In this document: one piece after another, positions 1 through 64,000 of the stretch
Layout of the letters: every line of letters starts with the position of its first letter
Position numbering within the stretch: position 1 is the first letter of the stretch
NCBI RefSeq assembly: GCF_000380505.1
Contig: NZ_AQYH01000007.1
Span: 1 to 64,000, forward strand
Length of the DNA stretch: 64,000 nucleotides
DNA from: Kaistia granuli DSM 23481
GTDB taxonomy: Bacteria > Pseudomonadota > Alphaproteobacteria > Rhizobiales > Kaistiaceae
Direction: 5' to 3'
The notes under the pieces: model-generated
Databases searched by the model: none
What the model saw: the letters and a program-made list of their open reading frames with translations, nothing else
What the model was told of the DNA's origin: nothing
Translations under genes and position numbers: made by a program

Positions 1-31
1 CGAAAAATTCTCTTCACGATGAAACACAAAC

Positions 32-70
32 AAAAACCCCGCCGCGCGTACCCTCGCCGGCGGGGTTTTT
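32..70. terminator. Bidirectional rho-independent terminator
   Basis: A 13-bp perfect stem (AAAAACCCCGCCG pairing with CGGCGGGGTTTTT) with a 13-nt loop, flanked by A and T runs, so it can end transcripts from either side. The gene it serves on the left lies outside the window. Confidence 0.8.
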
Positions 71-579
71 GCGTTCAAACAACACCAAATGAACAAGCAA
101 AGGCCGAGAAGACGCGAAGAGCGCGCAGCGGCAAGCCGGACGAGGACAGGCCGTCGGGACGCTCGAGCGACCAGACCCTCGTCTGCCAAAGCAGATACGA
201 CGATTCTTTCGGCTGCATCGGCAGGCGTGCCGCCCGAGCTCGTGGTTCAAGTCCCAGGTCCCAGGTCCGGGGCTCAAGTCCACGCTCCAGCCCTGCCTCG
301 GCCCGAGCTTGACGCCACCCAGCGCCACGACCTATCCCCAAATCGGACGCGGATGCGGACGAGGGGCGGGTTCGCTCGGTCTCCTCGCGAGACGGCGGCC
401 AGGCAAGGCCGCTCGGCCGTCCGCCAGGGCACCTGGGGAGGCGGGGAGGCTACACAGGTCGATCCGCAGGCCAGCTGTTCGCTCGTTTCTCCCAGTGCTG
501 GGTTCGAGGGCGGTGGCATAAGGGCAGCAACGCGAAACCGGGCCGCAAAGCTCGGCGTCGGCCCACCGAGCGCCGAATC
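71..579. other. Intergenic, no gene supported
   Basis: About 500 bases with no reading frame that looks like a protein; the open frames are Arg/Pro/Ala-rich, as expected of GC-rich noncoding DNA, and one runs into the regulator gene on the other strand. Around 245-285 there are short reiterations of CCCAGGT and CTCAAGTCC. It lies downstream of the GntR gene. Confidence 0.6.
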
Positions 580-1311
580 CTATTCGGCCGCGTCGACGGT
601 CAACGGCAGCATGCGCTCGCGCGAGGCGGCGAGGAGATGCGTCATCGCCCGCGCCGCCTCGTCTGGACGACGGGCGACGATCGCGGTCCGCACCGCGTCG
701 TGCAGCGCGATGTCCTCCGCCGGCTGGGCGGCGTTGCGCTGCAGCATCTCGGACGAGACGCGGAGCGCCGATTTGACCGCGCTGCCGATCGTCACGAACA
801 GGCCGTTATGCGAGGCGTTGATGATCGCCATATGGAAGCCGAGCGCGGATTCCGACGTCGCCTTGATCGGCAGCTTCTGGTCATAGGCGGCGACCAGCTC
901 GTGGAACTGATGCTCGATCTGCGCCAGATCCTCGGCCGTGCCGTCGCGCGCCGCCAGGAACGAGGCGCGCGGCTCGAAGCAGATCCGCATCTCGAAGATG
1001 TCCTCGACGATCTTGTGGTCGAACTGCGCCTGCAGGCGCCAGGCGAGCACGTCGCGGTCAAGCAGATTCCATTCGGCGAACGGCATTACCCGTGTGCCGA
1101 TTTTCGGCGATACCTCGATCAGTCGCTTTCCCGCGAGGCTCTTCACCGCTTCGCGGATCGTCGTCCGGCTGACGCCATAGGTCTGGCACAGCTCGCTTTC
1201 GATCGGCAGTGAGGTCCCGGGGACGAATTCGCCGGACACAATCCGTACGCCAATATGATTGGCGACCTGCGCGCTCATCGTGCCGACTGATAGAAGCTCA
1301 CGCTCCAGCAT
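580..1311 (-). CDS. GntR-family transcriptional regulator, FadR subfamily (FCD domain)
   Basis: A 243-residue DNA-binding repressor or activator. The N-terminal winged helix (about residues 10-75) carries the typical GntR recognition helix, SRTTIREAVKSL, followed by an all-helical FCD effector domain (about 90-225), which in the family binds small organic acids or sugar acids. I chose the ATG at 1311 because GGAGAGG lies six bases upstream; an in-frame TTG at 1329 would add six residues. It is divergent from the sugar transporter and arabinofuranosidase genes and probably controls them from the 467-bp gap between. The effector cannot be read from sequence; an arabinose- or uronate-derived ligand is a guess from context. 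Confidence 0.9.
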   Translation of the reverse strand: MLERELLSVGTMSAQVANHIGVRIVSGEFVPGTSLPIESELCQTYGVSRTTIREAVKSLAGKRLIEVSPKIGTRVMPFAEWNLLDRDVLAWRLQAQFDHKIVEDIFEMRICFEPRASFLAARDGTAEDLAQIEHQFHELVAAYDQKLPIKATSESALGFHMAIINASHNGLFVTIGSAVKSALRVSSEMLQRNAAQPAEDIALHDAVRTAIVARRPDEAARAMTHLLAASRERMLPLTVDAAE

Positions 1312-1778
1312 TACGCCCTCTCCCGCCAAGCTTCACCCTTTACGCGGTTTCCGATGCGTTGGCCAAGTCCTCGCATCCTTCCTGTCCGACCCCGCCCCCC
1401 CCCTGCGCCGCGATCCGGTCGATCGGAACAAGCGCGGAGGAGCGGATTGACAAACCCATGGATCAAAACCATGATCGATGCATATGATAATACCATTGGC
1501 CGCCTCTTGGGGAGAGGCTTCGTGGGAAATCGTATGAAGTGGCCGAAATCGGGGAGTTTCCGGAAGCCGGCCTGGAGAGAGCTGCGTGTCAATGGCTGCG
1601 AGAGGTGCGGCGCGGCGCGCGGAGTGCGGCACGACGAGGCAGGCACGGCATCCATGCCGGGGCTTCTTCTACCGAGAAATGACTCGCTCCCGCGGGGGTG
1701 AGGCGGAGTGAATGTCGCCGGAGGACGGGTCTTGTTGGGAGACCCGAGGCGCGACGATAAAAGCGGAGGAATCGCGTT
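1312..1778. other. Divergent regulatory region between regulator and sugar transporter
   Basis: A 467-bp gap, longer than usual here. An A+T-rich patch at about 1445-1500 stands out in GC-rich surroundings and holds a good sigma-70-like promoter and short inverted repeats (annotated separately). The remaining 280 bases before the binding-protein gene would form a long leader; I see no riboswitch or short leader peptide in it. GGAGGA near 1766 is the ribosome-binding site for the binding-protein gene. Confidence 0.5.
1447..1475 (+). promoter_or_regulatory. Candidate promoter with embedded operator for the sugar transporter
   Basis: TTGACA (1447-1452), a 17-bp spacer, then CATGAT (1470-1475, four of six matches to TATAAT). 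An inverted repeat CATGG-N7-CCATG (1457-1473) occupies the spacer and the -10 box, where a bound GntR-type repressor would block polymerase. A second imperfect palindrome, ATGCATATGATAATACCAT, follows at about 1478-1496. The call rests on sequence match only. Confidence 0.4.
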
Positions 1779-3056
1779 ATGCGGAAGCTGATGACGAAGG
1801 CGCTCGCCACGGCGGCGCTGCTGGCCCTGACGGTTGGCGCACAGGCCAAGGAAACCGTGGTCTGGTGGGACTTCCTGTCGGGCGGTGACGGCGTCCGGAT
1901 GAAGTCGTTGATCGAAGAATTCAACAAGACCAACCCGGATATCGAGATCCAGGCGACGACGCTCGAATGGGGCGTGCCCTTCTACACCAAGGTTCAGACC
2001 TCGGCCGCTGTCGGCGAGGGTCCGGATGTCATGACCTACCATCTGTCGCGTCTGCCGCTCGGCGTCGATTCGGGCGTTCTGCGCGAGATCACCGCGGACG
2101 AGCTGAAGGCCGCCGGCATTGACGGCGCCAATTATGCGCCCGCCAACTGGAAGGCCGCGCAGGTCGACGGGAAGCAGTATGCCGTGCCCTTCGATATCCA
2201 TTCGATCGTCCTGTTCTACAACAAGGATGCACTCAAGAAGGCCGACCTTCTGGGCGAGGACGGCAAGCCGAAGGGCTTGGATGGCATCGAGAACTTCGAC
2301 GCCGCGCTGAAGAAGCTCAAGGATGCCGGCTATGACTACGGCATGTCCTTCCAGACGGCCGGCGACGGCGGTGTGTGGCGCGTCTTCTATTCGCTCTTCA
2401 ACCAGCAGGGCGGCGAGTTCTTCAAGGACGGCAAGTTCCTCGACGGCGACAATGTCGACAAGGCAGCGAAGGCAGCCGGCGCAATGGCCAAGTGGGTCTC
2501 GGACGGCGTCGTGCCGAAGCAGACCGACTACAATCCGTCGATTGCCCTCTTCACGTCCGGCAAGGCAGCGACCCTGATGAACGGCGTCTGGGAAGTCCCG
2601 ACCATGGCCGACCTCGCCAAGCAGGGTAAGCTCGGCTTCGAGTGGGGCGCGGTCCAGATCCCGACCCTGTTCGACAAGCCCGCGACCTGGGCGGACTCGC
2701 ACGCCTTTGCCATTCCGGACCGCAAGGGCAAGGAGATCTCGCCGGAGAAGCTGAAGGCCGTTCTGACCGCGATCAAGTGGATGAACGAGCACTCGATCAG
2801 CTGGGCCAATGCCGGTCACATCCCGGCCTATGTCCCGGTGACCCAGACCGAGGCGTTCAAGACCATGGAGCCGAACGCGACCTATTCGACGCTGGCCGCA
2901 ACCGCCGTCTTCGATCCGACCAGCAAGCTCGCTGGCGTCGCCTCGCCGGTCTATGAGGCCTCCGCCAACAACATCACCACGGTGGTGAATGGCGACATGG
3001 ATGCCCAGGCGGGCGCCGAGGGCCTGCGCGACGAACTGCAGGGACTTCAGGACTAG
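1779..3056 (+). CDS. Sugar ABC transporter, extracellular substrate-binding protein (family 1)
   Basis: A 425-residue periplasmic solute-binding protein. A Sec signal peptide (KALATAALLALTVGAQA, cleavage near residue 23) is followed by the family 1 fold: a beta strand with VVWWDF, the helix MKSLIEEFNKTNPDIEI, the QYAVPFDIHSIVLFYNKD segment typical of maltose and oligosaccharide binders, and a long C-terminal helical region. It delivers a sugar to the two permeases encoded just downstream. The arabinofuranosidase at the end of the cluster suggests an arabinose-containing oligosaccharide, but that is inference. A stable hairpin after its stop codon probably favours this protein over the permeases. 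Confidence 0.92.
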   Translation: MRKLMTKALATAALLALTVGAQAKETVVWWDFLSGGDGVRMKSLIEEFNKTNPDIEIQATTLEWGVPFYTKVQTSAAVGEGPDVMTYHLSRLPLGVDSGVLREITADELKAAGIDGANYAPANWKAAQVDGKQYAVPFDIHSIVLFYNKDALKKADLLGEDGKPKGLDGIENFDAALKKLKDAGYDYGMSFQTAGDGGVWRVFYSLFNQQGGEFFKDGKFLDGDNVDKAAKAAGAMAKWVSDGVVPKQTDYNPSIALFTSGKAATLMNGVWEVPTMADLAKQGKLGFEWGAVQIPTLFDKPATWADSHAFAIPDRKGKEISPEKLKAVLTAIKWMNEHSISWANAGHIPAYVPVTQTEAFKTMEPNATYSTLAATAVFDPTSKLAGVASPVYEASANNITTVVNGDMDAQAGAEGLRDELQGLQD

Positions 3057-3078
3057 TCCTGAACTATCGACGCTTCAC

Positions 3079-3104
3079 GACCCGGCCGGTTCGCCGGCCG
3101 GGTC
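3079..3104 (+). promoter_or_regulatory. Intercistronic UUCG-tetraloop hairpin
   Basis: GACCCGGCCGG and CCGGCCGGGTC form a perfect 11-bp stem closed by a TTCG tetraloop, 22 bases after the binding-protein stop and 27 before the first permease. No T run follows, so it is more likely a 3' stabiliser or partial attenuator than a full terminator. Such hairpins between binding-protein and permease genes commonly set the excess of binding protein. Confidence 0.7.
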
Positions 3105-3131
3105 ACCCGCCTTGAAGCCTGGAAGCCTCCC

Positions 3132-4004
3132 ATGCACACCAAATCACGCGATAACTGGGTCGCGGCGGCCTTTGTGGCCCCCTTCGTTATCGCCTATCTC
3201 GTCCTGTTCCTGTACCCGACCGTCCGGATGGTGATCCTCACCTTCACCGACGCGCCTCTGATTGGCGCCGGGAAATGGATAGGCTTCAAGAACTATCAGA
3301 GGCTCTTCAACGACAAAGCCTATATCAGTGCTGTCTGGAATACGGGCTATTTCGTTTTGTTGACCGTTATTCCGAACACCCTGCTCGGCCTCGTCTTCGC
3401 GATGATGGTCAATCGGCAGAAGGGTTACGTCCAGAGCTTCATCCTGGCGGCGTTCTTCCTTCCCTACATCCTTCCTGTCTCGGTCGTGTACCGCATCTGG
3501 GAATGGATGATGGACTACCAGTTCGGCATTGCTCAGTACGCGCTCGACGCATTCTATGGCGAGCGGGTCGCGGTCTTCCGCAACAAGGTCTGGGCCATGC
3601 CGATGATGGCCTTCGTGACGATCTGGTGGACGATCGGTTTCAACGTGCTGCTGTTCATCGCCGGACTGCGAAACATCTCCCAGGACATGTATGACGCTTC
3701 GGCTCTTGACGGCGCCAAGCGCTGGAAGCAGTTCCGCTACATCACCTGGCCCCTGATCTGGCCGGTGACGGCGCTCGTGCTGACGATCCAGTTGATTCTG
3801 CAGCTCAAGATTTTCGACCAGATCTACCTGCTGACACTGGGCGGCAACGTCAACAACACCATGGTTCTGGTCCAGTACATCTACAAACAGGCATTCCAGC
3901 TCAACAAGGGCGGCTATGGCGCGACGGTTGCGTTTTCCCTGTTCGCAATCATCGTCGTGGTCTCGGTGTTGCAGTATCAGGCTCTGAGGGCGAGACCGCG
4001 ATGA
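3132..4004 (+). CDS. Sugar ABC transporter permease (MalF/UgpA-like)
   Basis: A 290-residue inner-membrane permease with six predicted transmembrane helices, the first at about residues 15-35. The cytoplasmic EAA-type loop that docks the ATPase reads YDASALDGAKRWKQFRYIT at about 190-210. Its stop overlaps the start of the second permease by four bases (ATGA), indicating translational coupling. No ATPase gene lies in the locus, so it must use an ATPase encoded elsewhere, perhaps a shared MsmX/UgpC-like one. Confidence 0.92.
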   Translation: MHTKSRDNWVAAAFVAPFVIAYLVLFLYPTVRMVILTFTDAPLIGAGKWIGFKNYQRLFNDKAYISAVWNTGYFVLLTVIPNTLLGLVFAMMVNRQKGYVQSFILAAFFLPYILPVSVVYRIWEWMMDYQFGIAQYALDAFYGERVAVFRNKVWAMPMMAFVTIWWTIGFNVLLFIAGLRNISQDMYDASALDGAKRWKQFRYITWPLIWPVTALVLTIQLILQLKIFDQIYLLTLGGNVNNTMVLVQYIYKQAFQLNKGGYGATVAFSLFAIIVVVSVLQYQALRARPR

Positions 4005-4834
4005 ATCTTCTCAGGATCGATTTCGCCGGACGCCTGATCACGCTGGTCACGCTCGCCATCGCCATCGTCTGGGCGTTCCCTCTTTACTGGGCGGTCATAA
4101 CGACTTTGAAGCCCGAATTCGAGGTGGCGCAGCCGGGGCTCAACCTGCTGCCGAAAACCTGGACGCTCGGCGCCTATACCCATGTGCTGACGACGACCAA
4201 GATCGGCCAGTGGTACGTCAACTCCGTCGTCGTCGCGGTGGCGGTGACCGTGCTTGTCGTCATGATGGGCGCGCTCTGCGGCTATGCGCTGTCGCAGCTG
4301 AGGTTCCGCGGCCGAACGGCGCTGTGGTTCACCGTGCTGGCGAGCTTCATGGTGCCGATCCAGGCGCTGATCGTCACGCATTTCGTGCTGATGAGCCAGT
4401 TCGGGCTGATCAACTCGTGGCTCGGCATCGTCTTGCCGCAGCTGATCGTTCCGGTCGTCGTCATCGTCTACAAACAGTTCTTCGACAGCGTGCCGAAGGA
4501 TTTTCGCGAGGCCGCGCGCGTGGATGGCGCCAACGAGTTCGACATCTTCTTCCGCATCTACCTGCCGATGAATTGGGGCGTCACCACCGCGCTGGCGATC
4601 ATCACCTTCATCGGCGCCTGGAACGCCTTTCTCTGGCCGTTCCTCGTCTCGACCGCTGATGACACAATGACCGTCACGGTCGGCATCACGATGGTGAAGG
4701 AAAACTTCGGCGTCCAATACGCCCGAAACCTCGCCGCCGCCGTGCTCGCGGCGCTGCCAGTCGCCATCGCCTACCTGGTTTTCCAGAGGCGCGTGACCCA
4801 GGCGATCATGCTTTCCGCCGGCATCAAGGGATAG
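4001..4834 (+). CDS. Sugar ABC transporter permease (MalG/UgpE-like)
   Basis: A 277-residue inner-membrane partner of the preceding permease, with six predicted transmembrane helices. Its EAA loop is REAARVDGANEFDIFFRIY at about residues 168-186, the usual place in this family. It starts inside the stop of the upstream permease and is followed after 94 bases by the arabinofuranosidase gene in the same direction, so the four genes probably form one transcript. Confidence 0.92.
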   Translation: MNLLRIDFAGRLITLVTLAIAIVWAFPLYWAVITTLKPEFEVAQPGLNLLPKTWTLGAYTHVLTTTKIGQWYVNSVVVAVAVTVLVVMMGALCGYALSQLRFRGRTALWFTVLASFMVPIQALIVTHFVLMSQFGLINSWLGIVLPQLIVPVVVIVYKQFFDSVPKDFREAARVDGANEFDIFFRIYLPMNWGVTTALAIITFIGAWNAFLWPFLVSTADDTMTVTVGITMVKENFGVQYARNLAAAVLAALPVAIAYLVFQRRVTQAIMLSAGIKG

Positions 4835-4928
4835 GCGGACCCGTATTCACCCGCCGCCGCTCGGCCCCCGGGCCCCGCGGCGGCTCCTCCCACGACCGAT
4901 CCAAGGCCAATCCGAAAGCTTCCCACCC

Positions 4929-6455
4929 ATGTTGAACGCCAAACTCATCGTCGACCGCGACTTTGTCGTTTCCGAACTCGACCGGCGCATCTTTGGCACC
5001 TTCGTCGAGCATATGGGCCGCTGCGTCTATGGCGGCATCTACGAGCCCGGCCACGCGACCGCCGACGAGGACGGCTTCCGCGGCGACGTGCTGGAGCTGA
5101 CCAAGGAACTCGGCACCACCATCATCCGCTATCCCGGCGGCAACTTCCTCTCCGGCTACAATTGGGAAGACGGCGTCGGCCCGGCCGACAAGCGCCCCGT
5201 TCGCCGCGACCTCGCCTGGTTCTCGACCGAGACGAACCAGTTCGGCACCAACGAGTTCATGAAGTGGGCCGCGAAGGCCGACATCGAGCCGATGTTCGGC
5301 GTCAATCTCGGCACCAAGGGCCCCGACGAGGCGCGCCAGTTCCTCGAATACTGCAACCACGAGGGCGGTTCGGCGCTGTCGGATCTCCGCAAGGAGCACG
5401 GCTACGAGAAGCCGCACGACATCAAGTTTTGGTGCCTCGGCAACGAGATGGATGGTCCCTGGCAGATCTGCCACAAGACGGCGGAGGAATATGGCCGCGT
5501 CGCGCTCGAGACCGCCAAGGTGATGCGTTGGGTCGATCCGACCATCCAGCTCGCCGCCTGCGGCTCGTCGCATCGCAACATGCCGACCTACGGCTCGTGG
5601 GAGTACCAGGTCCTCGATCATTGCTATGACGAGGTCGATTTCATCTCTCTGCACACCTACTTCAACAACCATGCGGATTCGGCCGCCGAATATTTCGGCG
5701 TCATCGAGCTGCTGGATGCGTTCATCAAGGAAGTGGCGGCGATCTGTGACGCCGTCGGCGCCAAGCGCCGCTCGCACAAGAAGATCATGTTGTCGCTGGA
5801 CGAATGGAACGTCTGGTACAAGACCCACAAGATCGAGAACATGCGCGTCCCCGGCTGGCCGGAAGCGCCGAAGCTGATCGAGGAAGTCTACAACACCGAG
5901 GACGCCCTGATCGTCGGTGGCGCCCTGATCGCCATGCTGAACAATGCCGATCGCGTCAAGGTCGCCTGCCTGGCGCAGCTCGTTAACGTCATCGGCCCGA
6001 TCATGACCGAGACCGGCGGCGACGCCTGGCGCCAGACGATTTTCCATCCCTTCGCGCTCGCCTCGAAGTACGGCCATGGCCGCGTCCTGAAGAGCGTGGC
6101 GGTGTCCGACTCCTACAGCGCCAAGACCTTCCCGGAGATCCCGTATCTCTATGCGACCGTGATCGACAATCCGGCCGACGGCACGACGACGGTGATCGCG
6201 CTCAACCGCAGCCTGTCCGACCCGATGGAAGTCGAAGTCGAACTGCGCGGCCTCGGTACCGATCGCGAGCTGGTGCATGCGACCGAGCTGCATCACTCCA
6301 ACCTCAAGGCCGTCAACACCAAGGATGCGCCGAACACCGTCGCGCCCAAGGTCAACAACGACGTCAAGATCGACGGCGAGCGGATGACCATCCGTCTGAA
6401 GCCGGCCTCGTTCAACGTCATCACCACCCGGGCGACACCGGTCGGCAACGCCTGA
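4929..6455 (+). CDS. abfA: Intracellular alpha-L-arabinofuranosidase, GH51
   Basis: A 508-residue glycoside hydrolase that releases terminal arabinofuranose from arabino-oligosaccharides. There is no signal peptide, so it acts in the cytoplasm on imported oligosaccharides. The GH51 catalytic pair is visible: the acid/base in CLGNEMDGPW (E173) and the nucleophile in LSLDEWNVWY (E292), almost the same positions as in characterised GH51 enzymes. The (beta/alpha)8 barrel is followed by a C-terminal beta domain from about residue 390. It is the last gene of the sugar cluster, ended by a strong terminator. Length is normal for the family. Confidence 0.95.
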   Translation: MLNAKLIVDRDFVVSELDRRIFGTFVEHMGRCVYGGIYEPGHATADEDGFRGDVLELTKELGTTIIRYPGGNFLSGYNWEDGVGPADKRPVRRDLAWFSTETNQFGTNEFMKWAAKADIEPMFGVNLGTKGPDEARQFLEYCNHEGGSALSDLRKEHGYEKPHDIKFWCLGNEMDGPWQICHKTAEEYGRVALETAKVMRWVDPTIQLAACGSSHRNMPTYGSWEYQVLDHCYDEVDFISLHTYFNNHADSAAEYFGVIELLDAFIKEVAAICDAVGAKRRSHKKIMLSLDEWNVWYKTHKIENMRVPGWPEAPKLIEEVYNTEDALIVGGALIAMLNNADRVKVACLAQLVNVIGPIMTETGGDAWRQTIFHPFALASKYGHGRVLKSVAVSDSYSAKTFPEIPYLYATVIDNPADGTTTVIALNRSLSDPMEVEVELRGLGTDRELVHATELHHSNLKAVNTKDAPNTVAPKVNNDVKIDGERMTIRLKPASFNVITTRATPVGNA

Positions 6456-6480
6456 TCGCGTTCGTTCCGCAAGACAAGCT

Positions 6481-6513
6481 GCGCCCGCATCGTCACGATG
6501 CGGGCGCTTCTTT
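6481..6513 (+). terminator. Terminator of the sugar-uptake cluster
   Basis: GCGCCCGCATCG and CGATGCGGGCGC form a 12-bp stem with a TCA loop, followed by TTCTTT. It lies 25 bases after the arabinofuranosidase stop and isolates the cluster from ccmC. Confidence 0.75.
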
Positions 6514-6570
6514 GCGTAAGGCTCAATCGGTCGCGTTGCGATTATCGCAACACGACCCTATGACATCGGC

Positions 6571-7314
6571 ATGGCCCTTCTCGATCTCGCCAATCCGACG
6601 CGCTTCATGACCCTGACCGGTCGCATCCTGCCCTGGCTGTGGGCGGTGACGGCGATCGTGCTCGGCACGGGGCTCTATCTCGCCCTCTTCGTCGCGCCCG
6701 CCGACTACCAGCAGGGCGAGACGGTCAAGATCATGTTCATCCATGTGCCGGCGGCGTGGCTCTCCATGTTCGGCTACGGCATGATGGCGACATCCGCGCT
6801 CGGTACGCTGGTCTGGCGTCACCCGCTCGCCGATGTCGCCGCCCGCGCCGTCGCGCCGATCGGCGCCTCCTTCACGCTGATGGCGCTCGTGACCGGCTCG
6901 CTCTGGGGCAAGCCGATGTGGGGCACCTGGTGGGAGTGGGACGCCCGGATGACGTCGGTGCTCATCCTTTTCCTGATGTATCTCGGCCTGATCGCGCTCT
7001 GGAACGCCATCGAGGATCCGATCAAGGCCGGCCGCGTCGGCGCGGTGCTGATCCTGGTCGGCTCGGTCAATCTGCCGATCATCAAGTTCTCGGTCGACTG
7101 GTGGAACACGCTGCACCAGCCGGCGAGCGTCTTCCGCATGGGCGGCTCGACGATCGCGCCGAGCATGCTCTATCCGCTGCTGATCTGCGCGGTCGGCGCG
7201 ACGCTGCTGTTCATCGCGCTCAGCCTGATGGCGATGCGTAACGAGATCCTGCGCCGTCGCATCCGGGCGCTGCGCCTGGTCGCCGCCGCCAGCCCCGCGG
7301 GAGCCTCGGCATGA
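6571..7314 (+). CDS. ccmC: Haem exporter permease CcmC
   Basis: A 247-residue inner-membrane protein of cytochrome c maturation System I. It works with CcmA, B and D to load haem onto the chaperone CcmE at the periplasmic face. Six transmembrane helices are predicted. The tryptophan-rich haem-handling motif reads GTWWEWDARMTSVL at about residues 113-126, and the flanking His ligand segments HVPAAW and WWNTLHQPAS are present. Its stop overlaps the ccmD start by four bases. Its usual upstream partners ccmA and ccmB are not here but 40 kb away on the other strand. Confidence 0.95.
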   Translation: MALLDLANPTRFMTLTGRILPWLWAVTAIVLGTGLYLALFVAPADYQQGETVKIMFIHVPAAWLSMFGYGMMATSALGTLVWRHPLADVAARAVAPIGASFTLMALVTGSLWGKPMWGTWWEWDARMTSVLILFLMYLGLIALWNAIEDPIKAGRVGAVLILVGSVNLPIIKFSVDWWNTLHQPASVFRMGGSTIAPSMLYPLLICAVGATLLFIALSLMAMRNEILRRRIRALRLVAAASPAGASA

Positions 7315-7508
7315 TGGGCACACTCGGGCCGCATGCCGGCTTCATCCTCGCCGCCTATGGCGTGACGATCGTCATCGTGCTGGCGCTTGTCGGCTGGATC
7401 CTGCTGGACGGGCGCATGCTGCGCGGCCAGCTTGCCGATCTCGAGGCGCGCGGGATCCGCCGCCGCTCCGCCCGCAAGGCGGCCGACCATCCGACAGGGA
7501 CAAGATGA
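7311..7508 (+). CDS. ccmD: Haem exporter protein CcmD
   Basis: A 65-residue single-span membrane protein that helps release haem-loaded CcmE from the CcmABC complex. It has one hydrophobic helix (AGFILAAYGVTIVIVLALVGWILL) followed by a basic cytoplasmic tail, the standard CcmD pattern. It overlaps both neighbours by four bases (ATGA), so translation of ccmC, ccmD and ccmG is coupled. Confidence 0.88.
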   Translation: MMGTLGPHAGFILAAYGVTIVIVLALVGWILLDGRMLRGQLADLEARGIRRRSARKAADHPTGTR

Positions 7509-8098
7509 CCGAGACCAAGGCTTCGGAGACCGCGAAACCGTCCCGTTCGCTGGGGCGACGCCTGGCGATCTGGGCGCCGATCGCCGCCTTCGCCGCGCTG
7601 GCGGTTCTGTTCGTGATCCGGCTGGAGCAGGGCGGCGATCCCTCGCGGATCCCGTCCGCCCTGATCGGCCGTCCGGCGCCGGTGACGGTGCTGCCGCCGC
7701 TGGCCGGTCTCGACAAGCCCGGCATCGACACCGCCGATTTCGCCGGCAAGGTCACCTTGGTCAATATCTGGGCGTCGTGGTGCGGACCTTGCCGCGAGGA
7801 ACATCCGTTCCTCGAGAAGCTGGCGACCGACAAGCGGATCCAGCTCGTCGGCATCAATTACAAGGACCAGCCGACGAACGCCCGCGCCTTCCTCGGCCAG
7901 CTCGGCAATCCCTATGCGGCTGTCGGCGTCGATGAAAAGGGCCGCAGCTCGATCGACTGGGGTGTCTATGGCGTGCCGGAGACGTTCCTGGTCGGGCGCG
8001 ACGGCACAATCCGCTTCAAGTTCGTCGGCCCGCTCGGCGAGCAAAGCCTGGCCGAGGTCCTGATGCCCGAGATCGAGAAGGCGCTTACAGCGCCGTGA
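7505..8098 (+). CDS. ccmG: Thiol:disulfide interchange protein CcmG/DsbE
   Basis: A 197-residue membrane-anchored periplasmic thioredoxin that reduces the haem-binding CXXCH cysteines of apocytochrome c. An N-terminal anchor helix at about residues 20-40 is followed by a thioredoxin domain with the redox motif WCGPC (C93, C96) and a cis-proline region, YGVPETFLVGRDG, near 158-170. It ends the ccmC-D-G run and is convergent with the septation protein gene. Confidence 0.95.
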   Translation: MTETKASETAKPSRSLGRRLAIWAPIAAFAALAVLFVIRLEQGGDPSRIPSALIGRPAPVTVLPPLAGLDKPGIDTADFAGKVTLVNIWASWCGPCREEHPFLEKLATDKRIQLVGINYKDQPTNARAFLGQLGNPYAAVGVDEKGRSSIDWGVYGVPETFLVGRDGTIRFKFVGPLGEQSLAEVLMPEIEKALTAP

Positions 8099-8139
8099 TT
8101 TGTTAGGGTCGGATCCGCGCCGGGACAGGTCTCGTCGGT

Positions 8140-8162
8140 CACCTCTCCCTCATGGAGAGGTG
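8140..8162. repeat. Short palindrome between convergent genes
   Basis: CACCTCTCC and GGAGAGGTG form a 9-bp stem with a 5-nt loop, followed at about 8180 by another GAGAGAGGTGAGG. The sequence resembles the CACCTCTCC-type dispersed intergenic repeats common in rhizobial genomes. There is no T run, so it is not an obvious terminator. Confidence 0.45.
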
Positions 8163-8201
8163 ATGGGGCGCCTTGCCAGAGAGAGGTGAGGAGGCGCGCC
8201 C

Positions 8202-8843
8202 TCAACGCGTCGGCTGCGATTCGGCCTTCTCGTCGGCGATCGTCGTGCGCGAGATCAGCGGCAGCTGGAACAGCGTGAAGGCGAAGGTCAGCGGCATGAT
8301 GCCGAACACCTTGAAATTCACCCAGAGATCCGTCGCCGCCTTGGGGTCGGCCAGATAGGCGTCGGCGCCCTTCCAGATGACGATGTTCAGGACGGCGAGC
8401 GCCAGGAAGAACACGCCCCAGCGGAAGGTCAGCTTGCGCCAGCCCTCATCGGTCAGCTTGAACACGGAATCGAAGACATAGCCGAGCAGCGGGCGGCCGA
8501 AGGCGAGACCGCCGAGCAGCACGCCGCCGAACAGCGTGTTGACGATGGTCGGCTTCAGCTTGATGAAGGTGTCGTCATGCAGCCAGAGCGTCAATCCGCC
8601 GAATACGACAACGACGATGCCCGTCACCAGCGGCATGATCGGGAGCTTGCGGGTCATGGAGTAGGACACAGCCAGCGCCGCCAGCGTCGCGACCATGAAC
8701 AGGCCCGTCGCCCAATAGATGTCGGCTCGCGCATTGGCGAAGAAAAAGACGCCGAGCGGACCCAGTTCCAGCGCGAGCTTCAGGAGCGGATTGAGCTCCT
8801 TGCGGGCGGGATCGTTCGGGGCGCGTTCGATTTCGAGTGTCAT
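8202..8843 (-). CDS. yciB: Septation protein A / inner membrane-spanning protein YciB
   Basis: A 213-residue inner-membrane protein of the IspZ/YciB family with five or six hydrophobic helices. The family motifs [17 protein letters not shown] near the N terminus and [16 protein letters not shown] near the C terminus are clear. In enteric bacteria it links cell-envelope synthesis and division proteins; its biochemical role is unsettled. It sits downstream of ftsY on the minus strand, a common alphaproteobacterial order, with a REP-like repeat in the gap. Confidence 0.92.
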
Positions 8844-8935
8844 GATCGGCTTTCAGTGGTGGTCGCCAACAGATAGGGCGAATAACGCGGCTGATCTATG
8901 GCGCCGGTCACGTTGCGGCAGCCCGGACGATCCCT

Positions 8936-8991
8936 AGAGCGTTTTCGAGCGACGTGGATGCCGGTTCGCGTGAAGAAAACGCGACCAAACA
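8936..8991. repeat. REP-like palindromic repeat, copy 1
   Basis: A 56-bp imperfect hairpin with GCGTTTTC at one end and GAAAACGC at the other and the core CCGGTTCGCGTGAAG. A second copy is at 19571-19626. This family of intergenic palindromes is widespread in rhizobial genomes. It lies between ftsY and the septation gene, immediately after the ftsY stop. Confidence 0.75.
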
Positions 8992-8996
8992 ATCAG

Positions 8997-10304
8997 CTAG
9001 CTGGCGATGCCGGCGATGGCGCGGGCGAAATCATCGGCCGCGAACGGCTCGAGATCGTCGACGCCCTCGCCGACACCGATGAAGTGGATCGGCAGGCCGT
9101 ATTTGGCGGCGATCGCCACCAGGATGCCGCCGCGCGCCGTGCCGTCGAGCTTGGTCATGACCAGGCCGGTGACGCCGGCGACGCGGCCGAAGATCTCGAC
9201 CTGTTGCAGCGCGTTCTGGCCGGTCGTCGCGTCGAGCGTCAGCAGCACGCTGTGCGGCGCGGTCGGATCCTGCTTCTTGATGACCCGGATGACCTTCTCG
9301 AGTTCAGCCATCAGCTCCGTGCGGTTCTGCAGCCGGCCGGCGGTGTCGATCATCAGCACATCGGTGCCGGCGGCCTGCGCATCCTTCAGAGCGTCGAAAG
9401 CGAGGCCCGCCGCGTCCGCTCCGATGGCGCGGGCGACGATGGACGAGCCGGTGCGCTGCGCCCAGATCTTCAGCTGCTCGACGGCCGCGGCGCGGAACGT
9501 GTCGCCCGCCGCCAGCATGACCGAGCGACCTTCGGAGCGCAGCTTGGCGGAAAGCTTGCCGATCGTCGTCGTCTTGCCGGTGCCGTTGACGCCGACGACC
9601 AGGATGACATGCGGCTTGCGGGCCGGGTCGATGACGAGCGGCTTCGCCACCGGGGTCAGGACCTTGGAGACTTCCTCGGCCAGGATCGCCTTGACCTCGT
9701 TACCGTCGATCTCCTTGCCGAAGCGGCCCTTCTTCAGCGCCTCGATGATCGCCGACGAGGTCGTCAGGCCGAGATCGGCCTGGATCAGCACGTCCTCGAA
9801 TTCTTCCAGCGTGTCGGCGTCGAGCTTGCGCTTGGTGAAGACCGAGACGATGCCGTCGGAAATCGCATTGGACGAGCGCGACAGGCCAGCCTTCAGCCGC
9901 TGGAACCAGTTCTGCTTCGGCGCCGGCTCGGGGGCAGGGGCGGGGGCCGCCGGCGCGGCGAAGAAGCCGGTCGGGCGCGGCACGACGACGGGCTCGGGCG
10001 GCTCGATGGCGCCCAGAGTTTCTGCCTCGATGGTCGGTTCCGGCGCGACTTTGACGACGGCTTCCTCAATCGGCGCGACCGCCTCGACGATCTCCACGGC
10101 TTCTGCCGGTTCGGCGGCGGGAGCCGGGGGCTCGACCACGACCGGCTCCGGCTGCGGGATGGCAACCGGCTCGGCTGCCGCCAAGGGCTCGGGCGTCGTG
10201 ACGGGCTCGGGCACCGCGGGGACGGGCGCGATTTCCGGCTCGACCGCCTTCGGTGCGCCGCCGCCGAAAAACCGGCGGAACAGGCCCTTCTTTTCTTCTG
10301 CCAT
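8997..10304 (-). CDS. ftsY: Signal recognition particle receptor FtsY
   Basis: A 435-residue GTPase that docks SRP-ribosome complexes at the inner membrane for co-translational insertion. Residues 1 to about 125 are an acidic A domain rich in Ala, Pro and Glu, poorly conserved as usual. The NG domain follows with the P-loop GVNGTGKTTTIGKL, the DTFRAAAVEQL box, the DTAGR motif and TKLDGTARGG. Three bases separate it from the mtaB stop upstream, so the two are probably cotranscribed. Confidence 0.96.
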   Translation of the reverse strand: MAEEKKGLFRRFFGGGAPKAVEPEIAPVPAVPEPVTTPEPLAAAEPVAIPQPEPVVVEPPAPAAEPAEAVEIVEAVAPIEEAVVKVAPEPTIEAETLGAIEPPEPVVVPRPTGFFAAPAAPAPAPEPAPKQNWFQRLKAGLSRSSNAISDGIVSVFTKRKLDADTLEEFEDVLIQADLGLTTSSAIIEALKKGRFGKEIDGNEVKAILAEEVSKVLTPVAKPLVIDPARKPHVILVVGVNGTGKTTTIGKLSAKLRSEGRSVMLAAGDTFRAAAVEQLKIWAQRTGSSIVARAIGADAAGLAFDALKDAQAAGTDVLMIDTAGRLQNRTELMAELEKVIRVIKKQDPTAPHSVLLTLDATTGQNALQQVEIFGRVAGVTGLVMTKLDGTARGGILVAIAAKYGLPIHFIGVGEGVDDLEPFAADDFARAIAGIAS

Positions 10305-10307
10305 GGT

Positions 10308-11573
10308 TCAGGCGGCCTCTGCGAGTGGGGTGGCAAGGAGGCCCGATGCCGTCCGTCCAGTGATGTGGGCCGGGACCAGGGTCCCGGCGGCGACGCCCGG
10401 CATGGAAACCGGGGTGAAATGTTCGGTGCGGCCGACGCCGCCCCGTTCCATCAGGACGTGGCGCGTCGTGCCGATCTCGCGGTCGAGATGGGCGGCGAGC
10501 GTCGCCCGGCCCTTCTCACGCAGTCGCGCGGCGCGCGCCTTGATGGTGGCGGAATCGAGCTGTGGCATGCGGGCCGCCGGCGTCCCGGGGCGGGGCGAGA
10601 ACGGGAAGACATGCAGATGCGTCAGCCCGCAATCGTCGACCATGGCGAGCGAGTTCTCGAACATCGCCTCGGTCTCGGTCGGGAAGCCGGCGATGATGTC
10701 GGCGCCGAAGACGACGTCGGAGCGGAGCCGGCGGACGTCGGCGCAGAAGCGGATCGCGTCTGCGCGGCCGTGCCGACGCTTCATCCGCTTCAAAATCATG
10801 TCGTCGCCGGCCTGCAGCGAGAGGTGGAAATGCGGCATCAGCCGCTCGTCCTCGCCGATCGCCCGCATCAGCGCGTCGTCGACCTCGATCGTGTCGATCG
10901 AGGAGAGGCGAAGGCGCGGCAGTTCGGGGACGAGTTTCAGGATGGTCGAGACCAGCGTGCCGAGCGTCGGCCGGCCCGGCAGGTCGCTGCCATAGGCAGT
11001 CATGTCCACGCCGGTCAGCACGATCTCGGCATGGCCGGTTTCAACCAGCTGGCGGATCTGCTCGACGATCGCGCCCATCGGCACCGAGCGCGAGGGACCA
11101 CGGCCATAGGGAATGATGCAGAAGGTGCAGCGATGGTCGCAGCCGTTCTGCACTTGGACAAAGGAGCGCGTGTGGCCGTCCATGCCGGCGACGAGGTGTC
11201 CCGCCGTCTCGCGCACGTCCATGATGTTGGCGACGCTGACGCGCTCATGGTCGGCGATCGCGAGGCCGAGCGGCCGGTAGGCGGCGCGGGTCAGCTTTTC
11301 CTCATTGCCGAGGACGAGATCGACTTCCGGCATCGCGGCGAAGGTGCCGGGTTCGGTCTGCGCGGCGCAGCCGGAGACGACGATCTTCACGTCGGGCCGT
11401 TCGCGGCGCGTGCGGCGGATCGTCTGGCGCGCCTGGCGCACGGCCTCGGCGGTGACCGCGCAGGTGTTGATGATCACCGCGTCGGCGAGCCCGGCTTCCG
11501 CTGCTTTGGACCGCATCACCTCGGTTTCGAGCGTGTTGAGGCGGCAGCCGAAGGTGATCGTCTCGATCGTCAT
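10308..11573 (-). CDS. mtaB: tRNA t6A37 methylthiotransferase MtaB
   Basis: A 421-residue radical-SAM enzyme that adds a methylthio group to t6A37 of tRNAs reading ANN codons. The N-terminal MTTase domain carries three cluster cysteines (C10, C38, C69), and the radical-SAM domain has the CxxxCxxC motif at C145, C149 and C152 within NGCDHRCTFCIIPYGRGPSR. A C-terminal region corresponds to the TRAM-like extension. I chose the ATG at 11573 because it overlaps the dapF stop by four bases; the longer open frame reads into dapF and is Arg-rich nonsense. The family also includes MiaB, but the sequence pattern favours MtaB. Confidence 0.92.
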   Translation of the reverse strand: MTIETITFGCRLNTLETEVMRSKAAEAGLADAVIINTCAVTAEAVRQARQTIRRTRRERPDVKIVVSGCAAQTEPGTFAAMPEVDLVLGNEEKLTRAAYRPLGLAIADHERVSVANIMDVRETAGHLVAGMDGHTRSFVQVQNGCDHRCTFCIIPYGRGPSRSVPMGAIVEQIRQLVETGHAEIVLTGVDMTAYGSDLPGRPTLGTLVSTILKLVPELPRLRLSSIDTIEVDDALMRAIGEDERLMPHFHLSLQAGDDMILKRMKRRHGRADAIRFCADVRRLRSDVVFGADIIAGFPTETEAMFENSLAMVDDCGLTHLHVFPFSPRPGTPAARMPQLDSATIKARAARLREKGRATLAAHLDREIGTTRHVLMERGGVGRTEHFTPVSMPGVAAGTLVPAHITGRTASGLLATPLAEAA

Positions 11574-12454
11574 GCGCGGCGGGCGACCGTGTCCGGCGCA
11601 ACCTCGATGCGGATCTCGTCGCCGAGGGTGACGACACCCTCGTGCTCGAATTCGGCGGCGCCCGTCATCCAGATGTGATTGTCGGGGCGCCATTCGATCT
11701 TCAGCACGCCGCCGGGCAGGCGGACGTCGACGATGCGGCCGGTCTTGCCGAGGCGCGCGGCCGATACGGCGGTGGCGCAGGCGGCCGAGCCGCAGGCGAG
11801 CGTCAGGCCCGCGCCGCGTTCCCACACGCGCAGCGTGATCGAATGGTCCGAGGTTACCTCGGCGATCGAGATGTTGGCGCGCTCGGGGAACATCGGGTCG
11901 CGCTCCAGGATGGGACCGATGCGGCCGAGATCGATGGCAGCGACGTCGTCGACCCAGTAGATCGCGTGCGGATTGCCGATATTCGCCACCGCCGGCCGCG
12001 ACAGGATCGGCGCGTCGACGGAACCGAAGCTCAGATCGATGGCGGTCGTATCCACGAAGGGCTGCGCGAGCGGGATCTCGGCCCAGCCGAAGCGCGGCTC
12101 GCCCATGTCGACCGTGATGGTGTCGGCGTCCTTCGCCACCACGTCGAGCAGGCCGGCCGAGGTTTCGAGCTTGAAGGTCTCGCGGCCCGTCTCGCGCATC
12201 AGCACGAGGGCGACGCAGCGCGTGCCGTTGCCGCAGGCGCCGGAGAGCGAACCGTCGGTGTTGAAGATCGTCATGAAGGCGTCCGTGCAGGCCGATCGCG
12301 GCGGCTCGATCACCATCAGCTGGTCGAAGGCCGTGCGCGGGTCGGCGGCGAGGACGCGCGCCGAGGCGGCGTCGAGGGGCTTTTCAGCCTTGCGCATGTC
12401 GAGCACGGTAATCTGGTTGCCGATGCCGTTCATCTTGGCGAAGGGGGCGTTCAT
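11570..12454 (-). CDS. dapF: Diaminopimelate epimerase
   Basis: A 294-residue enzyme that converts LL- to meso-diaminopimelate for lysine and peptidoglycan. The two catalytic cysteines are visible: C74 in SGACGNGTRC and C221 in LTLACGSAACA. The start MNAPFAKMNGIGNQ at 12454 matches the family N terminus; the open frame extends further upstream without protein-like character. It is translationally coupled to mtaB, a frequent pair in rhizobia. Confidence 0.95.
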   Translation of the reverse strand: MNAPFAKMNGIGNQITVLDMRKAEKPLDAASARVLAADPRTAFDQLMVIEPPRSACTDAFMTIFNTDGSLSGACGNGTRCVALVLMRETGRETFKLETSAGLLDVVAKDADTITVDMGEPRFGWAEIPLAQPFVDTTAIDLSFGSVDAPILSRPAVANIGNPHAIYWVDDVAAIDLGRIGPILERDPMFPERANISIAEVTSDHSITLRVWERGAGLTLACGSAACATAVSAARLGKTGRIVDVRLPGGVLKIEWRPDNHIWMTGAAEFEHEGVVTLGDEIRIEVAPDTVARRA

Positions 12455-12870
12455 GACGTTCCGTTCATCGCGCGCCGGATCGTGTCCGGGGCCTGTGTGT
12501 GTCGGGGAATATATGGCGGAAAGATCGGAGAAATTCCATACTGGAGCGCAGGACGCCACGGTTTCGCGCCGATCGGGACGATGCGCGGCGGCGCGTGGCC
12601 TGTCCTTGCCGGATCCGGGAACGCCGGGACTGGCGGAAATCGTCGCCAATGCGGCGCAAATCAGGGGGTGAAAGGACGTAAACCGGGCCGGTGCTAGCGC
12701 TTCCGTTGCTACATGCCTTGCGGGCAGGCACGGGGGCTGCTTCACTGGCCAGCCACGTTTCAAGGACCCGCTTCGCCTCCGCACGTGTCTGTTCCAACGC
12801 CCCATTTCATCGTCTCATGCGGGCGGGCCGAGGCCGGGCGTCACCTTTCCAGCTGCTGACGGACATTTTC

Positions 12871-14187
12871 ATGTCACTTGATGTTGCCACCCGAGTCTAC
12901 AATCACGGCTTCCGCATCGACCCGATCGTGCGGACGCTGCTCGATACCGACTTCTACAAATTCCTGATGCTGCAGCTCATTCGCGCCAAGTCGCCGGAAG
13001 TGCGGGCGACCTTTGGCCTGATCAACCGCACCAAGTCCGTGCGGCTCGCCGACGTCATCGACGAACAGGAACTGCGTGACCAGCTTGACCATGCGCGCAC
13101 GCTGCGCTTCCAGAAGAACGAGCTGATCTGGCTGGCCGGCAATACCTTCTACGGCGTCAAGCAGATCTTCAAGCCGGAGTTCCTCGACTGGCTCGAGGGC
13201 TTCCAGCTGCCGGAATACGAGCTGCGCCGCACCGAGGACGGCCAGTATGAACTGCTTTTCGAGGGGCTTTGGGCGGAGACCACGCTTTGGGAGGTTCCCG
13301 CGCTCGCCATCGTCAGCGAGCTGCGCGCCCGCGCCGCGATGAAGGGCATGAGCCGGTTCGAGCTCGACGTCCTCTATGCCAAGGCGAAGGCCAAGCTCTG
13401 GGGCAAGATCGAACGGTTGCGCATTCTGGCCCAGGAGGGCCCGCTCAAGATCTCCGATTTTGGGACAAGGCGGCGGCATGGTTATCTCTGGCAGAAATGG
13501 TGCGTCGAGGCGTTGCAGGAGGGGCTTGGCGAGAACTTCGTCGGCACCTCCAACGTCAAGATGGCTATGGCGGCCGGTCTCGAGGCGATCGGCACCAATG
13601 CGCATGAACTGCCGATGGTCTATGCGGCGCTGGCGCAAAGCGACGAGGCGCTGCGCAACGCACCCTATGACGTCCTGCGCGATTGGCAGGAGATGTATGA
13701 CGGCAATCTGCTCGTCATGCTGCCGGACACCTATGGCACGACGCAGTTCCTGCGCAATGCGCCCGACTGGATCCTGAACTGGAAGGGCCTCAGGCCGGAT
13801 TCCAAGCCGCCGATCGAGGGCGCCGAGGAAGCGATCGCCTGGTGGCAGTTGCACGGCGCCGACCCGCGCGAAAAGCTGATCGTGCTGTCGGATGGCATGG
13901 ACATCGACACCATCGAGGAGGCGGCCCGGCATTTTCGCGGCCGCGTCAATCTCTCGATCGGCTGGGGCACCAATGTCACCAACGATTTCCGCCACTGCGC
14001 GCCGGACGGCAAGGACGACCGGCTGCAGGCGATCTCGCTCGTCTGCAAGGTCGTCTCGGCCAACGGGCGGCCGGCGGTCAAGCTCTCCGACAACGCCAAC
14101 AAGGCGACGGGACCGGCCGACGAAATCGCCCGCTATCGCCGCGTGTTCGGCCACCAGGACCTGATGGCGCAGCCGCTGCTGGTCTGA
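12871..14187 (+). CDS. pncB: Nicotinate phosphoribosyltransferase
   Basis: A 438-residue enzyme that makes nicotinate mononucleotide from nicotinate and PRPP in the NAD salvage pathway. Family motifs are clear: the N-terminal [13 protein letters not shown], the active-site region [14 protein letters not shown] near residue 200, [12 protein letters not shown], and [13 protein letters not shown] near the C terminus. The ATG at 12871 gives the expected N terminus; the upstream in-frame extension is not protein-like. It is divergent from dapF and convergent with the glucanase gene, 21 bases away. Confidence 0.95.
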
Positions 14188-14208
14188 GCGAGGCGGCGGC
14201 CTGCGCGG

Positions 14209-15507
14209 TCAGGCCATCGGCGTATCGGAAAGATGCGGGCTTCGAAAGTCGAGGCGGGCGAGGCCGCGCCGGACTTCGGGATCGCGCATGACGAGGTCCC
14301 AGATGAGGCCGCTGCGGTGGTTCTCGATCATCACGATCTGCGGGCCCTGGTCGATGGCGAGGTGGGTCTCGGCATACCAGCCGGCGCTTTCGCTGAAGGC
14401 ATCGACGAAACCGTAGTCACGCCAGAGCCGGTCGCCGAGATCATCATGGAAGTGGCGCAGCGCCGGCATCGTCAGTTCCGGCGTGTAGGGCAGGCTGGAA
14501 ATGGCGGCCGTCGGCGCGATGACGCCGCGGTCATTGTCCGGCGCATGGGCCGAATAGCCCTCCGGGCCGTCGCTCGCCGACAGGCCCCAGCAATCGGGGC
14601 CGTAGCCCTTGAAGCCGCCCGGATTGGCGAGGCAATAGGCATGGTTCAGCCGCGTATGGGCGACGTTCTGCGCCCAGTAATCGGCATAGCGGTCAACGAG
14701 GCCGCGCGGATCGAGCCCTAGAAACGAGTAGTGTGCGAAGAACAAGGGCCCGCCGCCATCCGGCCCGAGCGGCAGCTCGACGCCATACTGGACACGCCGG
14801 TTGTCGAAGGTGCGGCTCTGCGCAAAGCCATTGTGATAGGCGGCCGGCGGAATCGCATGCTCCGTCGCGCCGGCGGCCAGCACATAGGCGATCAGGCACT
14901 CGTTCCAGCCGAGCAGCTCGTGGTTCATCGCCCAGCCATGGTTCGGGCTCCAGTGCCAGTAGAGCACCTCGCGGCCGTCGCGGGTGAACCAGTCCCATTC
15001 GACGGCGCGCCGCATCGTCTCGATGCGGCCGCGCAACCATGGCTCCTTGCCGCCGTCGCCATCGAAATAGACCTGGGCGGCGATCAGGCCCTGGATCAGC
15101 AACGCCATCTCGACCAGATCGGCGCCATCGTCCTTGCGGCTGAAGCGAACCGTCGCGCCGGTGCCGCCATGCAGGAAATGCGGGAAGACGCCGTGATAGC
15201 TCTGGGCCTTCTCGAGGAAGGCGATCATCCGGTGCAGGCGCTCGACCACCTCGTCGCGCCCGAGCCAGCCACGGGTGACTCCGACGACCATCGCCATCAC
15301 GCCGAAGCCGGAGCCGCCAATCGTGACGATGTCGTCATTGCCGTGGGTGCGGTCGCGGGCCAGTCCGCTGACGGGATGGCCGAAATCCCAAAAATAGCGG
15401 AGGCTCTGGCGCTGGACGAGATCGAGAAGCTCTTCGTCGGTGAGGCTTGAGGCCGGGCTAGCGGACCTTGGCAATGTCGGGCGCGCTGGTGTCTTCGATT
15501 TCGTCAT
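14209..15507 (-). CDS. Glucoamylase-like glycoside hydrolase, GH144 type (putative endo-beta-1,2-glucanase)
   Basis: A 432-residue (alpha/alpha)6-barrel protein of the 'glucoamylase' family (PF10091, COG5368). Characterised members of GH144 cleave beta-1,2-glucans. Visible family segments are LRYFWDFGHPVSGLARDR near the start, GVFPHFLHG, LYWHWSPNHGWAMNHELLGWNEC, and CWGLSASDGPEGY. I see no signal peptide. The ATG at 15507 overlaps the end of the upstream ABC gene by 50 bases, and a TTG at 15474 would shorten the overlap; either way the two genes are tightly linked. Rhizobia make cyclic beta-1,2-glucans, which makes a glucan substrate plausible, but that is inference. Confidence 0.85.
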   Translation of the reverse strand: MTKSKTPARPTLPRSASPASSLTDEELLDLVQRQSLRYFWDFGHPVSGLARDRTHGNDDIVTIGGSGFGVMAMVVGVTRGWLGRDEVVERLHRMIAFLEKAQSYHGVFPHFLHGGTGATVRFSRKDDGADLVEMALLIQGLIAAQVYFDGDGGKEPWLRGRIETMRRAVEWDWFTRDGREVLYWHWSPNHGWAMNHELLGWNECLIAYVLAAGATEHAIPPAAYHNGFAQSRTFDNRRVQYGVELPLGPDGGGPLFFAHYSFLGLDPRGLVDRYADYWAQNVAHTRLNHAYCLANPGGFKGYGPDCWGLSASDGPEGYSAHAPDNDRGVIAPTAAISSLPYTPELTMPALRHFHDDLGDRLWRDYGFVDAFSESAGWYAETHLAIDQGPQIVMIENHRSGLIWDLVMRDPEVRRGLARLDFRSPHLSDTPMA

Positions 15508-17335
15508 CCGGCAAAGCCCGTTCAGGAGGGGATGGTTCGACGTCGGCGGTCGCAGGCGGGTCCTCGTCTGGCGGATCCTCGTCACGGCCGTCCAGCACCA
15601 GATTGGCGGTGCGCGTGTAGAAGTCGGTGGCGGAGGCCCTGCTGGATACCGTCACTAGCGCCGACTTCGCCAGCTCGTTCTCCAGGATGGAGGTGAAGAC
15701 GGTGCGCTGTTCCTCGTCGAGAGCGTCGATGGTCTGCTCGGTAAAGATCCACTCCGGCTTCAGCAGCAGGAGGCGGGCGAGCGTCAGGCGCTCTTCGTCG
15801 TCATAGGATATTTCCTTGGCCCAGCGCGCCTTGCGGTCGAGCGAGGCGCCGAAGCGGGTCAGCCCGACGCGCTTCATCGCGGCTGTCAGGTCCTCGTCCT
15901 TGAAGCTTGAGGAAGGCAGCGGATAGGTGAGCGCGGCGCGCAGCGAGCCGTCCGGCACATAGGGCCGCTCTGGCATGTACATGACCTTGGAGCGCGGCGG
16001 CAGGTTGATCTTGCCCGAGCCCCATGGCCACAATCCGGCGAGCGCCGAGAACAGCGCGCCGTGGCCCGAGCCGGTCCTGTCGACGATCAGCACGCGGTCG
16101 CCCGGGGCGATCTCGAGCTGCCTGACGTCGAGCGTGGCGCGCTCGCCGGTCCAGGTGACGGCGACATTGTCGAGCTCCAGTCGGCCGAGCGGGTCGAGGT
16201 CGTACTGGATGCGTTCGCCGCTGGAACGCGGCTGTTCGAGCGTGACCAGCGCCTGGCGGAAGCTCATGACGCGGGCGAGGGTGGCACGCCAGTCGGCGAT
16301 GGCGCTGAAATTGTCAACGAACCACCGCAGGCAGTTCTGCACCTGATTGAAGGCGCCGACCACCATCATCAATTCACCGAAGGAGAGCTTGCCGCCAAAA
16401 TAGCCAGGCGCCGCGATGACGATCGGCGCGACGATGCCGACCCAGCCATAGCCGGCCGTGACCCAGGTCAGCCGTGCGACGGCGTTGACGAAGCGGCGCA
16501 TGATGTCGAGGACACGGTCGAGCTCATCGTCGAGGCGCTTCTTTTCGTCTGCCTCGCCGGCGTTCAGCACGATGCCGCTGGCATTCTCGCTGACCTGCAC
16601 GAGGGCGAAGCGGAGGTCTGCCTCGCGCGCGTAGCGCTCGACGCCGATGCCGATCAGCGGCCGGCCGACGCGCCAGCTGAGCCAGGAGCCGGTCAGGGCG
16701 AAGATCAGCGCGCACCAGACCATGTAGCCGGGGATGACGAAATTGTAGCCGGAGATGGACAGCACGACGCCGCTCGACAGCACCCAGAGCACGCCGACGA
16801 AGCTGAACAGCAGCAGCGTCGACTGGAACAGGCCGATGCCGAGGCCGGCGGAAAGCTCGGCCAGATGTTTGGCATCCTCATGCACGCGCTGGTCGGGATT
16901 GATGCCGATCTCGCCGGCGTCGCCCAGCATGACCAGGCGGCGCGGCGCCAGCCATTCCTGGATCAGGTCGCGGGTTAGCCATTTGCGGGACTGCTGCGTG
17001 ATCATCTGCGCCAGCCAGTTCTGCGCCACATTGAGGGCGAGCAGGATGCTGGCGATGCCGGCGAAAACCATCAGATAGTAAAGGAAATACGGGACGTTCT
17101 TGGTTTCGATGGCATTGTAGAACGGCTTGTTCCAGGCGTTCAAAACCACCTGCATGCCGGATGTCGCGATGATGACCGTGACAATGCCGATCGTCAGCAG
17201 GACGAAGTTGCGACGGCCGGCCGAATTCCATAGGGCGGAGACGAAGGCGCCGAACTGGCGCGCGAGCTCCGTGATTTCTTCCCAGGTGCCATCGTTTTCG
17301 ACGGCTGGGATGGCATCGTCAGGTCTTTCCGTCAT
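15458..17335 (-). CDS. YddA/SbmA-type ABC half-transporter with degenerate nucleotide-binding domain
   Basis: A 625-residue fused membrane and ATPase-like protein of the ABC_membrane_2 family (YddA, ABCD-like). Six membrane helices lie in about residues 35-340, with the typical NAWNKPFYNAIE and SRKWLTRDLIQEWL segments. The ATPase domain keeps its fold, including LAGLWPWGSGK, but every catalytic motif is altered. Walker A reads TGSGHGAL with His425 in place of Lys, the LSGGQ-type signature is SYDDEER (510-516), and Walker B plus catalytic Glu read FTEQ (E533, Q534 where D and E are expected). It is therefore probably not an ATPase and may act as a regulated channel or dimerise with an active partner. 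ATG at 17335 chosen over an upstream TTG. Confidence 0.88.
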   Translation of the reverse strand: MTERPDDAIPAVENDGTWEEITELARQFGAFVSALWNSAGRRNFVLLTIGIVTVIIATSGMQVVLNAWNKPFYNAIETKNVPYFLYYLMVFAGIASILLALNVAQNWLAQMITQQSRKWLTRDLIQEWLAPRRLVMLGDAGEIGINPDQRVHEDAKHLAELSAGLGIGLFQSTLLLFSFVGVLWVLSSGVVLSISGYNFVIPGYMVWCALIFALTGSWLSWRVGRPLIGIGVERYAREADLRFALVQVSENASGIVLNAGEADEKKRLDDELDRVLDIMRRFVNAVARLTWVTAGYGWVGIVAPIVIAAPGYFGGKLSFGELMMVVGAFNQVQNCLRWFVDNFSAIADWRATLARVMSFRQALVTLEQPRSSGERIQYDLDPLGRLELDNVAVTWTGERATLDVRQLEIAPGDRVLIVDRTGSGHGALFSALAGLWPWGSGKINLPPRSKVMYMPERPYVPDGSLRAALTYPLPSSSFKDEDLTAAMKRVGLTRFGASLDRKARWAKEISYDDEERLTLARLLLLKPEWIFTEQTIDALDEEQRTVFTSILENELAKSALVTVSSRASATDFYTRTANLVLDGRDEDPPDEDPPATADVEPSPPERALPDDEIEDTSAPDIAKVR

Positions 17336-17671
17336 CGCCTCGACTATCCGGCTTCGGCCTGTCGAGCCTATCAATCAGATGGTTAATATTCCGCAATATT
17401 CGACCCGAGTCCGCGAATGGCATGGTTTCGCACCCAGTTGTTGCAGATCGACATCAAGTCAAGTCGGCGCGGCGCAGGTCGGGAGTTCGCACGCCTCGCG
17501 CTCGCCGATTGGACGCGATAGCATCCGGCGCGAAGGACGGACTCCGGGAGGCCTCCACGCCGGTTCGCTGCCCGCTCGCTAGCCTGTACAGGGCGGGCGG
17601 CGGCAGATGGCGGCTGCGCTGGGATCGCGAAGCGATCCTCCCGGGCCCAACGAGATTCGGGGGAGGATCCA
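17336..17671. other. Divergent intergenic region upstream of glpK
   Basis: 336 bases between divergent genes. An A+T-rich patch at about 17381-17401 contains two AATATT hexamers four bases apart, the only obvious sequence signal. A strong Shine-Dalgarno (GGGGGAGGATCC) precedes glpK. No confident promoter or riboswitch was found. Confidence 0.4.
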
Positions 17672-19159
17672 ATGAGTAGCTTCATTCTGGCGATCGATCA
17701 GGGAACCACGTCGACGCGGGCGATCGTCTTCGACGCGAACTATCAGGTTCAGGGCGTCAGCCAGCAGGAGTTTCCACAGCATTTCCCGCGTTCCGGCTGG
17801 GTCGAGCACGACCCGGAGGATATCTGGCGGACCGTGCTGGAGACGGTGCGCTTCGCCCTCGCCAACGCCAGTCTGGCGATCTCCGACATTGCCGGCATCG
17901 GCATCACCAACCAGCGTGAGACGACGATCCTGTGGGATCGTGCCAGCGGCGAACCGATCCACAACGCCATCGTCTGGCAGGATCGGCGCACAGCGGATGT
18001 CTGCGCCGAGCTGAAGGCGGCCGGTGCGGAGCCGCAACTGACCGAGAAGACCGGCCTGCTGCTCGACCCGTATTTCTCCGGCACCAAGATTGCCTGGATC
18101 CTCGACCATGTTTCGGGCGCCCGCGAGCGGGCGGAGCGTGGCGAGCTTGCATTCGGCACGGTCGACAGCTTCCTGCTCTGGCGGCTGACCGGCGGCAAGG
18201 TGCACGCCACCGACGCCACCAATGCCTCGCGTAGCCTGCTCTTCAACATCCGTACCGGTGAATGGGACGACGAGCTACTGACGCTCCTGCGCGTGCCGAG
18301 ATCGATCCTGCCCGAGGTCAAGGATTCGTCGGCCGATTTCGGTGTCACTGATCCGGGCGTCGTCGGCGCCGCGATCCGCATCGCCGGCATTGCGGGTGAC
18401 CAGCACGCCGCGGCGCTCGGCCAGGCCTGCTTCCGGCCCGGCATGCTGAAGTCCACCTATGGCACCGGCTGCTTCGCGCTGCTCAACACCGGCACGGACC
18501 TCGTCCAGTCGCAGAACCGGTTGCTGACGACGATCGCCTATCGGCTCGACGGCAAGACCACCTATGCGCTGGAAGGCTCGATCTTCGTCGCCGGCGCGGC
18601 GATCCAGTGGCTGCGCGACGGCCTGCATCTGCTCGACCGGGCGGATCAGTCGGGGCCGATGGCCGAGGCGGCCGATCCGCATCAGAACGTCTATCTGGTT
18701 CCCGCTTTCACCGGTCTCGGCGCGCCCTGGTGGGACGCGGAGGCGCGCGGCGCTCTGTTCGGGCTGACGCGCGGCACCGGCCCGAACGAGTTCGTGCGCG
18801 CGGCGCTGGAATCGGTCTGCTACCAGACCCGCGACCTGCTCGACGCCATGCGGCGCGACTGGACGCAGGCCGGCGAGACGGTGTTGCGCGTCGATGGCGG
18901 CATGGTGGCGAGTGACTGGACGATGCAGCGGCTCGCCGACATCCTCGACGCTCCGGTCGACAGGCCGGTCGTCCTGGAGACGACGGCGCTGGGCGCGGCC
19001 TGGCTGGCCGGTCGTCAGGTCGGCGTCTGGCCGGCGGAGGAGGGCTTCGCCGCCAGCTGGCGCCTGAATCAGACCTTCCTGCCGGACATGGCGGCCGATG
19101 TGCGCGAGGCGAAGCTGGCAGGCTGGCGCGATGCCGTGCGGCGAACGCTGACGCGCTAG
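17672..19159 (+). CDS. glpK: Glycerol kinase
   Basis: A 495-residue FGGY-family kinase that phosphorylates glycerol to sn-glycerol 3-phosphate. The N-terminal phosphate loop [15 protein letters not shown], the substrate segment [14 protein letters not shown] near residue 80, the GDQHAALGQ-like box near residue 245 and the FGGY signature [21 protein letters not shown] near 345 are all present at normal spacing. Length is standard. No glpF or glpD lies beside it; gpsA, which makes the same product from dihydroxyacetone phosphate, is elsewhere in the window. Confidence 0.97.
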
Positions 19160-19226
19160 CGGCAACAGGCCGCCGCGGGATCGGTGACGTTGTTCACTGC
19201 AGTCGTGGCAACATGGATATGCAGGC

Positions 19227-19244
19227 GACCTCCATCGGGAGGTC
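19227..19244 (+). promoter_or_regulatory. Hairpin sequestering a Shine-Dalgarno site
   Basis: GACCTCC and GGAGGTC form a perfect 7-bp stem with an ATCG loop. The right arm contains GGAGG, which sits five bases before the ATG at 19248, so the folded RNA would hide the ribosome-binding site of the tiny ORF that follows. An RNA thermometer or trans-acting RNA target is possible; this is inference from structure. Confidence 0.45.
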
Positions 19245-19247
19245 CCC

Positions 19248-19416
19248 ATGACCCGCAGGATCGGGCTTGCCACGGCGATGGTCGTGATCCTGCTCGGCTC
19301 CGCTGCCGAGCGCTGGAGCGCTGGAGCGCTGGAGCGCTGTCGCCGCCGAGCCGGCCCGCTCGGGATGCCGCAAGGATCGCTGCACGCCGACCGAGCACGC
19401 TCTGTGGGGCAAGTAG
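19248..19416 (+). pseudogene. Small exported-protein ORF interrupted by an octanucleotide repeat
   Basis: The ATG at 19248 has a strong Shine-Dalgarno and begins MTRRIGLATAMVVILLGSAA, a signal-peptide-like start. It then enters four copies of GAGCGCTG. With four copies the frame continues as low-complexity Arg-rich sequence to a stop at about 19457. One frame over, directly after the repeat, the sequence reads AAEPARSGCRKDRCTPTEHA and ends LWGK-stop at 19416, which looks like a real two-cysteine peptide. Two or five repeat copies would join the two halves. It may be a frameshifted gene, a phase-variable gene, or a chance pattern. I do not recognise a family. Confidence 0.35.
19308..19339 (+). 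repeat. Octanucleotide tandem repeat (GAGCGCTG) x4
   Basis: Four perfect head-to-tail copies of an 8-base unit. Because eight is not divisible by three, each gain or loss by slippage changes the reading frame of the ORF that contains it. Confidence 0.9.
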
Positions 19417-19570
19417 ATCAGTCCCGGCAGGGGCAGCCACACGCCTCCCGCCGCTAGCTGGAGTTCGGCCAACCCGGTCCGTCAATCGTCGGGCGGCGAT
19501 GCGCCGCTCGATGCCGGGCCTGCGGCCAGCCGGGCCCCGGCGCCTGCGGCCGGCGATGCGCCGCCGCGCT

Positions 19571-19626
19571 AGGGTGTTTTCACGCGAAGCGCGTACTGGT
19601 TCGCGTGAAGAAAATGCGACCCAACA
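19571..19626. repeat. REP-like palindromic repeat, copy 2
   Basis: Same length (56 bp) and layout as the copy at 8936-8991, sharing the core GGTTCGCGTGAAGAAAA. In this copy CACGCGAA and TTCGCGTG form a perfect 8-bp inner stem. It follows the DUF1993 stop on the minus strand. Confidence 0.75.
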
Positions 19627-19670
19627 TAGGTTCAGTCCGTTCGTCGCACTCGCGAAACGGCGCCGCGGCG

Positions 19671-20171
19671 CTAGAAGCTGCCGAGATAGTCCGCCTTGCA
19701 GATCGTGATGCCCTTGTGGCGCAGCACGCCGTAGGCCGTGGTGACGTGGAAGAAGAAGTTCGGCAGCGCGTGGTTGAGCAGATAGGTCCGGCCATCGAGC
19801 TGGAGCGCGCCGTTGCGGAGCGAGATCGTCCTCGTTTCGCTGCCGTCGAGCGCCTCGGGCTTCACCGAATTCAGGAACGCCACGGTGCGCTCGATGCGCG
19901 CCTTCAATTCCGGAAAGGTCGTCTCGGTGTCGGGGAAGCTCGGCATCTCGATGCCGGCGAGGCGGGCGGCGGCGCCCTTGGCGGTGTCGCTGGCGCGCTG
20001 GATCTGGCCGGAGAGGGGCAGCATGTCGGGCGCGAGGCGCGCCTCGACCAGCGTCGCCGGATCGATGCCGTCGCGGGCGCTCTGCGCCACGGCCTTGTCC
20101 AGGATTGCCTGGAGATTGCCGAACGAGCGGATGAAGACCGGAAGCGAAGCCTCGTAGATCGATAGCGCCAT
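19671..20171 (-). CDS. DUF1993 family protein
   Basis: A 166-residue cytoplasmic helical protein. The start ALSIYEASLPVFIRSFGNL and the segments RTYLLNHALPNFFFHVTTAY and LRHKGITICKADYLGSF are typical of DUF1993, a DinB-like four-helix family often found in proteobacteria and of unknown function. The ATG at 20171 is chosen because the upstream frame is low-complexity and runs through the RNA hairpins. No operon partner is apparent. Confidence 0.88.
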   Translation of the reverse strand: MALSIYEASLPVFIRSFGNLQAILDKAVAQSARDGIDPATLVEARLAPDMLPLSGQIQRASDTAKGAAARLAGIEMPSFPDTETTFPELKARIERTVAFLNSVKPEALDGSETRTISLRNGALQLDGRTYLLNHALPNFFFHVTTAYGVLRHKGITICKADYLGSF

Positions 20172-20345
20172 GATGACCCCGATGTTGGCGGCGCGCTGGT
20201 CGCGTCCGCTGCGGGATCGAAGATGGGCGTGCGCCGACATCCCTTTCAAGGGGCGGTCGGCGGGAATGTCTGGGGAGGGGCTGGCGGCGACGTCCGGCGG
20301 GCAAAGCCATCTGGCTTGCAAGCGCCTGGCCCGCGGAGCGGCCAA

Positions 20346-20460
20346 TAAAAAAGCGCCCGTCGGGGAGGAGGTCGACGGGCGCTTTAGTTGATGGTGCCGC
20401 ACAAGGGAGGAGGTTTGTGGGCACCTAATCGCAGGGAACGAGGGAGGAGGTTCGTTCCCC
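20346..20460 (-). ncRNA. Cuckoo/CcsR-type small RNA array: three hairpins with identical anti-Shine-Dalgarno loops
   Basis: Downstream of the DUF1127 gene, the minus-strand transcript would form three successive hairpins: 20434-20459 (8-bp stem), 20393-20425 (11-bp stem with one bulge) and 20350-20385 (13-bp stem). Each displays exactly the loop ACCTCCTCCC, while the stems are unrelated in sequence, so the loop is what is conserved. Alphaproteobacterial CcsR or 'cuckoo' RNAs have this architecture: hairpins with a CCUCCUCCC loop, processed from a transcript that starts with a DUF1127 gene (ccaF1 in Rhodobacter sphaeroides), induced by stress. The loop can pair with GGAGG ribosome-binding sites or bind a protein. 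The family assignment is by structure and context. Confidence 0.85.
20347..20385 (-). terminator. Terminator formed by the last cuckoo hairpin
   Basis: The 13-bp stem at 20350-20385 is followed on the minus strand by six U residues (A run 20347-20352), so the third anti-Shine-Dalgarno hairpin also ends the DUF1127 transcript. Confidence 0.8.
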
Positions 20461-20477
20461 AACGAACTGGGAAATTC

Positions 20478-20627
20478 TCAGTATCCGGCGGCTTGCTTGG
20501 CAATCGCCTTGATGTCGGCGCGGTTGATGCCCAGATCGGTCAGTTCGCGATTGTCGAGCCGCGACAATTCGCTGCGGGTCTCGCGATACTTCATCCAGGT
20601 CTTGTAGGAGGCAACGAGGCTGACCAT
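20478..20627 (-). CDS. DUF1127 small protein (CcaF1-like)
   Basis: A 49-residue Arg-rich protein starting MVSLVASYKTWMKYRETR and containing the DUF1127 core LSRLDNRELTDLGINRADI. An AAAGGAACAG ribosome-binding site precedes the ATG. In Rhodobacter the DUF1127 protein CcaF1 binds RNA and influences processing of the small RNAs encoded just downstream; in Agrobacterium and others the family affects phosphate, carbon and RNA metabolism. Here the same arrangement occurs, with three cuckoo hairpins starting 18 bases after its stop. Regulation by a heat-shock or general-stress sigma factor is expected from the family but I cannot place a promoter with confidence. Confidence 0.92.
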   Translation of the reverse strand: MVSLVASYKTWMKYRETRSELSRLDNRELTDLGINRADIKAIAKQAAGY

Positions 20628-20837
20628 CGTCTGTTCCTTTCACGCCGGTCATTCGGACTACTCAGTGGCGCCGGATTTCTCTGTCGCCGTTCTGATGAGC
20701 TGAATTTAGTCGGACCCGTCCGAGATGAGCAGTATGAAAAAACTCATGCCTGCCCTGCACTGGATGCAGAGCAGCATTGGACGCGGACGTCATGGTGCAC
20801 TGCAATATTGATCTTCCGTTGACGTAATGCGCCGCCC

Positions 20838-21461
20838 TTAGCGCGCCAGGATCGCCAGCGCGCCGGTCAGGATGCAGGCCAGCCACAGCCCGGCGAGGCC
20901 AAACACGCCATAGGCGACGGCGCCCAAAAGCGCCCCGATGCAGAGCGACGCCCAGAGCAGCAGGATCGGCAGGAAGGCCCACCGATCGCCGCCCCGGATC
21001 GCCGTCGCCAGGCTCTGCCCGACCTTGACCAGAGCTCCGGTGACATAGGTGAGGCCGATGCCCGGCGCGCCATTGCGCTGGAAGACGGCGTTCTCGACGC
21101 CCATGGCGAGCGCCATCGCCACGGTGCCGACGATGGCGATGCCCAGATTGTCGGAAAGCGCGGCGACGGCCAGGAGTGCCGTTTCCGTCCAGAGGATGGC
21201 GGCGCGGCGGCTACGCTTGCCGTCCTGACCGACCAGCCCGCCGAGCGTCGCGCCGGCGACGAAGATGGCGACGATGGCCGCGATCTCGGCGGCCTTCATC
21301 CAGTCGCCCATCGCGATGTCGACGCCGAAGCGGGTGGTGTTACCGCTCATGAAGGAGACGAAGACGCCACCGAGATGGCGGAAGCCCATGGCGTCGACAT
21401 AGCCGGCGATCCCGGCCAGCACATAGGCGAGGGCCTTCTGGCGGTGGGTATAGTCCTTCAT
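20838..21461 (-). CDS. DUF1275 (YoaK-like) membrane protein
   Basis: A 207-residue inner-membrane protein with about six hydrophobic helices. The family start (KALAYVLAGIAGYVDAMGF) and GVFVSFMSGNTTRFGVDIA are present, as is GLTYVTGALVKVGQSLA. The biochemical role of the family is unknown; it is often called a YoaK or permease-like protein. It stands alone, 210 bases upstream of the DUF1127 gene on the same strand. Confidence 0.9.
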   Translation of the reverse strand: MKDYTHRQKALAYVLAGIAGYVDAMGFRHLGGVFVSFMSGNTTRFGVDIAMGDWMKAAEIAAIVAIFVAGATLGGLVGQDGKRSRRAAILWTETALLAVAALSDNLGIAIVGTVAMALAMGVENAVFQRNGAPGIGLTYVTGALVKVGQSLATAIRGGDRWAFLPILLLWASLCIGALLGAVAYGVFGLAGLWLACILTGALAILAR

Positions 21462-21586
21462 GGCGCAATCCGGATCGAATGGAGAGGGCGTGACGCGTCG
21501 AGCGTCGAGGCGGGCCCTCCGTCATATCCCGGCGCGGTTAAGAATTATTAACCCTGATTTCCTAAATTGCCGGCCGAAGACTGTTG

Positions 21587-22936
21587 ATGCTGCCGCGTTC
21601 ATTTTGGCATGGAGTGCCTGCCTTGTTCGTCGCTTTGACCCGCGTGACGCTTGTGCCTTCCCTGGCGATGCTGTTCTGGGCCGTGCCCGCCAGCGCTCAG
21701 GAATGGGGCGAGCCGCCCTTGAGCGAGCGATACGCCGAGCCCCAGCCGGCCTATGAGCGACCTCCGGTCTATGAGCCGCCCGCGACCTATGACCGTGCGC
21801 CCGCCACCTATGATCCACCGGCGAACTATGCCGAGCCGGCCTATGCCGCGCCCACGGCTCCTCCGGCCCCCGCTGCGGCCGTTGTCCGGCGTCCGCCGGT
21901 GCAGCCGCTGCCGCCCGAATTCATCGCGCAGGTCAACGGGGCGCCGCTCGGCGGCGCGCCGGTCAAGAGCGACAAGCCCGACCCGCTGGTGGTCAAGCTG
22001 CAGATCCTGCTCGACCGCGTGCATGTCTCGCCCGGCGTCATCGACGGCCGCCAGGGCGGCAATCTCAACAAGGCGATCTCGGCCCTGCAGACGATGCACA
22101 GCCTGCCGGCGGACGGCTGGCTCGGGCCGGATATCTGGGACATCCTGCAGGCCGCCGACGACCGTCCGGTGCTGATGGACTACGCCATCACCGACAAGGA
22201 CGTCGCCGGTCCGTTCGTGCCCGTCATGCCGAAGGACTATGCCGAGATGGCGCAGCTGCCGGCGCTGTCCTATCGCGATCCGGTCGAGGCGCTGGCCGAG
22301 AAGTTCCACATGGACGAGACGTTCCTGCGTCGCCTCAACCCCGATGCCGATTTCACCCTGCCGGGCACGATCATCGCGGTGGCGGATGTCGGCGCCAACG
22401 CTAAGGCCAAGGTCGCGCATCTGGTCGCCGATGCGAGCACCCGCCAGTTGCTCGGCTACAACGAGAACTGGGACGTCGTCGTTGCCTATCCGGCCACGAT
22501 CGGCAGCGCCGACCTGCCGTCTCCTTCGGGCATCCATGCCGTCAAGGCGGTCGCCGAAAACCCCGACTACTGGTACCGGCCGCAGGTGAATTTCCAGCAG
22601 GGCAACAACACCAAGGCGTTGCGCCTGCCGGGCGGTCCGAACAATCCGGTCGGCACCGTCTGGATTGGCCTCGACAAGCCGACCTACGGCATCCACGGCT
22701 CGCCCGAGCCGACCAAGATCGACAAGACCAACAGCCATGGCTGCCTGCGTCTGACCAATTGGGATGCGCAGGAATTGGTGAAGCTGGTCCGCAAGGGCGT
22801 CGATGTCGAGTTCGTCGATCAGACGCCGACGGCGTCGATCGCCCCCGTTAGCCCGCCGGCCGCGCAGCCGTCGTCCCAGCCCTATGAGGCGGCCGCTGCC
22901 GATCGCTATCCCGAGATGCCGCCGGAACTGCGCTGA
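21587..22936 (+). CDS. L,D-transpeptidase with peptidoglycan-binding domain
   Basis: A 449-residue exported enzyme that makes 3-3 cross-links or attaches proteins to peptidoglycan. A signal peptide ends near VPASAQE (about residue 38), then comes a Pro/Tyr-rich linker with repeated YEPPATYD-type units (about 45-100), a peptidoglycan_binding_1 domain (about 140-185), a LysM-like segment (about 225-265) and a YkuD catalytic domain (about 275-410). The active site HGSPEP...SHGCLRLTNWD places the catalytic cysteine at 386. A TTG directly precedes the ATG at 21587. Its Pro-rich linker is suited to spanning from membrane to wall. Confidence 0.93.
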   Translation: MLPRSFWHGVPALFVALTRVTLVPSLAMLFWAVPASAQEWGEPPLSERYAEPQPAYERPPVYEPPATYDRAPATYDPPANYAEPAYAAPTAPPAPAAAVVRRPPVQPLPPEFIAQVNGAPLGGAPVKSDKPDPLVVKLQILLDRVHVSPGVIDGRQGGNLNKAISALQTMHSLPADGWLGPDIWDILQAADDRPVLMDYAITDKDVAGPFVPVMPKDYAEMAQLPALSYRDPVEALAEKFHMDETFLRRLNPDADFTLPGTIIAVADVGANAKAKVAHLVADASTRQLLGYNENWDVVVAYPATIGSADLPSPSGIHAVKAVAENPDYWYRPQVNFQQGNNTKALRLPGGPNNPVGTVWIGLDKPTYGIHGSPEPTKIDKTNSHGCLRLTNWDAQELVKLVRKGVDVEFVDQTPTASIAPVSPPAAQPSSQPYEAAAADRYPEMPPELR

Positions 22937-23060
22937 CCGCCGGCCGGAACGGGGCGGCACGGCCACACCATCGCGCAAAATCGATTGACGCCGGCCAGCG
23001 GGCTTGAAGCCTGCCGCTGCGTCTTGATAGCTATGCCGAAATCTTCGCCGAGGACACAGA

Positions 23061-23447
23061 ATGAACCGCTCCGCTTTCCCGCTGGCTCTGGCCGTCATCG
23101 CCGCCGTCGCGGCCTTCCCTGCCAGTGAGGGTCTCGCCAAGACCAAGGCGCCGGCCAAGCCGGCCGATCCGAGCTGCAAGCAGACGCGCTGGGACCTGAA
23201 GGGCGCCGGCGCCAAGACGATCGTCGACGGCAGCGTCGACCGCGTCTGGCGTGTTTCCGTCGGCGGTGTGCCGTCCAAGGCGTCCGTCGTGCTGGAGTAT
23301 ACCCGCAGCAACGGCACCAAGGGCGAGGTCGGCATGCCGTCGGGCTATGCGACGCTGGTCGAAGGCGCCTCGGTCCGCATGATCCTGCAGAGTCCTGGCC
23401 TGGCCGGCGGGGTTGCCATCGCCGGCACCATCAACGCCCAGTGCTGA
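23061..23447 (+). CDS. Conserved exported protein of unknown function
   Basis: A 128-residue protein with a clear signal peptide (cleavage near ASEGLA, residue 25). The mature part is beta-rich with Cys39 and a C-terminal Cys128, which could form a disulphide linking the ends of a small beta domain. I do not recognise a named family. It is followed by its own terminator. Confidence 0.8.
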   Translation: MNRSAFPLALAVIAAVAAFPASEGLAKTKAPAKPADPSCKQTRWDLKGAGAKTIVDGSVDRVWRVSVGGVPSKASVVLEYTRSNGTKGEVGMPSGYATLVEGASVRMILQSPGLAGGVAIAGTINAQC

Positions 23448-23493
23448 GCTGCGGACCAACGCGCTCGTTCTGAAGTTTCCGGCTTGAGACCTG

Positions 23494-23522
23494 GCCCGGC
23501 GCCCGCGAGGACGCCGGGTTTT
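23494..23522 (+). terminator. Rho-independent terminator
   Basis: CCCGGCG and CGCCGGG form a 7-bp stem followed by TTTTT. It ends the transcript of the small exported protein and separates it from the convergent AI-2E-family gene. Confidence 0.7.
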
Positions 23523-23534
23523 TCGTGGCGATCG

Positions 23535-24632
23535 CTATCCTTCGAGGAAATGTCCGACGGCGTTGAGCGGCCGAACGCCATCGCAAATGATCTTGGTCAT
23601 CGCGAGCATCGGCACCGCCAGCACTGCGCCCGGCACGCCCCACATCCAGAACCAGAAGATCAGCGAGATGATCACCAGCACCGGGTTGAGCGTGAAGCGG
23701 CGTGCCAGCAGCATCGGCGTGATCGCCTCGCCCTCGAGAATGTGGATCAGCAGGTAGAGCCCTGCCGGCAACAAGGCCTGCCAGAGGGGATCGATGGTCA
23801 GCAAGCCGGCCAACAGGAACAGTCCGACGCCGGCGAACGGCCCCATGATCGGCACATAGTTCAGCAGGAAGGCGAGGGTGCCCCAGAGCACGGGGTCGCC
23901 GAGTCCGCAGGCCCACATGGCGAAGCCGGTGGCGACGCCGACGGCGATATTCATCAGCGTGATCGTGACCAGATAGGCCGAGACATTTTCCTCGATTTGT
24001 TGCGACAGCTCGACGACGCGGCGCTTGTCGCTGAAGCTCGGCACGATCTCGACCATCCGGCGCAGAAAGGTATCGCCGGAGAGCAGCAGGAAGAAGAGAA
24101 TCAGGATCGTCTCGAAGAAGCCGCTGGCGAAATGCTGCGTGCCCTTCATCAGCGACTCGGACAGGGTCGGCCCGGCGCCGCCGGCCGTGGCGCCATCGAA
24201 CTGGTGCAGGAACTTCTGCAGCGCGCCGATCGGCTGGCTGAGGAATTTCAGCCGCTCCTCCAGCCTCTGCACGCCTTCCGGCAGTTTCTCCGCCCAGACA
24301 GTCGCCGGCCCCGACAGGGCCGCTCCGACGCCGACGATGACGCCGAAGACAGCGAAGATCATCAGCAGCGCCGCCGCGGCACGCGGCACATGCAGACGTT
24401 CCAGCAGGCGCATACCCGGCTGGAACAGAAGCTTGAGCACGACGGCCAGCACGATCGGCAGGATGATGTCGGAGGCGAAATAGCAGACGGTCAGGATTGC
24501 CAGAACCAGCAGGCAGGCCTGGATGAGGAGTTTTGGGTCCGACGCGAACGGTCCCTTCTCACCAGCGAGTTCGGGTGGCTCCAGCGCTTCGGTCTCAGTG
24601 GTCGGTATCTCGATCCGGAACGGTTCAGCCAT
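23535..24632 (-). CDS. AI-2E family transporter (PerM/YdiK-like)
   Basis: A 365-residue inner-membrane protein with about eight helices. The family pattern is clear: two N-terminal helices (ILTVCYFASDIILPIVLAVVLKLL), a periplasmic helical part (about residues 110-190), then FAMWACGLGDPVLWGTLAFLLNYVPIMGPFAGVG and GVPGAVLAVPMLAM. Members include the AI-2 exporter TqsA and sodium/proton antiporters, so the substrate is open. The ATG at 24632 is chosen; the upstream frame is Arg-rich. It is downstream of a YihY gene on the same strand. Confidence 0.9.
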   Translation of the reverse strand: MAEPFRIEIPTTETEALEPPELAGEKGPFASDPKLLIQACLLVLAILTVCYFASDIILPIVLAVVLKLLFQPGMRLLERLHVPRAAAALLMIFAVFGVIVGVGAALSGPATVWAEKLPEGVQRLEERLKFLSQPIGALQKFLHQFDGATAGGAGPTLSESLMKGTQHFASGFFETILILFFLLLSGDTFLRRMVEIVPSFSDKRRVVELSQQIEENVSAYLVTITLMNIAVGVATGFAMWACGLGDPVLWGTLAFLLNYVPIMGPFAGVGLFLLAGLLTIDPLWQALLPAGLYLLIHILEGEAITPMLLARRFTLNPVLVIISLIFWFWMWGVPGAVLAVPMLAMTKIICDGVRPLNAVGHFLEG

Positions 24633-24783
24633 CGGCGAGGTTCGCTTTCTTGGGCATCTGCCTTGCGGGCGGCAGACGATGGTCAAGGACGACCGACGGC
24701 GGCGCGGTCTGTCCGACCGCGCCGCTCCGGTCCGATGAAAACGTGGGTCGGGCGGTTTCGTTGCCTGCGGCCGTCGTGACCGC

Positions 24784-25812
24784 TCAGTCGAGTGCCTTGC
24801 CGATCGAATCGGCGACGGTGGCGCCGCGTTCGCCGAGTGGCTTGGCTCGTCCCGTGGTCGAGTCGCGGGCAGTCTGGTGTTCCATCTCGGCATTGAGCTC
24901 GGCGCCAATTAGGATCACGGTTGCGGATAGCCAGATCCATGTCATGAAACCGATGATGGCGCCCAGTGCGCCATAGTTGCGGTCATAGCTGCCGAAGCTG
25001 GAGACATACCAGGAAAAGCTGATCGAGGTGAGGATCCACAGCGTGGCGGCGACCGTGCTGCCCCACGTCACCCAGCGCCATTTCGGTTGCTCGCGGCAGG
25101 GGCCGAAGCGATAGAGGATGGCGAGCGCCGCCCAGACGAAGAATCCGAGCACCGGCCAGCGCAGGATGTTGATCCAATTTTCCGACGCATGGCCGATCTC
25201 GAGCACGCGAAAGGCGATCGGCACCGCGATGATGAAGACGATGGCGCCAATGCCGGCGGCGATGGCCAGGAAAGTGAAGATCAGGCTCTCGACATTGAGG
25301 GCGATGAAGCTGCGGCGTTCGCGCTCGCCATAGGCGACGTTCAGCCCGTCGATCGTCGCCTTGATGCCGGCATTCGCGCTCCAGATCGCGAACAGGAAGC
25401 TCAATGCGAAGCTGAAGCTCAGCGTGCCGCTCGACGCCTTGACGGCGAGGTTGATCTGGTCGGAAATCAGCTGGAACGCGCCAGCCGGCAGGACGAAGGC
25501 AAGGCCCGATAGATGATTGCTGATCGTCGCGTTGTTGGCGATCAGACCATAAAGCGTCACCATGGCGCTGAGGCCGGGGAACAGCGCCAGCAGGCAGAAG
25601 AACGCCATGCCGCCGGCCAGCGTCAGCACCCGGTCCTCCAGCGAGCTCTCGAATACCCGCCAGAGGATATCCTTCCATCCGCGCGCCGGAATGTCGGCGG
25701 GGGCGTCGGCCAGTCGTCCACGCCCTGGCTCGGCTTGGTCGATCGCCTGTTCGGCCGCGCGTGGTGACAGTGTGCCGTTTAGAATTTCGGGAGGAAGTTT
25801 CGCGGACGCCAT
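24784..25812 (-). CDS. YihY/virulence factor BrkB family membrane protein
   Basis: A 342-residue inner-membrane protein with six helices. Family motifs VLTLAGGMAFFCLLALFPGLSAMVTLYGL and YGALGAIIGFMTWIWLSATVILIGAELNAE are visible. The family was once called ribonuclease BN in error; it is a membrane protein of unclear function, possibly a transporter or flippase-like protein. I prefer the ATG at 25812 to a GTG at 25851. It lies 150 bases upstream of the AI-2E-family gene. Confidence 0.9.
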   Translation of the reverse strand: MASAKLPPEILNGTLSPRAAEQAIDQAEPGRGRLADAPADIPARGWKDILWRVFESSLEDRVLTLAGGMAFFCLLALFPGLSAMVTLYGLIANNATISNHLSGLAFVLPAGAFQLISDQINLAVKASSGTLSFSFALSFLFAIWSANAGIKATIDGLNVAYGERERRSFIALNVESLIFTFLAIAAGIGAIVFIIAVPIAFRVLEIGHASENWINILRWPVLGFFVWAALAILYRFGPCREQPKWRWVTWGSTVAATLWILTSISFSWYVSSFGSYDRNYGALGAIIGFMTWIWLSATVILIGAELNAEMEHQTARDSTTGRAKPLGERGATVADSIGKALD

Positions 25813-25890
25813 CAACCCTGCCTGTTTGTCGTCATTTCCGGGAGCCAGCACGGCTGGCGGATGGATGGGCTCCGGAGAGAAGCCGGCATC

Positions 25891-26241
25891 TCACCGGATC
25901 TGGAATGTCTCCGTACCCGATCGCGGACCCGACTGGCGGGTCCCGAAGGAGGTACCGAATTTAGCATAGCCGCTGATCTTGATGCAGGCGCCTGTCGACG
26001 GCGAATAGGTAAAGCCCTCGCCGAAGCCCTCGCAGATCCGGGCATAGCCCGAGGCGTCTGGCGGCTCTTTTTCCAGCGCCTCTCTCCCGGTCTTCGGAGT
26101 GGCTGGCGGTTCTTGTGCATCGAGGCGCAGACCCTCGGCCTGCGCCATCGCGATGCCGACGAGCGTCGCCGCGGCGATTAGCGCGATGCGAAGGATGGGG
26201 CCGCCGCCGGCGGCCGGATCGGGCTTGGGATCAGCTGTCAT
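25891..26241 (-). CDS. Small exported protein with a porin N-terminal signature
   Basis: A 116-residue protein with one hydrophobic segment (residues 16-36), a Pro/Glu-rich stretch, and then a C-terminal motif at 70-95: C70-EGFGEGFTYSPSTGA-C86-IKISGY. This closely resembles the conserved start of alphaproteobacterial Porin_2 barrels (a Cys, GxGF, a second Cys, then IxGY), but the barrel itself is absent and the protein stops about 20 residues later. It could be a porin remnant or a free-standing disulphide-bonded domain. Its start overlaps the end of the phosphatase gene by 11 bases, so the two are cotranscribed. Confidence 0.75.
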   Translation of the reverse strand: MTADPKPDPAAGGGPILRIALIAAATLVGIAMAQAEGLRLDAQEPPATPKTGREALEKEPPDASGYARICEGFGEGFTYSPSTGACIKISGYAKFGTSFGTRQSGPRSGTETFQIR

Positions 26242-26797
26242 GATAGCCGAGCCAGGGTTCGAGCGACTCGAAGGTCATGTCGATCGGCCAGGTCGGGCCG
26301 AACGGGATTGCGATATGGCCGTAGCGCAGCGAGATCTGGCCCTCGGCCGCCTCCTCGCCCAGCTTGGCGACGGCCGCGACATAGAGGGCCGCCGCGAGGC
26401 TGGTGCGGTCGCTGCCATCGGCGCAATGGATCAGCACCGGCTTCTCGGCCGTCTCGAACAGATTGACCAACTTGGCGGCTTCGTCCTGCGACAGTTCGCT
26501 GCGCGATGACATGCCGAAATCGACGTGGACAATGCCCTGTCGGCCGGCCTCGGCGATCTCGGCGTCATACCAGGGAGCGCCGGCGTTGGTACCGCGCAGG
26601 TTGATGATCGTCCGAATGCCATAGTCGCGGGCATATTGGTCGATGCGGTGTGGCGACGGTTGGGCCGAACGGTACAGCGTTCCGGCGATAACGGTGTGGA
26701 AATTGCCGGTCACCAGCAGCATGCCGAGATACAGCACGAAAGCGAGCGGCAGCGCGAGGAACGTGCTGCCGATGGCGAGGATGCGCTTGCGATTCAC
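26231..26797 (-). CDS. Membrane-anchored dual-specificity/tyrosine phosphatase-like protein
   Basis: A 188-residue protein with an N-terminal membrane helix (residues 6-30) and a cysteine-phosphatase domain. The P-loop HCADGSDRT has C125 and R131 in the required HCX5R form; TLYRSAQPSP and TIINLRG upstream are typical of the Siw14-like or DSP-like family. The expected general-acid Asp is likely in the segment HVDFGM or nearby. The topology puts the catalytic domain either in the periplasm or at the membrane surface. It overlaps the porin-signature gene. Confidence 0.85.
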   Translation of the reverse strand: MNRKRILAIGSTFLALPLAFVLYLGMLLVTGNFHTVIAGTLYRSAQPSPHRIDQYARDYGIRTIINLRGTNAGAPWYDAEIAEAGRQGIVHVDFGMSSRSELSQDEAAKLVNLFETAEKPVLIHCADGSDRTSLAAALYVAAVAKLGEEAAEGQISLRYGHIAIPFGPTWPIDMTFESLEPWLGYHDS

Positions 26798-26960
26798 GGG
26801 CCGGTCCAGTCACCACCTCACGAGCCCAGGCGGCTCGGGGCCAAACTATCCGAAGGCGCGCTGCGCGGCCAGTGTCCTGTCGAGGGGCCCGCGCCCCATC
26901 GTTCTCCGACGGCCTCGACCGCGCTGGCCTGGCGGCGTGACCCGCCTTTCCTCCCGCCGA

Positions 26961-27686
26961 TCAGAACCTGTAGTTCAGGCCTGCCTTGAGTGTGTGGAAG
27001 GCGGCGTCGTTCTCGAACCTGTCGCCTTCGAACAGGAAACCCGTCGTCTTCAGGCTGCCGAGATCGACATAGAGATATTCGGTCTTCAGGGTGATGTTTC
27101 TGGTGATGCCGTATTCGACGCCAGCGCCAGCCGTCCAGCCCCAATTGGTCTCGGATACCTCCCGGCTGGGATCATAGTTCCCACCGTCGGAATAGGTCAC
27201 CTTGCCATAGGCGCCGCCGCCCGTACCGTAGAACAGGACATTGTCCCAGGCGTAGCCGAGCCGCCCGCGCAGCGTGCCGAACCAGTCGATCTGGGTCGCA
27301 TAGGTGAAGCGATAGTCGTCCAAGCCAACCCGGGATTCAGTGTGTTCGACCTTGATGCCGGACCCAGCGAAATCGGCTTCCACACCGGCGACCCAATTCG
27401 GGGCGAACTGGTAGCTGTAGCCGATCTGAGCGCCGCCAAAGGCGCCGAACGCCCGGTCGCTGGCGTCGCTGCCCAGCGTGCCGACCTCGGTCTCGTAGCG
27501 AAACTTGCCGTCGAACTCACCGCCGCCGACGCCGCCATGCACGCCAAAGTAGAAGCCGGTCCAGTTGAAGGCTGCCGGCGTCTCAATGACCGGGACCGCT
27601 TCGTTGGTCAGATCGGCGGCCTGGGCCGGTGTCAATCCAAGGACCAGAGCGGAGATGGCGATGGTAGAACCGAGAAGCGTTTTCAT
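26961..27686 (-). CDS. Outer-membrane beta-barrel protein (Omp25/Omp31-like)
   Basis: A 241-residue protein with a signal peptide (ISALVLGLTPAQA) and an eight-stranded barrel pattern. FNWTGFYFGVHGGVGGG after the signal, GGAQIGYSYQF, WFGTLRGRLGYAWDNVLFYGTGG, and LKTEYLYVDLGS, ending LKAGLNYRF with a terminal Phe, are characteristic of rhizobial and Brucella Omp25/31-type porin-like barrels. The start is the ATG at 27686 directly before the signal peptide. Confidence 0.9.
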   Translation of the reverse strand: MKTLLGSTIAISALVLGLTPAQAADLTNEAVPVIETPAAFNWTGFYFGVHGGVGGGEFDGKFRYETEVGTLGSDASDRAFGAFGGAQIGYSYQFAPNWVAGVEADFAGSGIKVEHTESRVGLDDYRFTYATQIDWFGTLRGRLGYAWDNVLFYGTGGGAYGKVTYSDGGNYDPSREVSETNWGWTAGAGVEYGITRNITLKTEYLYVDLGSLKTTGFLFEGDRFENDAAFHTLKAGLNYRF

Positions 27687-27812
27687 GCGAGATGCCTGTG
27701 CAAGGGGGATTGTCGGGTTGATACCCATTCTCGGAGCCAGCCGGCTCCTGGGTGTTTCTCGGCCCGCAGCGAGGACCGGCCGCGAAGGCTGCGTCATCGG
27801 AAGCCGTGGGAA

Positions 27813-28187
27813 TCAGCCCGCGCGCGTTCGGAAGATGATCGCGGCGAACATCAGAACGCCCGCGAAAACCACAAGCGATGATACCGCGACGATCGGCTCC
27901 AGGGAGGGGTTGCCGGTCAGGAGGAAGTAGAGCGCCGGCGTCATCACAAGCACGCCCAGCGTGTAGACATAGTACTGGATCTTCGCCAAACGCGTCGCCG
28001 CTCCACGGGGGTTGAGCGCATGAAAGGCGCCGAATAACGCCATTGTCACCCAGCCGAGAAGATTTATATGGGCATGCGCGCCGACCGCGGCATAGTCGTG
28101 CGCGATGGACATCTTCAGGCCGACCAGAATTCCGGCAATCAGAAAACAGATCGCCGTGATGAAATACATTCGCGCGATATTCGGCAT
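27813..28187 (-). CDS. Four-helix membrane protein resembling a fragment of haem-copper oxidase subunit I
   Basis: A 124-residue integral membrane protein with four predicted helices. Helix 2 reads GAHAHINLLGWVTMALFGAFHAL, with two histidines spaced as in the cytochrome oxidase/NO reductase subunit I superfamily; short stand-alone members of this kind exist in many proteobacteria. Function is not known; haem binding is possible. ATG at 28187 is preferred because AAGAG lies six bases upstream; ATG at 28193 is also in frame. It is 217 bases downstream of the AraC gene's stop. Confidence 0.75.
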   Translation of the reverse strand: MPNIARMYFITAICFLIAGILVGLKMSIAHDYAAVGAHAHINLLGWVTMALFGAFHALNPRGAATRLAKIQYYVYTLGVLVMTPALYFLLTGNPSLEPIVAVSSLVVFAGVLMFAAIIFRTRAG

Positions 28188-28404
28188 GCCCATCTCTTTT
28201 GTTCTAAATTGTCGACAGGTCAGATCCACGCCTCGAATATGCAATGCGCTGGACGGCGGGATCGTTGGACCGTGCGAATCTACCTCGCACGAGCGGATTT
28301 GCACTGTCACGGGCGCCCGCGCCAGATTGGGACGCTCGGTCAAGAAGATGGGACGGGAAGTCATGCGGGAGCAGCCGAGACCCGGTAGGCCGGGTCTCGG
28401 CAGG

Positions 28405-29502
28405 TCATAGCGAGGCGCGACAGTCTCGTGCGGCTCGTTCGTGCTCCTGCGCCAGGGCTGCTGCCAGCCAGGCTTCCGGCGTCGAAGCCTCGGCCTTGGC
28501 ATTCTTCTTCGCCCAGCTCAGATACAGTGTCGAACCCTGCGATCGGGCGATCAGGTCCAGGGCTGAGCTCGGGCTCACCTGGTATCGTTTCCGGAAGGCG
28601 CGGCTGAAATGGGCTTCGCTGCGAAAACCGTGCTGGCGGGCCAGGGCGGCTACTTTCAGATTGCCCATCGATCGGACAGCCGACTGCAGGCTCGCCATCA
28701 ACCGTTCACCCAGCAGCCAGCGCTGCACGCCGCCATGGGGCTCGAACGAACGGAACAGTTTCGAGCGCGACACGCCCATCGCGATCGCGAGTTGCTCAGG
28801 ACCGAAGTCTGGGTCGGATAGTCGCCGCCGCGCCAGCCGTTGAGCCCGGTCGACGACCGAGGCGGCGGCTTGCTTCCGTCTCGGTGTTGCCGCGGGAAGC
28901 GTTGTCGCGGCGAACCGCAGGATGCCGTCGACGGCCGACTGGGCCTGGTCGACGCTGAGCCCTTCGATGTGATCGACGAGGGAGCGGATCTGGGCGCCGA
29001 GGAAGCGTCCGGCGCCGCTGTCCGCCGACAGGACCATGCCGTGGCTGTGGTCCTGCAGACCGGCCGGGGCGAAGGCTCTATCGAAGGTGATGGTCATCCC
29101 CTCGTAGCCGGGCGTATGGGATTCATAGGGCAGGGAATAGTCGACGGCCACTATATCGCCGGGGCTATGGGTTCGCTCGCGCCCGTCATACTCGGCCACG
29201 ACGCTTCCGCTGGTGAGCAGATAGAGCGACATCTGGGAGATCGGGCGATCGGCGATGACGGATGGGGACCGAACCATCGATACCGCCGATCCGCCATTCA
29301 CCTGCACGAAGGCCTCCGGCAACTGCCAGGTATGGCCGTGAAAGTCGAACAAGGCCGGGTCCGTGTCAGGGGGAATGGCGCAGTCGAGCATCCGGGAAAT
29401 CGCTGCCTTCCAGGCGGCGTAGCATTCCACGCCGGGCGGAAACGGCCAGACGATGCGACGCACCGTGTCAGTCCGGAGATCGGTGTCGGTAGCCTTGGGC
29501 AT
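28405..29502 (-). CDS. AraC-family transcriptional regulator
   Basis: A 365-residue regulator. The C-terminal AraC DNA-binding domain (about residues 235-335) has two helix-turn-helix units: FGPEQLAIAMGVSRSKLFRSF and VAALARQHGFRSEAHFSRAF. The N-terminal half resembles the AraC_binding_2/TetD-like sensory domain of regulators controlling aromatic or amine catabolism. Targets are unknown; the neighbouring four-helix membrane protein is downstream on the same strand. Confidence 0.92.
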   Translation of the reverse strand: MPKATDTDLRTDTVRRIVWPFPPGVECYAAWKAAISRMLDCAIPPDTDPALFDFHGHTWQLPEAFVQVNGGSAVSMVRSPSVIADRPISQMSLYLLTSGSVVAEYDGRERTHSPGDIVAVDYSLPYESHTPGYEGMTITFDRAFAPAGLQDHSHGMVLSADSGAGRFLGAQIRSLVDHIEGLSVDQAQSAVDGILRFAATTLPAATPRRKQAAASVVDRAQRLARRRLSDPDFGPEQLAIAMGVSRSKLFRSFEPHGGVQRWLLGERLMASLQSAVRSMGNLKVAALARQHGFRSEAHFSRAFRKRYQVSPSSALDLIARSQGSTLYLSWAKKNAKAEASTPEAWLAAALAQEHERAARDCRASL

Positions 29503-30545
29503 CGATCCAGACAGGGTGAGCCTGGGCGAACGTGCTCAGGCATGGCTTCGTGATGGACCGGTGCCGGCCGAAGGTGCCGGGCCAGTCGCGCGGGCAGAGG
29601 TCGTCGGCGAGAGACTATCGCCATCCTCCTGCCGCCTCAATCCGGCGTCCGCATCAACGCGAGCGGGTCCATTCAGCATCTGGAGGCCCCGATGGGAATT
29701 CCTGCCGATCGAGACAATCAATGAATCGCACCCCTCACCCTTTTCAGGGGTCGGTCCGCCGCAACTTAGTCGAAGGGAACGGCGTCCTCGCCGTGGAGGA
29801 AAATGGAAGCCGCGGGCGCGTGCCACGCTGCAGGCGGCCGTAGGCTAGTAGGCCGAGCGCGGCGGGCAGCCTATCTCGGTCCGCGCCCCCCAAGCAGGTC
29901 CTCCATCCTCTTGAGCGTGCTTGCTGAGCGGAGCAGTGCCGCTGCCCCCTTCTCAAGGCACTTGTCTAGACGGGACTCGATTTCCGGGCTTGGCGTGGAG
30001 CCGGATTGCGCGTGGTAGTTATTCTGGCTGCGGGTTTTCAACTCGAATGTCGCCTGTCGCAATTTATGTGGCAGGCTGCGATACGCAGCACGCGGGGAAT
30101 TGGATCCGCATGCCTAGATGTTTTATAAGCAAAACTGACAATGTGTCGCAGTTTAGGATGCGGCCCGGCCAGTCTGGGCATGGACTCCCGCCGCGCTCCC
30201 GCATGCACGCGGCAACGGGCTCAAGCGGCCTGCCGAGTCCGCTGGTCCTTCGGAAGGGCGAGGCTCTTCTGGCTGCCCAAAACCACTTTGGCGCGCCTCG
30301 GCGGCCTTCTTCTTTCCAGCCAAGTCGCTTTCGGCGTGTATAACGCTGATCAGGCCGTCATCCCGTAAACCGTAGTCAGCTGTTCCCACAATTCCCATCG
30401 AAGCGATCCTCGTCTCGGTCAAGCTCGAACCAGGGTTCGACCTCAGCACTGTTGGCCGGCTGGAGAACAGAGGCGTTGCCTACGGGACGCACGCAAGGGC
30501 TGCGGCAGGGCCGGACAAGAATGACGATGACTTAAAAGAGGGAAG
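29503..30545. other. One kilobase without a supported gene, next to tRNA-Thr
   Basis: The region contains only weak open frames. One minus-strand frame (29871 to about 30113) reads like protein, including KLRQATFELKTRSQNNYHAQ and LDKCLEKGAAALLRSASTLK, but has no ATG or GTG start and ends in a stop; it may be a gene remnant. A patch at about 30110-30165 is noticeably more A+T-rich than the surroundings. It borders the 3' end of tRNA-Thr, a common integration site, but I find no integrase and no repeat of the tRNA end. Confidence 0.5.
29871..30062 (-). pseudogene. Possible protein-coding remnant
   Basis: A 63-codon frame starting at a TTG with no Shine-Dalgarno. The composition (Gln, Asn, Lys, Tyr, balanced) differs from the Arg/Pro/Ala shadows elsewhere, and the same frame stays protein-like for 17 codons upstream to a stop without any standard start. 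I recognise no family. Confidence 0.22.
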
Positions 30546-30621
30546 TGGTGCCGCTTAGGTGATTCGAACACCTGACCCCATCATTACGAATGATGTGCTC
30601 TACCAGCTGAGCTAAAGCGGC
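30546..30621 (-). tRNA. tRNA-Thr (anticodon CGU)
   Basis: A 76-nt cloverleaf with encoded CCA. Acceptor stem GCCGCTT pairs with AAGCGGC, the D arm contains AGCTCAGCTGGTAGAGC, the anticodon stem is CATCA/TGATG with loop TTCGTAA giving anticodon CGT, and the T arm reads AGGTGTTCGAATCACCT. It reads ACG codons. Confidence 0.97.
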
Positions 30622-30731
30622 CTACCACGAGGATTTCACAAAGCGATGCCCGGAGGGCTGCGGTGAAATCGAGAGGGTTCATAGCCACATTCCCGGAGCG
30701 TTTCAAGCCTTAGTCGCGCTTCTCCACCGGC

Positions 30732-32312
30732 TCATTGCAGACGCAGGCGATCGGAGGGTTCCGTCTCGACGTCCTCGATGCCCGGATCGTCGGGAATCGG
30801 CGGGACGACAACGGGCTTCTCTGGGCCGCCATTCTTGGTCGGCGGCGGGGGCGGCGGGCTCGCTTCCGGTGCGGCAGGGCGCGGGGCCTGCGGCGCGGAA
30901 GTCCGCGATTCCCTCGCTGCCTCGGCCGCCCTCTCGGCCTGCGCCGGGGTGGCGTCGATCACGCGCGGCTCCGGAGCGATGACGTCGTCGGCGACGACGA
31001 GATCGATCGCCGGGCGCTGGTCGTCGGCGAGTGCTGCCGTCGGGGTGCGCCATTCGAACGCATCCAGCCGGCCGCTGATCGGCGAAATCGGCGCCCAGGC
31101 CGGGAAGACATAGCCGTCGGCGGTCCATTGCGGATCGCGCGGCGCGCGCAGCGCGCGCGACAGCCATTCGCGGACATGACCGCGATTGCCGTCCGGGCCT
31201 TCCTCGATCTCCGCCATCAGCAGGCAGAAGCGTTCCGTACGGTCGGTCTCGGCGATGGTGGCGAGCTCCTTGCGGGCGAGCGGCCAGTCGCGGGCGTCGA
31301 TGGCGGCGCGGGCGACGGCGAGATGGCTCTCGACATGGCCGGGGCGCAGCGTCAGCAGGCGTTGGGCGCGCTTCAGGCGGTCCTGAGCCGAATCACCGGC
31401 GCGCACCATGCCGTAGGCCTCGGCGAGTTCCGGATGCGGCTCATGCCGCCAGGCGGTCTCGAGGATGCGCACGGCTCGCTTGATGTCGCCCTGGCGGGTG
31501 AACAGCCGGGCGGCCAGCGTCGCCGCCGGCACGAGGCCGGGCTGCAGTTTGGCGGCCTCCTGCGCTGCCGCGCGCGCCTCTTCGGGGTTGGACAGTTCGA
31601 GTTCGAGCCCGCGCGCCGTCAGCAGCACGGCGCGCAGCCGGTGCGCGCTGCCGCGATCGATCAGCTTGGCGTGCAGGTTCGATCCAAGCGTCGTCAGCGC
31701 CGCCGACCATTCGCCATGCGCGGCCTGGTCGTCGAACAGCGCCGTGCCGGCCCAGCCGAGGCTCGGCGCCGCCTTGGCGGCTTCCTCGGCATAGTGGCGG
31801 GCGGCTTCGTGCTCGCCGCTGCGCTGTGCCTCGACATAGAGGCCGCGCAGGCCGAGCAGCCGGGTCTCCGGCTCGTTCAGCATGGTCTCGAAGGCAGCGC
31901 GGGCGCCGGCGCCGTCGCCGGAAAGCTGCGCCGTCTGGGCGGCGAGCAGCAGTGTTAGCGGTTCGCCCTGCAGGATCTTCTGGGCTTCGGTCGAGAAGCG
32001 CTTGGCGCGCTTCAGATCTCCGGCGCCGATCGCGATCATGCCGCGCGACAGGGCACGATAGCCGCGATCGCGCTTGCGGCCCGAGAGCCAGCCGCCGAAC
32101 AAGCGCGGCGCCCGCACCGCCGCCAGGATGAGCCAGAGCACGAGCGCCAGCGCGACGAACAGCGCGGCAAGCGCCACGGCCGCGACCATCAGGCTGGTCG
32201 AGTAGTCATATCCCTGCCACGACAGCGCGATGTCGCCGGGCCGGTCGGCGAGCCACGCAAATCCCGCGGCGATGGCGAAGACCAGGGCGACATAGACCAG
32301 GATGCGGATCAT
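30732..32312 (-). CDS. hemY: Haem biosynthesis protein HemY (HemY_N, TPR-like)
   Basis: A 526-residue inner-membrane protein. The HemY_N domain has two helices (residues 4-24 and 41-66) with the conserved SWQGYDYSTSLMVA between, then GYRALSRGMIAIGAGDLKRAKRFS. Helical TPR-like repeats follow to about residue 400, and a Pro/Ala-rich tail. It is not the protoporphyrinogen oxidase also named HemY; its function is not defined, though it consistently accompanies hemC and hemD. Start at ATG 32312, ten bases after the mic60 stop. Confidence 0.92.
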   Translation of the reverse strand: MIRILVYVALVFAIAAGFAWLADRPGDIALSWQGYDYSTSLMVAAVALAALFVALALVLWLILAAVRAPRLFGGWLSGRKRDRGYRALSRGMIAIGAGDLKRAKRFSTEAQKILQGEPLTLLLAAQTAQLSGDGAGARAAFETMLNEPETRLLGLRGLYVEAQRSGEHEAARHYAEEAAKAAPSLGWAGTALFDDQAAHGEWSAALTTLGSNLHAKLIDRGSAHRLRAVLLTARGLELELSNPEEARAAAQEAAKLQPGLVPAATLAARLFTRQGDIKRAVRILETAWRHEPHPELAEAYGMVRAGDSAQDRLKRAQRLLTLRPGHVESHLAVARAAIDARDWPLARKELATIAETDRTERFCLLMAEIEEGPDGNRGHVREWLSRALRAPRDPQWTADGYVFPAWAPISPISGRLDAFEWRTPTAALADDQRPAIDLVVADDVIAPEPRVIDATPAQAERAAEAARESRTSAPQAPRPAAPEASPPPPPPTKNGGPEKPVVVPPIPDDPGIEDVETEPSDRLRLQ

Positions 32313-32322
32313 CGTCGCTCCG

Positions 32323-33546
32323 TCAGTTGGAAGGGCCGGCATGGAGGCCGGCGAGCGCGGTGTCGATGGTGATGCGCTGGGCCGCCTTGGCCGCCCAGTC
32401 GTTGAGCGGCGCGCGCGCGATGGCGTCGAGCGCCTCGCCTTCGCGGAGCGCCTCGGCAAGGTTGCCGGTCTTCACTGCCGCTTCCATGCGCGAAACGATC
32501 GCCGTCGCCGAGGTGCCCGCCATCGGGCCGGCGGGCTTGACGGAAACCAGCGAGCCGGCCGAGGCGGCGAGCCGGTCGATCAGGCTGGCGCCGGGATCGA
32601 CCTTGGCGTCGGCGATGCGGATCTGTTCGGCCACCGCCGGAAAGGCGGCGATCAGGTCGGCCTTCGACGGCGCGCCGGCGCTGGCGATCGGTTCGAGCGC
32701 CGCCAGGCTGGCGCCGGTCTCTCCGAGGGCGGTGACGGCGGCGAGTTCGTTGGCGAAGGGCGTCGAGCCGGTTGCCGCCTGGCGCAGCGCCGTCACGGCG
32801 ATGACGCGCGCGGCCGCTTCCGTCTTCGGATCGGCTGGCGGATGCGCTTCGACGGCGTCCAGCCGCGCCGTCAGGCCGTCGAGGCGGGATTGCAGCGGCG
32901 ACAGGTCGACCGGCGCCTCGGCGGCCGGGGCAGGGCGGGTTTCGAGCGCGGCGAGCCGGCTCTCGAGCGGGCCGAGATCGACCGCCGGAGCGGATCCGGC
33001 CGGCGCCGATGGCGGAGGGGTCGCCGCCGCCTGCTTGAGCGTGGCGATTTCCTGTTCGAGGCCGGAGAGGCCCTTCTCCAGACCGGCGAGGCGGGCGGGG
33101 TCGATGCGGGGCTGGGCCGGCTCGCGGTCGATCGATTCGATGCGGTCGAGCCGGGCCGACATGGCGGCGAAGCGTGAATCGAGGCTGGCGCTGGCGATCG
33201 GATCGGTGCCCGTCGAGCTCGACAGCAGAGCGACCAGCAGGCCGCCGACGATACCGCCACCCAGCGCCGCTACCGCCGGAACGAGGAAGCGCGCGAGCGC
33301 CGGACTGGAGGCCGGTTCTGTGGTGTCGGTCGTGTCCGTTTCGGTCACGCTGGCCTCCGGTTCATAGGCTTGGGTCGTCGTGTCGGCGGCGGGGGCCGCT
33401 GTAGCGGTCGGCTCGCCGACCGGCTCCGAGACCGGCGCGGACGGGCTGCTCGATTCGGCTTCGAGATCGATGGTCACCGGCGGGCGCTTGCGACGCTGTC
33501 CGGGCGCTGCATCGGCTTTCGGATGGAAGGTGTCGTCTTCGGCCAT
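32323..33546 (-). CDS. Alphaproteobacterial mitofilin (Mic60) homologue
   Basis: A 407-residue single-span inner-membrane protein (COG4223). It has an acidic cytoplasmic N terminus of about 90 residues, a membrane helix (FLVPAVAALGGGIVGGLLVALL, about 93-114), a coiled-coil with regular RLDRIESID and LEKGLSGLEQEIATLKQ heptads (about 130-235), and a C-terminal helical mitofilin-like signature ending IDTALAGLHAG. In alphaproteobacteria this protein shapes intracytoplasmic membranes and contacts the outer membrane, and its gene sits among hem genes, exactly as here. Confidence 0.85.
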   Translation of the reverse strand: MAEDDTFHPKADAAPGQRRKRPPVTIDLEAESSSPSAPVSEPVGEPTATAAPAADTTTQAYEPEASVTETDTTDTTEPASSPALARFLVPAVAALGGGIVGGLLVALLSSSTGTDPIASASLDSRFAAMSARLDRIESIDREPAQPRIDPARLAGLEKGLSGLEQEIATLKQAAATPPPSAPAGSAPAVDLGPLESRLAALETRPAPAAEAPVDLSPLQSRLDGLTARLDAVEAHPPADPKTEAAARVIAVTALRQAATGSTPFANELAAVTALGETGASLAALEPIASAGAPSKADLIAAFPAVAEQIRIADAKVDPGASLIDRLAASAGSLVSVKPAGPMAGTSATAIVSRMEAAVKTGNLAEALREGEALDAIARAPLNDWAAKAAQRITIDTALAGLHAGPSN

Positions 33547-33593
33547 GTCACCTCGATCTCGTCGGTCGTTCAGACCCAGTATAGACGAATGCG

Positions 33594-34328
33594 TTAACGG
33601 GCGCCTGAAGGGGATGTTCCCATGCTTGCAGGGATCAGCGCCAGCAGCGCGTCGTCAGTCGGCTTCTCGGCGATGTGGACGTCGCCGAAACGCATGGCGG
33701 CGGCGACGTTGGGCGACAGGGCGTAGACGGGGAGACGGTCGATGTCGGGTCGCGGATCGAGCCGGTCGACGCAACCGGAGAGGGCCGTCGCCGTGCGTGG
33801 CGAATAGACGAGCACGCCGTCGACCCGGTCTTCCCGCAAGGCGGCAACGACCGAATCAGGCAGGCTCGCTGCTGGTTCCATCCGGTAGACCTCGACCAGT
33901 TCGAGGGCATGGCCGGCTCCGGTCAGCGTTTCCGTCCAGGTGCCGGCGCGGTCGACGGCGGCAGGATAGAGCAGCGGTCCCGCGTCGGGTTCGAGCCGCT
34001 CCATCGCCAGCGCCGCGAGCGCGACGCCGTCGCCATCGGCCGAAGAGACGCTCGCAAAGCCTGCTTCCCGCGCCGCTTCCGCCGTGCGGTCGCCGACCGC
34101 CAGCACCGGCAAGGCGAACCAGGCTTCCGGCACCGGCCAGCGCATCAGCCCGCGCACGCCGTTCAGGCTGGTGAGGAGGATCGCGACCGGATCGATCGCC
34201 GGCATCGGCGGATCGAGGAAGACGCTCGTCAACATCGGCGCCGTGACCGGCTCGTGGCCGAGCTCGCGCAGGCGTTCGGCCGTTCGGGTCGCTTCGGGTT
34301 CCGGCCGGGTGACGAGCAGCCGCATCAT
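33594..34328 (-). CDS. hemD: Uroporphyrinogen-III synthase
   Basis: A 244-residue enzyme that cyclises and inverts ring D of hydroxymethylbilane, the product of HemC. The family has little sequence conservation, but the start LLVTRPEPEATRTAERLRELG and the segments AVGDRTAEAAREAGF and DGVLVYSPRTATAL mark it clearly. It begins five bases after the hemC stop, and mic60 follows after 47 bases, so all four genes are probably one transcript. Confidence 0.93.
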   Translation of the reverse strand: MMRLLVTRPEPEATRTAERLRELGHEPVTAPMLTSVFLDPPMPAIDPVAILLTSLNGVRGLMRWPVPEAWFALPVLAVGDRTAEAAREAGFASVSSADGDGVALAALAMERLEPDAGPLLYPAAVDRAGTWTETLTGAGHALELVEVYRMEPAASLPDSVVAALREDRVDGVLVYSPRTATALSGCVDRLDPRPDIDRLPVYALSPNVAAAMRFGDVHIAEKPTDDALLALIPASMGTSPSGAR

Positions 34329-34333
34329 GCGCC

Positions 34334-35272
34334 TCAGGGGCTCGTGAAGAAGGTCTTGCCGCCGCGAGCGATCAGCTCGTCCGCCGCCGCCGTGCCGATC
34401 CGCTCGGCATCGGCGACCGGCGCCGTCATGCGGGTCTCTTCCGCCTGCTTGCCGTCCGGCGACAGCACGATGCCGCGGAACAGCAATTCGCCGCCTTCCA
34501 GCGTCGCCAGCCCGCCGATCGGCGTCCGGCAGGAGCCGTCGAGCCGGGTCAGGAAGGCGCGCTCGGCGTGGAGAGCGATCTCGGTCGCTGGATCGTTGAT
34601 CGCGGCCAGCAACTCGCGGACGCGAAGATCGTCGGCGCGGCCCTCGACGGCGACGGCGCCCTGGCCGACCGCCGGCAGGAAATCGTCGAGCTCGATGATC
34701 GCCGTGGCAAGGTCGGCCCGGCCGAGGCGGCGGAGGCCGGCCAGCGCCAGCAGCGTGCCATGCGCGACGCCGCTATCGAGCTTGGAAAGGCGGGTCTGCA
34801 CATTGCCGCGGAATTCGACGACGACGAGATCGGGCCGGATGCGCAGCGCCATGGCGCGACGGCGCAGCGACGACGTGCCGAGCAGGGCGCCCTGGGGCAG
34901 GTCGCGGATCGAGGTGGCCACTGGCGACAGGAAGACGTCGCGCACATCCTCGCGCGGCAGGTAGGCGATCAGCGTCAGCCCGTCCGGTAAATAGGTCGGC
35001 ACGTCCTTCGACGAATGGACGGCGATGTCGATCTCGCGGCTGAGGAGGGCCTCTTCCAGTTCCTTCGTGAACAGCCCCTTGCCGCCGGCTTCCGACAGCG
35101 AGCGATCCTGGATCCGGTCGCCGGACGTCTTGATGACGACGATCTCCATCGTCGCCTCGTCGAGGCCATGCGCGGCGGCGAGGCGGGCGCGCGTCTCATG
35201 CGCCTGAGCGAGCGCCAGCGGGCTGCCGCGTGTGCCGATGCGGAGGAGGGGGATCGAGGCTGCGGATTGCAC
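34334..35272 (-). CDS. hemC: Porphobilinogen deaminase
   Basis: A 312-residue enzyme that joins four porphobilinogens into hydroxymethylbilane. The start [14 protein letters not shown], the catalytic Asp90 in HSSKDVP, SLRRRAM, and Cys248 in [11 protein letters not shown], which holds the dipyrromethane cofactor, are all present. Translation begins at GTG (35272); no ATG fits. It is divergent from tsaD, the usual arrangement in rhizobia. Confidence 0.96.
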
Positions 35273-35397
35273 GGGGTCGGGTCCGGATGTTAGGGCCTGT
35301 CGGGTCAGTGCCCGTCAGGGCGAAATTTGGCGCCAGTCTAGTCACGACGCGCCCATCCGCAAGCAAGCCGCCAAACGCGCGGCGAAAGGCCCCGGTG

Positions 35398-36489
35398 GTG
35401 AGTTCATCCGTTCTGGTTCTCGGCATTGAAACGAGCTGCGACGAAACGGCGGCGTCGGTGGTGTCGCGCGATGCCGAAGGCCGCGGCACGATCCTCTCCA
35501 ATGTCGTGCTGTCGCAGATCGAGGATCACGCGGCCTTTGGCGGCGTCGTGCCGGAAATCGCCGCGCGCGCCCATGTCGAGGCGCTCGATCGTATCGTGCA
35601 GGGCGCGATGGATGAGGCCGGCGTCGGCTTTGCCGAACTCGACGCGATCGCCGCGACGGCGGGGCCGGGCCTGATCGGCGGCGTCATCGTCGGCCTGACG
35701 ACGGCGAAGGCACTGGCGCTGGCCGCCGGCAAGCCGCTGGTCGCCGTCAATCATCTGGAAGGCCACGCGCTGACGGCGCGGCTGACCGACCAGATCGAGT
35801 TTCCCTACCTGCTGCTGCTCGTCTCCGGCGGCCATACCCAGATCCTGCTGGTGCGGGGCGTCGGCCAGTATGAGCGCTGGGGCACGACGATCGACGACGC
35901 GCTGGGCGAGGCCTTCGACAAGACGGCGAAGCTGCTCGGCCTGCCCTATCCGGGCGGGCCGGCGGTGGAACGCGCCGCCGCGCGCGGCAATCCGGATCGT
36001 TTCGCCCTGCCGCGACCGATGTTTGGCCGGCCGGGCTCGGATTTCTCCTTCTCCGGCCTGAAGACGGCGCTCAGGACCGAAGCGCAGGCGGTCGCGCCGT
36101 TGTCGGACGCGGATGTCGACGATCTCTGTGCCGCCTTCCAGCGCACGGTGACGCTGGTGGTGCGCGATCGCATCGGCCATGCGCTCGACCGGTTTCGCGC
36201 CGAATTCCCGGAAATCGCCGAGCCGACCCTGGTCGTCGCCGGCGGCGTCGCCGCCAACAAGGCGCTGCGAGCCGGGCTCGACGCCGAGCTTGCCGCTCGC
36301 GGCTTCCGCCTGATCGCGCCGCCGCTTGTGCTCTGCACCGACAATGGCGCGATGATCGCCTGGGCCGGTGCCGAACGGCTGGCGCTCGGTCTCGTCGACG
36401 AACTCTCCGCTCCGGCCCGGCCGCGCTGGCCGCTCGACCAGATGGCGGCGCCGATGATCGGTTCCGGCCACAAGGGAGCGAAGGCGTGA
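35398..36489 (+). CDS. tsaD: tRNA N6-threonylcarbamoyladenosine transferase TsaD
   Basis: A 363-residue ASKHA-fold enzyme that, with TsaB, C and E, makes t6A37 in ANN-reading tRNAs. The N-terminal [15 protein letters not shown], metal ligands H119 and H123 in NHLEGHA, and [12 protein letters not shown] and [13 protein letters not shown] are present. The start is one of two adjacent GTG codons (35395 or 35398). Its stop overlaps the nudix start by four bases. MtaB, which methylthiolates the same base, is also in this window. Confidence 0.95.
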
Positions 36490-36935
36490 GCATCATCCGC
36501 AAGAGCAAGGTGGTGCTGTACGCGACCTGGCGCGGACGGCTGCTCGTCTTTCGCGAGCCGGATTTCCCCGAATACGGCATCCAGGTTCCCGGCGGCACCA
36601 TGGAGCCCGGCGAAACGCCGGATCAGGCGGCGCGGCGCGAATTCCTGGAAGAAACCGGTTTGACGGCGCCGGCCGGCATGACGCTTCTGGGCGAGCGCGA
36701 CTATCGCTATGCGCCCGCCGACGGCCCGGAACGGCAGCATCGGCGCTGGTTCTTCCATCTGCCGCTCGACGGCGAGTTCGCCGAGAACTGGGAGCATCTG
36801 GAGATGCATCCGGACGCCGGCGGGCCGCCGATCCGCTTCCACCTTTTCTGGCTGGCGTTGCCGCTCGGCGAGGCGCTGTTCGGCGAGCTCGATGCGATGC
36901 TCGGGCAATTGCCGGCACCGGAGATGGCATCATGA
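36486..36935 (+). CDS. Nudix hydrolase
   Basis: A 149-residue Nudix-fold protein. The 23-residue Nudix box runs from G37 to L59 and matches the consensus fully (Gly37, Glu43, REFLEETGL at 51-59). The substrate, some nucleoside diphosphate derivative, cannot be read from sequence. It starts at GTG inside the tsaD stop and overlaps gpsA by four bases. Confidence 0.88.
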
Positions 36936-37900
36936 CGATCGACCACATCGCCGTCGTCGGTGCCGGGGCGTGGGGCACGGCGCTGGCGCTCGCCGCCCAT
37001 CGCGCCGGGCGACGCGTCACGCTCTGGGGCCGCGACACGACCGAAATGGCGGCGCGGCGCGAGAATATCGCGCACCTGCCCGGCGTCGCCCTGCCGGACG
37101 CGATGACGATCACCAGCCGGATCGATGCGGTGGTCGCGGCCGACGCCATCCTGCTGGCGACGCCGGCGCAGACGGTGCGCGAGGTTGCCGGCCATCTCGC
37201 CGCCATCGCCGAGGACACGCCGGTGGTGCTCTGCGCCAAGGGGCTGGAACGCGGCACCGCCAAGCGGATGACCGAGGTCCTCGGCGAGGCGCTGCCGCCG
37301 GCGGCGCCGGTCGTCCTCTCCGGGCCGAGCTTCGCTGTCGACGTGGCGCGCGGCCTGCCGACCGCCGTGACCATCGCCGCTCCCGATCTGAAGCTCGCCA
37401 TGGCGCTCTGCCATGCGCTCGGCTCGGCCAGCTTCCGCCCCTATGCCGAGACCGATGTGCTTGGCGTCGAGATCGGTGGCGCCTTTAAGAACGTGCTGGC
37501 GATCGCCGCCGGCATCGTCGCCGGCCGCGAGCTTGGCGCCAGCGCCAGCGCCGCGTTGATCGCGCGCGGCTTTGCCGAGTTGCGCCGCCTCGGCGAGGCG
37601 CAGGGCGCGCTGCCGGAGACGCTGATGGGCCTTTCCGGCCTCGGCGATCTGGTGCTCACCTGTTCCTCGACGCAGTCGCGCAATTTCGCCTATGGCCATG
37701 CGCTGGGCGCGGGCGCTGCCCTGCCGCCGGCTCTGGCCGAGGGCGCGGCGACGGCGCCGGTGGCCCGCGATCTGGCGAAGAGCCTCGACGTGCCGATGCC
37801 GATCACCGAGGCGGTCGCCGCCATTCTCGAGGGCAAGCTCTCCATCGACGCGGCGGTCGAGGCGCTGATGCTGCGGCCGTTGAAGCGCGAAGCCGACTGA
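36932..37900 (+). CDS. gpsA: Glycerol-3-phosphate dehydrogenase [NAD(P)+]
   Basis: A 322-residue enzyme that reduces dihydroxyacetone phosphate to sn-glycerol 3-phosphate for phospholipids. The NAD(P)-binding motif VVGAGAWGTALA is at residues 8-19, followed by LCAKGLERGT, VLSGPSFAVDVARGLPTA and the catalytic EIGGAFKNVLAIAAG. The tsaD-nudix-gpsA run is translationally coupled throughout. Confidence 0.96.
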   Translation: MTIDHIAVVGAGAWGTALALAAHRAGRRVTLWGRDTTEMAARRENIAHLPGVALPDAMTITSRIDAVVAADAILLATPAQTVREVAGHLAAIAEDTPVVLCAKGLERGTAKRMTEVLGEALPPAAPVVLSGPSFAVDVARGLPTAVTIAAPDLKLAMALCHALGSASFRPYAETDVLGVEIGGAFKNVLAIAAGIVAGRELGASASAALIARGFAELRRLGEAQGALPETLMGLSGLGDLVLTCSSTQSRNFAYGHALGAGAALPPALAEGAATAPVARDLAKSLDVPMPITEAVAAILEGKLSIDAAVEALMLRPLKREAD

Positions 37901-38035
37901 TGCGCGGGCGAGGCCTGGGGCTTGTCGCCTTCGGCCCACCGGCATTTCCTGCCAATCCCCTCTCGCGTGGATCGCCGCCCTTTACGCGCGACCGTCCGCC
38001 GCCTACCGTGCGGCCCGCAATTCTTGGAGGTTTTC

Positions 38036-38314
38036 ATGCATTTCGTTGCCATTCTGACCGATAAAGACGATGGACTGCCGGTCCGTCTCGAGAACCGTCC
38101 CGCCCATATCGAGTGGCTCAAGGCTTCGGGCATCGCCATCGCCGGACCGTTCCTGAACGAGAGCGGCGACATGTGCGGCTCGCTGCTCATTGTCGAGGCC
38201 GAGGACGAGGCCGCCGCCCGCGCCATTTTCGCAACCGATCCCTATGCCAAGGCCGGCCTGTTCAAGGACACGGTGGTGCGCCCCTGGCGCTGGGCCGTCG
38301 GCAAGCCGGCCTGA
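38036..38314 (+). CDS. YciI family protein
   Basis: A 92-residue ferredoxin-fold protein. MHFVAILTDKDDGLPVRLENRPAHIEWL and the His/Asp pair typical of YciI are present; members may be small enzymes or dimeric domains, and function is unknown. TTGGAGG lies seven bases before the ATG at 38036; the preceding open frame is not coding. It commonly sits between gpsA and an EVE gene in rhizobia. Confidence 0.9.
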   Translation: MHFVAILTDKDDGLPVRLENRPAHIEWLKASGIAIAGPFLNESGDMCGSLLIVEAEDEAAARAIFATDPYAKAGLFKDTVVRPWRWAVGKPA

Positions 38315-38355
38315 TCGGCCGCTCAGCCCGTCCCCTTATTTATCCGGAGCGTCCC

Positions 38356-38784
38356 ATGGCCTACTGGCTCTTCAAGTCCGAACCCGACGTGTTCTCCTTC
38401 GACGATCTGAAGAAGAAGGGCGCCAGCGGCCAGGAATGGGACGGCGTCCGCAACTACCAGGCGCGCAACAACATGCGCGCCATGCAGCTTGGCGATCGCG
38501 GCTTCTTCTACCATTCCAATATTGGCAAGGAGATCGTCGGGATCGTCGAGGTGGCGAAGACAGCGCATCCGGACTCGACCGATGATTCGGGCCGCTGGGA
38601 ATGCGTCGACCTGCGCGCGATCCGCGACCTGCCCAAGCCCTATTCGCTGGAAACGGCGAAGGCGGAGCCCCGGCTGGAGGGCATGGCGCTGGTCGGCAAT
38701 TCGCGCCTTTCGGTGCAGCCGGTGACCGAGGCCGAGTGGAAGCTCGTCTGCGAACTGGGCGGGCTCGACCCCGCCTCGATCTGA
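38356..38784 (+). CDS. EVE domain protein
   Basis: A 142-residue single EVE domain, a PUA-like fold that binds modified bases in RNA or DNA. The hallmark start AYWLFKSEPDVFSFDDL, then WDGVRNYQARNNMRAM and GFFYHSNIGKEIVGI, is standard. The family is thought to act in RNA modification or translation. It follows the YciI gene by 41 bases. Confidence 0.93.
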   Translation: MAYWLFKSEPDVFSFDDLKKKGASGQEWDGVRNYQARNNMRAMQLGDRGFFYHSNIGKEIVGIVEVAKTAHPDSTDDSGRWECVDLRAIRDLPKPYSLETAKAEPRLEGMALVGNSRLSVQPVTEAEWKLVCELGGLDPASI

Positions 38785-38791
38785 GCGCGGC

Positions 38792-39490
38792 TTGATCGCG
38801 GATCCCTCGCGATTCATCACCGACCAGACCCGGCTCGCACCGGTCGCCTTCGTTCCGGAAATCGAGCTTTATCAAGCCGATGAGGCGACCGCGCTCTGGC
38901 ATTTGACCGAGGCGACGCTGGACAAGGTCGATCTGCCGCCGCCTTTCTGGGCCTTCGCCTGGGCCGGCGGGCAGGGCCTGGCGCGCCACATCCTCGACCA
39001 CCCGGAGCTTGTGCGCGGCAAGCAGGTGCTCGATTTCGCCTCGGGTTCCGGCCTTGTCGGCATCGCCGCCGCGCGGGCGGGAGCTGCCCATGTCGAGGCC
39101 GTCGACATCGATCCTTTCGCAGTTGCAGCAATTTCGCTGAATGCTGCAGCAAACGGTGCAGCAATCCGCGTCCGCCAGGCCGATCTGGTCGGCGCCGACG
39201 CCATGGATTTCGATGTGCTGCTCGCCGGTGATGTCTTCTACGATCGCGCCTTCGCGGCGCGGTTGCTGCCGTGGTTCGACCGGCTTTCGCGAGCCGGGGT
39301 GTCGATCCTGGCCGGCGACCCGGATCGAACCTATCGGCCGGCGGGCGCCGCGACGCGCGAGCTGGCGACCTATGCCGTTCCCGTCCATCCGACGCTCGAG
39401 GACGCGTCGGTCAAGCAGGTGCGGGTTCTGCGCTACGGCGTTTGCGAAGAATTCCAGCCTGCCTTGCCCGGCAGGCCGGGATTCGCATAA
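38792..39490 (+). CDS. Class I SAM-dependent methyltransferase (COG3897-like)
   Basis: A 232-residue methyltransferase with motif I VLDFASGSGLVGIAAARAGA near residue 76 and the post-I acidic residue in VEAVDID. It resembles the nicotinamide N-methylase/ETFB lysine methyltransferase group, whose bacterial targets are mostly proteins; the actual substrate is unknown. It begins seven bases after the EVE stop, apparently at a TTG (38792), with no in-frame ATG upstream of the conserved region. Confidence 0.82.
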   Translation: MIADPSRFITDQTRLAPVAFVPEIELYQADEATALWHLTEATLDKVDLPPPFWAFAWAGGQGLARHILDHPELVRGKQVLDFASGSGLVGIAAARAGAAHVEAVDIDPFAVAAISLNAAANGAAIRVRQADLVGADAMDFDVLLAGDVFYDRAFAARLLPWFDRLSRAGVSILAGDPDRTYRPAGAATRELATYAVPVHPTLEDASVKQVRVLRYGVCEEFQPALPGRPGFA

Positions 39491-39544
39491 TGCCGCCGGT
39501 GTAACGGTGCGCTTCGCCGAAAGCGGAGCTGCCAGGGAGGAAGA

Positions 39545-41488
<1,944 letters not shown>

Positions 41489-41497
41489 CCAATATCC

Positions 41498-41527
41498 CGG
41501 GAGGTCGGCTCGGTAGCCGGCCTCCCG
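41498..41527 (+). promoter_or_regulatory. Hairpin downstream of acs
   Basis: A 13-bp stem (CGGGAGGTCGGCT with AGCCGGCCTCCCG, one G-T pair) and a CGGT loop, ten bases after the acs stop. There is no T run; it is more likely an mRNA-stabilising structure or weak terminator. Confidence 0.5.
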
Positions 41528-41682
41528 CTGATGGCGACTTCGCCAAACTCGTGATGACGGCGAGTGTGTGGAAGCCCCAGTGGCAAGGCGGTGCAGGCGC
41601 ATCCGTGCGCCAGCGTCGAGCCAAGCCTGACAGTTCCGATAGCTGTCCATCCGGACTGGCTCGGTGCGTGTGACACCCTCGT

Positions 41683-41824
41683 CGTCATCCCGGGCTTGAC
41701 CCGGGATCCATCCATCCGCCGCCTCGTTCGTATTCGCTTCGCCGCAAACCCGTCATCGCGCCGTCGGCATCAGGCCATGGCAGCATGGATCCCGGATCTC
41801 CGCTTCGCTGCGTCCGGGATGACG
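41683..41824. repeat. 142-bp palindromic intergenic repeat
   Basis: The ends are inverted (CGTCATCCCGG and CCGGGATGACG), and a second inner pair, ACCCGGGATCCAT and ATGGATCCCGGAT, continues the symmetry. This is the well-known CGTCATCCCGGG-type dispersed repeat of rhizobial and related genomes, a MITE-like nonautonomous element with no coding capacity. It fills the acs-DUF1674 gap, of which the remaining bases hold nothing I can name. Confidence 0.8.
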
Positions 41825-41868
41825 GGGAGCGGCTGGCCGACGGCCGGAATACTCCAGTGTGGCTAGTC

Positions 41869-42060
41869 TCAGAAGTCGCTGGCGATGCCCTTGTTTTCCC
41901 AGTCGCCGTAGCGGATCGGCTCGGGGCCGGAGCGGCCGAGGATCTCGCGCGGGCGTTTCATGGCGGCGTCGATCTCGGCACGGCGGGCTTCTGCCTCGGC
42001 GAGCGCGCGGCGGGCCGCCTCGGTGAGCGGGCGCGGGGAGGGGATTGCTTCGTCGGTCAT
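41869..42060 (-). CDS. DUF1674 protein (SdhE4/SDHAF4-like)
   Basis: A 63-residue protein ending [21 protein letters not shown], the conserved C-terminal signature of DUF1674. Eukaryotic members (SDHAF4) bind flavinylated SdhA during succinate dehydrogenase assembly; the bacterial role is presumed similar. The ATG at 42060 is preferred to a TTG at 42084. It is divergent from htpX. Confidence 0.9.
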
Positions 42061-42255
42061 GGGCCTTGGACGGTTGGAGGCCAAGCGGCTTGGTCTCGGG
42101 CCAGTCGGGACGCCGGCAGCGCGGCTCGCGACCCGGCAGGATTAGGGAGGCCGAGCCTGCAACTTGCAGGTCGACCCGCATCTTCCCATCATATAGGTCG
42201 ATCCCGCGGGGCGCTGCAATGCGCCGATCCGCACCCAAAGAGACCGGAGCGACCG

Positions 42256-43269
42256 ATGAACGTGATGCGAACTGCCATGCTGATTGCGGCCATGACCGCC
42301 CTCTTCATGGGAGTCGGCTATCTGATCGGTGGTTCGAGCGGCATGATGATCGCCTTCGTCATCGCGGCCGGCATGAATATCTTCAGCTACTGGAACTCCG
42401 ACAAGATGGTGCTGCGCATGTACGGCGCCCATGAGGTCGACGAACGCAGCGCGCCGGAGTACTACGCCATTGTTCGCCAGCTCGCCCAGCGCGCCGGTCT
42501 GCCCATGCCGAAGGTCTATGTCATCGATTCCGCCCAGCCCAACGCCTTTGCCACCGGTCGTAATCCGCAGAATGCTGCCGTCGCGGCGTCGACGGGGCTG
42601 TTGCAGGTGCTGAACCGCGACGAGATCGCCGGCGTGATGGCGCATGAGCTGGCGCATGTGAAGAATCATGACACGCTGATCATGACCATCACCGCGACGC
42701 TCGCCGGCGCCATCTCGATGCTGGCGAATTTCGCCTTCCTGTTCGGTGGCAACCGCGACCGCGAGGGCGGTGGCGGGATCGGCATGATCGGCACGATCGT
42801 CATGATGATCGTCGCGCCGATGGCGGCCATGCTGGTGCAGATGGCCATCAGCCGGACACGCGAATATTCGGCCGATCGTCTCGGCGCCGAGATCTGCGGC
42901 CAGCCGCGCGCGCTCGCTTCGGCGCTTGCCAAGATCGCCAGCGGCGCCGCGCATATTCCCAATGAGGCGGCGGAGGCCAATCCGGCATCCGCCCATCTCT
43001 TCATCATCAACCCGCTATCCGGGCAGCGTATGGACAATCTTTTCTCGACACATCCGGACACTGAGAACCGGATCGCGGCCTTGCTGGCGATGGAAGCCGA
43101 ATTCGGCGGTCGCGGCGGCGGCGGTTCGGCCACGGGCCGGCCGAATGCCGGCGTCAACCTGCCGGGCGGCTTCCGCTCGGCGCGGCCGTCGGCCGGCGCA
43201 TCCCGGGGTCCCTGGGGCCAGGGTGGCTCGGGTTCGAACGGTTCCTCCGGCCGGGGGCCGTGGGGTTGA
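42256..43269 (+). CDS. htpX: Membrane zinc metalloprotease HtpX
   Basis: A 337-residue M48 protease that degrades misfolded inner-membrane proteins. Two N-terminal helices (residues 5-42) precede the zinc motif [10 protein letters not shown] (H130, E131, H134), a second helix pair follows, and the third zinc ligand is in [14 protein letters not shown]. The last 50 residues are a Gly/Ser/Arg-rich tail seen in rhizobial HtpX. The stop overlaps the start of rsmB. Confidence 0.95.
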
Positions 43270-44627
43270 GCAAGAAAACAACGCCGTCTGGCAATCGTCC
43301 TTCCCGCAACGCGCCGCGTCAGCGTCTGGCGCCCGGTGTCGCCGCCCGCCAGGCTGCGACGACGGCCTTGATGGCCGTGCTGGCCGATCATCGCGCGCTC
43401 GACAGCGCGATCGATGCGACCGACGGCCCGTTCGAGACGCTCGACCCGCGCGAACGCGGGTTGGCGCGCGCCATTCTCGGCATCGCGCTGCGTCGGCGCG
43501 GCCAGATCGAGGACGCGCTTGGTCGCTTTCTCGACAAGGCTCTGCCGCGCAAATCGGGGCCACTGCCGGCCATCCTGCATGTCGCCGCCGCGCAGATCCT
43601 GTTCATGGATGTGCCGGATCACGCCGCCGTCTCGATCGCCGTCGAGACCGCCGAAGCGGATCGCGATGCCCGCCATTTCAAGGGTCTGGTCAATGCCGTG
43701 CTGCGCCGGCTGACCGAGCAGCGCGATGCCATCCTCGCCTCGCAGGACGAGGTTCGCCTCAATGTGCCGGACTGGCTCTATGAGCGCTGGGTCACCGACT
43801 ATGGCGCCGCCACGACGGCGGCGATGGCGGCAGCCCACCTGCTCGAGCCGTCGCTCGACCTGTCGGTCAAATCCGATCCCGAAGGCTGGGCCGAGAAGCT
43901 CGGCGGCATCGTGCTGCCGACCGGCACCGTCCGGCTGATTGCGCACGGACCGATTGACGCACTGCCGGGCTTCGCCGAAGGGCAATGGTGGGTGCAGGAC
44001 GCCGCCGCCGCGTTGCCGGCCAAGCTGCTCGGCAATGTAGACGGTCTCGACGTCGCCGATCTCTGCGCCGCGCCCGGCGGCAAGACGGCGCAGCTGGCGC
44101 TCGCCGGCGCCAAGGTGATGGCGGTCGATATTTCCGAGGCGCGCCTGCAGCGCGTGCGGGAAAACCTCTCGCGCCTCAAGCTGCAGATCGGCACGATCGC
44201 GGCCGATGTCGAGACCTGGCAGCCGAACCGCCTGTTCGACGCCATCCTGCTCGACGCGCCCTGCTCGGCGACCGGCACGATCCGCCGGCATCCCGACGTC
44301 GCGGTGCTGAAACGGCCCTCCGACATCAAGGCGCTGGCCAATCTGCAGATGTCGCTGCTGGCGCGGGCGACCTCGATGCTGCGCTCGGGCGGCACGCTGG
44401 TCTATTGCACCTGTTCGCTGGAGCGTGCCGAGGGCGAGGATCAGGTGGCGCTGGCTCTGTCGAGCCTGCCGCTGGCGCTGGAACCGATCCGGCCGGAGGA
44501 GGTCGGCGGCATCGAAGCGATCTGTCGCGACGGCTTCCTGCGCACTCTGCCGTCCGATCTGCCGAACGACGAACCGCGGCTTTCCGGCCTCGACGGGTTC
44601 TTTGCCGCCCGCTTCCGGCGTCTCTAG
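43260..44627 (+). CDS. rsmB: 16S rRNA m5C967 methyltransferase RsmB (Sun/Fmu)
   Basis: A 455-residue protein with an N-terminal NusB-like RNA-binding domain (about residues 25-160) and a methyltransferase domain. [11 protein letters not shown] is motif [17 protein letters not shown] contains the release cysteine, and [15 protein letters not shown] holds the catalytic TCS cysteine. The start is GTG 43260 or TTG 43266; both overlap the htpX stop. Confidence 0.92.
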
Positions 44628-44859
44628 GATCGCCGGTTGGGATGGCAACCACTCGTTGGCCGTGGTGGCTGTTGCACGCCAAAACCGGCTGCTTCATCCC
44701 GATTCCCTTGGGATGGAGCAGTTCCCGGCCCCCCGGAAACGGTTTCCATTTGAATCAATGCGCAATTAGATGGGTCGCAAGGCCGGTGGACTGATTCGTT
44801 CGCCCCGTCGAATGGACAGTTCAGAAAATTATCAGCGGCAGATGAGGGAGCGAGAGAGT

Positions 44860-46608
44860 ATGGCGTTCGGAGCAGGATCCGGTCGGGGTCGGCTCGTCCG
44901 CTTCGCACTCACGTCCGCATGGCGCCGCACGCGCTATGCGTTCCACGCCAGCCCTCTCTACCGCTGGAAATATTACGGCCAGGTGCCGGAGCGGCTGCTG
45001 ATCGCGCCGACCGACCTGCGCACCGCCGATCCGACCATTGCCAACGACATCTATTCCGGCCGCTTCGTCTTTGCCGGCGAAGTGGTCGACGTCGCCGGTT
45101 TCTCGGTATTCGAGATCGAGGCGCCGTCGCGCGCCTGGGCCGAGCGGCTGCATTCCTTCGGCTGGCTGCGCCATCTGCGCGCCTCCGACCTCGCCGTGTC
45201 GCGCTCGAATGCACGGGCGCTGGTCGACGAATGGATCCGCTTCCAGAAGAACCATGATCCGGCGGCGCGCGATCCCGATGTCACCGCGCGGCGCATCCTG
45301 TCCTGGCTGGCGCAGACGCCGCTGGTGCTCGAGGGCTGCGACCACGGCTTCTATCGCCGCTTCATGCGGGCGCTGACGCGCCAGGTCCGTCATCTCCGCC
45401 GCGTCGCGCGCGATGTCCGGCCGGGCCTGCCGCGGCTGCGGGTGATGATGGCGCTGGCGGCGGCCGGACTGTCGCTTTCCGACCAGCCGCGCCTCGTGCG
45501 CCAGGCCTCACGCTGGCTCGACCAGGAACTGCAGCGCCAGATCCTGCCAGATGGTGGCCATGTCGGCCGCAATCCCGGCACCATCCTGGAAATACTTGTC
45601 GACCTGCTGCCGCTCCGCCAGGCGTTCACCGCGCGCGGCCAGCAGCCGTCCGCCGTGCTGCTCGGCGCCATCGACCGCATGATGCCGATGCTGCGCTTCT
45701 TCCGGCACAGCGACGGCTCGTTCGCCCGCTTCAACGGCATGGGCGAAACCCAGCTCGGCCTGCTCGCCACCGTGCTCGCTTATGATGATGCGCGCGGTTC
45801 GGCCGGCCGCAACGCGCCCTATGTCGGCTATCAGCGTCTCGAGGCCGGCGACACCGTGATCCTGATGGATGCCGGCGCGCCGCCGGCGCCCGTCCTGTCG
45901 CTCGACGCCCATGCCGGCTGCCTGTCCTTCGAGATGAGCGTCGGCCGTCAGCCCCTGATCGTCAATTGCGGCGTGCCGGGTCCGGGCGCGACGGCGCTGC
46001 GCCGGATGGCGCGCACGACCGCGGCGCATTCGACCGTGACGCTGAACGATTCCTCCTCCTGCCGTTTCCTGACCGGCGGCTTCCTGGCCGACCGGCTGGG
46101 CGAGGCCATCATTTCCGGCCCGAGCCGGGTCGATGTCGCGCGCGAGGAAGATCGCGGCCAGACGACGCTGGTCGCCTCCCATGACGGCTATGCGGCGCGC
46201 TTCGGCATCCGTCACGAGCGCAGGCTGGTGCTCGCGCCCTATGGCGACCGGGTCGACGGCACGGATGCCTTCACCAGTGTCGCGCGCGGCGGCCGGGATG
46301 CTTTCGCGATCCGCTTCCACCTGCATCCCTCGATCGGCGCCGAACGCATCGGCAATGGCGACGCGGTACTGTTGTCGCTGCCGGACGGCTCGGCCTGGGA
46401 GTTCGGCGCACCGGGCATCGAGGTCAATCTGGAGGAGAGCATCCGCCTCTCCGACATCCGGGGCAGCCGCCGCACCGAGCAGGTCGTCGTCTATGGCCGC
46501 GCGCTGAACCAGCCCGAGGTGCAGTGGTATCTGCAATGCGTCGTCGAGCCGGGCGGCCGCCCCCGCTATCATGACGATCACGAAGACGAACTTCCGCACG
46601 GCGACTGA
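44860..46608 (+). CDS. Heparinase II/III family protein
   Basis: A 582-residue protein with an (alpha/alpha) toroid N-terminal half (residues about 80-310) and a Hepar_II_III beta-sandwich C-terminal half (about 330-560) including LDAHAGCLSFEMSVGRQPLIVNCG. The family cleaves acidic polysaccharides; no signal peptide is evident and the substrate is unknown. In rhizobia it lies between rsmB and purH, as here. Starts at 44812 and 44842 are also in frame; 44860 is preferred for the GAGAGAG upstream. Confidence 0.87.
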   Translation: MAFGAGSGRGRLVRFALTSAWRRTRYAFHASPLYRWKYYGQVPERLLIAPTDLRTADPTIANDIYSGRFVFAGEVVDVAGFSVFEIEAPSRAWAERLHSFGWLRHLRASDLAVSRSNARALVDEWIRFQKNHDPAARDPDVTARRILSWLAQTPLVLEGCDHGFYRRFMRALTRQVRHLRRVARDVRPGLPRLRVMMALAAAGLSLSDQPRLVRQASRWLDQELQRQILPDGGHVGRNPGTILEILVDLLPLRQAFTARGQQPSAVLLGAIDRMMPMLRFFRHSDGSFARFNGMGETQLGLLATVLAYDDARGSAGRNAPYVGYQRLEAGDTVILMDAGAPPAPVLSLDAHAGCLSFEMSVGRQPLIVNCGVPGPGATALRRMARTTAAHSTVTLNDSSSCRFLTGGFLADRLGEAIISGPSRVDVAREEDRGQTTLVASHDGYAARFGIRHERRLVLAPYGDRVDGTDAFTSVARGGRDAFAIRFHLHPSIGAERIGNGDAVLLSLPDGSAWEFGAPGIEVNLEESIRLSDIRGSRRTEQVVVYGRALNQPEVQWYLQCVVEPGGRPRYHDDHEDELPHGD

Positions 46609-46677
46609 TGCGGGCTGCATTGCACGGAAAATCGTGCTATCGCGCGGGCCTCACCGAACAACCCCCGCGAGGATGCC

Positions 46678-48294
46678 ATGGCCGTTCCGCCGTCAAAGGT
46701 CGCCCTTCCCGATCTCGTTCCGATGAAGCGCGCGCTCTTTTCGGTCTCCGATTCCACCGGCCTGATCGACTTCGCCCGGGCGCTGCATGAGCGCGGCGTC
46801 GCGCTCGTCGCGACGGGATCGACCTGCAAGGCGCTGATCGACGCCGGATTGCCCGCGACCAATGTCGCCGACGTCATCGGTTTCCCCGAGATCCTCGGCG
46901 GCCGGGTCAAGACGCTGCATCCGAAGATCCATGGCGGCCTGCTCGGCATCCGCAACGATCCCCAGCACGCGGCCGAGATGGAAGAGCACGGCATCGAGGG
47001 CTTCGACCTCGTCGCGGTCAACCTCTACCCGTTCGAGAAGACGATCGCCTCGACCGAGGATTACGCCACCGCCGTCGAGAACATCGACATTGGCGGCCCG
47101 GCAATGACGCGCGCCGCCGCCAAGAACCACGGGTTCGTCGCGATGGTCGTCGACCCCGCCGACTATGCCTCGGTGCTCGCGACGCTCGACGAGAACGACG
47201 GCTCGACCCCGCTCGCCTTCCGCAAGCGCCTCGCCGCCAAGGCCTTTGCTCGCACCGCCGCCTATGATGCCGCCGTTTCCGGCTGGTTCGCCCGCGTGCT
47301 GGAAGAGCCGGCCCCGGCCTGGCGCTCGTTCGGCGGTTCACTCCGCGAGATCATGCGCTATGGCGAGAACCCCCATCAGCAGGCGGCTTTCTATGCCTCC
47401 GGCGAGGTTCGCCCCGGCGTCTCGACGGCGAAGCAGCTGCAGGGCAAGCAGCTCTCCTACAACAACATCAACGATACCGATGCCGCCTTCGAGCTGGTCG
47501 CCGAGTTCGATCCGGCCGAGACGGCCGCCGTCGCCATAATCAAGCACGCCAATCCCTGCGGCGTCGCCACCGGCGCGACGCTGGCCGAAGCTTATGACAA
47601 GGCGCTGCGCTGCGACCCGGTTTCGGCCTTCGGCGGCATCGTCGCGCTGAACCGTCCGCTCGACGCCGAAGCCGCGAAGAAGATCGTCGAGATCTTCACC
47701 GAGGTGATCATCGCCCCGGACGCGACCGACGAGGCGGTGGCGATCGTTGCCGCCAAGAAGAACCTGCGCCTGCTCGTCACCGGCGGCCTGCCGGATCCGT
47801 CGGCCAAGGGCACGACGGTCAAGACGGTGGCTGGCGGCCTGCTGGTGCAGGATCGCGATGCCGGCCGGATCGAGAAATCGGACCTCAAGGTCGTCACCAA
47901 GCGTGCCCCTTCGGACGCCGAGCTCGATGATCTGGTCTTCGCCTTCCGCGTCGCCAAGCACGTCAAGTCGAATGCCATCGTCTATGTGAAGGACGGCGCC
48001 ACGGTCGGCGTCGGCGCCGGCCAGATGAGCCGCGTCGACTCATCGACCATCGCCGCGAAGAAGGCGGCCGATGCCGCCCGTACCGCCGGTCTGCCGGAGA
48101 CGCTCGCAAAGGGTTCGGTGGTCGCCTCCGACGCGTTCTTCCCGTTCGCCGACGGACTGCTCGCCGCTGCCGAGGCTGGCGCGACCGCGATCATCCAGCC
48201 GGGTGGTTCGATGCGCGACGACGAGGTGATCGCCGCCGCCGACGCGGCCGGCCTCGCCATGGTGTTCACCGGCATGCGCCATTTCCGCCACTGA
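46678..48294 (+). CDS. purH: Bifunctional AICAR formyltransferase / IMP cyclohydrolase
   Basis: A 538-residue enzyme for the last two steps of IMP synthesis. The N-terminal MGS-like cyclohydrolase (about residues 15-160) starts [20 protein letters not shown]. The formyltransferase part has [13 protein letters not shown] and [11 protein letters not shown] with its catalytic Lys-His pair and ends [11 protein letters not shown], the standard C terminus. A strong terminator follows. Confidence 0.97.
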
Positions 48295-48314
48295 GCGGGG
48301 TCCATTGCAGAATG

Positions 48315-48344
48315 AAAACGCGGCCTCCGGGCCGCGTTTTTTTT
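48315..48344 (+). terminator. purH terminator
   Basis: CGCGGCC and GGCCGCG with a TCCG loop, extended by four A-T pairs, followed by eight T. It lies between purH and the convergent ccmB gene and could also weakly serve ccmB. Confidence 0.88.
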
Positions 48345-48360
48345 GTCTGCTCGATGTCGC

Positions 48361-49032
48361 TCAGTCCATGCCGGCCCGCAACGCCGCCGCGCCGGCCACC
48401 GGGCCGATCACGGCGCTGGCCAACGTCAGTGCCATGAGAATCAACATCGGCGGCAGCACCGGCATGCCGGTCGTCGTCACCGCCGTGATCGTGCTGACGC
48501 CGAAGATCAGCACCGGAATGGTGAAGGGCAACACCAGCACCGCCACCAGCAGGCCGCCCCGCCTGAGCGCCGTGATCAGCGCCGCGCCGATGGCGCCGAT
48601 GAAGATCAGGGCCGGCGTTCCGATCAGGAGCGTCAGCGTGACGAGGCCGATCGCCGTGGCGTCGAGCCCGAGGATCAGCCCGAAGACGGGGGCGCCGATC
48701 ACCAGCGGCAGACCGGTCGCCAGCCAGTGGCCGATCGCCTTGGCGAGAACGACGAGTTCCAGCGGCAGGCCGGACAGCACGAACTGGTCGAGGCTGCCGT
48801 CGTCGCGATCGTCCTGGAACAGGCGGTCGAGACCAAGCAGGGTGGCGAGCAGAGCCGCGATCCACAGCATGGCCGGGCCGATGCGGGCGAGAAGCTTCAT
48901 GTCCGGGCCGACGCCGAACGGCACCACGGCGACGACCGAAAGAAAGAAGATAAGCCCGACGAAGGCGCCGCCTCCGGCGCCGAGTGACAGCCGCACCGTT
49001 CGTCCGATCAGGCCGAAAAAGAAGCCGGTCAT
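48361..49032 (-). CDS. ccmB: Haem exporter permease CcmB
   Basis: A 223-residue inner-membrane protein with six helices, the membrane partner of CcmA in the complex that frees holo-CcmE. Family segments are [22 protein letters not shown] and the ending AAALRAGMD. The ATG at 49032 overlaps the ccmA stop by four bases. Its usual next gene ccmC is absent here. Confidence 0.94.
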
Positions 49033-49649
49033 GCGGCACCGAGGGTCAGCGACGCGGTCGCGGCAACGGGGAGGGGACGATGCGTCGCGGCGAGCGCCAG
49101 GCCGCCGGACTTCAGGTGATCCGCGAGCAGCGTGCCGAACGTCGCCTCGGCGCGGGCGTCGAGCGCCGAGGTTGGCTCGTCGAGCAGCCAGATCGGGCGC
49201 CGGACGACCAGCAACCGTGCCAGGCTGGCGCGGCGGCGCTGTCCGGCGGAGAGATAGCCGGCCGGCATGTCGTCGAGATGGTCGAGCTCGACCGCCTCGA
49301 GCGCCTCGATCCCCGAAAGGCCGGAGCGGCCGGCGATTCGCGCCCACAGCGCCAGGTTGTCACGCACGGTCAGCGATGACTTCAATCCGTCCAGGTGACC
49401 GAAATAATGCAGGCTTTCGCCGATCGGTCCGCCGACTTCCGATCCACCCTGGAAACGGAGCGATCCGGCGGCCAGCGGCAGCAGGCCGGCGACGGCGCGC
49501 AGCAGCGTCGATTTGCCCGCCCCGTTGGCGCCCGTCACGGCGAGCAGTTCGCCGGCGGTCAGGCTGAACGACAATTGCGAAAAAATGCTGCGGCCGCCGC
49601 GAGTTACGGCAATTTCGGTCGCCGACAGCTGGCTGGACGCATGATTCAT
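49029..49649 (-). CDS. ccmA: Haem exporter ATPase CcmA
   Basis: A 206-residue ABC ATPase that powers release of holo-CcmE. Walker A GANGAGKST, signature LSAGQRRRASLAR, and Walker B IWLLDEPTSALD are all intact. The ATG at 49649 is preferred to a GTG at 49658. It is divergent from acnA, an arrangement conserved in rhizobia. Confidence 0.95.
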   Translation of the reverse strand: MNHASSQLSATEIAVTRGGRSIFSQLSFSLTAGELLAVTGANGAGKSTLLRAVAGLLPLAAGSLRFQGGSEVGGPIGESLHYFGHLDGLKSSLTVRDNLALWARIAGRSGLSGIEALEAVELDHLDDMPAGYLSAGQRRRASLARLLVVRRPIWLLDEPTSALDARAEATFGTLLADHLKSGGLALAATHRPLPVAATASLTLGAA

Positions 49650-49943
49650 GCGTGGCACCGGCCGCGAGGTGACGTCGGGTTTGATTGTGGTTGAGCAGCT
49701 TTGAAAGATTCCAAGCGCGGCGACTTTCGTTGATCTGGCTTCTCCTTACGAAATTCATTATAAGGCCTGCAACCCGGCGCGCCGGTTGCGCCGCGGTCAA
49801 GACCTGCGTCACCACCCCAGGGATGGACCGCGTGCCGAGCCAAACTCCGCCGCCACCTTGGGTGCGCCTGACCGCGTCGGGCACGCTTCGTGCATCGACT
49901 TCGGCCATGCGTTTCCGCGACTGAAACGAGGACGAACCGTACC

Positions 49944-52634
<2,691 letters not shown>

Positions 52635-52670
52635 GCTGTTTGCGAGCTTCGCGATCGCTTTTTCGTGATC

Positions 52671-52711
52671 AACCGCGCCGCTGCTTTTCCGAGCAGCGGC
52701 GCGGTTTTTTT
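52671..52711 (+). terminator. acnA terminator
   Basis: A 14-bp stem (AACCGCGCCGCTGC with GCAGCGGCGCGGTT), 8-nt loop and a run of seven T, 37 bases after the acnA stop. Confidence 0.9.
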
Positions 52712-52853
52712 ATGCTGCCGGCGACTTTTGGGACAGCGCCTCACGCGTTGTCACCCCGATTTGAATGGCCTGCGTCGGGCTGCGGACTTATGTTGGTTGC
52801 CGACACGCGCCGCGAGTGACGGGCGCTGCGATGCTCAGGATAAATTGCAGGAC

Positions 52854-53630
52854 ATGTTGGCTCGAAGGTCCAGCTGGATCGCCTTGGCGTTCGGCGCTTG
52901 CATCATGACCGGCCTCGCGGTGTCGGCGGAGACCGCGCCGGTGCCGACCCCCACCGTGGCCACGGTACTCGAACTCTTCACCAGCCAGGGCTGTGCCTCC
53001 TGCCCGCCAGCGGACGAGGTTCTCGAGCAGTTCGCCAAGCGGCCGGACATCCTGGCCCTGTCCCTGCCGGTCGACTACTGGGACTATCTGGGCTGGAAGG
53101 ATACGCTCGCCAATCGCGAGTTCACGCTGCGCCAGAAGGCCTATGCCAATGCGCGCGGCGATCGCCAGATCTACACGCCGCAGCTGATCGTCAACGGCCG
53201 GACGCATGTCGTCGGCAGCGACCGGGTGGCGATCGAGGATGCGCTCAAGGCCGAAATGCCGCTCGGCGTGCCGATGCGGATGAGCATGACAGCCGACGCG
53301 ATCCATGTCGCGATCGGGCCGAATGTCGATCCGTCCGCGCCGAAGGAGCGCAAGGGGACGATCTGGCTGGCGTTGTACAAGCGCCATATCGACGTGCCGA
53401 TCCGCAAGGGCGAGAACCAGGATCGTACGCTCAGCTACTACAACGTCGTCACCAAGCTCCGGCCCATCGCCATGTGGCGCGGCGATGCGACCAAGGTCGA
53501 CCTGCCGATGAGCGAATATAACCAGGCGGACGCCGACGGCTGCGCCGTGCTGCTGCAGGCGGAGACGGTGAATGGCGAGCCGGGCGAGATGCTCGGCGCC
53601 GCCTTCGTCGAGAAGGGCGCGGAATGGTGA
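52854..53630 (+). CDS. DUF1223 thioredoxin-like exported protein
   Basis: A 258-residue protein with a signal peptide (cleavage near residue 25) and a thioredoxin-like domain whose motif is FTSQGCASCPPAD (C47, C50). The family is widespread in alphaproteobacteria and unassigned; a periplasmic thiol role is likely. ATG 52854 has CAGGA before it; the longer open frame crosses the acnA terminator. In rhizobia it typically follows acnA, as here. Confidence 0.92.
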   Translation: MLARRSSWIALAFGACIMTGLAVSAETAPVPTPTVATVLELFTSQGCASCPPADEVLEQFAKRPDILALSLPVDYWDYLGWKDTLANREFTLRQKAYANARGDRQIYTPQLIVNGRTHVVGSDRVAIEDALKAEMPLGVPMRMSMTADAIHVAIGPNVDPSAPKERKGTIWLALYKRHIDVPIRKGENQDRTLSYYNVVTKLRPIAMWRGDATKVDLPMSEYNQADADGCAVLLQAETVNGEPGEMLGAAFVEKGAEW

Positions 53631-53706
53631 CCGCGCCGCGCTAGCGGCGAACGCCAGCTATCGGATCCAAGCGGAGGCAGGACCCTCGGTCTGCCCCCGC
53701 TCGTTC

Positions 53707-55611
53707 TCAGCCGAGGTTCTTTTCCATCAGGCCGGCCAGCGCCTTGGCGAAGGCCGTCGGCTCGTCCGGCGCCTCGCCGTCGAGGATGCGGGCGAGGCCG
53801 TAGATCAGCGCCGCCGCCTCGTCGACCTGCTTCTCCGCCGCGCCGCCGGCCACCGCCTGGGCCGCGAGGCCGGCGATCAGGGGATGCGACGGATTGAGCT
53901 CGAGGATCGAAGCCGCGCGTCCGCCGCCGCCGTCGCGGCTCGCCAGGATCTTCTCGAGCTGGCGGTCGGGGCCGAATTCCGGCGCGACGAGACAAGCCGG
54001 GCTGGTCGCCAGCCGGTTCGAGCCGCGCACCTCGATCACCTTGTCGCCGAGCGCCTGCTTGAGGCGGGTGGTGAGGGCTGCGAGCGCCGCCTCGGAGGCG
54101 GGTTTCTCGTCCTTGGCTTGGTCCTTCGCCGCCTCGGCTTCCAGCACCGGGATCAGGTCGAGGCTGGAGGTGCCCTGGGTTACCGACTGGAACGGCTTGC
54201 CGTCGAAGCCGAGCGCCGTGCGCACCCAGAAGGCGTCGACCGGATCGGCGAGGATCAGAACCTCGACGCCGCGCTTGGCATAGCCCTCGAGATGCGGGCT
54301 GGCGGCGATCGTCGCGGCGTCATCGCCGAGCGCGTAGTAGATCGCCGTCTGGTTCGGCCGGAAGCCGGCGACGATGTCGGCCAGGCTGCGCCAGCTGTCG
54401 CCGCCGGTCGTCGTCTTGAAGCGGGCGAGCTTGAACAGCGCGTCGCGCCGGTCGGGGGCCTCGTACAGCCCTTCCTTGAGGACCGCGCCGAACGCCTCCC
54501 ACACCTTGGCGAAGCGCTCGGGATCGTCGTTGGCGAGCTTGTCGAGATCGGCCAGGACGCGGTTGGTGACGCCCTTGCCGATCGCCTCGATCACCGGGTT
54601 CTTCTGCAGCATCTCGCGCGAGAGATTGAGCGGCAGGTCTTCCGAGTCGATCACGCCGCGGATGAAGCGGAGCCAGGGCGGCAGGATCTCGGCCTCGTCG
54701 GTGATGAAGACGCGGCGGACATAGAGCTTCACCCGGCCGTGCCGATCGGGCTCGAACAGGTCGAACGGCCGCGACGACGGCACGTAGAGCAGCACGGAAT
54801 ATTCCGTCCGCCCTTCGGCACGATAATGGATGGTGACGGCCGGCTCGTCGAAGCGGCCGCCGACATGACCGTAGAACTCCTTGTATTCCTCTTCCGTGAC
54901 GGCCGATTTCGGCTTGCGCCACAGCGCGCTGCCGTCGGCCAGCTGTTCCTCGGTGCCGTCGGCGAGCTTGAGGACGATCGGCACGGGCACATGGGCGGAA
55001 TAGGCGGTGACGATGCGCTCGATCGTCTCGGTCTCGGCGTAGCTGGCATTGTCGGGGTTCAGATGCAGCACGATGCGGGTGCCGCGCGCCGGCGCCTCGG
55101 AAAGCTCGGCCGGCTCGATCTCGTAGGCGCCCTTGCCGTCGGAGTGCCAGCGCCAGGCTTCGTCCGACCCGGCCTTGCGCGAGGTGACGGTGACGCTGTC
55201 GGCGACCATGAAGGCGGAATAGAAACCGACGCCGAACTGGCCGATCAGGGCCGATCCCTTGGCGCCGTCGCCGGCCTGCTCCAGAAACGCGCGGGTGCCG
55301 GACTGCGCGATGGTGCCGAGATTGTCGATCAGCTCCTGCCGGTCCATGCCGACGCCATTGTCGGCGATGGCGAGGCTCGGCGCTTCCTTGTCCGCCTCGA
55401 TGACGATCTGGAAGGCGTCGCCGCCCTCGATCAGCGCCGGCTCGGACAGCGCCAGCGTGCGGAGCTTCTCGCAGGCATCGGCGGCGTTGGAGACCAGTTC
55501 GCGCAGGAAGACGTCGCGGTTGGAGTAGACGGAATGCACCATCATGTGCAGCAGGCGCGAGACCTCGGCTTCAAACGAGCGGGTCTCGGCGGCGGGCTTC
55601 GGTTCGGACAC
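53707..55611 (-). CDS. htpG: Chaperone HtpG (Hsp90)
   Basis: A 634-residue GHKL ATPase chaperone. The N-terminal ATP site has RELVSNAADACEKLR, IADNGVGMDRQELIDNLGTIAQSGT and GQFGVGFYSAFMVAD; the middle domain has RGVIDSEDLPLNLSREMLQ. It starts at GTG 55611, with GGAG eight bases upstream; a GTG at 55620 is in frame but has no spaced Shine-Dalgarno. No heat-shock promoter could be assigned. Confidence 0.95.
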   Translation of the reverse strand: MSEPKPAAETRSFEAEVSRLLHMMVHSVYSNRDVFLRELVSNAADACEKLRTLALSEPALIEGGDAFQIVIEADKEAPSLAIADNGVGMDRQELIDNLGTIAQSGTRAFLEQAGDGAKGSALIGQFGVGFYSAFMVADSVTVTSRKAGSDEAWRWHSDGKGAYEIEPAELSEAPARGTRIVLHLNPDNASYAETETIERIVTAYSAHVPVPIVLKLADGTEEQLADGSALWRKPKSAVTEEEYKEFYGHVGGRFDEPAVTIHYRAEGRTEYSVLLYVPSSRPFDLFEPDRHGRVKLYVRRVFITDEAEILPPWLRFIRGVIDSEDLPLNLSREMLQKNPVIEAIGKGVTNRVLADLDKLANDDPERFAKVWEAFGAVLKEGLYEAPDRRDALFKLARFKTTTGGDSWRSLADIVAGFRPNQTAIYYALGDDAATIAASPHLEGYAKRGVEVLILADPVDAFWVRTALGFDGKPFQSVTQGTSSLDLIPVLEAEAAKDQAKDEKPASEAALAALTTRLKQALGDKVIEVRGSNRLATSPACLVAPEFGPDRQLEKILASRDGGGGRAASILELNPSHPLIAGLAAQAVAGGAAEKQVDEAAALIYGLARILDGEAPDEPTAFAKALAGLMEKNLG

Positions 55612-55763
55612 GCTTTTCACTCCGGCAGCTGATCGTCCCCGGGGGCGGCGGCCGCCGGGCCGGGGAGGGTGATTGGCAAGGCCCCGACACTTGGGGCGCC
55701 GGGCTGATATCGCTGGTCGGCGCGCGAGTTTCAAGGCGATCGCCGGCCGGGTGCAGGGCGGGC

Positions 55764-55790
55764 AAAGAAAAAGGCCGGGCAGAGCCGGCC
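55764..55790 (-). terminator. Minus-strand rho-independent terminator
   Basis: GGCCGG and CCGGCC with a 6-nt loop followed on the minus strand by UUUUUCUUU. It lies upstream of htpG and ends something transcribed from the 55.8-56.0 kb gap. Confidence 0.65.
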
Positions 55791-55945
55791 TCAGGACTTC
55801 TTGGGAGGGGAATGCATGTTGGGGAACGAATTGCGTTCGAAGGTGGTCCGGCCCAACTGAGGACCCCGGGGGGCTGGGGGGCTGAGAAATTCCGAAGCCT
55901 TGGCCAAGCCGGACCGTTCGAAGCAATGCTAAGGTTTTGCCAGTT
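55764..55945 (-). ncRNA. Candidate structured small RNA
   Basis: On the minus strand a sigma-54-like element, TGGCAAAACCTTAGCA (55927-55942, GG-N10-GC), is followed by two long complementary arms (55908-55922 and 55836-55852; TTCGAA plus GGTCCGGC pairing) around a C-rich loop, and then a terminator. No protein is encoded apart from an 8-codon frame. This would give a transcript of about 150 nt. All elements are inferred from sequence and none is decisive. Confidence 0.35.
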
Positions 55946-56165
55946 CAATGCGGCCGGTGCCGGGCCGAAAAAGGGCGGAATAAAGGAATTTAGCGACGCC
56001 ACCTTCACGGAATCGTGATGTTCCGTCAGGAGACCGGGTGGGCGCTTGCGCCTCGATCGGACGGGGCTCCGCCTCTGCCCGCGGCGAAGGCGACCTTGCC
56101 ACAGGGGGACTTCGGAGCGATCATGCCGGTTCGACGACGGTGCGAACTGGCAACGGGAGGCGCCT

Positions 56166-56549
56166 GTGAGCGAAGGTGAAGACAAGGCGGCGTCCGGTGG
56201 CAGCGCCACGCTTCTGGCGCTGAACCCACCGGAAACGGCCAAGTCCGTTCCCCTCATCGCCTTCAACCGTCTCGAACTGAACGAGATCCTCCGGGTCTAT
56301 GGACGGATGGTCGCCGCCGGTGAATGGCGCGACTATGCCATCGATCATCTGCGCGACAAGGCCGTGTTCTCGATCTTTCGCCGCTCGTCGGAAATGCCGC
56401 TCTACCGGGTCATCAAGGATCCGGAACTGCGCAACCGCCAGGGCGCCTATGCCGTGGTGGCGACCGGCGGCTATGTGATGAAGCGCGGCCATGATCTGCG
56501 GCAGGTGCTGACCGTGCTCGACAGCAAGCTGAAGCTCGTCCGCGGCTGA
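56166..56549 (+). CDS. DUF2794 protein
   Basis: A 127-residue cytoplasmic protein with the conserved core LNEILRVYGRMVAAGEWRDYAIDHL, AVFSIFRRSSEMPLYRVIKDP and GYVMKRGHDLRQVLTVLD. The family is restricted mainly to alphaproteobacteria and has no known function. It starts at GTG 56166 with GGGAGG upstream. It is convergent with the GNAT gene. Confidence 0.92.
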   Translation: MSEGEDKAASGGSATLLALNPPETAKSVPLIAFNRLELNEILRVYGRMVAAGEWRDYAIDHLRDKAVFSIFRRSSEMPLYRVIKDPELRNRQGAYAVVATGGYVMKRGHDLRQVLTVLDSKLKLVRG

Positions 56550-56554
56550 CGGCG

Positions 56555-57100
56555 TCAGCCCGCGGCCGGCGGGGCGTCGCTGCCGGCGCCGAGCGCCCGC
56601 TGCATCAGCACGCAGTCGAGCCAGCGGCCGTGCTTCCAGCCGACCTTCTCGAAGACACCGACGCGATGGAAACCGAGCGCCTCGTGCAGTCGGATCGACG
56701 CTGCATTGCCTGAATCGCCGATGACGCCGATCATCTGGCGAAATCCGGCCGTGGTCGCCGCCTCGATCAGCTCCGACAGCAGCCGGCCGCCGATACCCTG
56801 CCCCTGCGCCTCCGGCGCCAGATAGATGGAATCCTCGACGGTGGAGCGGTAGGCGGCGCGCGGACGATAGGGACCGGCATAGGCGTATCCGAGAACCCGG
56901 TCTCCCCGCGCGGCGACGAGATAGGGGTGTCCTCCTGTCACCAGGGCCTCGAAGCGGCGTTCCATTTCCGCTTCCGGCGGCGGGTCGAGCTCGAAGCTCG
57001 CGGTGCCGTGGCGCACGGCATGCTGATAGATCGCCGTAATGGCGGCGATATCCTCGCGGGTCGCGGGACGGATCCGGAGTGGGTCGGATGCAGGCAGCAT
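56555..57100 (-). CDS. GNAT N-acetyltransferase (phosphinothricin acetyltransferase-like)
   Basis: A 181-residue acetyl-CoA-dependent acetyltransferase. The start IRPATREDIAAITAIYQHAV, SFELDPP, and the acetyl-CoA loop QGQGIGGRLLSELI (motif A) match the Pat/MnaT group, which acetylates phosphinothricin, methionine sulfoximine or L-amino acids. The true substrate is not known. Confidence 0.9.
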   Translation of the reverse strand: MLPASDPLRIRPATREDIAAITAIYQHAVRHGTASFELDPPPEAEMERRFEALVTGGHPYLVAARGDRVLGYAYAGPYRPRAAYRSTVEDSIYLAPEAQGQGIGGRLLSELIEAATTAGFRQMIGVIGDSGNAASIRLHEALGFHRVGVFEKVGWKHGRWLDCVLMQRALGAGSDAPPAAG

Positions 57101-57119
57101 GGAGTTTTTGGCCGGGCTC

Positions 57120-57153
57120 GAAAAAAAAAGGGCGCGGCCTCGGCCGCGCCCTT
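57120..57153 (-). terminator. Terminator of the Bax inhibitor-1 gene
   Basis: A 12-bp stem (AAGGGCGCGGCC with GGCCGCGCCCTT, 2-nt apex) followed by about ten U on the minus strand, 21 bases after the BI-1 stop. It isolates it from the GNAT gene. Confidence 0.92.
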
Positions 57154-57174
57154 CGATCTCTACCGATGCACGCC

Positions 57175-57951
57175 TTAGCGGCGGTCGCCGAACAGGCGGA
57201 GCATCATCAGGAAGAGGTTGATGAAGTCGAGATAGAGCGTCAGCGCGCCCATGATCGCCTTGCGGCCGGCAACCGTGCCATCGTCGCCGACATAGTACAT
57301 TTCCTTGATCTTCTGCGTGTCATAGGCGGTGAGGCCCGTGAAGATCAGCACGCCGAGGATCGAGATCGCGAAACCGAGTGCCGACGATCCGATGAAGATG
57401 TTGACGATCGAGGCGATGATGATACCGATCAGGCCCATGAACAGGAACGAGCCCATTCCGGTCAGATCGCGCTTCGTCGTGTAGCCGTACAGGCTCATCG
57501 CGCCGAAGGTGGCGGCGGTGATGAAGAACACCTGCGTGATCGACTGCGCCGTGTAGACGGCGAAGATCGACGACAGCGAGATGCCCATCAGCGCGGCATA
57601 GCCCCAGAACACGAGCTGCGCGGTCGAGGTCGACATCTTGTGGATGCCGAACGACAGCCAGAACACCAGCCCGACCGGAGCCAGCATCAGCACCCACATC
57701 AGCGGGCCGGTATAGATCGTGGCGCCGAGGCTCGTCAGCATCAGACCGTTGGCCATCTGGCCGACCGCCTGCGACGGATCGCTCGTCACGGCAAGCTTGA
57801 AGATGCCGAGCGCCGCGGCGCCCGTGATCATCAGGCCGATCGCCATGTAGTTGTAGACCTGCAGCATATGCGTGCGCAGGCCCTGGTCGATAACACCGGT
57901 TTCGGCACGCGCTGCGCCAAACGGTGAGACGCGATTGTCGAAATCTGCCAT
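57175..57951 (-). CDS. Bax inhibitor-1/YccA family protein
   Basis: A 258-residue inner-membrane protein with seven helices. LRTHMLQVYNYMAIGLMITGAAA, GYTTKRDLTGMGSFLFMGLIG and the C-terminal TAYDTQKIKEMYY with its conserved Asp pair mark the TMBIM/YccA family, members of which are calcium leak channels or FtsH regulators. It is a single-gene unit with its own terminator. Confidence 0.94.
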   Translation of the reverse strand: MADFDNRVSPFGAARAETGVIDQGLRTHMLQVYNYMAIGLMITGAAALGIFKLAVTSDPSQAVGQMANGLMLTSLGATIYTGPLMWVLMLAPVGLVFWLSFGIHKMSTSTAQLVFWGYAALMGISLSSIFAVYTAQSITQVFFITAATFGAMSLYGYTTKRDLTGMGSFLFMGLIGIIIASIVNIFIGSSALGFAISILGVLIFTGLTAYDTQKIKEMYYVGDDGTVAGRKAIMGALTLYLDFINLFLMMLRLFGDRR

Positions 57952-58163
57952 CGAAGTCCTCTCCGAACCAAAAAATCCGCGGACGCTTTTGCCGCGAAAC
58001 CCCCGTTTCCATCATCCGGCGTCAGAAACCCTTTCGGTTCCGCCAGGTGACAAACCCTCGGGTGCCATTGCGATATGGTCATCCCGACCGCACCACGCAA
58101 GAGTTCCAGAAAGATCCAGCGTGGCATAATTCCCGCAATCGTAAACGAAGCCGGTTTCCGCGC

Positions 58164-60743
58164 CTACAGGTTTCTGAGCACGGGTGCCGCCTTTTGGCCG
58201 AGCAGGCGCCAGGTTCCGGCGAGTCCGAGGCCGATGGTCAGCGTGACGGCCAGCAGGGCGGCGACGATCGCCGTGACCGGGAACACCGCGAAGGGCTGGC
58301 TCATGACACTGGCGACGACGCCCCAGGCGGCCAGTGAACCGGCAATCACGGCGAAAATGGCCGTCGCCAGACCGAGCAGGCCGTATTCCAGCCCGAAGGC
58401 GTAGAGCAGCTGGCGCCGCGTCGCGCCGAGCGTCTTCAGGATCACCGCGTCGTAGAGCCGCTGGCGGTGACCGGCGGCGAGCGCTCCGGCCAGCACCAGA
58501 ACCGACGCCGCGAGCGCGATCGACGAGGCGACCCGGATCGCCAGCATCAGCTGGTCGAGGATCGACGAGATGCGGTCGAGCGCCTCGCGCACGCGGATCG
58601 CCGTCACGGCCGGAAACTGCGTGCCGGCGTCGCGCATCAGCGCCGCCTCGCGCGCCGGGTCGGCGCCGCCGGGATAGGACAGCGTCGCCAGCACCGAATA
58701 GGGAGCGCCGGCGAAAGTCGACGGCGAGAACACCATGACGAAGTTGATGGCGAGGCTTTCCCAGGCGACCTCGCGAAGATTGGCGATCGTCGCCGTGATC
58801 TCGCGGCCGAGCACATTGACGGTCACGGTGTCGCCGGGCTTGAGGCCGAGACCGCGAGCGACGCCCGCTTCCATCGAGACGAGCGGCGGGCCGCTATAGT
58901 TGGCCGCCCACCAGTCGCCCGCGACGAGGCGGGAATTCTTCGGCGGCTCGGCCGAGAAGGTGACACCGCGGTCGCCCTTCAGCGCCCAGGCGACATCGGG
59001 CGCCGGCGTCACCTGATCGGCCGGGGTCCGGTTCACCGCAATGATGCGGCCGCGCAGCATCGGCACGCTCTCGACGGTGCCGGAGGGTACTTCCTTCTTG
59101 AGGAAATCGACGAAGGCGGGCGCTTCGGAATTCTGAACATCGAGGAAGAAGAAGCTGGGCGCCCGGTCGGGCAGGGATTGCGTCAGCTGGCGATGCAGAT
59201 TGCCGTCGATGAGCGCGATCGTCACCAGCACCGTCAGTCCGAGGCCGAGCGACAGCACGACCGAGCCGGTCAGCGCGCCGGGGCGGTGGATGTTGCCGAT
59301 GGCAAGCCGCCATTCGGTCGAATTGGCGCGCGGGGCCCGGCGGGCGAGTGCCGTGACGAGGAAGGCGACGATCCGCAGCAGCAGGAAGGCGCCGGCGACG
59401 GCGACGACGAAATAGAGCGCGATGCGGCGATCATAGGCGAGCAGCACGGCGAGGCCGGCGAGCACGGCGGCCGAGAAGATCGCCAGCGCCAGGAAGGCGA
59501 GCCGCGGCCGCGACGTGCCGAAAGCGGCGCCGTCGCGGAACAGCGCCGTCGGCGCGATGTCGCCGGCGCGCCCGAGCGGCACGAGCGCGAAGGTGAGCGC
59601 CGTCATCAGCCCGTAGAGCGCCGCATAGGCGAGCGCGCCCGGGTAGAAGCCCGTTTCGGCGCCGACCGGCAGCACGTCGGCGAGGAATTGCAGCGCGACG
59701 ACGGGAACGAGCGCGCCGATGGCAAGACCGATGGCGACGCCGATCAGCGCGATCAGCAGGATCTGGATCAGATAGATCTGGGTGATCAGGCGGCCGGGGG
59801 CACCGAGCGAGCGCAGCGTCGCGATGACGGGCCGCTTCACCTCCATGAAGGCGCCGACCGCGTTGGCGACGCCGACGCCGCCGACGATCAGCGCGGCGAG
59901 GCCGACCAGCGTCAGATATTGGGCGAACTGGCTGATGTTGCGCTTGAGGCCCGGCGAGGCGTCGTCGCGGCTGCGGATCTGCCAGCCGGCTTTCGGCAGG
60001 GTGGTGTTCGCCGTCTCGGTCAGGCCGGTGACGGCACTGTCCGGTGTGCCGTCCGGCAGACGCAGCCGGTAGCTCCACTGCACGAGACTGCCGGGCTGGA
60101 CAAGGCCGGTCTGGTCGAGGGCCGCCCGCGACAGCAGCAGGCGCGGCCCGAAACCGAGACCGGTCGCCAGCTTGTCGGGTTCGTCGGCGATGGCGCCGGC
60201 GAGCGTCAGCCGCGCCGCCCCGACGGTGATCTCGTCGCCCGGCTTGAGGCCGAGCCGGGTGAAGAGTTCGGGATCCGCCAGGGCGCGGCCGGCATTGAGC
60301 GTCGCGGTCGCGTCGAGGCCCTCGGCGGCCTTGAGCGTGCCATAGAGCGGGTAGGCGGCGTCGACCGCCTTGATCTCGACCAGCGCCTGGTCGGAGCCGT
60401 CCGGCAGCCGCGCCATGCCGCGCATGGCGGCGATCTCGGAGACGGCGCCATGGGCTTCGAGGAATTTGCGCTCCTCGGGCGAGGCCTGGCGCTGCACCAG
60501 GGTGAAGGCGATGTCGCCGCCGAGAATGGCCTGGCCCTGGCGGGCGAGTCCGTCCGTCATGGCGCGGGAGACCGAGCCGACGGCGGCGATGGCCGCGACG
60601 CCGAGCGCGATGCAGGCGAGGAAGACGACGAAGCCGCGCAGCCCGCCGCGAAGTTCGCGCAGGGCGAAACGCAACGGCAGCGGTAGGGCGAGGGAAGCGG
60701 CGCTTGCCGGCGCGGCGGCGGCCAGGGTTGCCTCGCTCGTCAT
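58164..60743 (-). CDS. ABC exporter permease, YbbP-like (FtsX/MacB_PCD domains)
   Basis: An 859-residue inner-membrane protein with about ten helices: one near residue 35, then two FtsX blocks (about 265-385 and 730-850), each with a preceding periplasmic region. PAGLR-type features include VGVANAVGAFMEVKRPVIATLRSLGA and RQRLYDAVILKTLGATRRQLL. In E. coli the homologue YbbP is encoded with YbbA beside tesA. A lipid or hydrophobic cargo is suspected but not proven. Confidence 0.92.
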   Translation of the reverse strand: MTSEATLAAAAPASAASLALPLPLRFALRELRGGLRGFVVFLACIALGVAAIAAVGSVSRAMTDGLARQGQAILGGDIAFTLVQRQASPEERKFLEAHGAVSEIAAMRGMARLPDGSDQALVEIKAVDAAYPLYGTLKAAEGLDATATLNAGRALADPELFTRLGLKPGDEITVGAARLTLAGAIADEPDKLATGLGFGPRLLLSRAALDQTGLVQPGSLVQWSYRLRLPDGTPDSAVTGLTETANTTLPKAGWQIRSRDDASPGLKRNISQFAQYLTLVGLAALIVGGVGVANAVGAFMEVKRPVIATLRSLGAPGRLITQIYLIQILLIALIGVAIGLAIGALVPVVALQFLADVLPVGAETGFYPGALAYAALYGLMTALTFALVPLGRAGDIAPTALFRDGAAFGTSRPRLAFLALAIFSAAVLAGLAVLLAYDRRIALYFVVAVAGAFLLLRIVAFLVTALARRAPRANSTEWRLAIGNIHRPGALTGSVVLSLGLGLTVLVTIALIDGNLHRQLTQSLPDRAPSFFFLDVQNSEAPAFVDFLKKEVPSGTVESVPMLRGRIIAVNRTPADQVTPAPDVAWALKGDRGVTFSAEPPKNSRLVAGDWWAANYSGPPLVSMEAGVARGLGLKPGDTVTVNVLGREITATIANLREVAWESLAINFVMVFSPSTFAGAPYSVLATLSYPGGADPAREAALMRDAGTQFPAVTAIRVREALDRISSILDQLMLAIRVASSIALAASVLVLAGALAAGHRQRLYDAVILKTLGATRRQLLYAFGLEYGLLGLATAIFAVIAGSLAAWGVVASVMSQPFAVFPVTAIVAALLAVTLTIGLGLAGTWRLLGQKAAPVLRNL

Positions 60744-61468
60744 TCGGCCGCGCTCCGGGCAGCGAGGCCCGCATCGTTGGCGTCGACGACGCCGGAATGG
60801 ATGCGAATCAGCCGGTCGCAGCGCGCGGCGAGCGCATTGTCATGCGTGACGAGCACCAGCGTGGTGCCACGCTCGGCGCAGGTCGCGAACAGGAGGTCGG
60901 CGATCTCGCGGCCGGTCGTCTCGTCGAGATTGCCGGTCGGTTCGTCGGCGAACAGGATGGCGGGGCGGGCGACCAGAGCGCGGGCGATGGCGACGCGCTG
61001 CTGTTCGCCGCCGGAAAGCGCGGAGGGATAGTGTTCCATCCGGTGGCCGAGGCCGACGAGGGCAAGCTCCTCCGCCGCGCGGTCAAAGGCGTCGCGCCGG
61101 CCGGCGAGCTCCAGCGGAACGGCGACGTTCTCGAGCGCCGTCATGTTGGGAATCAGATGGAAGGATTGGAAGATGATGCCGACATTCTGGCCGCGGAATC
61201 GGGCCAGCCCGTCCTCGTTGAGGGCGGCGAGATCGGTGCCGGCGACGAGCACACGGCCCTTGTCGACCCGCTCCAGCCCGGCCATCGTCATCAGCAGGGT
61301 TGATTTTCCCGAACCGGACGGCCCGACCAGGGCGACGCTCTCGCCGGCTTCGACGGCGAGCGAGACGTGTTTGAGGATATGGACCCGCGCCGCTCCCGAT
61401 CCGAGTGCCAGTTCGACGGCTGAAAGCTTGATGACGGCGTCGGAACCATTCGGGAGTGTATCAGCCAC
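60740..61468 (-). CDS. ABC exporter ATPase, YbbA-like (LolD/MacB class)
   Basis: A 242-residue ATPase with intact motifs: Walker A GPSGSGKST, signature LSGGEQQRVAIARAL and Walker B ILFADEPTGNLD. It starts at GTG (61468) and its stop overlaps the permease start by four bases. It is divergent from tesA, the conserved order in gamma- and alphaproteobacteria. Confidence 0.94.
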   Translation of the reverse strand: MADTLPNGSDAVIKLSAVELALGSGAARVHILKHVSLAVEAGESVALVGPSGSGKSTLLMTMAGLERVDKGRVLVAGTDLAALNEDGLARFRGQNVGIIFQSFHLIPNMTALENVAVPLELAGRRDAFDRAAEELALVGLGHRMEHYPSALSGGEQQRVAIARALVARPAILFADEPTGNLDETTGREIADLLFATCAERGTTLVLVTHDNALAARCDRLIRIHSGVVDANDAGLAARSAAE

Positions 61469-61579
61469 GCGCGAACCCTATATCGTGCGACGGGCAGGCT
61501 CGTCGATCGGAGGAAGCCGTCGAACGCCGGCGTCCTGCCGATCGCGGCGCGTTCGGCTCAATATGGTGGCAAACATTCA

Positions 61580-62215
61580 ATGATAAAGACCCTCGCGCTG
61601 GCTATCTCGTTGGGCCTGTCCCTTTTTCTGGCGACGGCCGGATCGGCCTCCGCCGCGCCGCTTCGCCTCGTCGTGCTCGGCGACAGCCTCTCCGCGGGCT
61701 ACGGGCTCGGACCCGGCGAGGGTTTCACCGACCAGCTCCAGAAGGCGCTTGCGGCGAAGGGGCTGGATGTGACGGTGGTCAATGCCGGCGTCTCCGGTGA
61801 TACGGCGGCCGGCGGCCTCGCCCGGCTCGACTGGTCGGTCGATCCGGACGCTGAGGCGGTCATCGTCGAGCTCGGCGCCAACGACATGCTGCGCGGCTTC
61901 GATCCTGACCAGCCACGCCAGGCCCTCGACGCCATCCTGACACGGCTTGGCGAGCGCAAGCTGCCGGTGCTGCTCGCCGGCATGCGCGCCGCGCCCAATC
62001 TCGGCCCCGATTATGCAAAACGCTTCGACGGTCTCTATCCGGATCTGGCCGCCAAGCATGGCGCGATGCTATATCCGTTCTTCCTCGACGGCGTCGCAGC
62101 CGAGCAGGACCTGCTGCTGGCCGACGGGATGCATCCCAACGCGGCCGGCATCGCGGTGATCGTCGAGAAAATCCTTCCCGCCGTGGAGGATCTGGTCGCG
62201 CAAGCCAAGCGCTGA
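61580..62215 (+). CDS. tesA: Exported GDSL esterase (TesA/arylesterase)
   Basis: A 211-residue SGNH hydrolase with a signal peptide (cleavage near SASA, residue 25). The catalytic Ser36 is in GDSLSAGYG, the oxyanion Asn101 in GAND, and Asp182 and His185 in DGMHPN. Homologues act as thioesterases, arylesterases and lysophospholipases in the periplasm. Confidence 0.95.
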   Translation: MIKTLALAISLGLSLFLATAGSASAAPLRLVVLGDSLSAGYGLGPGEGFTDQLQKALAAKGLDVTVVNAGVSGDTAAGGLARLDWSVDPDAEAVIVELGANDMLRGFDPDQPRQALDAILTRLGERKLPVLLAGMRAAPNLGPDYAKRFDGLYPDLAAKHGAMLYPFFLDGVAAEQDLLLADGMHPNAAGIAVIVEKILPAVEDLVAQAKR

Positions 62216-62287
62216 CCGGTCGTCCGCATCACCCCGCCCGCCGTTGCTTTCCGGCCCCGCCGCGCCAATTTCCCGGAGCTTTTCGCC

Positions 62288-63340
62288 ATGGAATACCGTT
62301 CGCTCGGACGAACCGATCTTCGCGTGTCCGCCATCTGCCTGGGCACGATGACCTGGGGCCAGCAGAACACCGAGGCCGAAGGTCATGCCCAGATGGACTA
62401 CGCCTTCGAGCAGGGCGTCAATTTCCTCGATACGGCCGAGCTCTATTCGATCCCGCCGAAGGCGGAGACGCAGGGTGCGACCGAGCGCATCATCGGCAAC
62501 TGGATGAAGGCGAAGGGCAATCGCGACAAGGTCATCCTCGCTTCCAAGGTGTGCGGCCGCAACGGCTTCACCTGGTTCCGCGACGGCGGCGTGACGCCGA
62601 CGCTGTCGCGCGCCCACATTCGCGCCGCCATCGAGAACAGCCTGAAGCGTCTGCAGACGGACTATCTCGATCTCTACCAGCTGCATTCGCCCGACCGCCA
62701 CGTGCCGCAGTGGGGTTCCAACCCGACCGTCTACCGCCATCCCGAGCCGGCGCCTGACGAGGTGCCGATCGAGGAGACGCTGGCCGCCCTCGACGAACTG
62801 GTCAAGGAAGGCAAGGTCCGCCATGTCGGCCTGTCGAACGAGACCGCCTGGGGCACGATGCGTTTCGTCGCCGCCGCCGAGGCCGGCAAGGGGCCGCGCG
62901 TCGTCTCGGTCCAGAACGCCTACAACCTCCTGAACCGCACCTATGAGGTCAATCTGGCCGAAGTGTCGATGCGCGAGCAGGTCGGCCTGCTCGTCTATTC
63001 GCCGCTCGCCCAGGGCTACCTGACCGGCAAGTACCAGAACGGCGCCCGTCCGGCCGGCGCCCGCACGACGCTGTTCAATCGCGGCGACCGCTACGAGACG
63101 CCGGGCGCCCATGAGGCGATCGACGCCTATCTGGCGATTGCCCGCGAGGCGAACCTCGATCCGGCCGCACTGGCCATCGCCTTCGCCACCAGCCGCTGCT
63201 TCGTCACGTCCAACATCATCGGCGCCACCACGCTCGAACAGCTCAAGGTCGATATCGCGGCGGCGGATGTCATCATCACGTCCGAACTCGAGGCGAAGAT
63301 CGACGCCGTTCACCAGTGGCGGGGAAATCCCTGCCCCTGA
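62288..63340 (+). CDS. Aldo/keto reductase (Tas-like)
   Basis: A 350-residue NADPH-dependent oxidoreductase. MEYRSLGRTDLRVSAICLGTMTWG, the catalytic DTAELY (Asp, Tyr), and the C-terminal TSNIIGATTLEQLKVDI match the Tas branch of AKR. Natural substrate unknown. Confidence 0.95.
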   Translation: MEYRSLGRTDLRVSAICLGTMTWGQQNTEAEGHAQMDYAFEQGVNFLDTAELYSIPPKAETQGATERIIGNWMKAKGNRDKVILASKVCGRNGFTWFRDGGVTPTLSRAHIRAAIENSLKRLQTDYLDLYQLHSPDRHVPQWGSNPTVYRHPEPAPDEVPIEETLAALDELVKEGKVRHVGLSNETAWGTMRFVAAAEAGKGPRVVSVQNAYNLLNRTYEVNLAEVSMREQVGLLVYSPLAQGYLTGKYQNGARPAGARTTLFNRGDRYETPGAHEAIDAYLAIAREANLDPAALAIAFATSRCFVTSNIIGATTLEQLKVDIAAADVIITSELEAKIDAVHQWRGNPCP

Positions 63341-63419
63341 GCGGGTCGGAAAAGGCTTTACAGCCGGCCGGCAAACCGCGACCCTTGGCACTCCCGCCAC
63401 CCGACAAAGGAGGGCGACC

Positions 63420-63974
63420 ATGCCGCGCCTGTTCACCGGTCTCGAGATCCCGGAGGACCTCGCCCAACGGCTCTCGCTCCTGCGCGGCGGCCTCGCCGGC
63501 GCGCGATGGATCGATGCGGAGAACTACCACGTCACCCTGCGTTTCATCGGCGACATCGACGATCGAACCGCCGATGAGATCGCCGATGCGATGGCCAGGG
63601 TCCGCCGGCGCGAGTTCGATCTGCAGTTCTCCGGGCTCGATTCGTTCGGCAGCGCCAAGCCGCATTCGATCGTCGCGCGGATCGCGGCCTCGCGGGCGCT
63701 GTCCGAGCTGCAGGCGGAGCAGGAGCGCATCATCCAGCGGATCGGCTTGCCGCCCGAGGGACGCAAATACACGCCGCATGTCACGCTGGCGCGCCTGCGC
63801 AACACGCCGCATCGCGACGTCGCGGACTATCTGGCGTTGCGCGGCGGGCTCGTCGCGGCCGGCCTGCATGTCGCCCGATTCGTCCTGTTCTCGTCGAAGG
63901 CGTCGACCGGCGGCGGCCCCTATGTGGTCGAGCAGACCTATCCGCTCGCCGAATATTCGGAGGCACGCGGATGA
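63420..63974 (+). CDS. thpR: RNA 2',3'-cyclic phosphodiesterase ThpR (LigT)
   Basis: A 184-residue 2H phosphoesterase. The two catalytic HxTx motifs are H37-VTL and H120-VTL. The ATG at 63420 has AAAGGAGGG upstream; the longer open frame reads through the preceding gene in another frame. The stop overlaps the next start by four bases. Confidence 0.94.
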   Translation: MPRLFTGLEIPEDLAQRLSLLRGGLAGARWIDAENYHVTLRFIGDIDDRTADEIADAMARVRRREFDLQFSGLDSFGSAKPHSIVARIAASRALSELQAEQERIIQRIGLPPEGRKYTPHVTLARLRNTPHRDVADYLALRGGLVAAGLHVARFVLFSSKASTGGGPYVVEQTYPLAEYSEARG

Positions 63975-64000
63975 TCGCACGACTGGGAGAGGCGGAGCGG
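63971..64000 (+). CDS. Start of the next gene, truncated by the window
   Basis: An ATG inside the thpR stop (ATGA) opens ten codons, MIARLGEAER, before the window ends. The overlap pattern is the one used throughout this genome for coupled genes. Nothing can be said of its product. Confidence 0.55.
   Translation, partial: MIARLGEAER

Follow-up and report, generated by a model that had tools for sequence, protein, structure and literature searches.

Small RNAs of the ar14/NfeR1 family count among the 'cuckoo' RNAs, and one described member is NfeR1 of Sinorhizobium meliloti, also named Smr14C2. In the part of the NfeR1 literature available to us, the family is characterised by three hairpins that display identical CCUCCUCCC anti-Shine-Dalgarno motifs on strongly divergent stems, and the NfeR1 loops mediate target silencing (PMC10746234), whereas related S. 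meliloti RNAs carry either three or four hairpins with anti-Shine-Dalgarno loops (PMC3927594, in excerpt). The targets tested in S. meliloti, according to the same excerpted sources, include ntrB as well as two ABC substrate-binding proteins (PMC10746234, PMC8844928). A second line of work, as far as the accessible text of PMC10253847 relates it, citing Reinkensmeier and Giegerich (2015), associates short DUF1127 genes with CcsR-like RNAs in what is called the CIN1 locus, and places ccaF1-CcsR of Rhodobacter sphaeroides under an RpoHI/RpoHII promoter. The basic locus type, a DUF1127 gene with anti-Shine-Dalgarno hairpins, was therefore known before the present analysis. Our literature search returned no paper joining NfeR1 with DUF1127 among the matches listed, with subscription papers incompletely covered and priority correspondingly uncertain, and nothing relevant by title on Kaistia small RNAs among the matches listed; Kaistia is a genus that we have not seen discussed for ar14-type RNA.

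The DUF1127-ar14 locus of Kaistia

We analysed a 64,000-nt stretch of Kaistia DNA, hereafter the window. On its minus strand lies a 49-residue DUF1127 ORF (Pfam PF06568, 54.7 bits against a cut-off of 23.3), followed by three hairpins with the same loop (Table 1), an arrangement pointed out in an earlier sequence-only reading and borne out here by the ORF, the Pfam match, the fold and the loop count. The protein is 98% identical to its best named relative, from Kaistia adipata DSM 17808 (Kaistiaceae, Hyphomicrobiales), where the locus is likewise present (L139), and a DUF1275 gene (20838-21461, minus strand) is located upstream of the locus in the same orientation. All three loops read ACCTCCTCCC, and their CCTCCTCCC cores occur only three times in the 64 kb, all inside 88 nt, compared with 0.78 copies expected by shuffling (three or more copies in 1 of 100 shuffles). 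The array folds into three hairpins with every loop open at -59.6 kcal/mol (z = -7.4; 0 of 200 shuffles equally stable). The stem lengths of 8, 11 and 13 bp given in the sequence-only reading hold for hairpins 2 and 3, the former being bulged, but the first stem consists of 9+4 pairs with a bulge. The U run after the last hairpin, also described there, is present as a T6 tract; a simple terminator scan, which permits loops of at most 8 nt, did not call hairpin 3. Opposite this hairpin, on the plus strand, a sub-threshold Rfam match to Atu_C9 (20341-20385, 28.5 bits, cut-off 40) probably reflects a similar GC-rich terminator and nothing else.

Table 1. Features of the DUF1127-ar14 locus, in window coordinates
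Feature	Position	Strand	Basis
Conserved promoter region	20704..20779	(-)	block conserved upstream of Kaistia DUF1127-ar14 loci
VtlR-motif-like CAATGCTGCTCTGCA, 12/15	20765-20779	(-)	motif from literature
TGCA-N6-GCAT, exact	20746-20759	(-)	NfeR1 form of site
VtlR/LsrB-box-like AGGGCAGGCATGA, one mismatch to box	20744-20756	(-)	motif from literature
-10-like CTAAAT	20704-20709	(-)	by eye
Shine-Dalgarno AAAGGA of the DUF1127 gene, without GGAG/GAGG core (best loop pairing)	20635..20640	(-)	
DUF1127 gene, 49 aa	20478..20627	(-)	PF06568
ar14 (NfeR1-type) RNA, whole model 1-123	20348..20470	(-)	RF02344
Hairpin 1, loop ACCUCCUCCC at 20442-20451	20429..20465	(-)	fold, loop positions, alignment
Hairpin 2, loop ACCUCCUCCC at 20405-20414	20393..20425	(-)	fold, loop positions, alignment
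Hairpin 3, loop ACCUCCUCCC at 20363-20372; probable intrinsic terminator	20350..20385	(-)	fold, loop positions, alignment
T6 run 3' of hairpin 3	20347..20352	(-)	sequence

A covariance-model search for cuckoo RNAs, the check proposed with the sequence-only reading, matched the entire Rfam ar14 model (RF02344) at 75.7 bits, above the gathering threshold of 58.8. The CcsR family, to which the RNA had been assigned at first, gave a match over hairpins 1-2 (CcsR1, RF02791) that stayed below threshold at 36.0 bits (cut-off 65.3), and we replace that assignment with ar14. What survives of the original proposal is a cuckoo-type RNA with anti-Shine-Dalgarno loops that follows a DUF1127 gene, a combination published before (PMC10253847, accessible text), and by its covariance match the Kaistia RNA is a member of the already described ar14/NfeR1 family. 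The three hairpins and the use of the third as a terminator, which the sequence-only reading had marked for comparison with known members, are normal for this family, since the ar14/NfeR1 papers (PMC10746234, PMC3927594, both in excerpt) and the Rfam model, whose 3' end is a helix followed by U, make a triplet with a terminal third hairpin the family norm.

Conservation in Kaistia and distribution in Hyphomicrobiales

The window's genome contains three ar14 loci over the cut-off, each behind its own DUF1127 gene. Across 14 Kaistia genomes, we found 47 ar14 matches at E <= 0.001, 40 of them over the cut-off, and a DUF1127 stop is present upstream of 43; the four remaining matches are L022, which has lost the gene (see below), and the weak L075, L076 and L078 (31.9-36.3 bits). 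For structural comparison, we aligned 43 arrays (42 linked ones and L022, without the truncated L077 and the three weak matches), a count that includes orthologues and so does not represent 43 independent events. Exactly three hairpin loops were found in each of the 43 arrays, with a CCUCC-type core (CCTCC, CTCCTC or CCCCTC) in 128 of 129 loops and all three CCUCCUCCC loops exact in 25 arrays. Both-side changes were observed in 23 of 37 pairs, compared with 12.9 in shuffles and 4-13 in slid alignments, whereas the number of further pair types showed no excess (45 vs 43.9 in shuffles). Overall, 90.8% of the aligned pair cells are paired; pairing is most complete in hairpin 3 (99.1% of cells), and hairpin 1 is the weakest part of the array, with its loop shortened in L069, L070, L073 and L074. 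In one paralogue group (L003, L020, L025, L030, L065, L067 and L072), the hairpin 1 loop is longer or altered, while loop 2 is exact and loop 3 mostly so. Judged from this alignment, the loops are mostly kept and the stems covary, in line with the pattern of conserved loops on variable stems that the sequence-only reading had proposed to look for in relatives.

DUF1127 genes without the loops do occur; their presence in close relatives was the case named at the outset as refuting that reading. The 14 Kaistia genomes contain 67 DUF1127 matches compared with 43 linked arrays, leaving 24 array-less genes, those that were readable encoding divergent proteins; similarly, taking the best 80 of 398 relatives, which are named DUF1127 loci, we saw no loop motif up to 400 nt from the stop in 13, including Martelella. 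However, we encountered no close orthologue of the window's locus among these loop-less genes.

Beyond the genus, an ar14 match was detected in 66 of 199 sampled genomes of the order, over the cut-off in 34. The loci fall into four arrangements: a DUF1127 gene with one triplet; triplets in tandem after one DUF1127 gene or two, in Mesorhizobium, Aminobacter and family f21; repeated DUF1127-plus-triplet units, in family f38; and solitary ar14 triplets, in other families of the order. Two loci of f21 (L038, L040) have two DUF1127 genes and then three tandem ar14 triplets with nine loop motifs, and in f38 (L056, L058, L060) a DUF1127 gene with loop hairpins is repeated three times in succession.

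In L022, from the Kaistia metagenome-assembled genome (MAG) G011 (1380-1625), the DUF1127 ORF is cleanly missing, whereas the promoter block and the three hairpins are retained. The upstream neighbour is also kept (91% identity to L032 across 1059 aligned bases), and the 204-nt gap takes out the DUF1127 ORF completely and the 5' UTR for the most part. As a result, the array comes directly after the -10, which is the layout of NfeR1. Although this is one case in one MAG, it supports a single promoter for the DUF1127 gene and the RNA, and suggests that stand-alone ar14 members can arise via loss of the DUF1127 gene. Such gene loss with the loops kept is apparently new.

The promoter block and a candidate LysR regulator

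The motifs sought in the window were taken from the accessible portions of four papers (PMC10746234, PMC7486931, PMC12595884, PMC8844928). In these portions, the VtlR/LsrB box is given as GCAT-N3-TG-N3-T (PMC7486931, PMC8844928), LsrB binds the abcR1 promoter, where removal of the motif results in a >22-fold drop (PMC8844928), and the NfeR1 site is located at about -72 to -57 from the start (PMC10746234). By eye, the conserved Kaistia block consists of a TGC-N3-GCA-like dyad, a cluster of TGCA/GCAT half-sites and a CTATATTC-like -10, in this order, with the half-sites of the window's locus ~50-61 nt before the -10-like hexamer, a spacing similar to that of NfeR1. Taken singly, the window's motif matches are not significant (TGCA-N6-GCAT, 4 found vs 2.2 expected in 64 kb), and its own copy of the box deviates by one mismatch. 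Among the 43 Kaistia upstream regions, the exact box is present in 27, with a simulated mean of 2.6 and maximum of 7 (200 simulations), and 26 of these 27 boxes are at the conserved position; with at most one mismatch, a box lies between -150 and -100 in 41 of 43 (simulated mean 8.1, maximum 16). Because orthologous promoters are not independent, these figures indicate a conserved matching element rather than 27 separate events.

The same element extends to other genera. Of 112 loci given, 4 had no recognised array; the other 108 comprise 42 from Kaistia, all linked except one solitary array, and the remainder from further genera of the order. Among these 108 arrays, the exact box was found upstream of 51 of 78 DUF1127-linked and 13 of 30 solitary arrays, against ~3% in control windows from the same loci. 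The box is frequent in f21 (6/6 linked, 8/16 solitary), f40 (3/3 solitary), f10 (4/6), other members of the Kaistia family (2/2) and the linked arrays of f41 (11/12 linked, 0/2 solitary), and weak in f38 (2/8) and f24 (1/4). The Kaistia promoter resembles the LysR-type LsrB/VtlR promoter of NfeR1, and an LsrB/VtlR-type promoter that appears common to DUF1127-linked and solitary ar14 loci is apparently new. A candidate regulator is encoded in the window's genome, where trxB is directly followed by a gene for a 296-aa LysR protein (closest solved chain 9hh1_A, a LysR-family regulator); the trxB-vtlR gene order is well conserved according to the accessible text of PMC7486931. In the 10 kb around this LysR gene, no Rfam match to an AbcR RNA exceeded the gathering score.

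Candidate targets, proposed mechanism and alternatives

The 16S tail of the window's genome is GGATCACCTCCTTTCT, and the loops copy its ACCUCCU. Whole-loop pairing with targets was dropped, as the full 9-nt site (GGGAGGAGGN3-9ATG) is absent from this genome, and we used 7-nt pairing instead. The 7-nt perfect loop complement upstream of a start (GGAGGAGN3-10ATG) occurs at 95 sites, compared with 16 for the reversed pattern; 30 loci and 60 further regions were covered, five listed places not being taken singly. Among the 38 ORFs of at least 150 aa starting behind these sites, 18 encode ABC substrate-binding proteins (L355, L358 and L374 being examples of such loci), alongside a pair of permeases, an ATPase and a TOBE-domain fragment. 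Control Shine-Dalgarno patterns with good 16S pairing but fewer bases paired with the loop (AAAGGAG, 15 ORFs from 30 of 32 sites; AAGGAGA, 15 ORFs not counted before, from the first 30 of 71 sites) yielded no substrate-binding protein among 30 ORFs (Fisher 3e-6, with these controls rather than the genome-wide rate as the base), although they contained one ABC ATPase and one MFS transporter.

This enrichment was not repeated in a second Kaistia genome (G006), where 1 of 14 ORFs encoded a substrate-binding protein, along with one permease (first 30 of 133 sites), and support for the pairing with GGAGG sites proposed in the sequence-only reading is mixed. Genus-wide, at least 4 of 11 ORFs (>=150 aa) behind 9-nt sites encode substrate-binding proteins, these being two pairs of near-identical proteins (30 loci, 29 resolved; 7 of the 11 ORFs or their kind were checked at Pfam level or by profile, the rest by local profiles). 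The target class appears to be new for the window's genome; highly expressed transport genes might also bear GGAGGAG leaders for other reasons. For ntrB, considered as a conserved target, the readable Kaistia leaders have only ordinary Shine-Dalgarno sequences with, by eye, ~4-6 nt of loop complement (L284 and L286 gave no resolved start, and L278 and L285 none where one was expected).

Array-linked Kaistia DUF1127 genes mostly have an AAGGA-like Shine-Dalgarno, and GGAG/GAGG is found in 0 of 43, compared with 7 of 9 array-less genes (from 24 loci, 11 of which were unrecovered by profile and 4 set aside because the protein was long or the start unclear; the start was scored as the best 16S pairing, excluding the last 3 nt before it). 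Outside Kaistia, with 6 single-loop genes set aside, the respective counts are 28 of 108 and 13 of 19 distinct genes (p = 8e-4), but per protein cluster the difference is not significant (7/25 vs 7/12, p = 0.15), for which reason we treat the avoidance of loop-pairing Shine-Dalgarno sequences by array-linked genes as a hint. Of the two DUF1127 genes without an array in the window's genome, one (L256, G000:C19:9787-9919) has a Shine-Dalgarno, TTGGAGGAG, with a 7-nt loop complement (site G000:C19:9904), and is a candidate target of its paralogues' RNA.

We consider it reasonably probable that the locus produces an ar14-type anti-Shine-Dalgarno silencer from the DUF1127 transcript, most likely a silencer of uptake mRNAs that is made from the 3' end of a LysR-controlled message; compared with this core, we are less sure of the LsrB/VtlR regulator and also of the target class. 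Transcription would start at an LsrB/VtlR-type promoter activated by LysR, some 80-150 nt before the start codon, yielding one transcript that encodes the 49-residue protein and then carries the ar14 RNA at its end, where the third hairpin would end transcription. The three redundant CCUCCUCCC loops would imitate the anti-Shine-Dalgarno of 16S rRNA and keep ribosomes from binding mRNAs whose Shine-Dalgarno is of the extended GGAGGAG type, mainly those of ABC-transporter substrate-binding proteins, and the DUF1127 gene, because it uses AAAGGA, would largely escape its own loops.

A CcsR/CcaF1-type reading, in which an RNA-binding DUF1127 protein helps RNase E to excise the hairpins as stress RNAs acting in C1/redox metabolism under an RpoH promoter, draws on the ccaF1-CcsR gene order (PMC10253847, accessible text) and on the weak CcsR1 match, but this match is below its cut-off, the locus has one three-hairpin unit and not four CcsR RNAs, and the promoter block is akin to LsrB/VtlR boxes. 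RNA binding, moreover, has not been established for every DUF1127 protein, as far as the available text of PMC12501420 goes, and we regard this reading as unlikely. Still less likely, in our view, is that the array serves mainly as a 3' UTR and terminator stabilising the DUF1127 mRNA, with the loops preserved on account of a bound protein or the ribosome instead of target mRNAs. The near-complete pairing of hairpin 3, the U run after it and the lack of a 9-nt site in the genome fit such a role; L022, which lost the gene and yet kept all three loops and stems, the solitary ar14 loci in other families, and silencing by NfeR1 through these very loops (PMC10746234, in excerpt) do not.

The hairpins could also be transcribed from a separate promoter within the last part of the DUF1127 gene, making the RNA just a neighbour of that gene. 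Just upstream of the hairpins, a promoter-like TTGCCA-18-GAGAAT (20503-20474; 9/12 matches, 1 found vs 0.1 expected) makes a separate start of the RNA possible. However, this weak site overlaps codons of a conserved protein end and its -10 is unlike CTATAT, whereas the conserved block precedes the DUF1127 gene and, in L022, is retained directly before the array; we consider such a promoter quite improbable, slightly more so than the stabilising role. Returning to the silencer encoded in the DUF1127 transcript, we tentatively suggest a broader possibility, which we hold with less than even confidence: the DUF1127 gene and ar14 could together be a single ancestral LsrB/VtlR-driven module of Hyphomicrobiales, with a LysR regulator controlling a small protein plus a multi-loop silencer of nutrient uptake on one transcript whose own Shine-Dalgarno is adapted to escape that silencer. 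Stand-alone NfeR1-type RNAs would then have arisen from the module via clean DUF1127 loss, as seen in one Kaistia genome.

Such a module would join two outputs of the LsrB/VtlR regulon that have been described apart, small DUF1127 proteins and an NfeR1-type anti-Shine-Dalgarno RNA, would offer an origin for stand-alone NfeR1 RNAs, and leads to a testable rule, that transcripts with anti-Shine-Dalgarno loops should keep a Shine-Dalgarno poorly paired by their own loops. Compared with known systems, the locus resembles ar14/NfeR1 in having three hairpins whose CCUCCUCCC loops are identical and whose stems diverge, and in the final helix followed by U (Rfam model), with a possible LsrB-type box upstream that has one mismatch in the window's copy, but differs from the S. 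meliloti form in the DUF1127 gene placed between promoter and RNA and in the three DUF1127-ar14 loci of the genome. With CcsR1-4/ccaF1 of Rhodobacter sphaeroides (RF02791), it shares a DUF1127 gene directly upstream of CCUCCUCCC-loop RNA, but it has one three-hairpin unit in place of four CcsR RNAs and a covariance score below the cut-off; for the Rhodobacter locus, an RpoHI/RpoHII promoter is reported (PMC10253847, accessible text). The cuckoo RNA/CIN1 locus, compared via the citing text, likewise combines a short DUF1127 gene with CcsR-like CCUCCUCCC-loop hairpins and shows no clear difference. Finally, the VtlR/LsrB regulon of Brucella, Agrobacterium and S. meliloti, as the accessible parts of its literature present it (PMC12595884, PMC7486931, PMC8844928, PMC10746234), shares the GCAT-N3-TG-N3-T box and the trxB-LysR order, and its outputs, namely genes for DUF1127 or small hypothetical proteins together with AbcR/NfeR1 RNAs, correspond to the small protein and anti-Shine-Dalgarno RNA found here; there, however, small-protein genes and RNAs are described as separate genes, whereas in Kaistia both stand behind one promoter block.
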